The position numbers and the translations under genes were made by a program. From NCBI GenBank assembly GCA_023135835.1, contig JAGLSI010000003.1, positions 1 through 41,765 on the forward strand: a stretch of DNA of 41,765 nucleotides, in the 5' to 3' direction. Positions within the stretch are counted from its first letter, which is position 1; each line of letters begins with the position of its first letter. The stretch comes from Minisyncoccota bacterium. GTDB taxonomy: Bacteria; Patescibacteriota; Minisyncoccia; Phycocordibacterales; UBA12079. The notes beneath the pieces were generated by a model that did no database searches, was not told the origin of the DNA, and was given only the letters and a program-made list of their open reading frames with translations. Below, in pieces: positions 1-41,765 of this stretch.

Positions 1-2
1 GC

Positions 3-3000
3 AACGTCGGGATTGGGACGACTGCCCCTGATGGTAAGTTGGAGGTTTATGGAGCTGGGCAACTTGTTAGTGATTTAACAGATGCAGGAAGTAGAGATAA
101 TATGCTAATGATTAATTCATCAGGAACTTCTGGTGGAAGTGGTGGAGCTTTGGTTTTTGGTAATAGTCAGTCTAAGACAGCAGATAGTCTTGGTTGGGCT
201 GCTATAAAGGCTCATTTAACAAATGGTTCTGGTAATACTGTTGGTAATTTAACATTCTCTACAAGAAACTCCACTTCAGATACAGCATTAACACAAAGAA
301 TGACAATTTTATCTGGGGGTAATATTGGAATTGGTGTATCATCTCCATCTCAACAACTAGAAATAACAGGGGATTTTGAATTACCAAATACGACTCACGC
401 TGATGAATCAGGAATAATTTATAAAGGTACAAGCCCGTTTATTCATAATTTTAATTATGGAGATAATGGATCAGTTACAACTGTTGGTGGAAATACTTTT
501 GTGGGTGTGGATTCTGGTAATTTTACAATGGGATCAACGGCGGTTTCAGCTCTTTCTGCTAGTTATAATACAGGGGTAGGAGAAGATTCTTTAAAGTCTT
601 TAACATTAGGATATGGAAATACAGCGTCGGGTTATAATTCTCTTGCTAGTAATACTACGGGAAGTCTTAACTCTGCATTAGGATATTATGCTCTTTTTGA
701 TAATACTACTGGTAATTATAATACAGGGGTAGGAACTGAGTCTCTTGCTAACAATACTATAGGTGATTCTAATACTGCTATAGGAAATAATTCTCTTTGG
801 AATAATGTTGATGGTTCCAATAACTCTGCTTTAGGTCATAGTGCTCTTGTTGGTAATGAAGATGGTGATCTTAATATTGCCATAGGGTATGATGCAGGTC
901 ATTATTATGGAGATTATGCAATGTCAAATACTTCTGGAAATAAAAATATATATTTAGGAGTTCAGACTAAGTCTGCAGGATATGATAAAGAAAATGAGAT
1001 TGTAATTGGTTATACTGCTGAAGGTATTGGCTCTAATTCTGTCGTTTTGGGAAATGAATCTATTACGACAACAGCTTTGAGAGGTAATGTTGGAATTGGA
1101 ACAACTGATCCAGGGGCGAAAACAGAAATTTATCAAGCAATGTCTGATTATGGTTCTGCATTTACTTCACCCCACTTAAATTTGGGGGCAAGCAATACTG
1201 TAGATAATACTGGTTTTGTTGGAATTACTTATGATACGAGCGCTACTGCTAATTATGGTTGGTCATCTGGGGCTTTGAGGAGTTCAAGTGGGCAAGGAGA
1301 TTTTGTTTGGAAATTCCATAGTGCTAGTGCCGTAGGTAGTGAGTTAATGAGAATAACAAGTACAGGCAACGTCGGGATAGGGACTACTGATCCAGTGTCA
1401 GTGCTTCATATTAAAGATACTACATGGACTAATCTATCTATAGAAGCCACCTCTGATGATCCATCATTGCAATTAACATCAGATGGAAGTGGTACAAGTA
1501 ATGACTGGACAATGCGCATGGATGTGTCAGATTCAGATAAACTTCAATGGCGCTATGATGGTACGAAAAAGCTTACAATAACTAGCCCTGGTCAACTAAT
1601 AATGACAAACGACAACTGGCTTTCAGCTGATAATAATGCCGGAACCGACTATGTAAATATGTTCAAGGTAAATACTAGTGATGAAATAGATGTTGGAGCA
1701 ACCTTAAATGTCGGAGCGATGGAATTCTCTGAAGATAGTGGATTTGTAACTGCCATGGATATGCCAGTTTCATCTACACCAACAGCTGGAGATATAGAAG
1801 CTTATGCCTTTAAGGTTGATGGTGATAATATTTTAACTGTTTATGCTGAAGCTGATGGAGCAGGAGGTATTCAAAATGCAAGAGTTGGAATTGGGGATTC
1901 CTCTCCTTCATACCAATTAGAATTATCAACAGATTCCGCTGCAAAACCAGGAACTAGCTCATGGACAGTTTCCTCTGATGAAAGGCTAAAAGATGTTAAT
2001 GGTGATTTCACTAGAGGATTAGATGCTTTGTCTGGACTTTACCCTTCTTACTTTAATTATAAAACAGACAATGATTTAGGGATTCCTAGTGATAGAGAAT
2101 ATGTTGGATTGATTGCTCAGGATGTTCAGTCTGTGATTCCTGAAGCTGTAAGAGAAGGAAAAGAAGGATTTTTGTCTATTGAATCAGATGCTATTTTCTG
2201 GACAATGTTGAACGCTATTAAAGAAATTGGTTTGAAAGTTGGTTCTGATAACATTACTTATACACGAGATACTCTGCAGGTTTTGAACGGAACAGGAGAA
2301 CCGCAAATGAAATTGGCTTATGATGAGGAAAACTTAGCAGAGTTTAATGTATCGGCTGTAGGTGATTTATCTTTGAGTACAGCTGGAAAAGATATTCGGT
2401 TACCAGATGATAATTTATCGGTTTGTTCGGGAGGAGCTTGTTCTTCAGCAGCTTCTTTGATTGAGGGAACTGGTAATTTGGTTGTAGAAAATGTGGCTTA
2501 TATCGCTGGTTCTCTAGGTGTTGGGACAGCTCAACCTAGCCGAGGGTTAGATGTTTACGAGTCTCAATCAGACCCTCAATTTAGAATTTCTTATGACGAT
2601 GATTTGTATTCTGAATTTAATGTTTCTGCCACTGGAGATTTAATAATTTCTGCTGAAGGAGGAGACATCTCTGTTTTGAATGAGAATTTACGAGTTTGTT
2701 CAGATGAAGGTTGCCCTTCTATCGCAAGTCAAATTAAAGATTCTGGTAATTTAGTAGTAGAAAATTCATTGCTAGCTTTAGGAAATGTTGGAATAGGAGG
2801 AACGATTTCTCCAGATTATACATTAGATGTTCAAGGAACTCTACGAGCCTATGGAATTACTGATGCTTCAGATGCTCGTCTAAAAACCAACATCCAACCA
2901 TTAATTCACTTGGGGGTAGCACCCCCAAGTGAAGGGATTTCTGCTACCTTAGAGAATGTTAAAAAATTACGAGGAGTTACTTTTGAATGGAAGAATGAAG

Positions 3001-3314
3001 ATTTTGGAACAGGAATTCAGATTGGAATGATTGCTCAAGAACTAGAAGAAGTTTACCCAGATTTGGTTTCAACAGATGATAGCGGGTTTAAATCAATTCA
3101 ATATGGTAAATTTACAGCAGTTCTGTTAGAAGCAGTTAAAGATTTAATTAATTTTGGAGAAAAAATTGAATATAGAAGTGCAAGATTAGAAAATAGAACA
3201 GCAGAATTGGAAGAAAAAAATATTGAACTTGAAAAACAGGCAGAAAGTTTAGAGCAGAAAACTCAGACATTAGAAGCTCGGATAGAAGCTCTAGAAAATA
3301 TACTTCGTCAGTAA
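3..3314 (+). CDS. Large fibre/adhesin-like surface protein with YadA/Hep_Hag-like head repeats and two S74 (intramolecular chaperone/endosialidase tail) type domains; 5' end outside window
   Basis: Frame is open upstream of the listed TTG start (NVGIGTTAPDGKLEVY, matching later GNVGIGTTDP repeats). Repeats such as NTASGYNSLASNTTGSLNSALGYYAL. SDERLK...YVGLIAQDVQSVIPEAV and SDARLKTNIQPL...IGMIAQELEEVYPDLV S74-like segments. C-terminal coiled coil. Confidence 0.85.
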   Translation, partial: NVGIGTTAPDGKLEVYGAGQLVSDLTDAGSRDNMLMINSSGTSGGSGGALVFGNSQSKTADSLGWAAIKAHLTNGSGNTVGNLTFSTRNSTSDTALTQRMTILSGGNIGIGVSSPSQQLEITGDFELPNTTHADESGIIYKGTSPFIHNFNYGDNGSVTTVGGNTFVGVDSGNFTMGSTAVSALSASYNTGVGEDSLKSLTLGYGNTASGYNSLASNTTGSLNSALGYYALFDNTTGNYNTGVGTESLANNTIGDSNTAIGNNSLWNNVDGSNNSALGHSALVGNEDGDLNIAIGYDAGHYYGDYAMSNTSGNKNIYLGVQTKSAGYDKENEIVIGYTAEGIGSNSVVLGNESITTTALRGNVGIGTTDPGAKTEIYQAMSDYGSAFTSPHLNLGASNTVDNTGFVGITYDTSATANYGWSSGALRSSSGQGDFVWKFHSASAVGSELMRITSTGNVGIGTTDPVSVLHIKDTTWTNLSIEATSDDPSLQLTSDGSGTSNDWTMRMDVSDSDKLQWRYDGTKKLTITSPGQLIMTNDNWLSADNNAGTDYVNMFKVNTSDEIDVGATLNVGAMEFSEDSGFVTAMDMPVSSTPTAGDIEAYAFKVDGDNILTVYAEADGAGGIQNARVGIGDSSPSYQLELSTDSAAKPGTSSWTVSSDERLKDVNGDFTRGLDALSGLYPSYFNYKTDNDLGIPSDREYVGLIAQDVQSVIPEAVREGKEGFLSIESDAIFWTMLNAIKEIGLKVGSDNITYTRDTLQVLNGTGEPQMKLAYDEENLAEFNVSAVGDLSLSTAGKDIRLPDDNLSVCSGGACSSAASLIEGTGNLVVENVAYIAGSLGVGTAQPSRGLDVYESQSDPQFRISYDDDLYSEFNVSATGDLIISAEGGDISVLNENLRVCSDEGCPSIASQIKDSGNLVVENSLLALGNVGIGGTISPDYTLDVQGTLRAYGITDASDARLKTNIQPLIHLGVAPPSEGISATLENVKKLRGVTFEWKNEDFGTGIQIGMIAQELEEVYPDLVSTDDSGFKSIQYGKFTAVLLEAVKDLINFGEKIEYRSARLENRTAELEEKNIELEKQAESLEQKTQTLEARIEALENILRQ
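2905..2933. repeat. REP-like palindrome copy 1 (core AGC), inside the S74 protein CDS
   Basis: ttcacttgggggt-agc-acccccaagtgaa, 13-bp perfect arms. Confidence 0.9.
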
Positions 3315-3326
3315 TTCTAATAATTA

Positions 3327-3353
3327 CTACTTGGGGGTAGCACCCCCAAGTAG
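3327..3353. repeat. REP-like palindrome copy 2 (core AGC), between S74 protein and RAYT
   Basis: ctacttgggggt-agc-acccccaagtag. Confidence 0.9.
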
Positions 3354-3373
3354 GATCTCTAAGTAATAAAAAA

Positions 3374-4114
3374 ATGAGAAAAACAATAATATACAGAAAA
3401 AACGAATATTATCACATTTATAATCGGGGAGTTGATAAGAGAATTATTTTTACAGATAAATTTGATTTGCAGAGATTTTATCAAAGTATGGAAGAATTTA
3501 ATTCTGTTGAACCAATAGGGAGTATTTTTGAAAATCGTTTTAATTTAAAAAACAGAAAAGAATCGCTTGGGGGTGCTACCCCCAAGTATGGGAAATTGGT
3601 GGAAATTGTGGCTTATTGTTTAAATCCTAATCACTATCATTTAATACTAACTTCTTTAGTTGAAGGTGGAATAAGTGAATATATGAGAAGACTTAATTCT
3701 GGATATACTACTTATTTTAATCAAAGATATAAAAGAACAGGTTCATTATTTGGAGGAACTTTTAAATCTGTTTATATTAATTCAGATTCTTATTTAAGAT
3801 TTTTAAGTGTTTATGTAAATTTAAATTTTGAAGTGCATCAAAAGTTTCAAAATGTTAAAGATAAAAAATTATTTCATAAATCTAGCTGGGACGAATATAT
3901 AAAAGTTAAAATTATAAAAGGAAAAAGAGGTGAAGAGAATCAAGTCATTAATAATAAAAATGATATTTGTGATAAATCAATGATCTCGTCTCATTTTGAT
4001 TCAGTAGATCAGTATAAAAAATTTGCTTTAGAGTCGTTAAAGGACATAAAAGCAAAAAGATATAAAGATAGTGAGGTTATTAAGAAAACTTTTGAAACAA
4101 GTAAAGGGTTTTAA
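3374..4114 (+). CDS. REP-associated tyrosine transposase (RAYT), Y1_Tnp/IS200-like HUH family
   Basis: YHIYNRGVDKRIIF start, HUH-type motif CLNPNHYHLILT, and GYTTYFNQRYKRTGSLFGGTFKSVYI, all typical of Y1_Tnp RAYTs. Associated with palindromes. Confidence 0.9.
   Translation: MRKTIIYRKNEYYHIYNRGVDKRIIFTDKFDLQRFYQSMEEFNSVEPIGSIFENRFNLKNRKESLGGATPKYGKLVEIVAYCLNPNHYHLILTSLVEGGISEYMRRLNSGYTTYFNQRYKRTGSLFGGTFKSVYINSDSYLRFLSVYVNLNFEVHQKFQNVKDKKLFHKSSWDEYIKVKIIKGKRGEENQVINNKNDICDKSMISSHFDSVDQYKKFALESLKDIKAKRYKDSEVIKKTFETSKGF
3566..3586. repeat. REP-like palindrome copy 3 (core GCT), inside the RAYT CDS
   Basis: cttgggggt-gct-acccccaag, read in frame as LGGATPK. Confidence 0.9.
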
Positions 4115-4115
4115 A

Positions 4116-4142
4116 TTACTTGGGGGTGCTACCCCCAAGTAA
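4116..4142. repeat. REP-like palindrome copy 4 (core GCT), immediately 3' of RAYT
   Basis: ttacttgggggt-gct-acccccaagtaa, starts 1 bp after the RAYT stop. Confidence 0.9.
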
Positions 4143-4162
4143 AAAATATTATATAAAAGAAG

Positions 4163-7100
4163 ATGAAAAAAATATTTAAAATAAATACATCAATATCGGT
4201 AATAATTGTAGGAATTTTATTTTTCTCTAGTATTGCTTGGGCGGCTATTTTTTATGGAATAGTAGCTGATTCTAGTGCTAGTTTGGTTGGGCATTGGCCT
4301 TTAGATGAAGGGAGTGAGAAAGGTTTAACAGGATTTTATGATCTTTCTGTAGCTTCTCATGATTCTGTTTTTAGCACAACTAGTCAAGATCAGGAGACTC
4401 ATGGACTTGCTTTTAATACTGATGGAACAAAAATGTTTATTGTGGGTATGACTAATGATAGAGTTTATGAATACCATTTAACCACAGGCTTTGACGTTTC
4501 TTCAGCTTCTTATGATTCGTATTATCAGATTCCTGGTGTATCCTTTCTTGTTAACCCTGTGGGACTTGCTTTTAATACTGATGGAACAAAAATGTTTATT
4601 GTTGATATTTATTATAATAATGTAAGTGAATATCACTTAACCACAGGTTTTGACGTTTCTACAACTTCTTTTGATTCAGATTTTGATGTTTCGGGAGAGG
4701 ATGGAAATCCTACGGGGGTTACGTTTAATATTAATGGAACAAAAATGTTTGTAACTGGCGTTGAGAATGATAATGTTTATGAATATCATTTAACTACTGG
4801 TTTTGATGTTTCTACAGCTTCTCATGATTCAAGTTTTGATATATCAGGGCAGGATGATTATCCTGAGGAACTTGTTTTTAGTGCTGATGGTTTTCAAATG
4901 TTTGTTGTAGGAAGTGGTGACTTTGAGGTTAACGTATATGATTTAGGGGCAGCTTTTGATGTTTCTTCTGCTTCGTATAGTTCTGTTTTTAGTGTATCTG
5001 GTGAAGACACAGACCCTAGAGGAATTGCTTTTAATTTAGATGGATCAAAGATGCTTCTTGTTGGTGAAACTGATGATGATGTTAATGAATATCATTTTAC
5101 TTTATCTATGGTTGTGGCTGACAAAACCGCCAACGAAAACCACGGTGAAATTTACGAAACCGCCTACACTACCGACCACATGGGACAGGCTAATAAAGCG
5201 ATGATTTTTGATGGGGTGGATGATAATATTATAATTAGCGATATTGATTTTTCTGATGAGATGACTGGGTCAGTGTGGGTAAAATTTGATGAAGTGTCTA
5301 GTCAGCAGATGGTAGTTTCACAATCTACTGTTTTGGAATATCAATTACAAATGAGAGGTAGTGCTGGGAGTGAATATTTTAGAATTAGGGTGGATACTAA
5401 TGGCGGGAATGGAATTGCAGATTCAACAACACGGGCTATTGCAGATCAATGGTATAATATTACTTGGACCTATGATGGTTCTGATTTGAAAATATATGTT
5501 GACGGAGTATTGGAAAGTACTAATAGTGATGCCTCGGGGAACATAGATGATATTAATGAGAACGTGGGGATCGGCGCTAGAAGTAATGGAGATTATCCAA
5601 CGGACGGTTCCATTTCCGATGTCCGTATCTACGATAAAGCTCTTAGTGCTAAAGAAGTGACAAGTATCTACGAACAATATCGTCCAAAAACACAATTTAG
5701 CACTCGGCAAAAAGGTTTGGTAGGACATTGGATGTTGGATTCAGAGAGTGAAAAAGTGGGAGATAATATTAATGATAATGGTGATTTTGAAACTGGTGAT
5801 TTAACTGGATGGTCGTATTGGTTTAATTCTGCTAATGGTGCCGCGGGGAGTGGGTCAATTGATTCTTCTGAATATTTTGGTGGGTCGTATAGTGGAAAAA
5901 TAAATATTACTAATGGTGGTGGTGCTATTGGTGATATTAATTTTTCTAATAAATATTTTACAACAGCAACGAGCACTGTATATCGCTTGTCTTTTGCAGT
6001 TAAGGCTGATTTTACTCCAACAGCTCCTTTTTCGGCGCGTATTATAAAAAATACTGGCCCATACACAAATTGTGGTTTAATAGAAGATATTACTCCAACT
6101 TCAGAATGGCAGACTTATGATTATACTTTTGATGCAACTTACGGTTTTACAGATGATGTTAGAGTTATTTTTTATTTAGGAAATATTGGTATAGGTAATA
6201 TTTATTTTGATAATGTTTCGTTTAAAGAAGTGAGCATTGCCGACAAAACCCCAAATGAAAATCATGGTGATGTTTATGGTGCTGTTTCTACCACCGACCA
6301 AATGGGGCAAGCTGACCGAGCGATGGTTTTTGATGGAACAAATGATTATGTAGAAATTACCGATTCAACAGATTTTGATATTGATAGTAATGGTTTTACA
6401 TATACGGCTTGGATAAATGGGACTGATTTTACTCCAGCTTATAATATGTTTATGGGGCATTATCTTCCTTATTTTAATGTTAGGAGTACTGGAAAATTAC
6501 ATCTTAGTGTTCATGACGGAACTCAAAGGTCTTGTTATGGCAACACTGTTTTAGATACGGATACTTGGTATTTTGTTTCAGCTACTTATGATAGTGATGG
6601 ATATATGAGAGTCTTCGTAAATGGAGAACAAGATGGAATAGCTGGTCCTTATTCTGATTTAGTTAATTCTTCTTCTCATCAGTATATTGGACAATGGTAT
6701 AATACTGGTACTTATAAGTTTACAGGTTCAATTTCTGATGTGCGTGTTTATAATTATGCTTTGGATTCAAGTGAGCTTGAAACCCTTTATCATTCTTATC
6801 GTCCAAAAATATCTTCTGGGTCTTTGCAAAAAGGTTTGGTTGGACATTGGCCTTTAGATGGGGAGAGTGAAAAGGTAGATGATGATTTGCTTGCTAATGG
6901 AGATTGTGAGATAGCTAAACCAACTTTAAATAGTGCTAGTTCAGGGGCTAGAGCTACGACAGCTCTTTCAAGTACAGAAGCTTTTTCTGGAGTTTCTTCA
7001 ACAAAACTAACTTTAACAGAAGATACTACAGCAGGATTTTATAATATAGGTGCTTATAATTTAAATAACCTAACCCCCGGAAAAACATATAGATATTCAG

Positions 7101-7921
7101 GGTATGTTTATATTCCTTCTAGTGGAGGTGTTTCTACATCGGCTTTTTTACAGTTTTACGATTATAATGGAGCTTATTCTGCTCAAACTCAGACTATAAC
7201 AACAGAAGATGAATGGGTACCCTTTTCTATAACAAGAACAATAAGAAGTGATGCAACTATGGCTTTTGTTAGAGTTAGTGGGAGTGGTCTTAATACTGAA
7301 TATTTATATTTTGATAATTTATCTTTGCGAGAAGTTGAGACTAGTGATAAAGGAGCTTACTCAAATCATGGTGAGGTTTATGGACCAACTTCAACAACAG
7401 GAATAAATGGAGAAACTGATGGAGCGATGAGTTTTGATGGGACTGATGATTATATTAATATGGGGAACGAGGCAAGTTTTCAGGTAACAGGAAGCCAGAC
7501 TATAAGTATGTGGCTTTATCCAGATAACTTTTCTGCAAGAAGGAACCCTCTTGCCAAGGCCTATGGGGGAGAAGGAACGATTACACAAGAAACAGACGGA
7601 GATTTAAGTTATTATTATGGAACAGCTGGTAGTAATACGACCCCTTATCAAGGATTTAGAACTACTTCACCCTTAACTTTAAATAACTGGAATCATATTG
7701 TTCTAACTAGAGATTTAGACAATATGGTTTTGAAATGGTATTTAAATGGTGCAGAAATTACTTCAACCACAGCTCTTTATTCTTATGCCACAGCGTCATC
7801 CCTTGATTTAAAAATTGGTGATGGATATACATCTAATTATGCTGGAAAAATTGCCAATGTTCGTATTTATAATCGAGCTTTAAGTGATGAAGAAATCGCA
7901 TTACTTTATTCTAGAAAATAG
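4163..7921 (+). CDS. Secreted multi-domain protein: N-terminal beta-propeller-like repeats plus three LamG/concanavalin-like domains
   Basis: N-terminal signal/TM. Repeats FNTDGTKMFIVG...YEYHLTTGFDVS. Three LVGHWPLD...AMIFDG...ISDVRIYDKAL LamG signatures. Confidence 0.85.
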   Translation: MKKIFKINTSISVIIVGILFFSSIAWAAIFYGIVADSSASLVGHWPLDEGSEKGLTGFYDLSVASHDSVFSTTSQDQETHGLAFNTDGTKMFIVGMTNDRVYEYHLTTGFDVSSASYDSYYQIPGVSFLVNPVGLAFNTDGTKMFIVDIYYNNVSEYHLTTGFDVSTTSFDSDFDVSGEDGNPTGVTFNINGTKMFVTGVENDNVYEYHLTTGFDVSTASHDSSFDISGQDDYPEELVFSADGFQMFVVGSGDFEVNVYDLGAAFDVSSASYSSVFSVSGEDTDPRGIAFNLDGSKMLLVGETDDDVNEYHFTLSMVVADKTANENHGEIYETAYTTDHMGQANKAMIFDGVDDNIIISDIDFSDEMTGSVWVKFDEVSSQQMVVSQSTVLEYQLQMRGSAGSEYFRIRVDTNGGNGIADSTTRAIADQWYNITWTYDGSDLKIYVDGVLESTNSDASGNIDDINENVGIGARSNGDYPTDGSISDVRIYDKALSAKEVTSIYEQYRPKTQFSTRQKGLVGHWMLDSESEKVGDNINDNGDFETGDLTGWSYWFNSANGAAGSGSIDSSEYFGGSYSGKINITNGGGAIGDINFSNKYFTTATSTVYRLSFAVKADFTPTAPFSARIIKNTGPYTNCGLIEDITPTSEWQTYDYTFDATYGFTDDVRVIFYLGNIGIGNIYFDNVSFKEVSIADKTPNENHGDVYGAVSTTDQMGQADRAMVFDGTNDYVEITDSTDFDIDSNGFTYTAWINGTDFTPAYNMFMGHYLPYFNVRSTGKLHLSVHDGTQRSCYGNTVLDTDTWYFVSATYDSDGYMRVFVNGEQDGIAGPYSDLVNSSSHQYIGQWYNTGTYKFTGSISDVRVYNYALDSSELETLYHSYRPKISSGSLQKGLVGHWPLDGESEKVDDDLLANGDCEIAKPTLNSASSGARATTALSSTEAFSGVSSTKLTLTEDTTAGFYNIGAYNLNNLTPGKTYRYSGYVYIPSSGGVSTSAFLQFYDYNGAYSAQTQTITTEDEWVPFSITRTIRSDATMAFVRVSGSGLNTEYLYFDNLSLREVETSDKGAYSNHGEVYGPTSTTGINGETDGAMSFDGTDDYINMGNEASFQVTGSQTISMWLYPDNFSARRNPLAKAYGGEGTITQETDGDLSYYYGTAGSNTTPYQGFRTTSPLTLNNWNHIVLTRDLDNMVLKWYLNGAEITSTTALYSYATASSLDLKIGDGYTSNYAGKIANVRIYNRALSDEEIALLYSRK

Positions 7922-7984
7922 AAATTAATTTAGTAATTATAAGGATTTGTTATCCACTTAGAAAATTTATTTATACAAGTATTT

Positions 7985-7993
7985 TGGTATAAT
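7985..7993 (+). promoter_or_regulatory. Putative extended -10 promoter (TTGGTATAAT) for the 8063 gene
   Basis: tggtataat about 70 bp upstream of the ATG; -35 weak. Confidence 0.4.
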
Positions 7994-8062
7994 ATATTAA
8001 ATGCTATTGTTAAAAATGCTTTATTTATTTTATAAAATAAATTTCAGATTTAAAGCTAAATT

Positions 8063-10339
8063 ATGTTAAATCAATTTATTGATATTATTAAAGATACAAC
8101 GATAACTACTATTATTTCGGTAATGGGTCTATTTGGTATGGGTGATGTTGGTTTTTTAGATTCACCAGATGTTAATTTATCTGATTTTGCTCAAGCTAAT
8201 ATCTCAGAAGCGATAAATTCTGATGTCGGTGAAGTTGTAGAGGAGTCTCCAGAAACAATTAATCCTGTGGCAAGTATTGATAATGAAGATTTATTTTCAG
8301 ATGTTCAAGAGAATCAAGTAGAACTAATAGACGGAACAGAATATTTTATTAAAGAGGATCTTCCTGAAGCTATTTTTGCTAGACCAGAACCATTGGTGGT
8401 AGTTATTCCTGAAACTGAAAATATTGTAATTACTGAATCAGGTGAGTCTCTAGTTGAGCAAGATGAGCAAGAAGAATTTATTACATTAGGAGAAGGATTG
8501 ATTGAAGATGTTCGTGTAATTAATCCTATTAAGCCAACCAAAGTTAAAAAGGAAGTAGATGTTTCTTTGATTTTAGAAACTAATTTTGATGAGTTTGATT
8601 CTAAATTGCAGATTGTTGAGATTACCGAAGATGAAGATAACTTTTTCGTAGCTTATCAATATATTACTCTTGCTGTTGAGGACAAAGTTTGGAAGGTAGT
8701 TTTAAAAGAAAAAAATATTAGTATTAATAAAAATATTTTAGAAGGAAAAGATTTAGGAAATTATTTATCTGAAGAATTAGCAGAAGTTATAAATACTGAT
8801 ATTGTTTATTTAAAGGAAGTTCAGGAAATTCAAATTATTAAAAAAGCTAAAGAAGATGCTCTTGCTTTAGTAGAGGTGGAGGAAAGTACAAGAACTGTGG
8901 CCACTGATTATTCTTCTTTGATTGGAAAGGTTCTTGATATAGAAGAAATTGATTTTGGAGATTATATTCCTTTTGTAAAAGATGAAGAAATTACAGAGAT
9001 AATCACTATTTCAGATATAATTACTAGTGAAACAGAAATAGATGAAGAGGACCCTATTGTTGATCCAGAACCTGTGGCTGAAGAAGATAATACAACTTCA
9101 ACAGGGGTAGTTGATAATCAAGCCCCGTTGTTAGTAATTCAGGGAAATAACCCAGCTTTAGTTCAAATTGGTACTAGTTATGTAGATTTAGGAGCTAAGG
9201 TAACTGATAATATTAGCGAAGGGTTGGGTGTTCATGTAGGCGGTGATGTTGTAGATACCTCAGTTAAAGGATCTTATTTTGTAATATATACAGCTACAGA
9301 CGAAGCAGGAAATGTGGCGACCGCTACAAGAGAAGTTATAGTATATGACTACGGGGTTGTTCCTGAAGTTCCAAAGGAAGATGATATTTCTGTAGATATT
9401 CCAGAAGAGGAAATTGTGGAGGAAGAAGATGCTGTGGATGAAGAAGATGCAAGTCCAGAAATAAAAGAATTAACCGTTGATAATTGGGAAGAAGGTTCTT
9501 TTGAAGAGAAAAAGATTTTTGCAGAAGATGAGCTTGGTATTAAAGTAGCTAAGAAAATTTTAGAAGAAGAATTAGATTCTTTAATTATAGAAGCTATCAA
9601 CAGGTTAGACGAGGAAGTTGTAGTTGATATGTCTCAAACTAAAGGAGAGGATATTTATGATATGGGAGTTACAGAGGAAGAGTTGGCTGAAATTATATTA
9701 GCCGAAGAAGAACAGGCTCTTGCTGAAGCTGAGGTTGATACAGTAATTGAGGTTGTTGAAGTTGTTGCTGATACTGTGGTTGAGGCTGTTAGTGAAGGTT
9801 TAGAAAATGTAAAAGAAGCAACCGAAGATATTGTAGAAGAGGTAACAGCTTCGCTTGGTTTTGTTAATGTGAAAGGCTTGTTTGGAGATGTAAATTCATT
9901 TGCAGGTAAAAATAATACAGCCCAAATTTTAAGCAATGGTGTTTATGAATTAATTGGTTCTTTGGCTGATAATTTTTATAATATTTTTAATATTATTTAT
10001 AAAAAAATAAAAACTTCCCCTGTTGGTGAAGTTGGAGGAAGCTTTAAGAAACTTTTTGTTGAAAATACAGGGAATCTAGTTCCTTTTATAAGTTTTTCTT
10101 ATAATAAAATAAAAGAGGCGCCAATTACTGTGATCTCTAAATTATCTGGGGTTTCATCTTTAGCTGGTATAAAATATTCAAAAGAAGATTATCTTGGTGA
10201 AGAGCTTGTTGTAGATGAAATAGAAGAAATAAATAAAACAGGAGCATTAAAGGAAAAAGTTTCCGCTGCAGGAAGATTTATGAAATATAGTTTAAATAAA
10301 ACATTAGATTTTTTTAAAAATAATAAACCTGCTATTTAA
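8063..10339 (+). CDS. Acidic surface protein with DUF5011/bacterial Ig-like domain
   Basis: APLLVIQGNNPALVQIGTSYVDLGAKVTDN...GSYFVIYTATDEAGNVATATREVIV, with long Glu-rich flanks. Confidence 0.65.
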   Translation: MLNQFIDIIKDTTITTIISVMGLFGMGDVGFLDSPDVNLSDFAQANISEAINSDVGEVVEESPETINPVASIDNEDLFSDVQENQVELIDGTEYFIKEDLPEAIFARPEPLVVVIPETENIVITESGESLVEQDEQEEFITLGEGLIEDVRVINPIKPTKVKKEVDVSLILETNFDEFDSKLQIVEITEDEDNFFVAYQYITLAVEDKVWKVVLKEKNISINKNILEGKDLGNYLSEELAEVINTDIVYLKEVQEIQIIKKAKEDALALVEVEESTRTVATDYSSLIGKVLDIEEIDFGDYIPFVKDEEITEIITISDIITSETEIDEEDPIVDPEPVAEEDNTTSTGVVDNQAPLLVIQGNNPALVQIGTSYVDLGAKVTDNISEGLGVHVGGDVVDTSVKGSYFVIYTATDEAGNVATATREVIVYDYGVVPEVPKEDDISVDIPEEEIVEEEDAVDEEDASPEIKELTVDNWEEGSFEEKKIFAEDELGIKVAKKILEEELDSLIIEAINRLDEEVVVDMSQTKGEDIYDMGVTEEELAEIILAEEEQALAEAEVDTVIEVVEVVADTVVEAVSEGLENVKEATEDIVEEVTASLGFVNVKGLFGDVNSFAGKNNTAQILSNGVYELIGSLADNFYNIFNIIYKKIKTSPVGEVGGSFKKLFVENTGNLVPFISFSYNKIKEAPITVISKLSGVSSLAGIKYSKEDYLGEELVVDEIEEINKTGALKEKVSAAGRFMKYSLNKTLDFFKNNKPAI

Positions 10340-10353
10340 TTAGAAAAAATAAC

Positions 10354-11403
10354 ATGATAAAAACAGATAAAATTAGAGTTGCTATAAATGGTTTTGGTAG
10401 AATAGGCCGAGCTTTTTATAAATTAGCTTTAGCAGAGCCACAGATAGAAATTGTTGCTGTTAATGATTTGTCAGATATAGACAATTTAAATTATCTCTTA
10501 AAGTACGATAGTGCTTATGGATTATCAGAATGCAAGTCTTTAGAAAAAGATATTTTTTATAATGAACCAGATCCACAATATTTACCATGGAAAGAATTAG
10601 AGGTAGATATTGTTGTTGAGTCTACAGGAGCTTTTAATACTTATGAAAAAGCGAGTGCTCATATTAAAGCTGGGGCAAAAAAAGTAGTTTTGAGTGCCCC
10701 TGTAAAAGAAAATAAAAATCCTTTAGAAGAGAAAGAAATTTCAGGACCTGATATTCCAGAATATAATTTAAAAGGAAAAACTGTTTTAATGGGAATAAAT
10801 GAAGATGAGTTGAAAGATTGTTACATTAGTGCTAATGGTTCTTGTACTACTAATGCTGTTAGTCCTGTTTTGCAAATTTTAAATCAAAAAATAGGTATAG
10901 AAAAAGCTTTGTTGAATACAATTCATTCATATACTTCTACGCAAAGATTGGTTGACTCCACTAATAAAAAAGATTTTAGAAAGGGGAGAGCTGCTGCTCA
11001 AAATATAATTCCTTCTACTACAGGAGCTGCAATTGCTACAACCTTAGCTATAAAAGAATTGGCTGGGAAATTTGATGGTATGTCGGTTAGAGTTCCCACT
11101 TTAGTTGGTTCGTTAGTTGATTTAACTTTTATAACTAAGAGAAATGTAAGCGTAGAGGAACTAAATTCAATCTTAAAAGAAGCGACTCAAGATAAAAGAT
11201 GGGATGGAATTTATAATGTAACAGAGGATCCGATTGTTTCTTCTGATATTATCGCTAATCCTTATGCTGCCTTAGTTGATTTATCTTTAACAAAGGTGGT
11301 TGATGGTAACTTAGTAAAAGTTTTGATTTGGTATGATAATGAAATGGGTTATACTAATACTTTAATTAAGCATGTTTTAAAAACGAGTGAAAGTTTAAAT
11401 TAG
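10354..11403 (+). CDS. gap: Glyceraldehyde-3-phosphate dehydrogenase
   Basis: VAINGFGRIGRAFYK, SANGSCTTNAVSPVL active site, WYDNEMGYTN. Confidence 0.97.
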   Translation: MIKTDKIRVAINGFGRIGRAFYKLALAEPQIEIVAVNDLSDIDNLNYLLKYDSAYGLSECKSLEKDIFYNEPDPQYLPWKELEVDIVVESTGAFNTYEKASAHIKAGAKKVVLSAPVKENKNPLEEKEISGPDIPEYNLKGKTVLMGINEDELKDCYISANGSCTTNAVSPVLQILNQKIGIEKALLNTIHSYTSTQRLVDSTNKKDFRKGRAAAQNIIPSTTGAAIATTLAIKELAGKFDGMSVRVPTLVGSLVDLTFITKRNVSVEELNSILKEATQDKRWDGIYNVTEDPIVSSDIIANPYAALVDLSLTKVVDGNLVKVLIWYDNEMGYTNTLIKHVLKTSESLN

Positions 11404-11413
11404 TTAGTAATTT

Positions 11414-11490
11414 GAAGTCCGACCTCTTAACTAAAATATTCGTAACCTTTAGTTATTCGTTTTGTTTTCTTAATACTGAGGTCGGACTTC
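11414..11490. repeat. Inverted repeat gaagtccgacctc ... gaggtcggacttc (13-bp arms, 51-nt spacer)
   Basis: Arms at 11414-11426 and 11478-11490 in the gap-rpiB intergenic region. Confidence 0.8.
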
Positions 11491-11551
11491 TTAATTATTT
11501 TGAACCGATAATTTAGAAATTTAAATAAAATTAAAAATTAATAGTAAAATT

Positions 11552-12007
11552 ATGGAAAAAACAATAAAAATTTTGATAGCTTCGGATCATGCAGGATTTG
11601 AGTTAAAAGAAGTTCTAAAACCCTTTTTAATAGATTTAGGTTATGAAGTAGAAGATGAAGGTGCTTTTGAATATCATTCAGAAGATGATTATCCTGATTT
11701 TATAAATCCCTTAGCTTCTAAAGTATCTCAAAATTCAGAAGAATATAAAGGAATTATTTTAGGTTCTTCTGGGCAAGGAGAGGCTATTGTTGCTAATCGC
11801 TTTAAGGGAGTAAGGGCTGTTGTTTTTAATTCTTCAAATTTAGAAATAATAAAATTATCCAGAGAACACAACAATGCAAATATATTGTCTTTAGGAGCTA
11901 AGTTCCTTTCTGATAAAGAGGCTCAGGATGCAGTGAAATTGTGGTTAGAAACTTCTTTCCCTGAAGAAGTTAGGCATGTTCGTAGAATTGAAAAAATAGA
12001 TAATTAG
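11552..12007 (+). CDS. rpiB: RpiB/LacA/LacB family sugar-phosphate isomerase
   Basis: IASDHAGFELKEVLKPFL and GSSGQGEAIVANRFKGVRA. Confidence 0.93.
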   Translation: MEKTIKILIASDHAGFELKEVLKPFLIDLGYEVEDEGAFEYHSEDDYPDFINPLASKVSQNSEEYKGIILGSSGQGEAIVANRFKGVRAVVFNSSNLEIIKLSREHNNANILSLGAKFLSDKEAQDAVKLWLETSFPEEVRHVRRIEKIDN

Positions 12008-12140
12008 TAATTAATTATTAGTTAAACCAGTGATAAAACGACAAAGGTTTGATTGGTTTAATATAGAAGTTAAAGGAGAAGCTGTTTATATAACATCAAT
12101 GGTATTTAAAATTAATTTTAAATATAACAAGATATTATAA

Positions 12141-12160
12141 TACTCCAGTTAACTGGAGTA
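12141..12160. promoter_or_regulatory. 20-bp perfect palindrome TACTCCAGTTAACTGGAGTA, copy 1; candidate operator upstream of the TrpR-like gene
   Basis: Perfect dyad, 45 bp upstream of the ATG at 12206. Confidence 0.55.
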
Positions 12161-12205
12161 ATGTTAAAATAATTTTATTATATTTTATTATATTTTATTT
12201 ATATT

Positions 12206-12643
12206 ATGGTTAACGTATCAAAACAAAGATTAAGTAGAAATGTTTTAAATCAAATCAATGATAGATTAATTAGTGTTGTTTCTAATTTAAAAACAAATTC
12301 TTTTACAGGGAATTTTTTAGATGATTTGTTGAGTGAATCTGAAAAAATAACTTTAGCCAAAAGATTAGCTGTTATATTTATGCTTCAAGAAAATATAAGC
12401 TGGTATAGAATTTCTACTTTATTGAAAGTAAGTCAAACTACAGTCAGGAAGATTGCTGTGGATATTGATTTAGAAAAATATGAAAATATTTTAAAGATTG
12501 TTAATCAAAGAAAAAATAGAATCACTTTTTGGACAGGAATGGAAATTGTTTTAAAGGCGGGAATGCCTCCGATTGTAGGAAAGGGAAGATGGGATTTTCT
12601 TAATGATTTAGATGAAAAATATAATTTAAAGAATAAAGAATAA
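12206..12643 (+). CDS. TrpR/YerC-YecD superfamily DNA-binding regulator
   Basis: LLSESEKITLAKRLAVIFMLQENISWYRISTLLKVSQTTVRKI matches the Trp-repressor-type HTH pattern. Confidence 0.8.
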   Translation: MVNVSKQRLSRNVLNQINDRLISVVSNLKTNSFTGNFLDDLLSESEKITLAKRLAVIFMLQENISWYRISTLLKVSQTTVRKIAVDIDLEKYENILKIVNQRKNRITFWTGMEIVLKAGMPPIVGKGRWDFLNDLDEKYNLKNKE

Positions 12644-12669
12644 AGAATAAAGAATAGAGAATAGAGAAT
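12628..12669 (+). repeat. Heptamer tandem repeat (aaagaat)4(agagaat)2 spanning the stop codon of the TrpR-like gene
   Basis: Six consecutive 7-bp units read directly. Confidence 0.85.
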
Positions 12670-12676
12670 AAATTAG

Positions 12677-12704
12677 TAATTACTCCAGTTAACTGGAGTA
12701 ATTA
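12677..12704. repeat. 28-bp perfect palindrome TAATTACTCCAGTTAACTGGAGTAATTA, copy 2
   Basis: Same core as 12141-12160. Confidence 0.85.
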
Positions 12705-12872
12705 AATCTATTTAACACAAATCATTTGAGATAATTATCTATTATTAGTTATTTATATATGTAGTAGTTAAAATACTTTAACTATCTCAGTTAATTATGG
12801 TAACCGAAAATGTTTGTGAGGTTTTTAATAGATTAGACTAATTTAATTTTAATAAATAAAAAATATCAAAAG

Positions 12873-12896
12873 ATTACTCCAGTTAACTGGAGTAAT
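12873..12896. repeat. 24-bp perfect palindrome ATTACTCCAGTTAACTGGAGTAAT, copy 3
   Basis: Same core as the copies at 12141 and 12677. Confidence 0.85.
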
Positions 12897-12944
12897 ATAA
12901 GTGTTAATATTAGTGTTGTAGTATAAATAACTTGTAAGAATAAA

Positions 12945-13703
12945 TTATTTTTTCTTTAAATATTGTCCGATTTTCCACCAAAAGATTTTTTGTTGGTCTT
13001 TAATTGATTTACGACTCTCTTTTACTTCTGACCAATATTGATAAATAATATTTTCTGGAATTCTTTTAAAAAACCCTAGATAGAAACCAAAAGAACCTTT
13101 GCCTTTTTTATTTGTTTCCTGAAAATATTCTCTTATTTCAGCAACTAAGTAATGTTTTTCGGAATGAAGTGAGCTTTTTTTATTATTATTTTGTGGAGAT
13201 AATAGATTTCCAATGCTTTGAACTCCCTTACCACTTAATTTAACCTCTTTTTTTTCTGGAAGAAAAGGCTTTAATTTGCTACTAATAAAATCTGGGATAA
13301 TTTTTTTACTATAATTTTTAATAGTATTTTTTTCTGAAATTTCAGAAATTTTATTCAGCTCTTTTTTAATAGTTTTTGTAAAAATTTTTTCTAATGAAAA
13401 GTCTAAGGTATTTTTAATTTTAGCTGTTTTTGTTTCTATGTCTTTAATAACTTCTTCAGAAAGAAAAGGAAATTCATAAGGGTTTGTAGTTTTGTTTATC
13501 TGAATATCAGTTTTTCTTAAAAATTGTTTTGTATTTTTTGAGTTATCTATTCCTATAATTAAAACAGGTTTTTCTTTTTTATTATTTGATTGTGAGTAAG
13601 GGGCTAGAATAATAGAACCAATTGAAAAGTTTTCTTGAGTAAAAAACAAGGCTGGTTTTTGAAATTTATTTCTATATATAGGAATAACAGTTAGTATATT
13701 CAT
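12945..13703 (-). CDS. Hypothetical protein; N-terminus faintly resembles the PriA 3'-binding domain
   Basis: Long ORF, NILTVIPIYRNKFQKPALFFTQENFSIGSIILAPYS start, no recognised catalytic motif. Confidence 0.5.
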   Translation of the reverse strand: MNILTVIPIYRNKFQKPALFFTQENFSIGSIILAPYSQSNNKKEKPVLIIGIDNSKNTKQFLRKTDIQINKTTNPYEFPFLSEEVIKDIETKTAKIKNTLDFSLEKIFTKTIKKELNKISEISEKNTIKNYSKKIIPDFISSKLKPFLPEKKEVKLSGKGVQSIGNLLSPQNNNKKSSLHSEKHYLVAEIREYFQETNKKGKGSFGFYLGFFKRIPENIIYQYWSEVKESRKSIKDQQKIFWWKIGQYLKKK

Positions 13704-13868
13704 AATTTAATTATATACTATCTATTCATTAAAGCACCAGAACCTACCTACATCAGTAGGTATAAAAATAATTATTGAATTATTCTTGTAAATATGGACA
13801 ATATTAATTTTTCATGATATGTTTTTAATAGATTTGTAAAATAAAATTTTTTAAAAATGGGGGGTATT

Positions 13869-14312
13869 ATGGATGAAATAAGTAGGATAAAGATTTCTTA
13901 TAAAAATTGGTTATCTTCTGTCCAGAAATGGATAAAGATATTAAGAAAGGTTCAAAAAAGAGAATCTTTTTCTAATAATGATGGTTTTAAGTCATTAGTT
14001 GTAATGAATGATTGCGGTTATTGCGAAGAAAGCGAATTTCTTGGAAATGAATTCTGTGGGTGTCAAGGTTGTCATCTTCATCAAAAACAAAGGATGTATT
14101 TTCCTCCAGGAATGATTGTTGGAAAGAAATTTCCTGTTTGTTTTTCGTATGTATATCCAGAAAGTCATTTTTCCTTGTTTGTTTCTGAAATGAGGAAAAA
14201 TTTTGTTGATTTTGAGGTGGCAGAATACCATAGTGAAATAATTTTGGATACAATTTTAAAAGATTGTCCTGATAAAGGCAGGGCAAAAAGAGATGGAATT
14301 GTTGTTCGATAA
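13869..14312 (+). CDS. Cys-rich hypothetical protein
   Basis: ORF with CGYCEESEFLGNEFCGCQGCHLHQ. ATG at 13869 preferred over 13857 because GGGGGG precedes it. Confidence 0.6.
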   Translation: MDEISRIKISYKNWLSSVQKWIKILRKVQKRESFSNNDGFKSLVVMNDCGYCEESEFLGNEFCGCQGCHLHQKQRMYFPPGMIVGKKFPVCFSYVYPESHFSLFVSEMRKNFVDFEVAEYHSEIILDTILKDCPDKGRAKRDGIVVR

Positions 14313-14314
14313 CA

Positions 14315-14358
14315 AATAACCCTGTATCTTATCTAGGTAGATAAGATACAGGGTTATT
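14315..14358. terminator. Bidirectional hairpin between convergent genes
   Basis: aataaccctgtatcttatct-aggt-agataagatacagggttatt, 20-bp perfect stem. Confidence 0.8.
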
Positions 14359-14362
14359 ATAA

Positions 14363-15007
14363 TTAATAAGATACTTCCATTAAGTTGTTATTATCTAAGA
14401 TATAAATATTATTATCATCTTTTTTAATAAAAGTAGGGTTTTTACCTTTATAAATTGGTTGTAAGTTTTGCTCTGTTTCGTAATCAACTCCTAATGCATA
14501 AATACCATCATCTAATGCCATTAAAATAACATCATCTCTGTTTTTATAAAAATCAATTGCTGTTATCTGCTTTTTAATTTCTATTGTAGATATTGTTTCA
14601 AGAGCTTCTGTTGAAATTAAGTTTTTTCTAAAATCAGCCATAATAGTCCAATATTCAGAATCTGCTTTTTCTATTATAAAACCACTAGTATTTTGAGGGA
14701 CAAAAAATGGATTTAATTCAAGAGTTTTTTCCCCGAAGATTTCTATTTCTTTAGTCCAGGGCCAGTATCCTTCTTTGTAAACAAGTACATTATGAATTCC
14801 ATTTTTTATTTTAAATTCAGGGTTAATACTATTTGTTGATTTTTCCTGTGTGTTATCTATGTAAATAACCAGAGTTTCGTCTAAGCTATTTATTTGTAAA
14901 AAACCATTTTGTTTTTTATCGTAATTAAAATAAAATAAACTACCTAAAATTAATATTAATATTCCTATAACTATTAATGAATTCTTTTCTTTTTTATTTT
15001 TTTGCAT
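14363..15007 (-). CDS. Membrane-anchored PEGA-domain-like protein
   Basis: N-terminal TM, IDNTQEKSTNSINPEFKIKNGIHNVLVYKEGYWPWTKEIEI. Confidence 0.6.
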   Translation of the reverse strand: MQKNKKEKNSLIVIGILILILGSLFYFNYDKKQNGFLQINSLDETLVIYIDNTQEKSTNSINPEFKIKNGIHNVLVYKEGYWPWTKEIEIFGEKTLELNPFFVPQNTSGFIIEKADSEYWTIMADFRKNLISTEALETISTIEIKKQITAIDFYKNRDDVILMALDDGIYALGVDYETEQNLQPIYKGKNPTFIKKDDNNIYILDNNNLMEVSY

Positions 15008-15167
15008 TTTTTAATTCTACCATTACTTAAATTAAAATCAATTGTAAATTTTTTAAAATAATCGTATGATGAAGAGGTAATTTAAAAATTAAATTAAAAG
15101 ATATTTATTAGAAGTAAAAAGGGACTTGTTCCTTTAAAGATACTTTTAATAAAGTATCTTTAACGGG

Positions 15168-16460
15168 ATGAAAAAAGATAAATTTATAATTCAAGGATTA
15201 GGAAATAATAACTTTTTATCAGGGAAGATAAGGGTTAATGGGGCTAAAAATGCTGTTTTGCCTGTAATGGCTTCAAGTGTTTTATTTAAGGATGGTTTTG
15301 GGGTTAAAAATGTTCCTTTTATTGAAGATTTAAACCGTTTAGATGAGATTTTAAAGGGATTAGGGATAGAAATGAAAAAAGAAAAAGAAGGAGAATATTT
15401 TATTAATACAAAAGGAATTAACGGTGTAGAAATTGACGAAGAAGCTTCTAAAAGAATGAGAGCTTCTGTTATTTTTACAGGGCCAATTTTAGCTCGTTTT
15501 GGAGAATTAGTTTTTCCTCATCCTGGAGGGTGTGTTATTGGAGCACGACCGATAGATCTATTTTTAGATGGTTTTGAAAAAATGGGGGCTAAGATTGAAC
15601 ATAGCGATGGGAAATATTCCATAAAAGCTAAAGATGGAAGATTAAAAGGAGCAAATATATTTTTTAAAATTCCAAGTGTAACAGCTACAGAAACTTTTAT
15701 TATGGCAGGGATTTTAGCAGAAGGGAAAACAACTTTAAAAAATGTAGCAATAGAACCAGAAATAATTTCTTTAATAGAATGGCTGAATAGTTGTGGTGCT
15801 AAAATTAAAGGAGTAGGGACTCCTGTTCTAGAAATAGAAGGAGGTGTTTTATTAGAAGCTGGTGATAAAATTTATGAAACTATAGCTGACCGTTTAGAGA
15901 CAGGATCTTTTTTAATTCTAGGGGCTTTATGTGCTTCTGATTTAGAGATTTATAATTGCAACCCTGCTCATTTAGAAATAATAACTGAGATGTTAAAGGA
16001 TTCAGGTGTAGATATGCAAGTTGGTAAAGACTTTATAAAAGTAAATAATAAAAATTTAAAAAATTATAAAGCTTTTAATATAAAAACTCATGAGTATCCT
16101 GGATTTCCAACAGACTTACAATCTCCAATGACAGTTTTTCTTACTCAGGCTCAAGGTGAATCTTTAATCTTTGAAACTATTTTTGAAGGGAGGTTGAATT
16201 ATACAAGTGATTTAGTTAAGATGGGAGCAGATATAAAAATGTGGGATGCACATAGAGTTACTGTTAAAGGCCCTAATCAGTTGAAGGGTCGCGAGTTAGA
16301 AGGACCAGATATTAGAACAGGTTTTGCTTTTGTAATCGCTTCTTTGGTTGCAGAAAAAGAATCTGTTATCACTAATGTTTACTATATTGATAGGGGTTAT
16401 GGATCAATAGAAAAAAGATTATCTGGAATTGGAGCAGATATAAAAAGAGTTGAAAATTAA
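15168..16460 (+). CDS. murA: UDP-N-acetylglucosamine 1-carboxyvinyltransferase
   Basis: GKIRVNGAKNAVLPVMA, PGGCVIGARPIDLFL, GFPTDLQSPMTVFLTQAQG. Confidence 0.96.
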   Translation: MKKDKFIIQGLGNNNFLSGKIRVNGAKNAVLPVMASSVLFKDGFGVKNVPFIEDLNRLDEILKGLGIEMKKEKEGEYFINTKGINGVEIDEEASKRMRASVIFTGPILARFGELVFPHPGGCVIGARPIDLFLDGFEKMGAKIEHSDGKYSIKAKDGRLKGANIFFKIPSVTATETFIMAGILAEGKTTLKNVAIEPEIISLIEWLNSCGAKIKGVGTPVLEIEGGVLLEAGDKIYETIADRLETGSFLILGALCASDLEIYNCNPAHLEIITEMLKDSGVDMQVGKDFIKVNNKNLKNYKAFNIKTHEYPGFPTDLQSPMTVFLTQAQGESLIFETIFEGRLNYTSDLVKMGADIKMWDAHRVTVKGPNQLKGRELEGPDIRTGFAFVIASLVAEKESVITNVYYIDRGYGSIEKRLSGIGADIKRVEN

Positions 16461-16471
16461 AACTATATATT

Positions 16472-17488
16472 ATGTCATTTTTCACAAAAAAATTAGGAAT
16501 AGATTTAGGGACAGCTAACACTTTAATCTTTGCACCAAAAAAAGGGGTTGTTTTGAGTGAGCCGTCAGTTGTTGCTGTATCAGAAATTGATAATAAGATA
16601 TTAGCTGTTGGAATAGGAGCTAAGAAGATGATAGGAAGAACTCCAGAAAGTGTTATTACTTATAGGCCCATGAAGGACGGTGTTATTGCTGATTATAGAG
16701 TAACTGAAGTAATGCTTCGTTATTATATAAACAAAGTTTTAGGTAAGTGGAATTTTTTTAAACCAGAAGTAATTATTTCTGTTCCAGCGGGAATTACATC
16801 AACAGAAAGGCGAGCTGTTATTGAGGCCACTATAAAAGCAGGAGCTAAAAAAGCTTTTGTAGTTAAAGAACCTATTTTAGCCGCTATTGGAGCAGGAGTA
16901 GCTATTGAAGAAGCAGGGGGTCATATGATTGTTGATATTGGTGGAGGAACTATTGATGTTGCTGTTATTTCTTTGGGAGGAATTGTTGCTTCCACTTCTG
17001 TAAAATGTGCAGGAGATAAGATGAATGAAACAATTATTGATTTTGTTAAAAGAAAGTATAACTTATCAATAGGAGATAAAACAGCTGAAGAAATAAAAAT
17101 TAAAATTGGATCAGCCTTACCTTTAGAAGAAGAATTATCAATGGAGATAAGAGGGAGAGATTTTATTTCTGGTTTACCTAGGACAATTGAAGTAAAAACA
17201 AATGAAGTCGCAAAAGCTTTAAGCAAAGATTTAAGAGAGATAATTAAAGCTATTAAGACTGTTTTCCAAGAAACTCCCCCTGAATTATCAGCAGATATAG
17301 TTCAAAGAGGTATAATTATGACAGGAGGGTCTTCACAATTAAGAAATTTACCAGAATTAATTTATAGAAGAACTGGGGTTAAAGCTTGTCTAGCAAAGGA
17401 TTCTTTTTATTGTGTATCAAAAGGAACAGGCGTAGCGTTAGAACATTTAGACGTGTATAGAAAAAGTGTTATTTTAAAAAGATATTAG
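16472..17488 (+). CDS. mreB: Rod shape-determining protein MreB
   Basis: LGIDLGTANTLIF, EPSVVAV, DIGGGTIDVAVISLGG, IMTGGSSQLRNL. Confidence 0.96.
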   Translation: MSFFTKKLGIDLGTANTLIFAPKKGVVLSEPSVVAVSEIDNKILAVGIGAKKMIGRTPESVITYRPMKDGVIADYRVTEVMLRYYINKVLGKWNFFKPEVIISVPAGITSTERRAVIEATIKAGAKKAFVVKEPILAAIGAGVAIEEAGGHMIVDIGGGTIDVAVISLGGIVASTSVKCAGDKMNETIIDFVKRKYNLSIGDKTAEEIKIKIGSALPLEEELSMEIRGRDFISGLPRTIEVKTNEVAKALSKDLREIIKAIKTVFQETPPELSADIVQRGIIMTGGSSQLRNLPELIYRRTGVKACLAKDSFYCVSKGTGVALEHLDVYRKSVILKRY

Positions 17489-17654
17489 ATGAGTCAAAAG
17501 TCTATATGCAAAGCATATAATTCCAGCGCTCGGATTATGTGAAAATGAATTTTCACAAATCCTCGCTTGAAATTATAAAGTTTATAAAGTCTATAAAGTA
17601 AAAAATTTGCTTTGCAAATTTTCTTAAAAACTATAAACTAACCTATTAAACAAA

Positions 17655-18344
17655 ATGTTTTTAAACAAAGAAAATTTACACCACGCTTATCTTTTAGAAG
17701 GAGAAAGGGATTTAATTTTACCAGATCTTTTGTTTTTTTTGGAAAAAGAATTAAATTTTCAAATTTCTTCTAATCCAGATTTATATTTGAGAGATTTTGT
17801 TACTTTTGGGATTGATGATGGGAAAATTATTAAAGATTTTCAGTCTAAAAAACCTGTTGTTGGAAATAAGCAAGTTATAATTATTCAAACTAATTTTATA
17901 ACTAATGAAGCTCAAAATTCATTATTAAAAATGTTTGAGGAGCCAACTAAAGATGTTCATATATTTTTAATAATTCAGTCTTCTGAAAATCTTCTAGCAA
18001 CTCTTAAATCTCGTCTTCAAATAATTAAGTTTGAAAATGATAGTGTAGACAAAGAAGATTTAGTAATAGAGTTTTTAAAATCAAATCTTTCGAAAAGATT
18101 TGATTTAATTAAAGAATTTTTACCTAAAACTACTAAAGATAAGGCTGATAAGGTTGGGGCTATACAGTTTTTAAATAGTTTGGAAAAAACTTTGCATAAA
18201 AAGTTTTCAGATAAAAAAGAAGATTTTTTAGATTTTGAAAATATTTTTATAGAAATTAGCAAGTGCCGTTCGTATTTAAATGACCGTTCCCCGTCAGTTA
18301 AAATGATTTTAGAGCATATTTCTCAAATAATTCCTATAAATTAA
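17655..18344 (+). CDS. DNA polymerase III delta'-like subunit
   Basis: LHHAYLLEGE, ITNEAQNSLLKMFEEPTKDVHIFLI, LKSRLQII. Confidence 0.75.
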   Translation: MFLNKENLHHAYLLEGERDLILPDLLFFLEKELNFQISSNPDLYLRDFVTFGIDDGKIIKDFQSKKPVVGNKQVIIIQTNFITNEAQNSLLKMFEEPTKDVHIFLIIQSSENLLATLKSRLQIIKFENDSVDKEDLVIEFLKSNLSKRFDLIKEFLPKTTKDKADKVGAIQFLNSLEKTLHKKFSDKKEDFLDFENIFIEISKCRSYLNDRSPSVKMILEHISQIIPIN

Positions 18345-18371
18345 ACATAAGGTTTTTTATATAAAGATGAT

Positions 18372-18968
18372 ATGGCTATAAATAAAACAGAGCAAATGAA
18401 AAAAATAATGGAGGAAATTTTAAATCTTAAAAAATCTCCTTTATATGCTGAAAGAATTAAAAATAAAGCTTTTCCTGTTATTGGAGAAGGGGACTGTGAT
18501 GCAGAAATTGTGTTTGTAGGGGAAGCTCCTGGGAAAAATGAAGCCAAAACAGGTAAACCTTTTTGTGGAGCTTCAGGAAGGGTTTTGGATGAACTTTTAG
18601 ACTCTATTAAATTAAAAAGAGAAGATGTTTATGTTACTAATATAGTCAAAGATAGACCAACGGCTAATAGAGATCCTTCAAAAGATGAAATTAAAATTTA
18701 CGGACCTTTTTTAGATAAGCAGATTGAAATTATTCAGCCTAAGATAATCGCTACTTTGGGGAGATATTCAGCAGAATATATTATGAAAAGATTTGGTTTG
18801 GAAGAAGAAATTGAAACAATTGGGAAAATGCGAGGAAAAGCTTTTGAGGTCAAGACTTCTTATGGCTTAGTTAAGATTATTCCTTTACTTCATCCTGCTG
18901 TGGCGTTATATAATTCATTTAGTCGCGATGACCTTAAAAAAGACTTTAAGGTTTTGGAAAATAGATAA
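18372..18968 (+). CDS. Uracil-DNA glycosylase superfamily protein (family-4-like)
   Basis: IVFVGEAPGKNEAKTGKPFCGASGRVLDELL, NIVKDRPTANRDP, PLLHPAVAL. Confidence 0.88.
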   Translation: MAINKTEQMKKIMEEILNLKKSPLYAERIKNKAFPVIGEGDCDAEIVFVGEAPGKNEAKTGKPFCGASGRVLDELLDSIKLKREDVYVTNIVKDRPTANRDPSKDEIKIYGPFLDKQIEIIQPKIIATLGRYSAEYIMKRFGLEEEIETIGKMRGKAFEVKTSYGLVKIIPLLHPAVALYNSFSRDDLKKDFKVLENR

Positions 18969-18973
18969 AAAAT

Positions 18974-19007
18974 AAACGGCTCATTATAATGAGCCGTTTA
19001 TTTTTTT
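18974..19007 (+). terminator. Rho-independent terminator after the UDG gene
   Basis: aaacggctcat-tata-atgagccgttt followed by a T run. Confidence 0.85.
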
Positions 19008-19071
19008 ATATTTCTAATGTATACTCATATTTAATGAATATTAAATTAATTAGAAAAATTGCTATTGCCAT

Positions 19072-19251
19072 GAGGGTCTGTCTATAATCTCATGTCGAAC
19101 TGAAATATCTAAATTTTTAACGAAAATTTTATCTTTTAATGAAATATACAAGAGTATATTGAGGAAAAAGAGATAATTTGCAGTAAAAATTTAGATATTT
19201 TAGTCGGCAAACTTTTCTTTTTATTTGTGGTGAGATTATAGATAGACCCTC
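19072..19251. mobile_element. MITE-like 180-bp nested inverted-repeat element
   Basis: Outer arms gagggtctgtctataatctca / tgagattatagatagaccctc (20/21). Inner arms aaatatctaaattttta / taaaaatttagatattt (17/17). No ORF inside. Confidence 0.6.
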
Positions 19252-19412
19252 TCGGTCGCTTCTGCGACCCTGTAATTAGTTATTTATTATTTTTTAATTA
19301 AAAATTATTATGTTAGCAAACGAACTTAGACCCGTCCTTCACTAAAGTTGCGGAGGGCAGGATATAGTAAAGTTAAATAACTTTTGTCAATTAATATAAA
19401 CAATAAACTATC

Positions 19413-21251
19413 ATGAAAGCAAACACATTACGTCAAAAATATTTAGAATTTTTTAAAACAAAAAAGCACTCTATTATTCCTAGTGCGTCAATAATGCCTG
19501 ATAATGATCCTACGACTTTATTCACAGGTTCAGGAATGCAACCAATGCTGCCTTACTTATTAGGAGAAAAACATCCAAAGGGTACTCGGCTGGTAGATTC
19601 TCAAAAAAGTTTTAGGGCTCCAGATATAGAAGATGTGGGAGATAATCGACATACAACTTTTTTTGAAATGTTGGGAAATTGGTCTTTAGGAGATTATTTC
19701 AAAAAAGAACAAATTGAATGGATGTTTGAATTTTTAACTAAAGAATTAGGACTTGATCCTAATAGGATTTATACATCTGTTTTTAGAGGGGATGAAAAAA
19801 TTGGTATTCCCAAAGACGACGAAACTGTTAAATTATGGCAGGAAAGGTTTGAAAGTGTTGGTGTAGAAGCTAGGGCTGTTGATATGGCCGAACGGGATGG
19901 AATGCAAGGAGGAAGAATTTTTTATTATGATGCTAAAGAAAACTGGTGGTCACGATCAGGAGTTCCAGATAATATGCCTGTTGGTGAACCAGGAGGGCCA
20001 GATTCTGAAATGTTTTGGGATTTTGGTGTTGATTTAAAAATTCATGAAAATTCAGAATATAAAGATCAGCCTTGTCATCCTGCTTGTGATTGTGGAAGAT
20101 TTTTGGAAATTGGGAATAATGTTTTTATGTCGTATATAAAGACGGATGCAGGGTTTGAAGAGTTAGAGAAGAAAAATATAGATTTTGGAGGAGGTTTGGA
20201 AAGAATGGTTGTGGCTGTTTTAGACAACCCAGACGTTTTTATGAGTGATTTATTTGAGGGAATGAAAATTAAAATAGAAGAGTTAACAGGAAAGAAATAT
20301 GGAGAATCTGAAGAAGTCACTTATGCATTCAGAGTAATTCTAGATCATCTAAGAGGAGCAACTTTTATTATTGGAGATGATAAAGGAGTTACTCCTTCAA
20401 ATACTGATCAAGGTTATATTGTGCGAAGATTAATTCGGAGAGCTATTCGTTATGGAAAGCAGTTGGGTATTACTCAAGAACTTTGGTTGAAAGAAATTGC
20501 TAAAGTGGTTATTGAAGATTACAAGGGTACTTATTCTGAATTAGAAAGAAATAAAGATTTTGTTTTAGAGCAATTAGATAAAGAAGAGATTCAGTTTTCT
20601 AAAACTTTGGAGAAGGGTTTGAGAGAGTTAGAAAAAGGAACCGATCCTTTTGTTTTATTCACTACCTACGGTTTCCCTATTGAAATGACTCAAGAACTGG
20701 CAAAAGAAAAAGATATTGAAGTTAATGTGGAAGATTTTCAAAATAAAATGAAAAAACATCAAGAGCTTTCACGGACAGCTTCTGTTGGAAAATTTAAATC
20801 TGGTTTAGCTGATGATTCTAAAGAAACTACTTGTTTACATACTGCTGCTCATTTACTTTTAGCTGCTTTGAAAAAAGTATTAGGGACAGAGGTAATTCAA
20901 AAAGGTTCTAATATTACAGCAGAAAGATTAAGATTTGATTTTTCTTGGGGAGAAAAAATGACAGATGAACAAAAAACTGAAGTAGAAAAAATAGTTAATG
21001 AAGCAATTCAGCAAAATATTCCTGTTGAGTGTAATGAAATGTCAATTGAAGAAGCTAAAAAACAAGGGGCTTCTGGTATTTTTGATGATAAATATGGAGA
21101 TGTTGTAAAGGTCTATAAAATTGGAGATTTTTCTCAAGAACTTTGTTCTGGACCTCATGTTGAGAATACAGAAGAATTAGGTAGGTTTAAAATAACAAAA
21201 GAAGAAAGTTCTAGTGCAGGAGTAAGGAGAATTAAGGCTGTTTTGGAATAA
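19413..21251 (+). CDS. alaS: Alanyl-tRNA synthetase (short form, 612 aa)
   Basis: FFKTKKHSIIPSASIMPDNDPTTLFTGSGMQPMLPYLLGEKHP, HTAAHLLLAALKKVLG, ELCSGPHVENTEELG. Confidence 0.95.
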   Translation: MKANTLRQKYLEFFKTKKHSIIPSASIMPDNDPTTLFTGSGMQPMLPYLLGEKHPKGTRLVDSQKSFRAPDIEDVGDNRHTTFFEMLGNWSLGDYFKKEQIEWMFEFLTKELGLDPNRIYTSVFRGDEKIGIPKDDETVKLWQERFESVGVEARAVDMAERDGMQGGRIFYYDAKENWWSRSGVPDNMPVGEPGGPDSEMFWDFGVDLKIHENSEYKDQPCHPACDCGRFLEIGNNVFMSYIKTDAGFEELEKKNIDFGGGLERMVVAVLDNPDVFMSDLFEGMKIKIEELTGKKYGESEEVTYAFRVILDHLRGATFIIGDDKGVTPSNTDQGYIVRRLIRRAIRYGKQLGITQELWLKEIAKVVIEDYKGTYSELERNKDFVLEQLDKEEIQFSKTLEKGLRELEKGTDPFVLFTTYGFPIEMTQELAKEKDIEVNVEDFQNKMKKHQELSRTASVGKFKSGLADDSKETTCLHTAAHLLLAALKKVLGTEVIQKGSNITAERLRFDFSWGEKMTDEQKTEVEKIVNEAIQQNIPVECNEMSIEEAKKQGASGIFDDKYGDVVKVYKIGDFSQELCSGPHVENTEELGRFKITKEESSSAGVRRIKAVLE

Positions 21252-21283
21252 AGGAGGTTATTTGTTTAATTAAAGGTAGTTTT

Positions 21284-21311
21284 TTAACGGCTCAACTTGT
21301 TGAGCCGTTAA
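21284..21311. terminator. Hairpin downstream of alaS
   Basis: ttaacggctcaa-cttg-ttgagccgttaa; weak T-tract. Confidence 0.55.
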
Positions 21312-21317
21312 AATTTT

Positions 21318-21368
21318 AAATAGTAGCGCTTGCTTATGCCTGCAGACGGGCTCGGAGCGCTACTATTT
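21318..21368. repeat. Inverted repeat aaatagtagcgct ... agcgctactattt (13-bp arms)
   Basis: Arms 21318-21330 and 21356-21368. Arm core AGTAGCGCT recurs at 32616-32624. Confidence 0.8.
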
Positions 21369-21428
21369 AGTTGTTGTAAAAACAAGGAACTTTGATACTA
21401 TTATATTAATATATTAACAATTAAATAA

Positions 21429-21510
21429 CCCTAATTCATTTAAAAATGATCGGGTAAACTCTAAATTATTAAAATAATTAGAAAACCTTAAATCATCAAA
21501 GATGATCAGG
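21429..21510 (+). promoter_or_regulatory. Three tandem short hairpins in the 5' leader of the substrate-binding protein gene
   Basis: Units 21429-21454 (ccc...ggg), 21460-21482 (tct...aga), 21486-21510 (cct...agg). Confidence 0.5.
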
Positions 21511-21522
21511 TAAAGAAAAAAC

Positions 21523-22599
21523 ATGAATAAAACAACAAATTGGATAGTAGGAATAATTATTATAGCAGTAGTAATTTGGTTTGGATTCTTAAACAAAGAA
21601 ACAGAACCAGTTTCAATTGAGCCTATTAAGATTGGGGTAATTTTACCTTTGTCTGGAGATTATGCTTTTTTTGGTGAAAGTGAAAGAGATGCTATTAATT
21701 TAGCATTTAAAGAAACAGAAGCTAATGTTGAAGTTATTTTTGAGGATGATGGATTTGATGCTAAGAAAGCCGTTTCTGCTTATCATAAATTAACAAGTGT
21801 TGATAATGTTGATATTTTAATAAATGCAGATAGTATTGCTTTTCCAGCGATTTACCCTTTAATTAAGCAAGATGAAATTTTAACTTTTCAAATCTTTGAA
21901 TCAAGTAGTCGGTTTAAAGATACTGTTTTTCAAGTAATGCCTCATAGTTACGCTTTGTTTTCTAAATTAGGGGAAATTAGTGATAGTAAATACGATACAG
22001 TAGCTCTAGTATATGGTAGTGGAGAATTTTTAGTGAAAGATGCAGATTATTTTAAGAAAATGATGCCAGAAAATAAAATTGTTTATGAAATAATGTTGGG
22101 TTCTAATTCTGATTATAGAACAGAAGTATTAAAATTATTAGCAGAAAAACCTGAAGCAACAACTTTATTTTTATCTGTAGCTGATGGAATAAAATTTTTG
22201 AAAGCACTTGAAGATCAAAAAGGAAATACAGACATTGATTTAATATGTGATGCTAATATAGAAATGAGCATAGGTCAGTATATAGAAGCTGTTGGAAGTG
22301 ATATTTTTGAAGATTGTTTTTCAACAAATTTACCTAATCAAATGACAGATGATTTTAAGCTTAAGTTTGAACAAGAATATGGGAACGAGCCAATATTTTC
22401 AGCAGATTATGCATATGATATTGCTTTGATTATAAGCGATCTTATAAAACAACCAAAGTCAGATTGGCTAGACATTGCTCAAAATATTTCTTTAAGCGGG
22501 GCATCAGGAATTGTTAAATTTGATGAGATGGGAACAAGATTACCAGCGTCAGAGACTCATATTTTTAAAGACGGGGAATTTATACTATATGAAGAATAA
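21523..22599 (+). CDS. ABC-type branched-chain amino acid-like substrate-binding protein (Peripla_BP_6 type)
   Basis: N-terminal TM, IKIGVILPLSGDYAFFGESERDAINLAFKE. Confidence 0.85.
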   Translation: MNKTTNWIVGIIIIAVVIWFGFLNKETEPVSIEPIKIGVILPLSGDYAFFGESERDAINLAFKETEANVEVIFEDDGFDAKKAVSAYHKLTSVDNVDILINADSIAFPAIYPLIKQDEILTFQIFESSSRFKDTVFQVMPHSYALFSKLGEISDSKYDTVALVYGSGEFLVKDADYFKKMMPENKIVYEIMLGSNSDYRTEVLKLLAEKPEATTLFLSVADGIKFLKALEDQKGNTDIDLICDANIEMSIGQYIEAVGSDIFEDCFSTNLPNQMTDDFKLKFEQEYGNEPIFSADYAYDIALIISDLIKQPKSDWLDIAQNISLSGASGIVKFDEMGTRLPASETHIFKDGEFILYEE

Positions 22600-22629
22600 T
22601 TAAATTATTAAAATTTAATTTAGAATTAT

Positions 22630-22666
22630 AAAAAACTGTTTATATAAGTATATAGGCAGTTTTTTT
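22630..22666 (+). terminator. Terminator after the substrate-binding protein gene
   Basis: aaaaaactg ... cagttttttt. Confidence 0.7.
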
Positions 22667-22820
22667 ATTTAAGTAAGCTTGTTACTACTATTTTATTTTT
22701 ATGGTAAAATATAAGGATAAAAATAATTATTAATAAGTATGGAGTGGAGGGTATAGAAAAGTTTGTGAAGTAATTTTTCTAATTATCTAATCTACCTAAC
22801 ACCTAAATAACTAAATTATT

Positions 22821-24074
22821 ATGAACAAAAAATTACAAGATGTAACTCCTCCTAAAAGGACGATTCACGATATTCCTGTTCCGAATGGTAAGGGGAGAGG
22901 AAGAAATCCGATTTCTGATTTTAAGAGTGATAAAAAGAAGAAAACTTCTTTTAGTAAAAAAATTATTATAGCAGTAATTTTTGGACTTATTGCTTTTCTT
23001 CTATTTAGTTTTTTAGCTTCTTCTAGTGTGACAGTAAATGTTATTTCTAGGCAATTAACAAAAAGAACAGATGCTAGTTTTATAGCTGTTTCTAGTAATG
23101 AGACTGGTGGAATTCCTTTTGATGTTGTGATGTTAGATAAAACTATTGTAGAGTCAATAGTTGCTACAGGAGAAGAGGAAGTGAATGAAAAAGCTAGTGG
23201 GGAAATAATTGTTTTTAATAATTTTGATTTTGAAAATCAGAGATTAATAAAAAATACTCGTTTTGAAACTTCAGAAGGTTTGGTTTTTAGAATTCAAAAT
23301 TCTGTAGTTGTCCCTGGGCAAAAGGAGGATTCATCGGGAGAAGTTATTCCTGGGAGTATAGAAGTAACTGTTTATGCTGATCAGCCTGGGGAAGAATATA
23401 ACGTAGGGCTAAAAGATTTTACTATTCCTGGTTTTGAGGGAACAGAGAGATTTGATAAATTCTATGCTCGTTCAAAAACTGTTATGGCAGGTGGTTTTGA
23501 GGGAGTAAAAAAGGTTGCTTCTGAAAAAGATGTAGAAAATATGCAAATACAATTAGGAGAGAGGTTGATTGCTGAATTAACGGAAGAAATTAAAACTCAA
23601 ATACCTGAAGGGTTCGTTTTGTATCAGAATGGTATTTTCTCAGAAACTAAGTTTTTAGGAACTAAGGATATGGGAGATAAAGTCGGGGTAGAAGAGAAAG
23701 TTAATGTTTACGCAGTAATTTTTAATAGAGGTGATTTAAGTAAATATGTAGCTGAAAATATTATAGATAATTATGATGGTGCTGATTTAATAATTTCTAA
23801 TTTAGATAACTTAGATTTTGAGATAAAGAATAAAGATGATGTTATTCCTTGGGTAGAAGAGAGATTTGTATTTTCCTTAAAAGGAGAGTGTAATTTTGAA
23901 TGGACTTTTGATGAAGATGACTTAAAAAATGATTTTGTAGGGAAGTCAAAAAGTAGTACTAATGAGATATTATCTAGATATCCAAGCATAGATTCAGCAG
24001 AAGTAATCATTAAACCTTTTTGGAAAAACTCTTTTCCTCGTAGTACTGGGAATATAGAAATAGTTTTAAATTAA
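22821..24074 (+). CDS. Single-pass membrane protein of unknown function (baseplate-J-like repeat pattern)
   Basis: KKIIIAVIFGLIAFLLFSFLASSSVTVNV TM. ASGEIIVFNNFDFENQRLIKNTRFETSEGLVFRIQ and PGSIEVTVYADQPGEEYNVG. Confidence 0.6.
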   Translation: MNKKLQDVTPPKRTIHDIPVPNGKGRGRNPISDFKSDKKKKTSFSKKIIIAVIFGLIAFLLFSFLASSSVTVNVISRQLTKRTDASFIAVSSNETGGIPFDVVMLDKTIVESIVATGEEEVNEKASGEIIVFNNFDFENQRLIKNTRFETSEGLVFRIQNSVVVPGQKEDSSGEVIPGSIEVTVYADQPGEEYNVGLKDFTIPGFEGTERFDKFYARSKTVMAGGFEGVKKVASEKDVENMQIQLGERLIAELTEEIKTQIPEGFVLYQNGIFSETKFLGTKDMGDKVGVEEKVNVYAVIFNRGDLSKYVAENIIDNYDGADLIISNLDNLDFEIKNKDDVIPWVEERFVFSLKGECNFEWTFDEDDLKNDFVGKSKSSTNEILSRYPSIDSAEVIIKPFWKNSFPRSTGNIEIVLN

Positions 24075-24111
24075 CTTAAATTATATAAAAAAGACTTTGT
24101 TATAAAAAGAC

Positions 24112-24140
24112 TTGAAAAAAAAGAGGGTTTTTGTTAGAAT
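24112..24140 (+). promoter_or_regulatory. Sigma70-like promoter of the infA/ribosomal protein cluster
   Basis: TTGAAA (24112-24117), 17-nt spacer, TAGAAT (24135-24140). Confidence 0.6.
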
Positions 24141-24160
24141 AACTCTCGTTACTTTAAATA

Positions 24161-24391
24161 ATGGAAAATAAAGAAGAACAATTTGTAGAAGGGGTTATCG
24201 TTGAGGCTCTGCCTAATACTCTTTTTAATGTAGAAATTGAGAATAAGGATACTGGAGAAGTAGAAATACAATTAGTATATTTGTCTGGTAAAATGAGAAT
24301 TCATAGAATTAAAGTATTAGTAGGAGATAAAGTAAAAATAAAAGTAGATCCTTATGGTGGTAGAGGAAGGATTACTCAAAGGTTAAAATAG
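24161..24391 (+). CDS. infA: Translation initiation factor IF-1
   Basis: [19 protein letters not shown]...[32 protein letters not shown]; synteny. Confidence 0.95.
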
Positions 24392-24407
24392 CCTTAAATT
24401 TGGAAGC

Positions 24408-24521
24408 ATGAAAATAAAATCATCAGTTAAAAAACAATGTGTAAAATGTAAGGTTGTCCGAAGAAACGGGCGTGTTTGTGTTATTTGTGAAAATCCAAGG
24501 CATAAACAACGACAGAGATAA
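24408..24521 (+). CDS. rpmJ: 50S ribosomal protein L36 (absent from supplied ORF track)
   Basis: Translation [37 protein letters not shown]. Four-Cys zinc motif and infA-rpmJ-rpsM order. Confidence 0.95.
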
Positions 24522-24582
24522 TTATTTTGCCTACAGATTTGAATTTGGCTTGCCGAATTTAAATCTGTGGTTGCAAAATAAT
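24521..24582. repeat. Long imperfect hairpin between rpmJ and rpsM
   Basis: attattttgc..acagattt.aattt / aattt.aaatctgt..gcaaaataat. Confidence 0.75.
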
Positions 24583-24739
24583 ATCCCTCACCCAGAGTGG
24601 GGAAGAATTTTAATAAAAGAAAAAAGCAAAAGATTGATTATATAAATTAAATATATATAATTATCGCTGGGTGAAGGGATTGAGATTTTCTAAATGAATT
24701 TATCTCGCTTTACTCGAAAATTAATTAAGAAAAACTATA

Positions 24740-25117
24740 ATGAGAATTTCAGGAATTACAATCCCAGATGAAAAAAGATTAGAAATAGGCTTGACTATTT
24801 TATATGGTGTGGGAAGATCCCTTGCTCATAAAATTTTAGATGAAGCCAAGGTAGATTATGGAAAAAAATCTAAAGATTTAAGCGCTGATGAAGAAAAAAA
24901 TATTAGAAAGATTATAGAAGAGTATAAGTTAGAAGGAAATTTAAAGAGAGAAATAAGTGGAAATATTAAGAGATTGATTGATATTAAGTCATACAGAGGT
25001 TCTAGACATACAAAAAGTTTACCTTGTCGGGGGCAAAGAACTAGAACAAACGCTAGAACTTTACGAGGTAAAAAGAAAACAATGGGTTCAGGTAGGAAAA
25101 AAGCAGATAAAAAATAA
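24740..25117 (+). CDS. rpsM: 30S ribosomal protein S13
   Basis: MRISGITIPDEKRLEIGLTILYGVGR...SYRGSRHTKSLPCRGQRTRTNARTLRGKKKT. Confidence 0.96.
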   Translation: MRISGITIPDEKRLEIGLTILYGVGRSLAHKILDEAKVDYGKKSKDLSADEEKNIRKIIEEYKLEGNLKREISGNIKRLIDIKSYRGSRHTKSLPCRGQRTRTNARTLRGKKKTMGSGRKKADKK

Positions 25118-25138
25118 TTTAATTAGGGATTAGGGATT

Positions 25139-25202
25139 AGCTAGTTAGCTGGTTAGAGAAAAAATTCACAAAGTAAATTTTTTCTAACAAGCTAATTAGT
25201 TA
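25139..25202. repeat. Intergenic inverted repeat (rpsM-rpsK)
   Basis: agctagttagctggttagagaaaaaattca / taaattttttctaacaagctaattagt. Confidence 0.8.
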
Positions 25203-25233
25203 AAAAGCTAAAATCCTAGTAAGCTAAATAAAT

Positions 25234-25677
25234 ATGGGTAAAAAAAGAATTATAAAAAAGACAGGAAAAACAGGGGAAACAAAAAAAAGTGCTTTAAAAT
25301 CACGATTTTTGAATAAAGGGTCTAAAAGAAAATTAGACTCAGGAGTTTTGCATGTTAGATCTACTTATAATAATACAATAGTTTCTTTAACAGATTTACA
25401 AGGTAATTTAGTTTGTACTTCTTCAAGTGGAGCTTTAGGTTTTAAAGGAGCTAAGAAAGGAACTCCTTTTGCAGCTGCTAAGATTGGTGAGTTAATTGGA
25501 GATATGGCTAAGTCAATGGGAGTAAAAACAGTTGATGTTATTGTTAAAGGAGTGGGTGCTGGTAGAGAGTCTGCTATTAGAGGGTTTATTTCAAAAGGAA
25601 TTCACATTAATTCAATTAAAGATAAGACACCGATTCCTCATAATGGTCCAAAACCAAAAAAACCAAGAAGAGTATAA
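25234..25677 (+). CDS. rpsK: 30S ribosomal protein S11
   Basis: GVLHVRSTYNNTIVSLTDLQGN...GVGAGRESAIRGF...DKTPIPHNGPKPKKPRRV. Confidence 0.97.
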   Translation: MGKKRIIKKTGKTGETKKSALKSRFLNKGSKRKLDSGVLHVRSTYNNTIVSLTDLQGNLVCTSSSGALGFKGAKKGTPFAAAKIGELIGDMAKSMGVKTVDVIVKGVGAGRESAIRGFISKGIHINSIKDKTPIPHNGPKPKKPRRV

Positions 25678-25695
25678 ATTAGGAAATTAGGAATT

Positions 25696-25758
25696 AGCTT
25701 ATTAGCTTGTTAGAGGAAAAATCGTTTTAAGATTTTTCTCCTAACAAGCCAATAAGCT
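25696..25758. repeat. Intergenic inverted repeat (rpsK-rpsD)
   Basis: agcttattagcttgttagaggaaaaatc / gatttttctcctaacaagccaataagct. Confidence 0.8.
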
Positions 25759-25780
25759 AGCCAGCTAAAAAGCTAAAAAA

Positions 25781-26392
25781 ATGATTATAAAAACAAAATA
25801 TAAATTATGTAGAAGATTGGGAGCTAGTCTTTTTGAGAAAACTCAAACTCAAAAATATGCTTTATCTGAAACACGAAAAAGTGGTAACAGAAGACTGAAA
25901 AGGAAAAAGATGCCTTCTCAGTATGGTTTACAGTTGATTGAAAAACAAAAATTACGTTTTTCTTATGGGATAAGAGAAAAGCAACTATCACGATATGTGA
26001 AAGAAGCTATGGTTCAAAAAACTAAAAGCCCAGCAGATTCTTTATATACAAGACTAGAATTAAGATTAGATAATGTTGTTTATAGATTAGGTTTAGCTCC
26101 AACTAGAGCAATGGCAAGACAGCTAGTTTCTCACGGACATATTATGGTAAATGGAAGAAAATTATCTGTCGCTTCTCATAAAACTAAGATAGGAGATAAA
26201 ATAGAAATTAGAAAAGGAAGTCAAGGAAAAGTGGTTTTTGCTGATTTACAAGATAAGATAAAGGATGTAATTTCAGTTGATTGGTTAAATTTTGATATAA
26301 AAAAGAAAGAGGGTAAGGTTATAGCAGAACCCAAATTAGAAAATCAAGAAATTTTTGATTTTAAAATTATTTTAGAATTTTACGGACGTTAA
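25781..26392 (+). CDS. rpsD: 30S ribosomal protein S4
   Basis: KYKLCRRLGASLF...LELRLDNVVYRLGLAPTRAMARQLVSHGHIMVNGR. Confidence 0.96.
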   Translation: MIIKTKYKLCRRLGASLFEKTQTQKYALSETRKSGNRRLKRKKMPSQYGLQLIEKQKLRFSYGIREKQLSRYVKEAMVQKTKSPADSLYTRLELRLDNVVYRLGLAPTRAMARQLVSHGHIMVNGRKLSVASHKTKIGDKIEIRKGSQGKVVFADLQDKIKDVISVDWLNFDIKKKEGKVIAEPKLENQEIFDFKIILEFYGR

Positions 26393-26529
26393 TTTGTAAA
26401 AATGTCTAAAATGATGTATTATTTATGTGCTTTAATTATTAAAATGTAGAAAGCATATAATTGATAGTTAAAATTTATTTTATGAATTTAGCTATAAATT
26501 ATATGCTGTTAACTATAAATTAAATAAAA

Positions 26530-27498
26530 ATGTCTGAATATAATATTTTATTACCATCAAAGCCTAAAATCATTAAAGATGAGGGTTTTAAGGGTTTTTA
26601 TCAAATTGATGGTTTGTATCCTGGATATGGTCATACACTAGGTAACTCCTTAAGAAGAATTATTTTATCTTCTTTGCCTGGTACAGCTGTTACCTCTGTA
26701 GAAATAGAAGGGGTAAGTCATGAATTTTCTACAATTGATGGAATTAAAGAAGATGTAATTAGAATTCTTTTAAATATAAAGAAGTTACGAATTAAATTAC
26801 TTACAGATGAACCGCAAGTATTAACTCTAAAAGCTAGTGGTGTAAAAACCGTTACAGCTAAAGATATAGATAAAAATGGACAAGTAGAAGTGATGAATCC
26901 AGAATTAGAGATAGCTACTTTAACTAGCGCTAAAAGTTCTTTGGAAATGAAAATTACTGTAAAGAAAGGTTTGGGGTATATTAGTAAAGAAGATCAAGCT
27001 GAAGAAAGAACAAATATAGGAATGATTATTTTAGACGCTTCTTTTACTCCTATTAGAAGAGTAAGTTATGAAGTTGAAAATATGAGAGTTGGAGATAAGA
27101 CAGACTTTAATAGACTTTCTTTGTTTATAGAAACAGACGGAACAATTTTACCTAAAGAAGCTTTGGAGAGATCCATTGAAATAATGATTAAACAATTATC
27201 TGCTATTGTAGGTTTTGTAGAAGAAGATGTTAAAATTTCAGAAGAAGAGCAACAACAGGTTGAAGAAAAAGACGGTAAAGAAGAAATGGATGTTGACTTT
27301 TTAAAGACAAGAGTAGATACTTTGAACCTATCATTGAGAACATCTAACGCTTTAGCAGAGGCAAGTATTAGAACTGTTGGAGGTTTAGTTAAAAAAACAG
27401 AGGATGATTTGTTAGGTTTAGACGGATTAGGAGCAAAAGGAATTCAAGAAGTTAAAAGAGCTTTAAGTAATTTTGGAATAATGTTGAAGCAAAAATAA
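26530..27498 (+). CDS. rpoA: RNA polymerase alpha subunit
   Basis: GYGHTLGNSLRRIILSSLPGTAVTSVEIEG...LSLRTSNALAEASIRTVGGLV. Confidence 0.97.
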   Translation: MSEYNILLPSKPKIIKDEGFKGFYQIDGLYPGYGHTLGNSLRRIILSSLPGTAVTSVEIEGVSHEFSTIDGIKEDVIRILLNIKKLRIKLLTDEPQVLTLKASGVKTVTAKDIDKNGQVEVMNPELEIATLTSAKSSLEMKITVKKGLGYISKEDQAEERTNIGMIILDASFTPIRRVSYEVENMRVGDKTDFNRLSLFIETDGTILPKEALERSIEIMIKQLSAIVGFVEEDVKISEEEQQQVEEKDGKEEMDVDFLKTRVDTLNLSLRTSNALAEASIRTVGGLVKKTEDDLLGLDGLGAKGIQEVKRALSNFGIMLKQK

Positions 27499-27518
27499 AA
27501 TAATAAATTTAATTTATC

Positions 27519-27875
27519 ATGAGGCATCATAACACTAATAGAAAATTTGGAAGGGTAAGAAAACAAAGAAAAGCACTTTTGCAGTCTTTAGCAGTGGCTC
27601 TTTTAGATAATGAAAGTATAAAAACAACAGAAGCTAAAGCCAAGGAATTAAGACCTTTTGTAGAAAAATTAATCACAAGAGGAAAGAAAGATTCTATTTT
27701 TACAAAAAGACTTTTAAGAGCAAGATTGGGAAGTGGTAATTTAGATATAGTTAAAAAGTTAACTAAAGAAATTGCTGAAAAATATAAAGAAAGAAATGGA
27801 GGTTATACTCGTATTACAAAATTAACTCCTAGGCAAGGAGATGGAAGCCCGATGGCTCAGATAGAATTAGTTTAA
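27519..27875 (+). CDS. rplQ: 50S ribosomal protein L17
   Basis: MRHHNTNRKFGRVRKQRKALLQSLAVALL...RQGDGSPMAQIELV. Confidence 0.96.
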   Translation: MRHHNTNRKFGRVRKQRKALLQSLAVALLDNESIKTTEAKAKELRPFVEKLITRGKKDSIFTKRLLRARLGSGNLDIVKKLTKEIAEKYKERNGGYTRITKLTPRQGDGSPMAQIELV

Positions 27876-27887
27876 ATAAATAAAATT

Positions 27888-28232
27888 ATGGAATATAACT
27901 TAGATGCAAAAGGAGAAAAATTAGGAAGATTAGCTACTCAGATAGCGATTTTATTGATGGGTAAAAATAAAGCCAATTTTGCTAAGAATGAATTAGCTGA
28001 TGTTAAGGTTAATGTAACTAATGCTTCAAAGTTAGATATTACAAAAAAGAAAATGAAGCAAACCGAATACCAAAGATACTCAGGTTTTCCGGGAGGAAGG
28101 AAGGTTGAGAATATGGAAAAAGTAATTGCTGATAAAGGTTACACTGAAATTTTAAACAAAGCGGTTTATGGAATGCTTCCTGGGAATAAACTTCGTCCAT
28201 TAATAATGAAAAACTTAATAATAAAAGAATAG
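27888..28232 (+). CDS. rplM: 50S ribosomal protein L13
   Basis: DAKGEKLGRLATQIAILLMGKNKANF...KAVYGMLPGNKLRPLIMKNL. Confidence 0.95.
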   Translation: MEYNLDAKGEKLGRLATQIAILLMGKNKANFAKNELADVKVNVTNASKLDITKKKMKQTEYQRYSGFPGGRKVENMEKVIADKGYTEILNKAVYGMLPGNKLRPLIMKNLIIKE

Positions 28233-28243
28233 TCAAAAGTTAC

Positions 28244-28343
28244 TAAAGTCTATAAAGTCCATAACCTGCTTGCCGGCAGGCAGGAGTTAGAAAAATCACA
28301 AAGTGATTTTTTAAAAAAAAGACTTTCGACTTTATAGACTTTA
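28244..28343. repeat. Composite intergenic inverted repeat (rplM-rpsI)
   Basis: Outer arms taaagtctataaagtc (28244-28259) / gactttatagacttta (28328-28343). Inner hairpins cctgcttgccggcaggcagg and aaaaatcac-aaa-gtgattttt. Confidence 0.85.
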
Positions 28344-28356
28344 CGACTAATGTATT

Positions 28357-28767
28357 ATGGTTACTAAAACAACAACAAAAAAATATATTGAAACAGTAGG
28401 GAGAAGAAAAACAGCTACTGCTAGAGTAAGATTAACCGAAGCAGGAAAAACTTCTTATACAATTAATGACGCTAAGTTAGCTGATTATTTTCCAACAGAG
28501 AGTTTGCAGGCAATCGTGAAAGATGCTTTTAATGTTGTTAAATTAGATACTAAATATTCTGTTTCTGCTTTAGTTAAAGGAGGTGGAATTAATTCACAGG
28601 CTGAAGCTGTAAGACATGGAATTTCTAGAGCTTTACTGAAGATAGATGAAGAGTTTAAAAAAGATCTTAAAAAAGAAGGATTTTTAAGAAGAGACCCAAG
28701 GATGAAAGAAAGAAAGAAGTTTGGTTTGAAAAAAGCGAGAAAGTCTCCACAATGGAATAAACGATAA
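28357..28767 (+). CDS. rpsI: 30S ribosomal protein S9
   Basis: ETVGRRKTATARVRL...GGGINSQAEAVRHGISRALL...RRDPRMKERKKFGLKKARKSPQWNKR. Confidence 0.97.
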   Translation: MVTKTTTKKYIETVGRRKTATARVRLTEAGKTSYTINDAKLADYFPTESLQAIVKDAFNVVKLDTKYSVSALVKGGGINSQAEAVRHGISRALLKIDEEFKKDLKKEGFLRRDPRMKERKKFGLKKARKSPQWNKR

Positions 28768-28862
28768 GATAAATAGAAATTTAAATAAAGAGCAAAATTT
28801 TTTGCTAGAAAAACTTTTCCATTTAGGATAAAAAAATCACTCTTTGTTTATAGAGAGATTGG

Positions 28863-28887
28863 AAGGGCGGGGCTTCGCCCCGCCCTT
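28863..28887. terminator. GC-rich hairpin after rpsI
   Basis: aagggcggggc-ttc-gccccgccctt. Confidence 0.7.
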
Positions 28888-28923
28888 AATCATTTTTAGA
28901 ACAAATTATAGTTTAATAAATTT

Positions 28924-29520
28924 ATGTTAGATAATTTTGAAAAAAAAGAAAATTTAAATGAGAATGTAAACGAAGATGAAGTATCTGATGATGTTGTTAT
29001 TGAGTCAGAAGAAGAAACACTAAGTTCTTTTGGTGATAAAAATACTAATAAGTTAAAAGAAAAATTAAAATTAGTTACATCGGAGAAACAAGAGTATTTA
29101 GATGGTTGGCAACGAGCCAAGGCTGATTTGGTTAATGCTAAAAAGGAGTTTGGAGAACAAAAAACAGATTTATTAAAGTATGCAAATACTGATTTAATTT
29201 TACAAATAATCCCTGTTTTAGATTCTTTTGAAATGGCTTTAAAAAATATAGATGAATTAGATGAAAGTTTGAAAGAATGGTCGCAAGGGGTTCAGTATAT
29301 TTATTCTCAATTATCTTCAGTGTTAGAGACAAATGGAGTAAAACAAATAAATCCATTGAATGAAAATTTTAATCCTGAGTTTCACGTTTCTATTGAAGGT
29401 GTAAAAGTTGACGAAAAAAAATTTGAGAATATAATAGTAGAAGTCGTTCAAAAAGGATATACACTTAACGAAAAAATTATAAGAGAGGCTAAAGTTAAGG
29501 TAGGGGAATTGAAAAGATAA
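28924..29520 (+). CDS. grpE: Nucleotide exchange factor GrpE
   Basis: YLDGWQRAKADLVNAKKEF...IIPVLDSFEMAL...NFNPEFHVSI; upstream of dnaK. Confidence 0.93.
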   Translation: MLDNFEKKENLNENVNEDEVSDDVVIESEEETLSSFGDKNTNKLKEKLKLVTSEKQEYLDGWQRAKADLVNAKKEFGEQKTDLLKYANTDLILQIIPVLDSFEMALKNIDELDESLKEWSQGVQYIYSQLSSVLETNGVKQINPLNENFNPEFHVSIEGVKVDEKKFENIIVEVVQKGYTLNEKIIREAKVKVGELKR

Positions 29521-29574
29521 TAAGATTTTTTAAATATTAATAAGATAAATTACTAATTAACTATAATAAAAACT

Positions 29575-31536
29575 ATGAGCAAAATTTTAGGAATTGATTT
29601 AGGAACAACTAACTCTGCAATGGCAATAATTGAAGGAGGTGAAGCAAAAATTTTAGAAAATGCTGAAGGATCAAGAACTACTCCATCAGTAGTGGCTATT
29701 TCAAAAACAGGTGAAAGGTTGGTTGGTCAGCTAGCAAGAAGACAAGCTGTAACGAATCCTAAAAATACAGTTTTTGGAATTAAAAGATTTATTGGGCATA
29801 AATATGATGACAAAGAGCTAGATAAAGATAAAGAAACTGCTCCTTTTGAAATTGCAAAATCTAGTACTGGAGGAACTGAAATAAAAATGGGAGATAAGGG
29901 TTATCGGCCTGAAGAGATTTCAGCAATGATTATTTCAAAATTAAAAGCAGATGCAGAAGCTAAAATTGGGGAACCTATCACAGAAGCAGTGATCACTGTA
30001 CCTGCTTATTTTAATGATTCACAGAGAAAAGCAACTAAAGATGCAGGTAAAATAGCAGGATTAGAGGTAAAAAGGATTATTAACGAACCTACCGCAGCCG
30101 CTTTATCTTATGGGTTTAATAAAAATAATGATCAACAAATTGTTGTTTTTGACTTTGGGGGAGGAACTTTTGATGTATCTGTTCTAGAAGTATCTAATGA
30201 TACTGTAGAAGTTAAATCAACAGATGGAGATTCTCATATGGGAGGAAGAGATATTGATCAAAAAATTATTCAATGGATTATTGCTGAATTTAAAAAAGAT
30301 TCAGGCATTGATATTAGTGGAGACACTTTAGCTTTACAAAGATTAGATGAGTCAGCAGAAAAAGCTAAATTAGAACTTTCAACAGCTCAGGATACAGAGA
30401 TTAATATTCCATTTATTACTTCTGGAGAAGACGGACCTAAACATCTTCTTCTGAAAATGACTAGAGCTAAGTTGGAAGAATTGGCCGATGAATATATTCA
30501 AAAATCAATTGAAATTACAAAACGAGCTTTGGAAGCATCACCTTTTGAAATTTCAGATATTGATGAAGTTATTTTAGTAGGGGGGCAAACAAGAATGCCA
30601 GCTATTCAAAAAATAGTTAAAGAATTATTTAATAAAGAACCAAATCAATCTATTAACCCAGATGAAGTAGTTTCTACTGGAGCTGCTATTCAAGCGGGTA
30701 TTTTGCAAGGAGATGTTAAAGATGTTCTGTTGTTAGATGTTATTCCTTTATCTTTAGGAATTGAAACAATGGGAGGGGTAGCTACAAAGTTAATTGAAAA
30801 AAATACTACTATTCCTACTTCAAAATCTCAGATTTTTTCTACAGCAGTAGATAATCAGCCCTCTGTAGAAATTCACATCACCCAAGGAGAAAGGTCTTTA
30901 GCATCTGATAATAAAAGCTTAGGAAGGTTTATTCTAGAAGGGATTACTCCAGCCCCTAGAGGTGTTCCTCAAGTAGAAGTTTCTTTTGATATTGATGCTA
31001 ATGGTATTTTGAATGTAAAAGCTATAGAAAAAGCTAGTGGAAAAGAGCAATCAATTAGAATTGAAGCGTCATCAGGTCTTTCAGATGAAGATGTAGAAAA
31101 AATGAAACAAGATGCAGAATTGCATGCTGATGAAGATAAAAAGAAAAAAGAAGAAATAGAAATTAAAAATACAGCAGAACAATTTATTCATACTGCAGAG
31201 AAATCAGTTAAGGAAAATGAAAAAAAGATTTCTGAAGAAATTAAAAATGATGTAAATACTAAGGTAGAAGAACTAAAGAAAATAAAAGATGGTTCTGATA
31301 TTGAGGCTATTAAAAAAGCAACAGATGAGCTTTCAGCATCAATGCAAAAAATAGGGGAAGAAGTGATGAAGAAGATGCAGGAAGAACAAGCCTCTAATCC
31401 TATGGACGGGCAAAGTAAGCAAACTCCTGCGGGGGGAGAAGCTCCAGAAGGGACTCAAGAAGAAGGTGTTCATGATGCTGAGTATAAAGAAGTGGATGGA
31501 GATGATACTGAAAATAAAGAAGAAGAAAATAAATAA
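29575..31536 (+). CDS. dnaK: Molecular chaperone DnaK
   Basis: [47 protein letters not shown]. Confidence 0.98.
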
Positions 31537-31553
31537 TAAGAATAACTAAAATA

Positions 31554-32600
31554 ATGTCAAAAGATTATTATAAAGTTTTAGGGGTTGAAAAAAAGGCTTC
31601 TAAAACTGAAATAAAAAAAGCTTTTCATAAATTAGCCCATAAATATCATCCTGATAAAGCTAATGGTGATGAAACTAGGTTTAAAGAAGCGAGTGAAGCT
31701 TATACTGTTTTATCTGATGATAAAAAAAGAGCTGAGTATGACACTTATGGACAAGCTTTTGGGGGAAATGGCGGTCCTCAAGGGGGTTTTGGTGGTTTTG
31801 GACAAGGAGCTCAGGGGTTTGATTTTGATTTAGGAGATATTTTCGGAGATATATTTGGAGGAGGTAGAAGTAGAGTAAAAAGAGGTTCTGATATTTCTGT
31901 TGATATTGAGGTTTCGTTTGCTGAAGCAGTTTTTGGGGTTGAAAGAAAGATAGTTTTAACTAAAAATTCTACTTGTTCTGTTTGTGAGGGAACAGGTGCA
32001 AAAAAAGGTTCAGAAATGGAAACATGTTCTTCTTGTGGGGGTAATGGAAAAATTCATGAGACTAAACAATCATTTTTAGGGTCTTTTTCAACAGTCAGGG
32101 TTTGTGATAGATGTCAGGGTAAGGGGAAAATTCCTAAGGAAAAATGTAAAGAATGTCGTGGAGTTGGTATTTTAAAAAAGCAAGAAAAATTTGAAATAAA
32201 AATACCAGCAGGGATTAATAATGGAGAAATGATTCGTTTAACAGGAGCTGGTGAAGCTATTCCTGACGGGAACCCAGGGGATTTATATATTAAGGTATAT
32301 GTTAAACCACATATTGTTTTTAAGAAACAAGGAAGTGATTTGATTATGAATTTGGGAGTTAAGTTGACAGATGCTTTGTTGGGGGCAGAGTATAATATAG
32401 CAACTTTAGATGGAAAAATAAAAGTTAAGATTCCAAAAGGAGTGAGTCATGGAGAGATTTTGAGAGTAAAAGATAAAGGGGTGCCTATTTCTGAAAGACG
32501 AAGAGGGAATTTACTTATAACTATAAATATAAAATTACCTAATAAATTATCAGGTAAAGCTAAAAAATTAATAGAAGAATTAAAAGGAGAAGGGGTTTAA
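31554..32600 (+). CDS. dnaJ: Chaperone DnaJ
   Basis: DYYKVLGVEKKASKTEIKKAFHKLAHKYHPDK, four CxxCxGxG-type zinc motifs. Confidence 0.97.
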   Translation: MSKDYYKVLGVEKKASKTEIKKAFHKLAHKYHPDKANGDETRFKEASEAYTVLSDDKKRAEYDTYGQAFGGNGGPQGGFGGFGQGAQGFDFDLGDIFGDIFGGGRSRVKRGSDISVDIEVSFAEAVFGVERKIVLTKNSTCSVCEGTGAKKGSEMETCSSCGGNGKIHETKQSFLGSFSTVRVCDRCQGKGKIPKEKCKECRGVGILKKQEKFEIKIPAGINNGEMIRLTGAGEAIPDGNPGDLYIKVYVKPHIVFKKQGSDLIMNLGVKLTDALLGAEYNIATLDGKIKVKIPKGVSHGEILRVKDKGVPISERRRGNLLITINIKLPNKLSGKAKKLIEELKGEGV

Positions 32601-32614
32601 TTAATTATTTTAAA

Positions 32615-32637
32615 AAGTAGCGCTCCGAGCGCTACTT
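32615..32637. terminator. Hairpin after dnaJ
   Basis: aagtagcgct-ccg-agcgctactt. Confidence 0.55.
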
Positions 32638-32658
32638 AGAATAGATAAATAAAAAACA

Positions 32659-32681
32659 CTCCCGACAAAAATCGTCGGGAG
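32659..32681 (-). terminator. Terminator for the minus-strand small ORF
   Basis: ctcccgac...gtcgggag, followed on the minus strand by tgttttttatt. Confidence 0.75.
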
Positions 32682-32705
32682 CTAGTGAAGAGCGGTATAA
32701 AAGAA

Positions 32706-32897
32706 TTATCTTCCGCTGGGAGGTCCTTGGTATTCCCATGGGTCCATTTGTTTTTGATCAGAGTTTTCTGGGAAAGGGGGTTTTGTTTGAAATTTTACAG
32801 GATTTTTTTCTTCAACAAGAGTCTCTGTTTCAACAGGAGTTTTTGTTAGAGTTTCTTTTCCGAAAGACTTCGGTTTCTTGCTAAAATATGGATCCAT
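32706..32897 (-). CDS. Small (63 aa) Lys/Pro-rich hypothetical protein
   Basis: Canonical Shine-Dalgarno (aaaggaggaaaaaATG) and downstream minus-strand terminator. Confidence 0.65.
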   Translation of the reverse strand: MDPYFSKKPKSFGKETLTKTPVETETLVEEKNPVKFQTKPPFPENSDQKQMDPWEYQGPPSGR

Positions 32898-33026
32898 TTT
32901 TTCCTCCTTTGTCTTTGTGAATTAAAAAATACAACTAAATTTAGAATACATAAAAAAGACTTAAAAAGCAAGGATTGTTGAATAATTGGTATTTTTGCAA
33001 GTTTTTTGGTAAAATTCCATAAGAGT

Positions 33027-33226
33027 AAAATATAATAATATTGTGCATGCCAAGGTGAATGAATGCGAGTTTCGTAGTATTCATCTGGAGCGAAGCGGAA
33101 GAGGGTTTGGTAGACGCGCTAGTCGAGCGAATGAAAAATGAACGACTTCATTTTTCATCCGATTTTTCAGGAAGAAAAAATTTTCGTTATCAAATGATAG
33201 TGAGATAGAAAATAGGGCTAGTGGAG
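33027..33226 (+). pseudogene. Interrupted tRNA-Leu-like remnant
   Basis: Colinear blocks shared with the intact tRNA-Leu and its 5' flank: 33027-33057, 33107-33124 (18/18), 33218-33226 (9/9). No T-arm or 3' acceptor. Confidence 0.6.
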
Positions 33227-33276
33227 TTTCTTCGCTAATTCCTAAAATAGTAAGTTTAAAATATAATATTGTGCAT

Positions 33277-33358
33277 GCCGAGGTGGCGAAATTGGTAGAC
33301 GCGCTAGTCTTAGGAACTAGTGGAGCAATCCGTGGGAGTTCAAGTCTCCCCCTCGGCA
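33277..33358 (+). tRNA. tRNA-Leu (anticodon TAG)
   Basis: gccgagg...cctcggc acceptor, D-loop, anticodon loop cttagga, long variable arm, T-arm gttcaagtc. Confidence 0.93.
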
Positions 33359-33426
33359 CAAAAATAATGGAAAAAATACGATAGTATTTGTGTAATCTAT
33401 TTTAGGTTTTTTATCCTATTAAAAAT

Positions 33427-33891
33427 ATGAAAATAAGAAAAGCAAAAAAAGAAGATATTTTATCTATATTAAAGCTTGTAGAAAAAATGGTTGATTTTCA
33501 CTATGCTATAGATAAAATATATAAACCTTATAAAGAATATAAAGAATTAGAAAAATATTTTAAAAGTTTAATTAATACTAAAGATAATATTTTAGTTGTT
33601 GTTGAAAACGAAAATAAGATAATTGGTTTTTTAGAAGGAGGTATTGAAAAAGCTTCTAATGATGTGATGTTTGATAAAATAGGAACTATTAATAATATTT
33701 TTATTGAAGAAAAATTTAGAAATAAAGGAATTGCTAAAAAATTATTAAAATATATTTTTGAATATTTCAAATCAAAAAATATAGAATATATTCAAATAAG
33801 TACAGATGCTAGAAATAAAGTAGGGAAGGAATTTTGGAAGAAAAATAATTTTTTTGAATATCAAATAAAAATGTTAAGAAAATTAAAATAA
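33427..33891 (+). CDS. GNAT-family N-acetyltransferase
   Basis: MKIRKAKKEDILSIL...INNIFIEEKFRNKGIAKKLLKYIFEYFKSKNIEYIQIS. Confidence 0.85.
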   Translation: MKIRKAKKEDILSILKLVEKMVDFHYAIDKIYKPYKEYKELEKYFKSLINTKDNILVVVENENKIIGFLEGGIEKASNDVMFDKIGTINNIFIEEKFRNKGIAKKLLKYIFEYFKSKNIEYIQISTDARNKVGKEFWKKNNFFEYQIKMLRKLK

Positions 33892-33897
33892 TTTTTT

Positions 33898-34815
33898 ATG
33901 AACATCCAAGCTCAAAAATCAGAAAATATTAGAAAGACATATTTGCTAATGTCTTTATTTTTAATTATTGTGATTGGAATTGGTTGGTTTTTTTCTGAAC
34001 TAATGGATAGTCGAAATATTTTATATTTTGCAGTAGGATTTTCTCTTTTGATGAATATTTTTTCATATTGGTATTCAGATAAGGTTGTTTTAAAAATGTC
34101 AGGAGCTAAACAAATAAAAAGAGAAGAAAATAGAAATCTTTTTGATACTGTTGAGAGATTATCTAGACAAGCTCATTTACCCATTCCTAAAGTTTATATA
34201 ATGAATGATCAATCTTTGAATGCTTTTGCCACAGGTAGAAATGCAAAAAATTCAGCTGTAGCAGTAACCCAAGGTTTATTAAACGTTTTAGAACAAAGAG
34301 AGCTAGAAGGGGTGATTGCTCACGAACTTTCTCATATTCAAAATAATGACATTTTAATTTCTACTATTATTGTAGTTTTGGTAGGTTTTGTATCACTTTT
34401 GTCTGATTTCTTTTTAAGAATGTCTATTTTTGGAGGATTAAGAGATAATGAAAACAATTCTGCTGGTTCAGTAATGGCTATTGTTGGGATAGTTTTGGCT
34501 ATTTTAGCTCCTTTTGTAGCTATGATAATTCAATTAGCTATTTCTAGAAAAAGAGAATTTTTAGCGGATGCTTCCGGAGCTTCTTTAACTCATAATCCGT
34601 CTGGTTTAGCTAGTGCTTTGGAAAAAATTTCTTCTAGTTCTGTACAAATGAAAAAAGCTTCTAGAGCTACTGCTCATATATTTATTTCTAATCCATACAA
34701 AAAGAACTCTAAACATTCTGTCGGGCAAAGAAAAAGAACTAGTTTTTTAGCTAAGATGTTTATGACCCATCCTCCAACAGAGGAAAGAATTAATGCTTTG
34801 TTAGGAAGAAGATAG
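33898..34815 (+). CDS. htpX: HtpX-type M48 membrane metalloprotease
   Basis: VIAHELSHIQNNDILIS (HExxH), multiple TMs, AISRKREFLADASGASLT, MTHPPTEERINAL. Confidence 0.95.
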   Translation: MNIQAQKSENIRKTYLLMSLFLIIVIGIGWFFSELMDSRNILYFAVGFSLLMNIFSYWYSDKVVLKMSGAKQIKREENRNLFDTVERLSRQAHLPIPKVYIMNDQSLNAFATGRNAKNSAVAVTQGLLNVLEQRELEGVIAHELSHIQNNDILISTIIVVLVGFVSLLSDFFLRMSIFGGLRDNENNSAGSVMAIVGIVLAILAPFVAMIIQLAISRKREFLADASGASLTHNPSGLASALEKISSSSVQMKKASRATAHIFISNPYKKNSKHSVGQRKRTSFLAKMFMTHPPTEERINALLGRR

Positions 34816-34823
34816 ATTTAAAT

Positions 34824-35507
34824 ATGGAAAATAAAAATAAAGAAATTAAGGAAGATTTTGTTTTAGAAAAATATAATTTTTTAAAATTAGAAAATGAAAT
34901 CAAGAGTCTTAAGAAAATAATATTAGATAAAGATGAAAAGATAAAAGAGCTTTCTTCTTTATATCAAAGAGATTTTTTAACTTTGCTTTATAATAGGCAT
35001 GGTTTTATGGCAGAGGTTGATAAAATTATAGATGAAGGTCGTAAATTAAAAAATAAGCAAGATAAAAGAAAGATTATATTAGAAGCTTTTTCTTTAATTT
35101 TTATTGATGTTGATGACTTGAAAAAAATAAATGATAAGTGTGGTCATTCTAAAGGAGATGAAGTTTTAAAAATGATGGCAGAAGTATTTAAATCATCAGT
35201 AAGAAAATTTGATATAGTTGCTAGGTGGGGAGGAGATGAATTTATAATTGGTTTGGTGGGGGTTAATTCTGAAAAAGCTGTTGAGATTGCTGAAAATATA
35301 AAAAAGAAAATTCAATTATTAGAAGTTGGAGGCAAAAAATTAAGTGTTAGTTTTGGAATAACAGATGTAATTGATAACTGTATAGAAAATAAAGAAGATA
35401 TTATTGCTTTGGTGGAAAAAGCTGATGAGGCTATGTATAGAGCAAAAAGTAGGTTAGGCAAAAACACGATAGTTGTTTATAATTGTAAAACAGGTTTGTA
35501 TGAATAA
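34824..35507 (+). CDS. GGDEF-domain diguanylate cyclase
   Basis: LLYNRHGF, IDVDDLKKINDKCGHSKGDEVL, RKFDIVARWGGDEF (I-site RxxD plus GGDEF). Confidence 0.92.
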   Translation: MENKNKEIKEDFVLEKYNFLKLENEIKSLKKIILDKDEKIKELSSLYQRDFLTLLYNRHGFMAEVDKIIDEGRKLKNKQDKRKIILEAFSLIFIDVDDLKKINDKCGHSKGDEVLKMMAEVFKSSVRKFDIVARWGGDEFIIGLVGVNSEKAVEIAENIKKKIQLLEVGGKKLSVSFGITDVIDNCIENKEDIIALVEKADEAMYRAKSRLGKNTIVVYNCKTGLYE

Positions 35508-35538
35508 GGGAAATAATTATTAATTAACAAAAAATATT

Positions 35539-35922
35539 ATGCATAATACAAAAAATTTATCTATGTTTGGGATTGGAGCGGTTGTTATTTTTATTTTGGT
35601 TTTGCTTTGGGCAATTCCTCAGTATAAAGTATGGACACAAGAATTAAACGGAAAGGCTTTGTTTAAAGAAGCTGAGTGGAGTCGTCAAATTGCTGTTGAA
35701 GAAGCAAGGGCTAAAAAAGAATCAGCAATTTTAGAAGCAGAGGCGGAAGTTGAAAGAGCCAAGGGTGTGGCTGAGGCTAATGATATTGTAGCTGGATCTT
35801 TGGAAGGGAATGAGGAGTATTTAAGATATCTTTGGATAAATGGTCTTCAGACAAATGAAATGCAGGTAATTTATGTTCCTACAGAAGCAGGGTTGCCGAT
35901 TTTGGAGGCAGGGAGACGATAA
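35539..35922 (+). CDS. Small membrane-anchored protein resembling the C-terminal helix of SPFH/stomatin-like proteins
   Basis: N-terminal TM then EAEWSRQIAVEEARAKKESAILEAEAEVERAKGVAEAND. Confidence 0.6.
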   Translation: MHNTKNLSMFGIGAVVIFILVLLWAIPQYKVWTQELNGKALFKEAEWSRQIAVEEARAKKESAILEAEAEVERAKGVAEANDIVAGSLEGNEEYLRYLWINGLQTNEMQVIYVPTEAGLPILEAGRR

Positions 35923-35966
35923 GTTAGCTTGTTAGGGATTAGCTTTTTAGTTAGTTAGAGAAAGTG

Positions 35967-36007
35967 AAAAATCTAACGGCTACGCTACTGTAGCCGTTAG
36001 ATTTTTT
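35967..36007 (+). terminator. Terminator after the 35539 gene
   Basis: aaaaatctaacggctac-gctact-gtagccgttagattttt. Confidence 0.85.
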
Positions 36008-36111
36008 GTTGCGGGCAACCTCGTGCTGGAACCGTTGGGTATCAAGCCCTGTAAGGCAGTTTTAATCTTTTTATGACTAATAATCGAAAGATCCTCGTGC
36101 ACCTTTAGTCT

Positions 36112-36603
36112 CTATAGGTTTACTAATTTTGAAATATTATTTGGCAAATAATCAATTCCGCCGAATTCTTTTATGGGAATAGATTTAATTTTTTCCTTAA
36201 TTTCATCTTTAACATAAGTAATCGTCATTTCTTTTGTTCCGCCAATACTTTCACAGTCATCTTCAACTAAAACATCTGGTGTGATTCTTTCAGCAACATC
36301 TTTGTATCTCTCATCTTTTTGACGAAATAACAATTGACCATCTGGGAACTTGTATTTTTCGAGAACATTTTGTATTTGTTTGATTTCTTCTGATTTTCTA
36401 CGAGAAGTCAGATATAAAATTTCTGCATTATCATTTTTCCAATTCTGCAATTTTTTAACTGCATTGCCAATAGGAATATATGATTTATAATCATGCACAG
36501 ATTTTCGTTTATTTTCAACTTGTTTAACAATTTCATCACGAGTATGACCTGTTGCATTTTTGTGCATGATTATTGTTCCTTCTGTAAAAATTAGTATTTT
36601 CAT
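36112..36603 (-). CDS. HAD-like hypothetical protein
   Basis: ILIFTEGT start, AEILYLTSRRKSEEI, PDVLVEDDCESIGG resemble the HAD motif layout. Confidence 0.5.
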   Translation of the reverse strand: MKILIFTEGTIIMHKNATGHTRDEIVKQVENKRKSVHDYKSYIPIGNAVKKLQNWKNDNAEILYLTSRRKSEEIKQIQNVLEKYKFPDGQLLFRQKDERYKDVAERITPDVLVEDDCESIGGTKEMTITYVKDEIKEKIKSIPIKEFGGIDYLPNNISKLVNL

Positions 36604-36635
36604 ATTTTTTAGTTCTTCGTGCTAGCACGATGTTG

Positions 36636-36722
36636 CGGAGAGAACAGGATTCGAACCTGCGGTGGAGTTTCCCCCACGCTTGCTTTCCAAGCAAGTACCT
36701 TAAACCACTCAGCCATCTCTCC
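36636..36722 (-). tRNA. tRNA-Ser (anticodon GGA)
   Basis: Reverse complement ggagagatggctgagtggtttaaggtacttgcttggaaagcaagcgtgggggaaactccaccgcaggttcgaatcctgttctctccg. Confidence 0.93.
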
Positions 36723-36738
36723 ATAAAATATTCTTTTT

Positions 36739-36744
36739 ATTATA
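36739..36744 (-). promoter_or_regulatory. -10 element (TATAAT on minus strand) for tRNA-Ser
   Basis: agTATAATaaaaag about 17 nt upstream of the tRNA 5' end. Confidence 0.5.
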
Positions 36745-36766
36745 CTAGATAAATAGATTTTATAAA

Positions 36767-36800
36767 GTAAAAAGTGTCGGCTAAAGCCGACACTTTTTAC
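36767..36800. terminator. Bidirectional hairpin
   Basis: gtaaaaagtgtcggct-aa-agccgacactttttac, 16-bp perfect stem. Confidence 0.8.
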
Positions 36801-36823
36801 TTATGTAACTTATATATGTTTTT

Positions 36824-37006
36824 CTATTGTTGTTTAAAATATATATACAAAACATAAATTCCTGGAATAGCGAATGTGAACCAGAGAATATTTGTCCAAT
36901 TTAGCCAAAATTCTGACCAATAAGAACCTATGATAATTCCAATAGAAACTACACACACTTCATAAAGTGCAGCTTGCCACCACTTAAAAGTAAAATTATG
37001 TAACAT
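36824..37006 (-). CDS. Small (60 aa) membrane protein, hypothetical
   Basis: Two predicted TM-like hydrophobic stretches, Trp-rich, Met start. Confidence 0.5.
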   Translation of the reverse strand: MLHNFTFKWWQAALYEVCVVSIGIIIGSYWSEFWLNWTNILWFTFAIPGIYVLYIYFKQQ

Positions 37007-37226
37007 AAAATTTTAGTCAAAAGTCCTTAATGTCAAAAGTCAAAAGTCTTGAAAAAATTTGCAAAGAAAATTTTTTAATTTTAGGGACTTTACAGACTTT
37101 ATAGACCTTTAACTTAGTTGTTAATTAATAAAAGCTATTTCTTATATAATTATACTATAAAGTAGCAAAAACAAGGCTTTTTATGGTGTAAAACTTTACT
37201 TTTTTACCTAGATGTATCGTTTTGGT

Positions 37227-37235
37227 TTATCCACA
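37227..37235 (+). promoter_or_regulatory. Consensus DnaA box TTATCCACA upstream of the RNR gene
   Basis: Exact 9-mer 78 bp upstream of the ATG. Confidence 0.4.
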
Positions 37236-37312
37236 GTTTTTTTGTTGGCGCTTCATGTAAAATAAGAAAGTAAATAAAAAATTATTAATTTCTAGTAAAA
37301 ACTGTAAAGAAT

Positions 37313-39601
37313 ATGTCTAAAACAACAAAAAAAGTAGCAAAAAAACAAGATTTAGTGAAAAAAATTCAAAAAAGAGATGGTTCAGTAATAGATTTTAATT
37401 TAGATAAGATTGTAAATGCGATTTATAAAGCAATGTTGGCTTCAGGTGAGGGATCAGAGAGAGAATCAGAATTACTTGCAAATAAAGTTTATTTAGACTT
37501 GGTAAAGATTTCTAAAAGATATAAAAACTTTATTCCAACAGTAGAAGGGGTTCAGGATTCAGTTGAAACTGAATTGGTTCAAAATGACTATGTTAGGACG
37601 GTAAAAGGATATATTTTATATAGGCAAGAAAGAGCAAAGTTAAGAGAACAAGGGGTAAAAGTTCCAGAAAAGGTGAGAAAATTAGTAGAAGAAGGGAAAA
37701 AATACTTTAAAAATCCTTTAGCGGAATTTGTTTATTATCGTTCTTATTCAAAATGGATAGAAGGAGAAGGAAGAAGAGAGACTTGGATAGAAACAGTTGA
37801 TAGGTATGTGGATTTTATGAAAGAGAATTTAGGAGATAAATTAAAACCAGCTGAATATAAAAAAGTAAGAGAATTTATTTTAAATCAAAAATCAATGCCG
37901 TCTATGAGGTTGTTTTGGAGTGCTGGAAAAGCTGCTCGTAGATGTAATGCAGCCGCTTATAATTGTTCTTATATTGCCCCTTCAAGACTACAAGATTTTG
38001 GAGAAATTATGTATTTATCAATGTGTGGTTGTGGAGTAGGGTTTAGTGCTGAAAGTTATAATGTTCAAAAGCTTCCTCAAATTAAAATTCATAATGGTAA
38101 ATTAAAAATGCGAAAGGCTTTTGTAGTTGATGATTCTAAAGAAGGGTGGGCTAACGCATTTGTTCATGGTTTAAAAACTTGGTTTGATGGTGAAGATGTT
38201 CGTTTTGATTTTTCCCAATTAAGACCAGAAGGGGCGAAGTTAGTAACAATGGGAGGAAAAAGTTCAGGACCAGATCCTTTGAAAAATTTAATTGATTTTA
38301 CTAGAGAAAGAGTTTTGAAAATGCATGGGAAAAGATTAAGTAATTTAGATGTGCATGATATTGTTTGTAAAATTGGAGAAGTGGTTGTTTCTGGAGGAGT
38401 AAGAAGAACGGCTTTAATTTCTCTTTCTGATTTAGATGATAATGAAATGAGGTTTGCTAAAAATGGACAATTTTATTTAAATAATAGTCAAAGGACAATG
38501 GCTAATAACTCTACTGCTTATAACGAAAAACCAAGTACTGCTGATTTCATGGATGAGTGGGTGGCTTTAATGAAAAGTGGAGCAGGGGAAAGAGGTATTT
38601 TTAATAGAAGTTCTTTAGAACAACAATTACCAGAACGAAGAAGAGAGATTTTTAAAAATCATATGGAAGACTTTGGGGTAAACCCTTGTGGAGAAATTAA
38701 TATTAGATCAAAACAATTTTGTAATTTAAGTGAGTTGGTGGCTCGTTCTGAAGATACTTTAAAAACACTATTAGAAAAAGCAGAAATAGCTACATTGCTA
38801 GGAACATATCAGGCTACTTTGACTCATTTTGATTATTTATCTAAAGATTGGAAAAAGAATTGTGAAGAAGAGAGGTTATTGGGTGTTTCAATTACAGGGC
38901 ATTGGGATTGTAAGGCTGTACAAGATGTAAAAGTTTTAGAAAAGTTAAAAAATCATGTAATTAAGTCCAACCAAAAATACTCTAAAAGATTTGGAATTAA
39001 TCCTGCTACCAGCACTACTTGTGTTAAACCTTCAGGAACAGTATCACAATTAGTAGATTGTGCTTCAGGAATGCATCCCAGGCATTCAAAATACTATATT
39101 AGAAGAATAAGAATTTCTTCCACAGATTCATTATTTAAGATGTTAAGAGACCAAGGTGTTCCTTATCAGCCTGAAAACGGGCAATCAAAAGAAAATGCTA
39201 ATACTTATGTATTTGAATTTCCTGTTAAATCTCCTGTTGACTCAAAATTATTTAAAAATGATTTAACCGCTATGGACCAATTAAAGCATTGGGAAATGGT
39301 TAAAAGATATTACACAGAACACAATCCCTCAGTAACTGTTTCAGTTAGTGATAACGAATGGATAGAAGTTGCCGATTGGGTTTATAGTAATTGGGATATA
39401 GTAGGTGGTTTATCTTTTTTGCCTAGAAATGATTTTGTGTATCAATTAGCTCCTTTTAAAGAAACAGATGTAAAAACTTATGAGGATATGTTGAAGAGGT
39501 TTAAAGGGGTAGATTTTTCTAAAATTGTTACTTACGAGAAAGAAGATGAAACTGAGGGTTCAAAAGAGATGGCTTGTGTTGCTGGTCTTTGTGAAGTTTA
39601 G
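37313..39601 (+). CDS. Adenosylcobalamin-dependent (class II) ribonucleoside-triphosphate reductase with ATP-cone
   Basis: KIQKRDGSVIDFNLDKIVNAIYKAM ATP-cone, CGCGVGFS, GVNPCGEI, C-terminal CVAGLC. Confidence 0.88.
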   Translation: MSKTTKKVAKKQDLVKKIQKRDGSVIDFNLDKIVNAIYKAMLASGEGSERESELLANKVYLDLVKISKRYKNFIPTVEGVQDSVETELVQNDYVRTVKGYILYRQERAKLREQGVKVPEKVRKLVEEGKKYFKNPLAEFVYYRSYSKWIEGEGRRETWIETVDRYVDFMKENLGDKLKPAEYKKVREFILNQKSMPSMRLFWSAGKAARRCNAAAYNCSYIAPSRLQDFGEIMYLSMCGCGVGFSAESYNVQKLPQIKIHNGKLKMRKAFVVDDSKEGWANAFVHGLKTWFDGEDVRFDFSQLRPEGAKLVTMGGKSSGPDPLKNLIDFTRERVLKMHGKRLSNLDVHDIVCKIGEVVVSGGVRRTALISLSDLDDNEMRFAKNGQFYLNNSQRTMANNSTAYNEKPSTADFMDEWVALMKSGAGERGIFNRSSLEQQLPERRREIFKNHMEDFGVNPCGEINIRSKQFCNLSELVARSEDTLKTLLEKAEIATLLGTYQATLTHFDYLSKDWKKNCEEERLLGVSITGHWDCKAVQDVKVLEKLKNHVIKSNQKYSKRFGINPATSTTCVKPSGTVSQLVDCASGMHPRHSKYYIRRIRISSTDSLFKMLRDQGVPYQPENGQSKENANTYVFEFPVKSPVDSKLFKNDLTAMDQLKHWEMVKRYYTEHNPSVTVSVSDNEWIEVADWVYSNWDIVGGLSFLPRNDFVYQLAPFKETDVKTYEDMLKRFKGVDFSKIVTYEKEDETEGSKEMACVAGLCEV

Positions 39602-39643
39602 AAATAGATTTGAGAGATAAGATTTAGGGTTTATGATTTAAGG

Positions 39644-39670
39644 ATGGATTTTGGCTTTGCCAAAATCCAT
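39644..39670. terminator. Hairpin after the RNR gene
   Basis: atggattttggc-ttt-gccaaaatccat then tttat. Confidence 0.65.
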
Positions 39671-39724
39671 TTTATATAAGTATAAGTTGGTTGTTTTTTT
39701 TATCTTGTGTTATATAATAAATTT

Positions 39725-41476
39725 ATGGAAAAAGAACAAAATGAAAATTTAGAGAAAATGCGCCATACTTTAGCGCATATTTTAATGCAAGCGCTAGAAG
39801 AACTGCATAGTGCTATTCCTGCGATTGGTCCAGTAATTGAAAATGGTTTTTATCATGATTTTGACGCTGAGGTGCAAATTACCGATAAAGATTTGAAAAC
39901 AATTAACAGGGAAATGATAAAAATTATCAATAAAGATTTGCCTATTGAAAAAAAAGTTTTTCCTATTGATGAAGGAATTAAACTTCTAGAAGATAAAAAA
40001 TATATTTATACTCTTGAGCTAGCTAAAGAATTAAAGGAAGGAGGAGAAAAAGAAATTTCTTTTTATCAACAAGGAGATTTTATTAATATGTGTAATGGTC
40101 CACATTTAGAATCTACTGGTAAAATTAATCCGAAAGCATTTAAGCTAAATAAAATTTCAGGTGTTTATTGGAGAGGTGATGATAAAAATAAAATGCTCCA
40201 AAGAATTTATGGAGTAGCTTTTGAGAGCCCTGAAGAGTTGAAAGATTATGAAAAAATGATGGAAGAGGCATTAAAAAGAGATCATAGAAAATTAGGAAAA
40301 GAATTAGATTTATTTAGTATTAGCCAGAAGGTGGGAGCAGGATTAATTTTATGGCATCCAAAATTATCTAAAACAAGAGAAGTGATAGAATCTTTTTGGA
40401 GAAAATTTCACAGACAGCGTGGATATGATGCTGTTTATACTCCTCATATTGGAAGATCAGAATTATGGGAAACTTCAGGTCATTTGAAAAATTTTAAAGA
40501 GATGATGTATTCTCCTATGGATGTTGATGGAGAACAGTATTATATAAAGCCAATGAACTGTCCTTTTCATGTTGAAATATATAAATCTAGCCCACGATCT
40601 TGGAGAGATTTTCCTTTTCGTTGGAATGAATTAGGTGCTGTTTATAGATATGAAAAATCTGGAGAACTAGCAGGTATGCTTAGGGTGAGAGGTTTTACCC
40701 AAGATGATGCTCATATAATTTGTCGTAAAGATCAATTCATTGATGAATACAGAGAAGTATTGAAGTTCACTATAGATATTTTAGAAAAATTTGGATTTAA
40801 GAAAGAAAATATAAAAGCTTATATTGCTACAAGAGACCCAAAACTTGATAAGTATTTAGGGACAGATGAGATTTGGGATTCATCTGAAAAAATAATAACA
40901 GAAATAATTAAAGAATTTGGTATTCCTAATGAAGTGGAAGAAGGGGGAGCTAAATTTTATGGTCCAGCTATTGATTTAAAAATTAAGGATTCAATTGGAA
41001 GAGAGTGGCAACTAACCACTATTCAGCTTGATTTTAATTTACCTGAAAAGTTTGACATGACCTATCAAGGAAAAGAGGGTAAGGAAAGACCTATAATGAT
41101 TCACAGGGCTTTATTAGGTTCGTTAGAAAGATTTATTGCTATTCTTATTGAGCATTATGGAGGAAATTTCCCGTTTTGGCTTGCTCCGCTTCAGGTAAAA
41201 ATTATTCCAGTAGCCGATGAGCATAATGAATATGCTCAGAATATTTTTGAGAAATTAAGAAAAGAAGATTTTAGGGCTGAGATAGATACTTCAGATAATA
41301 ATTTTGGTAAAAAAGTTAGGGAAGCAAAAAATGAAAAAGTTCCTTATTTTGTTGTTGTTGGAGATGATGATATTAAAAACAACAAATTAACTTTAGAAAG
41401 TAGAGATGGGGAAGATTCAGTTCAGATTTCTTTAGAAGAATTATTTGAAAAATTTAATCAAGAAAACAAAAAATAG
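39725..41476 (+). CDS. thrS: Threonyl-tRNA synthetase (ATG at 39725 preferred over GTG at 39707)
   Basis: MRHTLAHILMQAL, CNGPHLESTGKI, MYSPMDVDGEQYYIKPMNCPFHVEIYKS, RVRGFTQDDAHI. Confidence 0.96.
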   Translation: MEKEQNENLEKMRHTLAHILMQALEELHSAIPAIGPVIENGFYHDFDAEVQITDKDLKTINREMIKIINKDLPIEKKVFPIDEGIKLLEDKKYIYTLELAKELKEGGEKEISFYQQGDFINMCNGPHLESTGKINPKAFKLNKISGVYWRGDDKNKMLQRIYGVAFESPEELKDYEKMMEEALKRDHRKLGKELDLFSISQKVGAGLILWHPKLSKTREVIESFWRKFHRQRGYDAVYTPHIGRSELWETSGHLKNFKEMMYSPMDVDGEQYYIKPMNCPFHVEIYKSSPRSWRDFPFRWNELGAVYRYEKSGELAGMLRVRGFTQDDAHIICRKDQFIDEYREVLKFTIDILEKFGFKKENIKAYIATRDPKLDKYLGTDEIWDSSEKIITEIIKEFGIPNEVEEGGAKFYGPAIDLKIKDSIGREWQLTTIQLDFNLPEKFDMTYQGKEGKERPIMIHRALLGSLERFIAILIEHYGGNFPFWLAPLQVKIIPVADEHNEYAQNIFEKLRKEDFRAEIDTSDNNFGKKVREAKNEKVPYFVVVGDDDIKNNKLTLESRDGEDSVQISLEELFEKFNQENKK

Positions 41477-41703
41477 TGGAAGATTTAAAATTAGGAAAAT
41501 ATAAGCATTTTAAAGGTATGGAAGTAGAAGTTATTGGAATTGCTTTAGATAGTGAAAATTTAGAAAAAATGGTTGTTTATAATCATCCTGATCCAGTTAA
41601 AGGAGAAGGGTCTGATACTATGTGGGTAAGACCATTAGACATGTTTATAGAAACCATAGAAAGAGATGGGAAGATGGTTAAAAGATTTGAGTATATAGGA
41701 TAA
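41476..41703 (+). CDS. DUF1653-like protein, GTG start overlapping the thrS TAG stop by 1 nt
   Basis: LGKYKHFKGMEVEVIGIALDSENLEKMVVYNHP...MWVRPLDMF; TAGTG overlap. Confidence 0.8.
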   Translation: MEDLKLGKYKHFKGMEVEVIGIALDSENLEKMVVYNHPDPVKGEGSDTMWVRPLDMFIETIERDGKMVKRFEYIG

Positions 41704-41706
41704 TAA

Positions 41707-41740
41707 AAAGAGTGTTCCTGTAAGGAACACTCTTTTTTTA
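41707..41740 (+). terminator. Rho-independent terminator
   Basis: aaagagtgttcc...ggaacactcttttttt. Confidence 0.9.
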
Positions 41741-41744
41741 TTAG

Positions 41745-41765
41745 TGCGAATGGTAGGACTCGAAC
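41745..41765 (-). tRNA. Partial tRNA 3' end (minus strand), truncated by window edge
   Basis: Reverse complement gttcgagtcctaccattcgca, T-arm plus acceptor. Confidence 0.65.

Follow-up and report, generated by a model that had tools for sequence, protein, structure and literature searches.

The window analysed here, a stretch of 41,765 nucleotides from a Minisyncoccota bacterium, carries near its start four near-identical palindromes that bracket, and lie within, a gene for a RAYT-like transposase. This raised the question of whether the palindromes are the DNA hairpins on which this enzyme acts. The features concerned are as follows.

39..3314, plus strand: large protein with a C-terminal S74 (endosialidase chaperone) domain (Peptidase_S74, 101.6 bits); host gene of palindrome copy 1
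2905..2933, plus strand: palindrome copy 1, core AGC, in frame in the S74-domain gene, peptide HLGVAPPS
3327..3353, plus strand: palindrome copy 2, core AGC, 20 bp 5' of the RAYT start codon
3374..4114, plus strand: RAYT-like HUH/Y1 transposase, 246 amino acids (Pfam PF01797, Y1_Tnp, 31 bits, cut-off 23)
3566..3586, plus strand: palindrome copy 3, core GCT, in frame within the RAYT as residues 65-71 (LGGATPK), in a loop before the HUH motif
4116..4142, plus strand: palindrome copy 4, core GCT, immediately 3' of the RAYT stop codon
4163..7921, plus strand: laminin-G/CBM repeat surface protein, just 3' of the RAYT and forming a block with it

Palindromes and transposase of the window

The palindrome, termed family A, reads CTTGGGGGT-(AGC/GCT)-ACCCCCAAG. 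A search allowing up to three mismatches returned exactly four matches in the window, all of them perfect, while none occurred in 100 dinucleotide shuffles and the chance expectation was 0. The preliminary description had placed copies at 2905, 3327, 3566 and 4116, had seen none elsewhere in the window and had noted the opposite core orientation of copies 2 and 4 on either side of the transposase (AGC and GCT). All of this was borne out; its positions are the starts of slightly longer palindromes, and the 21-nt cores lie at 2909-2929, 3330-3350, 3566-3586 and 4119-4139. The family A hairpin is predicted to be stable as single-stranded DNA. At the site of copy 1, about 30 nt are missing in a relative of the same genus (G003), with the frame kept. 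The loop of copy 3 falls in a residue block (61-70) modelled with low confidence (mean pLDDT 58, compared with 88 for the whole protein), and this site is filled in most related RAYTs too.

When the outward flanks of the palindromes were aligned, no conserved tetranucleotide corresponding to a GTAG (or GT[AG]G) foot was found, family A having T, G, A and T at 88, 50, 58 and 58%. The outward reading CTAC...GTAG at copy 2 was attributed to chance. Pairing of the outer arms beyond the core was not significant in family A alone (p=0.12) and was far above chance in families B, a7, q and JAHFMQ. We also considered a longer element extending through GGGAAATTGGTGGAAATT, which follows both the TGT-gene palindrome and RAYT copy 3 on the 3' side. 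It was rejected because GGGAAATTGGTGGAAATT is mostly TGT's own sequence, and the TGT gene of G003 has it beside a different palindrome.

The HUH motif of the window RAYT is H87-Y88-H89. Residues H87, H89 and Y147 were invariant in 41 relatives, Y147 being the probable catalytic tyrosine, and the invariant catalytic residues suggest that these RAYTs have retained nuclease activity. A fold search gave 4er8, TnpAREP in complex with a REP hairpin, as the best match, and a sequence search against solved structures gave no match. The NCBIfam model REP_Tyr_transpos (NF047646) scored the window RAYT at 19 bits, under its curated cut-off of 80, and matched 35 of the 41 relatives at E <= 0.001.

Pairing of transposases with palindrome families

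The genome of the window (G000; 572,592 bases) was found to contain 13 exact copies of family A on 10 contigs, nine of the copies outside the window, and no copy of the reversed pattern. The dispersal that the preliminary description had named as support is thus genome-wide and not a local duplication. Nine of the 13 copies are in frame in long ORFs (one of these possibly 5' of the true start), one is in a 125-amino-acid ORF and three are intergenic. A second RAYT gene of this genome, C15, has the same layout with family B, CAGCGCT-NNN-AGCGCTG, whose 19 copies are mostly intergenic and include seven at the C15 gene. The relative G007, a single complete contig, has three RAYTs and three palindrome families, each found at its gene and dispersed, and G003 has two RAYTs and two families. 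Every RAYT has a different stem; the G5/C5 sequence, earlier taken as a special feature, is therefore not one. Two RAYTs, L100 and G7a, have REPIN-like inverted doublets. A BIME/REPtron arrangement had also been suggested: the REPtron-like part, a RAYT with its own palindrome, stood, and family A forms no BIMEs.

At 51 of 64 RAYT loci, the gene together with 120 bp on either side contained at least two palindromes of the same stem. By the same criterion 8 of 528 control ORFs scored, namely five RAYTs, two RAYT neighbours and one other, so that among controls neither RAYT nor RAYT-adjoining 1 of 521 was positive. A cognate palindrome was absent at 13 of the 64 loci, including C30 (L099), the most classical RAYT of G000. 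RAYTs carry the palindrome directly upstream and downstream, usually with one or two fixed in-frame internal sites, site 1 before the HUH motif (about +150-220 nt) and site 2 after Y147 (about +445-490 nt). Furthermore, RAYT similarity tracked palindrome similarity (Mantel r=0.30; 0/2000 permutations). When 50 relatives were searched for both, such a RAYT was present in 10/10 palindrome-positive genomes and the palindrome in 0/18 RAYT-less ones (one-sided Fisher p about 0.006); abundance of the palindrome in RAYT-less genomes, named beforehand as counter-evidence, was not seen. The core of the dispersed copies also equalled that in the same genome's RAYT, GAA in 15/15 copies of JAHFMQ and CCG in 12/12 of JANLHF, the two genomes on which this argument rests. 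Three others were left out: the family-A copy inside RAYT L069 of JAHIYV was rejected as cognate, L069 having its own stem, CAGGGGT, and the family-A RAYT of JAUSGQ and MFMU lies outside the set of loci compared.

RAYT units were present or absent at orthologous places between congeners. The block of the RAYT and the laminin-G/CBM gene, at about 3315-7948, is absent at the same place in G003, and a G003 RAYT unit is flanked by a 15-bp direct repeat; IS200/IS605 elements move as a unit, with subterminal hairpins and guide sequences and no duplication of the target, and guide sequences were not found here. No insertion separating near-identical strains, which would mark recent movement, was observed, and divergence between G007 and G000 was too high for clean empty sites. 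Collectively, the palindromes at those 51 loci, the one-to-one pairing and the correlated similarity of RAYT and palindrome indicate that this is, as judged from sequence, a REPtron-like system in CPR (Patescibacteria), made up of a RAYT plus its cognate hairpins. We consider it likely that the palindromes around each RAYT serve as its cognate hairpins, the two forming a putative mobilisation system.

Slots in genes, proposed mechanism and alternatives

As an HUH/Y1 single-strand nuclease-transposase, the RAYT would most likely take as substrate the folded hairpin where it is exposed single-stranded, the lagging-strand template being one example, and would cut at the hairpin foot and spread copies. 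In-gene copies may persist because the loops they fall in are flexible and the reading frame stays intact. In-frame palindromes were found in TruB, MiaA, TGT, Fmt, KsgA and the S74 gene, and the same loops of TruB and MiaA hold different palindromes across genomes. At the TruB slot, the palindromes of G000 and G003 are of equal length and have common outer arms, CACTTGG/CCAAGTG, with different inner stems. The orthologous RAYTs C15 of G000 and C3 of G003, 73% identical, carry different palindromes at matching upstream, internal and downstream sites, and all four sites have changed together. More same-site pairs between the two genomes were found in a glycosyltransferase gene, the C31/C10 gene and one intergenic spacer. 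Decayed palindromes proposed at Fmt and an M23 peptidase of G003 were rejected, being no more palindromic than random DNA.

These observations may reflect hairpin exchange, a reading we offer tentatively, as less probable than not. A RAYT would home to palindromes that the genome already has and put its own in their place. Each change of RAYT specificity would then rewrite, genome-wide, the fixed slots of the RAYT gene and of housekeeping genes, a concerted evolution by single-strand hairpin swapping. Less certainly than the cutting step, new copies might land preferentially on existing palindromes or hairpins, and the slots might persist while the occupant is replaced by the palindrome of the currently active RAYT. 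Alternatively, in TruB, MiaA and the RAYTs the same loops, tolerant and prone to hairpins, could have been struck independently in different lineages by different palindromes without being rewritten, which competes with exchange only and not with the pairing. This alternative, to which we give somewhat less than an even chance, is consistent with the tolerance of these loops for insertions, with same-loop palindromes in quite distant genomes and with REPs or RPEs in truB of other bacteria, as passages of PMC3733652 describe. The equal length and common arms of the TruB pair, the joint change at the four C15/C3 sites and the further same-site pairs argue against it.

A domesticated regulator would move nothing and would bind the palindrome as an operator or mRNA hairpin controlling itself and the copy-carrying genes, the copies being kept for regulation. 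The recurrence of copies at fixed sites in and around the RAYT gene fits this, as does an extended -10 element that many relatives have right beside the upstream copy. At least five of six TATAAT matches were found 5' of the RAYTs at 36/46 loci, with TG at the extended position in 25, and the -10 was mostly 6-7 nt ahead of the ATG, a spacing suggesting leaderless transcripts. However, these matches were individually weak compared with shuffles (mean p 0.32), the dispersed copies vary among relatives and occupy downstream spacers and the middle of unrelated genes, and the invariant catalytic residues point to a nuclease that is still active. The element was not evident 5' of the window's own RAYT. 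We regard pure regulation as unlikely; a mobilising RAYT could still hold down its own expression through the upstream copy. We infer mobilisation, slot exchange and self-regulation alike.

Less likely again is a third-party mover, such as another IS200/IS605 enzyme, recombination or template switching in replication, with palindromes gathering around the RAYT only through its position in permissive DNA. A further palindrome family, CCTGCCTGCCGGCAGGCAGG, with 13 copies in G000 and 13 in G007, is a clean 20 bp insertion and sits at no RAYT among those examined, as such a mover would allow; that several RAYTs and several families pair strictly within one genome, and that they diverge in step, would not be expected from it. 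Chance, local duplication or assembly artefact, suggested by incomplete, probably metagenome-derived assemblies with several contigs ending in or near repeats, has a negligible probability given the expectation of 0 matches, the copies on 10 contigs of one genome and the same pattern in single-contig G007 and many independent genomes.

Relation to known systems

REPtrons are REP-RAYT systems of TnpAREP groups 2 and 3 in gammaproteobacteria (PMC8266576, PMC2817692). Like them, the present system has an HUH/Y1 enzyme, and each enzyme has a single cognate hairpin family, found on both sides of the gene and elsewhere in the genome. Enzyme and hairpin co-evolve, a genome has several such pairs, and inverted doublets occur in some cases. 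Unlike REPtrons, it has perfect palindromes with no GTAG foot, in tens and not hundreds of copies, often in housekeeping genes and inside the RAYT gene; units are present or absent between congeners, most family A copies are intragenic whereas REPtron copies are mostly extragenic, and the window RAYT is far below the NCBI REP-RAYT model cut-off (19 versus 80 bits).

The sections of PMC6006769 on TnpAY1 subclass 2.4 likewise describe REP copies in frame inside tnpA, between HUH and Y, with one REP type bearing complementary feet ('double foot'). Here the internal copies lie before HUH and after Y147, not between, and the signature is NHYH/FQ/YVNLN without GT[AG]G, in contrast to NH[IFV]H/WQ/YIxNNP. 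Subclass 2.6 and class 3 (PMC6006769) and TIRtrons/TIRYTs (PMC3733652) resemble our system, in the passages that treat them, in that non-GTAG hairpins or inverted repeats flank RAYT-like genes and have copies elsewhere; those are mostly from Bacteroidetes, Planctomycetes and Acidobacteria, and the same passages describe no internal copies. By published signature alone, subclass 2.1 (NH[YF]H, FQ, Y[IV]HLNP, about 238 amino acids) looks nearest to the window RAYT; the portion of PMC6006769 on it reports that no REP-like sequences were found. Palindromes also lie in frame in housekeeping genes, truB included, among the Rickettsia palindromic elements (RPE) and intragenic REPs. These are described without a dedicated transposase in the relevant part of PMC3733652, whereas each family here is paired with a RAYT; we read the resemblance as likeness in behaviour.

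In-gene REPs and GTAG-less repeats are thus already known elsewhere. What is distinct from described REPtrons is the perfect GTAG-less palindromes, the fixed in-gene copies before HUH and after Y, and the gene slots in TruB and MiaA. The preliminary description had proposed that a REP-RAYT pair with this G5/C5 sequence in a CPR genome may be undescribed: the pair is present, the sequence is not distinctive, and no report was found in literature on CPR RAYTs and intragenic palindromes, which is weak evidence of novelty in a search whose coverage took in few subscription papers. These findings extend REP-RAYT biology to tiny uncultured CPR bacteria, which offer a natural panel for the study of hairpin recognition, with dozens of independent pairs of enzyme and hairpin and several of them in each genome. 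In-frame palindromes in housekeeping genes, as in the Rickettsia RPEs, had no known mover, and here a candidate adjoins them. Finally, the TruB and MiaA slots with genome-specific palindromes suggest exchange rather than addition only, which is directly testable.

Palindromes at the RAYT gene

A preliminary description had placed four near-identical palindromes at a Y1 transposase (RAYT) gene. We found that the window does hold four perfect CTTGGGGGT-(AGC/GCT)-ACCCCCAAG palindromes (family A), a pattern with zero matches in each of 100 dinucleotide shuffles, and that copies 2 and 4 flank the Y1 gene as described, which matches PF01797 at 31 bits.

Family A palindromes and the RAYT gene in the window
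Copy 1, 2905-2933 including outer pairing bases: lies inside the upstream S74-domain gene, in frame
Copy 2, 3327-3353 including outer pairing bases: ends 20 bp 5' of the RAYT ATG
RAYT gene, 3374-4114, forward strand
Copy 3, 3566-3586: in frame in the RAYT, residues 65-71
Copy 4, 4116-4142 including outer pairing bases: starts right behind the RAYT stop codon

As single-stranded DNA, the family A 23-mer was predicted to form a hairpin that has a 10-bp stem and a loop of 3 nt (-10.4 kcal/mol). The predicted RAYT structure (pLDDT 88, pTM 0.84), least certain at residues 61-70, the block into which the palindrome is translated, best matched a complex of E. coli TnpAREP with a REP hairpin (4er8), followed by the IS608 and ISDra2 transposases. 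Residues H14, N86, H87, H89, G123 and Y147 were invariant in 41 aligned relatives; the NCBI REP-RAYT model matched 35 of 41 members and gave the window protein 19 bits, below its cut-off of 80.

RAYTs and palindromes are paired and co-diverge

Family A is not a local duplication: the source genome (G000; 572,592 bases in 35 contigs, 90% complete) contained 13 exact copies, with 0 for the reversed control pattern. Nine of the 13 were in frame in long ORFs, whose names we read from their sequences: queuine tRNA-ribosyltransferase (TGT), Met-tRNA formyltransferase (Fmt), MiaA, glycosyltransferase, TruB, KsgA, M23 peptidase (near the N terminus, perhaps 5' of the true start), the S74 gene and the RAYT. 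The others lay in a 125-aa ORF (one) or were intergenic (three, two of these bordering the RAYT). Matches to the pattern in public genomes came chiefly from Kaiserbacteria and other Patescibacteria; elsewhere there were isolated single matches. Among the conserved hosts, most encode tRNA- or rRNA-modifying enzymes or proteins otherwise acting on tRNA (TGT, Fmt, MiaA, TruB, KsgA). MnmA is a tRNA-type host too, for other palindrome families; mnmA of G000 (L144:486-991) has three in-frame palindromes of two families. The gene truB is also among the REP/RPE hosts that PMC3733652 mentions in other bacteria.

G000 has four Y1 genes. The RAYT on contig C15 (L100) had another palindrome on both sides and within the gene, CAGCGCT-(TGG/CCA)-AGCGCTG (family B; 19 copies in G000, 7 at this locus), and a third gene, cut by a contig end (L101), contained CTTAGTACCCGAGGTACTAAG. 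The most classical RAYT (C30:21474-22148, equal to L099:1475-2149; YVERNP motif, 68 bits) had no palindrome around or in the gene. The same-family genome G007 (one contig, 752,630 bases) had three RAYTs and three corresponding palindrome families, each upstream, internal and downstream of its own RAYT (one downstream copy being a variant) as well as dispersed, and the same-genus genome G003 had two of each. At least two same-stem palindromes lay within the gene ±120 bp at 51 of 64 RAYT loci, with copies upstream in 46, internal in 42 and downstream in 38. Among 528 control ORFs of 200-500 aa from G007 and G003 only eight scored, comprising five RAYTs, two RAYT neighbours and one unrelated ORF. 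Internal copies fell into three groups, site 1 at about +150-220 nt, site 2 at +445-490 nt and a third towards the 3' end of the gene. The RAYT family was present in 105 of 288 genomes of the phylum, and the layout recurred in 13 of 27 additional loci, many from other classes; most genomes compared were incomplete assemblies. REPIN-like inverted doublets occurred at both ends of two RAYTs (L100:1285-1340 and 2154-2214; G007 344573-344648 and 345375-345451), and one lay away from a RAYT (L102:32-95).

When 50 relatives were searched for both elements, all 10 genomes with a family-A-like palindrome had a RAYT and none of the 18 RAYT-less genomes had the palindrome (one-sided Fisher p about 0.006, calculated by hand), so that abundance without the RAYT, which would have spoken against a REP-RAYT pair, was not seen. 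The 3-nt core of dispersed copies equalled that inside the genome's own RAYT in two public genomes (GAA, 15/15; CCG, 12/12), and stem similarity correlated with RAYT similarity (Mantel r=0.30, 0/2000 permutations). One exception was the C15 RAYT of G000 and the C3 RAYT of G003, which share 73% identity by BLAST (78% in the Mantel-test alignment) and have unrelated palindromes at equal upstream, internal and downstream sites. Collectively, these data show strict pairing of RAYT and palindrome, with dispersal, co-divergence and fixed in-gene sites.

Variable units and shared slots

RAYT units were present or absent at orthologous places. A palindrome-RAYT-palindrome unit on contig C10 of G003 lies between two glycosyltransferase genes that adjoin in G000 without a RAYT, and the stretch of G003 between the S74 gene and the gene after it contains neither the window RAYT nor the laminin-G gene that follows this RAYT. 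Two single-copy sites are empty in G003: that of copy 1, where about 30 nt are missing and the frame is intact, and that of the PyrG insert. The C10 unit (C10:20080-20830) is bordered by a 15-bp direct repeat, GTTTTTAATAAATTA, unexpected under an IS200/IS605-type mechanism.

At several sites a relative had another palindrome whose length was the same or almost the same, demonstrating shared slots. The TruB slot contained AATCACTTGGGGGTAGCACCCCCAAGTGATT in G000, AACCACTTGGAAACCCGGTTTCCAAGTGGTT in G003 and other stems in G006, G007 (the stem of its own RAYT family), G009 and G054; two loops of MiaA contained palindromes that varied from genome to genome, and the same was true of the glycosyltransferase, the C31/C10 gene and an intergenic site. 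At the tested slots of G003, palindromicity was strong for TruB, for the C31/C10 gene and for the intergenic site; TGT and MiaA were moderately palindromic, and Fmt, M23 and KsgA showed no palindromicity. The segment tested for the glycosyltransferase was off-centre, and a separate search found a perfect palindrome there. Flanks paired site-specifically beyond the core in families B, a7 and JAHFMQ (p<0.001) and q (p=0.0008), not significantly in family A (p=0.12) and not at all in the non-RAYT family CCTGCCTG. The palindromes thus tend to be the centre of longer inverted repeats, which is consistent with palindromes entering, or being exchanged with, ones already in place; alternatively, the arms may have lengthened after insertion.

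Other palindromes were also seen. G000 and G007 each have 13 copies of CCTGCCTGCCGGCAGGCAGG, which was at none of the RAYTs examined (copies in G000 include L104:6433, L136:1363, L139:11874 and L152:5416, the last inside another palindrome); its copies are clean 20-bp insertions relative to G003, without outer-arm pairing. Intergenic ACTCCAGTTAACTGGAGT has three closely spaced copies in the window, at 12141-12160, 12677-12704 and 12873-12896, and another at L135:6698. TAGCGCT-NNN-AGCGCTA occurs at window 32615-32637, L125:740, L144:486 and 6015 and L133:15874; mnmA contains one of these copies in frame, and one intergenic site of G000 has TAGTAGTTGGACTACTA in G003.

Known systems and a proposed mechanism

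The nearest systems described in the open-access literature (PMC6006769, PMC3733652 and PMC8266576) are REPtrons, TnpAY1 subclasses 2.4 and 2.6 and class 3, TIRtrons and Rickettsia RPEs. Subclass 2.4 carries REPs in frame within tnpA, between HUH and Y (PMC6006769), whereas the internal palindromes here lie before HUH and after the tyrosine. Non-GTAG hairpins are described for subclass 2.6, class 3 and TIRtrons (PMC6006769, PMC3733652). Unlike usual REPs, the palindromes here lack a GTAG foot, and most family A copies do not lie between genes; with the internal sites outside HUH-Y as well, we regard this as a REPtron-like system that departs from the described ones. Judged by published signatures, the window RAYT would be closest to subclass 2.1, which PMC6006769 reports as lacking REPs.

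The functions we assign to RAYTs and palindromes are inferred throughout. Self-regulation of the RAYT via the upstream palindrome is a tentative idea. Of 46 loci, 36 had a -10-like hexamer (at least 5/6) behind the upstream palindrome, 25 of them with TG in the extended position, and TGnTATAAT came directly after the palindrome and 6-9 nt before the ATG at, for example, L174, L173, L178 and G3b; individual matches were weak relative to shuffles, and the window RAYT had no clear -10 element behind its upstream palindrome. The hexamer lay mostly 6-7 nt 5' of the ATG, and these spacings suggest that RAYT transcripts may be leaderless. TnpAREP cuts and rejoins its own single-stranded REP (PMC8266576); by analogy, each RAYT would process its cognate hairpin and spread copies of it, and, with less confidence, palindromes may be replaced at existing slots.

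Follow-up and report, generated by a model that had tools for sequence, protein, structure and literature searches.

In-frame REP-like palindromes inside RAYT genes of Patescibacteria: recurrent positions and concerted sequence turnover

Several described systems resemble the locus considered here. In subclass 2.4 of TnpA-REP, known from Cyanobacteria, Bacteroidetes, and other hosts, REPs lie inside the tnpA-REP gene with the frame intact, generally between the HUH motif and the Tyr (beta3-alphaC) (Quentin et al. 2018, PMC6006769). REPs also occur in frame in housekeeping genes, with truB a repeated target (Di Nocera et al. 2013, PMC3733652), and Rickettsia palindromic elements (RPE), as cited in the latter paper, have spread in frame through the protein genes of a reduced genome. 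The REPINs and group 2-3 REPtrons of E. coli, Pseudomonas, and Stenotrophomonas combine a single RAYT with inverted REPs and dispersed, non-autonomous copies that form short-loop hairpins (PMC3116915, PMC8266576). With regard to how REPs spread, the "dissemination mechanisms are poorly understood" (PMC8266576). In the literature searched, we found no paper that makes a substantive connection between RAYTs or REPs and Patescibacteria.

The window, that is, the whole 41,765-nt stretch of a contig analyzed here from the Minisyncoccota (Patescibacteriota), which are ultra-small bacteria, encodes a Y1 HUH protein that we identify as a RAYT (table 1). It scores 31 bits against the Pfam Y1_Tnp model (E=3e-7; cut-off 23), and its AlphaFold2 model (pLDDT 87.7) has as its top structural match 4ER8 (E=1.1e-5), a complex of E. 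coli TnpA-REP with a REP hairpin. This match came from a fold search; a search for solved relatives by sequence alone returned none. As the protein reaches only 19 of 80 bits with NCBIfam REP_Tyr_transpos, it is a distant member of that family. H87, H89, Y147, and N151 are invariant in the 54 sequences of alignment A2, giving an HUH motif with a single Tyr and a third metal ligand four residues on. In the manner of RAYTs, an inverted pair of palindromes flanks the gene, and further copies are scattered over the genome. We did not find the autonomous multicopy element with LE/RE hairpins that characterizes IS200/IS605, the window RAYT being single-copy and its four other matches being more distant RAYTs or pieces. 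Directly downstream, at 4163-7921, lies a gene with 153-nt repeats, whose 1252-aa product has LamG-like domains and a weak match to Pfam Toxin_R_bind_N that probably reflects only a shared lectin-like fold.

Table 1. Features of the RAYT locus, in window coordinates
Feature	Position	Strand	Evidence or remarks
ORF with C-terminal Peptidase_S74 domain (chaperone of endosialidase)	39..3314	+	PF13884, E=2.9e-29; hosts the copy at 2908
Palindrome in the S74-domain neighbor	2908..2930	+	In frame, LGVAPPS
Palindrome UP, 5' of the RAYT start	3329..3351	+	23-nt core; pairing reaches 27
RAYT (Y1 HUH, REP-associated tyrosine transposase-like), 246 aa	3374..4114	+	Pfam Y1_Tnp, fold
Palindrome in the RAYT coding sequence, site P1	3566..3586	- (AGC-loop strand)	Residues 65-71, between helix 51-61 and strand 76-83
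HUH motif H87-Y88-H89	3632..3640	+	H87 and H89 invariant in alignment A2
Y motif Y147-VNL-N151 (Tyr, +4 Asn)	3812..3826	+	Invariant in alignment A2
P2 loop, after the Tyr helix and before SSW	3839..3877	+	Palindrome in 36/70 homologues; none in the window RAYT
Palindrome DN, just 3' of the RAYT stop	4118..4140	-	Inverted relative to UP

The initial annotation held that this RAYT carries its own REP-like palindrome in frame just before the HUH motif, and the sequence bears this out. The internal palindrome, CTTGGGGGTGCTACCCCCAAG, has perfect 9-bp arms around a 3-nt loop, occupies exactly seven codons of the ORF (LGGATPK, L65-K71), and is the same sequence as that at both flanks of the gene. Identical 21-mers lie at 2909-2929, 3330-3350, and 4119-4139, which makes four copies within 1.2 kb around the RAYT; these three extend to 23 nt (ACTT...AAGT), whereas the copy within the RAYT pairs over 21 nt, with G before and T after. 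As single-stranded DNA the palindrome folds at -9.9 kcal/mol (z = -4.4). The local RNA fold over the 101 nt around the internal copy is no better than that of shuffled sequences (z = -0.84), by which a strong local RNA hairpin is rejected. Dinucleotide shuffles of the window yielded no match to the palindrome, and chance is rejected as the origin of the pattern by these shuffles together with the genome search and the synonymous null described below. The annotation had also suggested a tolerant loop as the site of the insert, and modeling agrees: no internal part of the AlphaFold model is less ordered than P1 (mean pLDDT 51 for residues 61-70, below 50 for 65-67), and P2 comes next (about 75-78), which fits tolerance of inserts at both.

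The 572.6-kb genome contains 13 identical copies of CTTGGGGGTGCTACCCCCAAG, nine of them beyond the four in the window; a search for variants with one or two mismatches found none, and a reversed control gave 0. Nine of the 13 are in frame in long ORFs, the other four being intergenic, two of them at the flanks of the RAYT. The hosts are the S74 protein, the RAYT itself, Fmt, Tgt, MiaA, a GT4-like glycosyltransferase, a TruB-like protein, RsmA, and an M23 peptidase-like protein in which the copy is near the N terminus. Fmt, Tgt, MiaA, and RsmA score above their NCBIfam cut-offs, the TruB and M23 matches fall below, and the glycosyltransferase is assigned in generic terms. The 21-mer is free of stop codons in five of its six reading frames, and the resulting peptides are of three types, LGG[SA]TPK, LGVAPPS, and WGCYPQV. 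The more general pattern ACTTGG-N11-CCAAGT occurs 62 times in the four genomes of the genus (0 control matches), and 14 of the 17 distinct sites read fall in ORFs. The tetranucleotide GT[AG]G was found at the foot of the hairpin in none of the 13 copies on either strand.

Two other RAYTs in the same genome have their own, different palindromes at UP, P1, P2, and DN: CAGCGCTCCAAGCGCTG in the RAYT on contig C15 (L011), and CTTAGTACCNNNGGTACTAAG at all four sites of a third, which seems to be broken across an end of contig C18 and one of C15 (L174, L176). Palindrome-rich RAYT loci may break assemblies. The CAGCGCTNNNAGCGCTG family (CAGCGCT) of the C15 RAYT occupies 22 places in this genome (G000), mostly intergenic, with 3 of 21 distinct copies in ORFs. 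Further ACTTGG...CCAAGT families are found at C12:26027, C30:37305, C31:935 and 969, and C34:21177, where one site has ACTTGGAAACCCGGTTTCCAAGT, the very palindrome that sister species G003 has in truB, and four have ACTTGGTAACTTGATTACCAAGT. Palindromes also lie in frame in genes that by sequence resemble those for NAD-dependent DNA ligase (L060, about 1.7 kb from a RAYT), MurB (L205, G003), and enolase (L209, G001).

We gathered RAYTs from the order and from GTDB genomes and parsed them by motif, obtaining 78 distinct sequences, mostly from Paceibacteria/'Parcubacteria'. Perfect palindromes (arms of 8 or more) were scored in the pre-HUH loop (P1) and between the Tyr helix and SSW (P2), with synonymous recoding under pooled codon use as the null. 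A P1 palindrome is present in 45 of the 78 (null mean 2.7, maximum 7) and a P2 palindrome in 36 of 70 (null mean 0.7, maximum 3). At least one internal palindrome occurs in 61 of the 78 and none in 17, and palindromes flank the gene at UP in 65/78 and at DN in 64/78. The initial annotation had expected that homologues would lack exactly this segment. This holds for some that have a short P1 loop and no palindrome (L026, L035, L042, and L049) and fails for the 45 with a palindrome there. The LGGATPK peptide in non-palindromic codons, which would have counted against the annotation, is not what the homologues encode; most hold a different palindrome that matches their own flanks. The similarity of internal cores to their own flanks is 0.952 (P1) and 0.968 (P2), against 0.514 and 0.601 to the flanks of other genes, a match that 0 of 10,000 permutations reached, although these permutations ignore the relatedness of the RAYTs. 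Relatedness is in itself informative, in that more closely related RAYTs have more similar palindromes (Mantel r = 0.47 with RAYT identity, 0/2000). One palindrome is common to three sites in 33 genes and to four sites in 12, and 45 genes have the same palindrome at no fewer than three sites, one of them internal. The 206.6 kb of flanking DNA examined (42 loci) yielded only 10 additional members of the family, and the RAYT gene itself is therefore strongly enriched. The UP/P1/DN architecture is also found with unusually long palindromes, of 46-52 nt, in two homologues (L125, L131; GCACTTAGGGACTAAGTCCCCAATTGGGGACTTAGTCCCTAAGTGC). A single insertion event is rejected, as different palindromes recur at P1 across homologues. 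The initial interpretation of an element in a loop of its own transposase is upheld in that the palindrome is the RAYT's own and lies in such a loop, and gives way in that this is no isolated insertion: comparison of the homologues indicates that the internal palindrome is a recurrent feature of conserved position whose sequence turns over in concert.

The turnover is seen between sister RAYTs. The C15 RAYT and L057 are 77% identical, form a clade with 100/98 support, and both follow pyrG; yet the former has CAGCGCTCCAAGCGCTG and the latter TAGACATCSGATGTCTA at all of its sites, and the two are wholly different. The window RAYT and its ortholog in G002 (L054 = JAHITU010000002) are 74-76% identical and share the core GGGGTGCTACCCC, with an outer arm of CTTG in the one and AGTA in the other at UP, P1, and DN alike. 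A third supported clade (L031/L032/L108) has three palindromes, and each is the same at UP, P1, and DN. These sequence comparisons indicate that the palindromes of sister RAYTs are replaced together at all sites, that is, by concerted replacement.

Orthologous sites in other genes also differ among the sister species. In G003, AACCACTTGGAAACCCGGTTTCCAAGTGGTT occupies the truB site and AACGTGGAAGCCCGGCTTCCACGG that of the glycosyltransferase gene; other near-perfect palindromes are present at the tgt site of G001 and the miaA site of G002, the S74 site in G002 has two others, and those of tgt in G003 and M23 in G002 are weaker. M23 and miaA in G003 look by eye like decayed remnants, and no palindrome of note was seen at the fmt and rsmA sites in G001-G003 or at the S74 site in G003 and G001. 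The palindromes of G002 differ from each other, yet nearly all are perfect. Clean empty sites of 21 or 24 nt were sought in G001-G003, and most proved not to be clean, owing to loop variation or to another palindrome already in place. Orthologous sites are often equal in length, as at fmt, and not shorter by 21 or 24 nt. The clearest contrasts are the S74 site, 30 nt shorter in G003, the rsmA site, 6 nt shorter, and pyrG beside L057. In the genome of the C15 RAYT this CTP synthase gene contains a palindrome, GDKNSAPSAANKSKGGKN, inserted in frame (L011 1227-1250), and its counterpart beside L057 (1211-2857) is empty (ELKGHPFF) and 16 residues shorter at the insert site. In truB (L007 3999; L138/L197) the pairing extends into host codons, with AATC/GATT in the genome's own gene and AACC/GGTT in G003, compensating changes that give the appearance of flanking sequence being corrected by hairpin templating as well.

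In-frame REPs in tnpA-REP, intragenic REPs, and RPEs are precedents, and the kind of element seen here is thus already known. The likeness to subclass 2.4 lies in REPs at the gene flanks and in frame in a peripheral variable loop of the transposase. As judged from the published description of that subclass, the present RAYTs are set apart by their occurrence in Patescibacteria, by a Y motif of YVNLN rather than YIxNNP, and by palindromes that lie before the HUH motif and after the Tyr and have no GTAG foot, in contrast to inserts that are generally between HUH and Tyr and have GT[AG]G feet; our control segment, the 190 nt from the HUH motif onward, had palindromes in 3/78 homologues against 3.3 expected. 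For the present RAYTs, matching to a gene's own flanks and concerted swaps are shown as well. Intragenic REPs are likewise in frame in tolerant loops and include truB among their targets, but they belong to GTAG/CGTC-tagged, mostly intergenic families (PMC3733652), whereas the present family is tag-less and, unlike REPs in general, which are mainly extragenic, lies chiefly in genes. RPE-1 is longer, and the parts of the literature considered here give no link between RPEs and a RAYT, in contrast to a perfect hairpin of 21-23 nt adjoining its cognate RAYT. In REPINs and group 2-3 REPtrons the copies are extragenic, the GTAG foot is essential or contributing, and the literature examined reports no copies inside their own RAYT. 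What is new here is the use of two positions outside the HUH-Tyr interval, the lineage, and the whole-gene swaps of palindromes; the intragenic predominance and the quantified matching to a gene's own flanks are further differences.

We favor as probable the hypothesis that these loci constitute a REPtron of Patescibacteria, in which a RAYT and its cognate non-autonomous hairpin of 21-23 nt are partners and the hairpin is mobilized or exchanged into tolerated loops, those of the RAYT's own gene included. By analogy with TnpA-REP and the TnpA of IS200/IS605, the RAYT would cut and rejoin single-stranded hairpins (PMC8266576, PMC6006769) and would thereby copy or exchange its palindrome into targets, of which in-frame arrivals in tolerant surface loops would survive. 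Older palindromes would be preferred landing places, where hairpin may replace hairpin in place with the frame kept, and the RAYT's own gene would be the richest target because no other target lies closer to the source and because it offers two tolerant loops. The evidence for this hypothesis is all comparative, and we infer the exchange step from it. The missing GT[AG]G foot and the blurred insertion boundaries count against it. The blurring arises from sequence of similar length that is already present at most orthologous sites, and insertion and conversion of existing sequence would both fit such boundaries. Independent insertions that recur in permissive loops could also mimic exchange in place. 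A further proposal, which we put forward tentatively and with more doubt than confidence, is that RAYT specificity shifts and the new hairpin then overwrites older ones at the flanks, in the two loops, and in core genes, without ever shifting the frame. Such a process would amount to a frame-preserving homing of 21-nt elements, with the internal copies as a built-in record or control of specificity.

That palindromes keep to just two loops in most RAYTs could also reflect functional selection. The internal hairpin might serve the RAYT gene itself, as a site of self-repression or attenuation acting in mRNA or ssDNA, or as a mark that couples the specificity of the enzyme to its substrate. The initial annotation had set such a role in self-recognition or autoregulation beside mere tolerance, and a regulatory role is possible given the 61 homologues with flank-matched palindromes at two fixed positions, the sharing of one palindrome among sites within 45 genes, and an occupancy per RAYT gene far above that of neighboring DNA. 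We nevertheless regard this explanation as unlikely, since 17 of the homologues do without an internal palindrome, unrelated enzymes accommodate identical hairpins in frame just as well, the RNA of the region folds no better than shuffles, and the enrichment is likewise predicted by local hopping combined with tolerant loops.

Less probable still, and in our judgment a poor candidate, is that host processes such as template switching in hairpins and short-patch gene conversion keep the palindromes perfect and alike, with the RAYT a bystander. The pairing that runs with compensating changes into the truB coding sequence and the mutually different, nearly all perfect palindromes of G002 would suit such processes. 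Template switching, however, perfects arms and does not import a foreign 17-nt core at three to four sites of one gene, and 21 bp is short for RecA conversion. Palindrome identity moreover follows the particular RAYT, as shown by three families beside three RAYTs in one genome. That the LGGATPK peptide is the conserved entity and the palindrome a by-product of codon use can be dismissed as having next to no chance of being right, for although Gly/Pro-rich peptides (LGGATPK, LGSSTPK) recur, homologues encode unrelated peptides at P1 from DNA that is palindromic in every case (SRGATPT, CSAPSAA, LSTRGTK, NLRGPTSQI), synonymous recoding falls far short of the observed count, and the same DNA is read in other frames in other genes.

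The presence of these palindromes in the translation-related genes truB, miaA, tgt, fmt, and rsmA raises the question of why minimal genomes tolerate them. Under the REPtron hypothesis favored here, the RAYTs of Patescibacteria would offer dozens of natural enzyme-substrate pairs in which the substrate is written inside the gene of the enzyme and sister pairs differ by complete swaps, and thus a ready series for the study of RAYT specificity and hairpin exchange.
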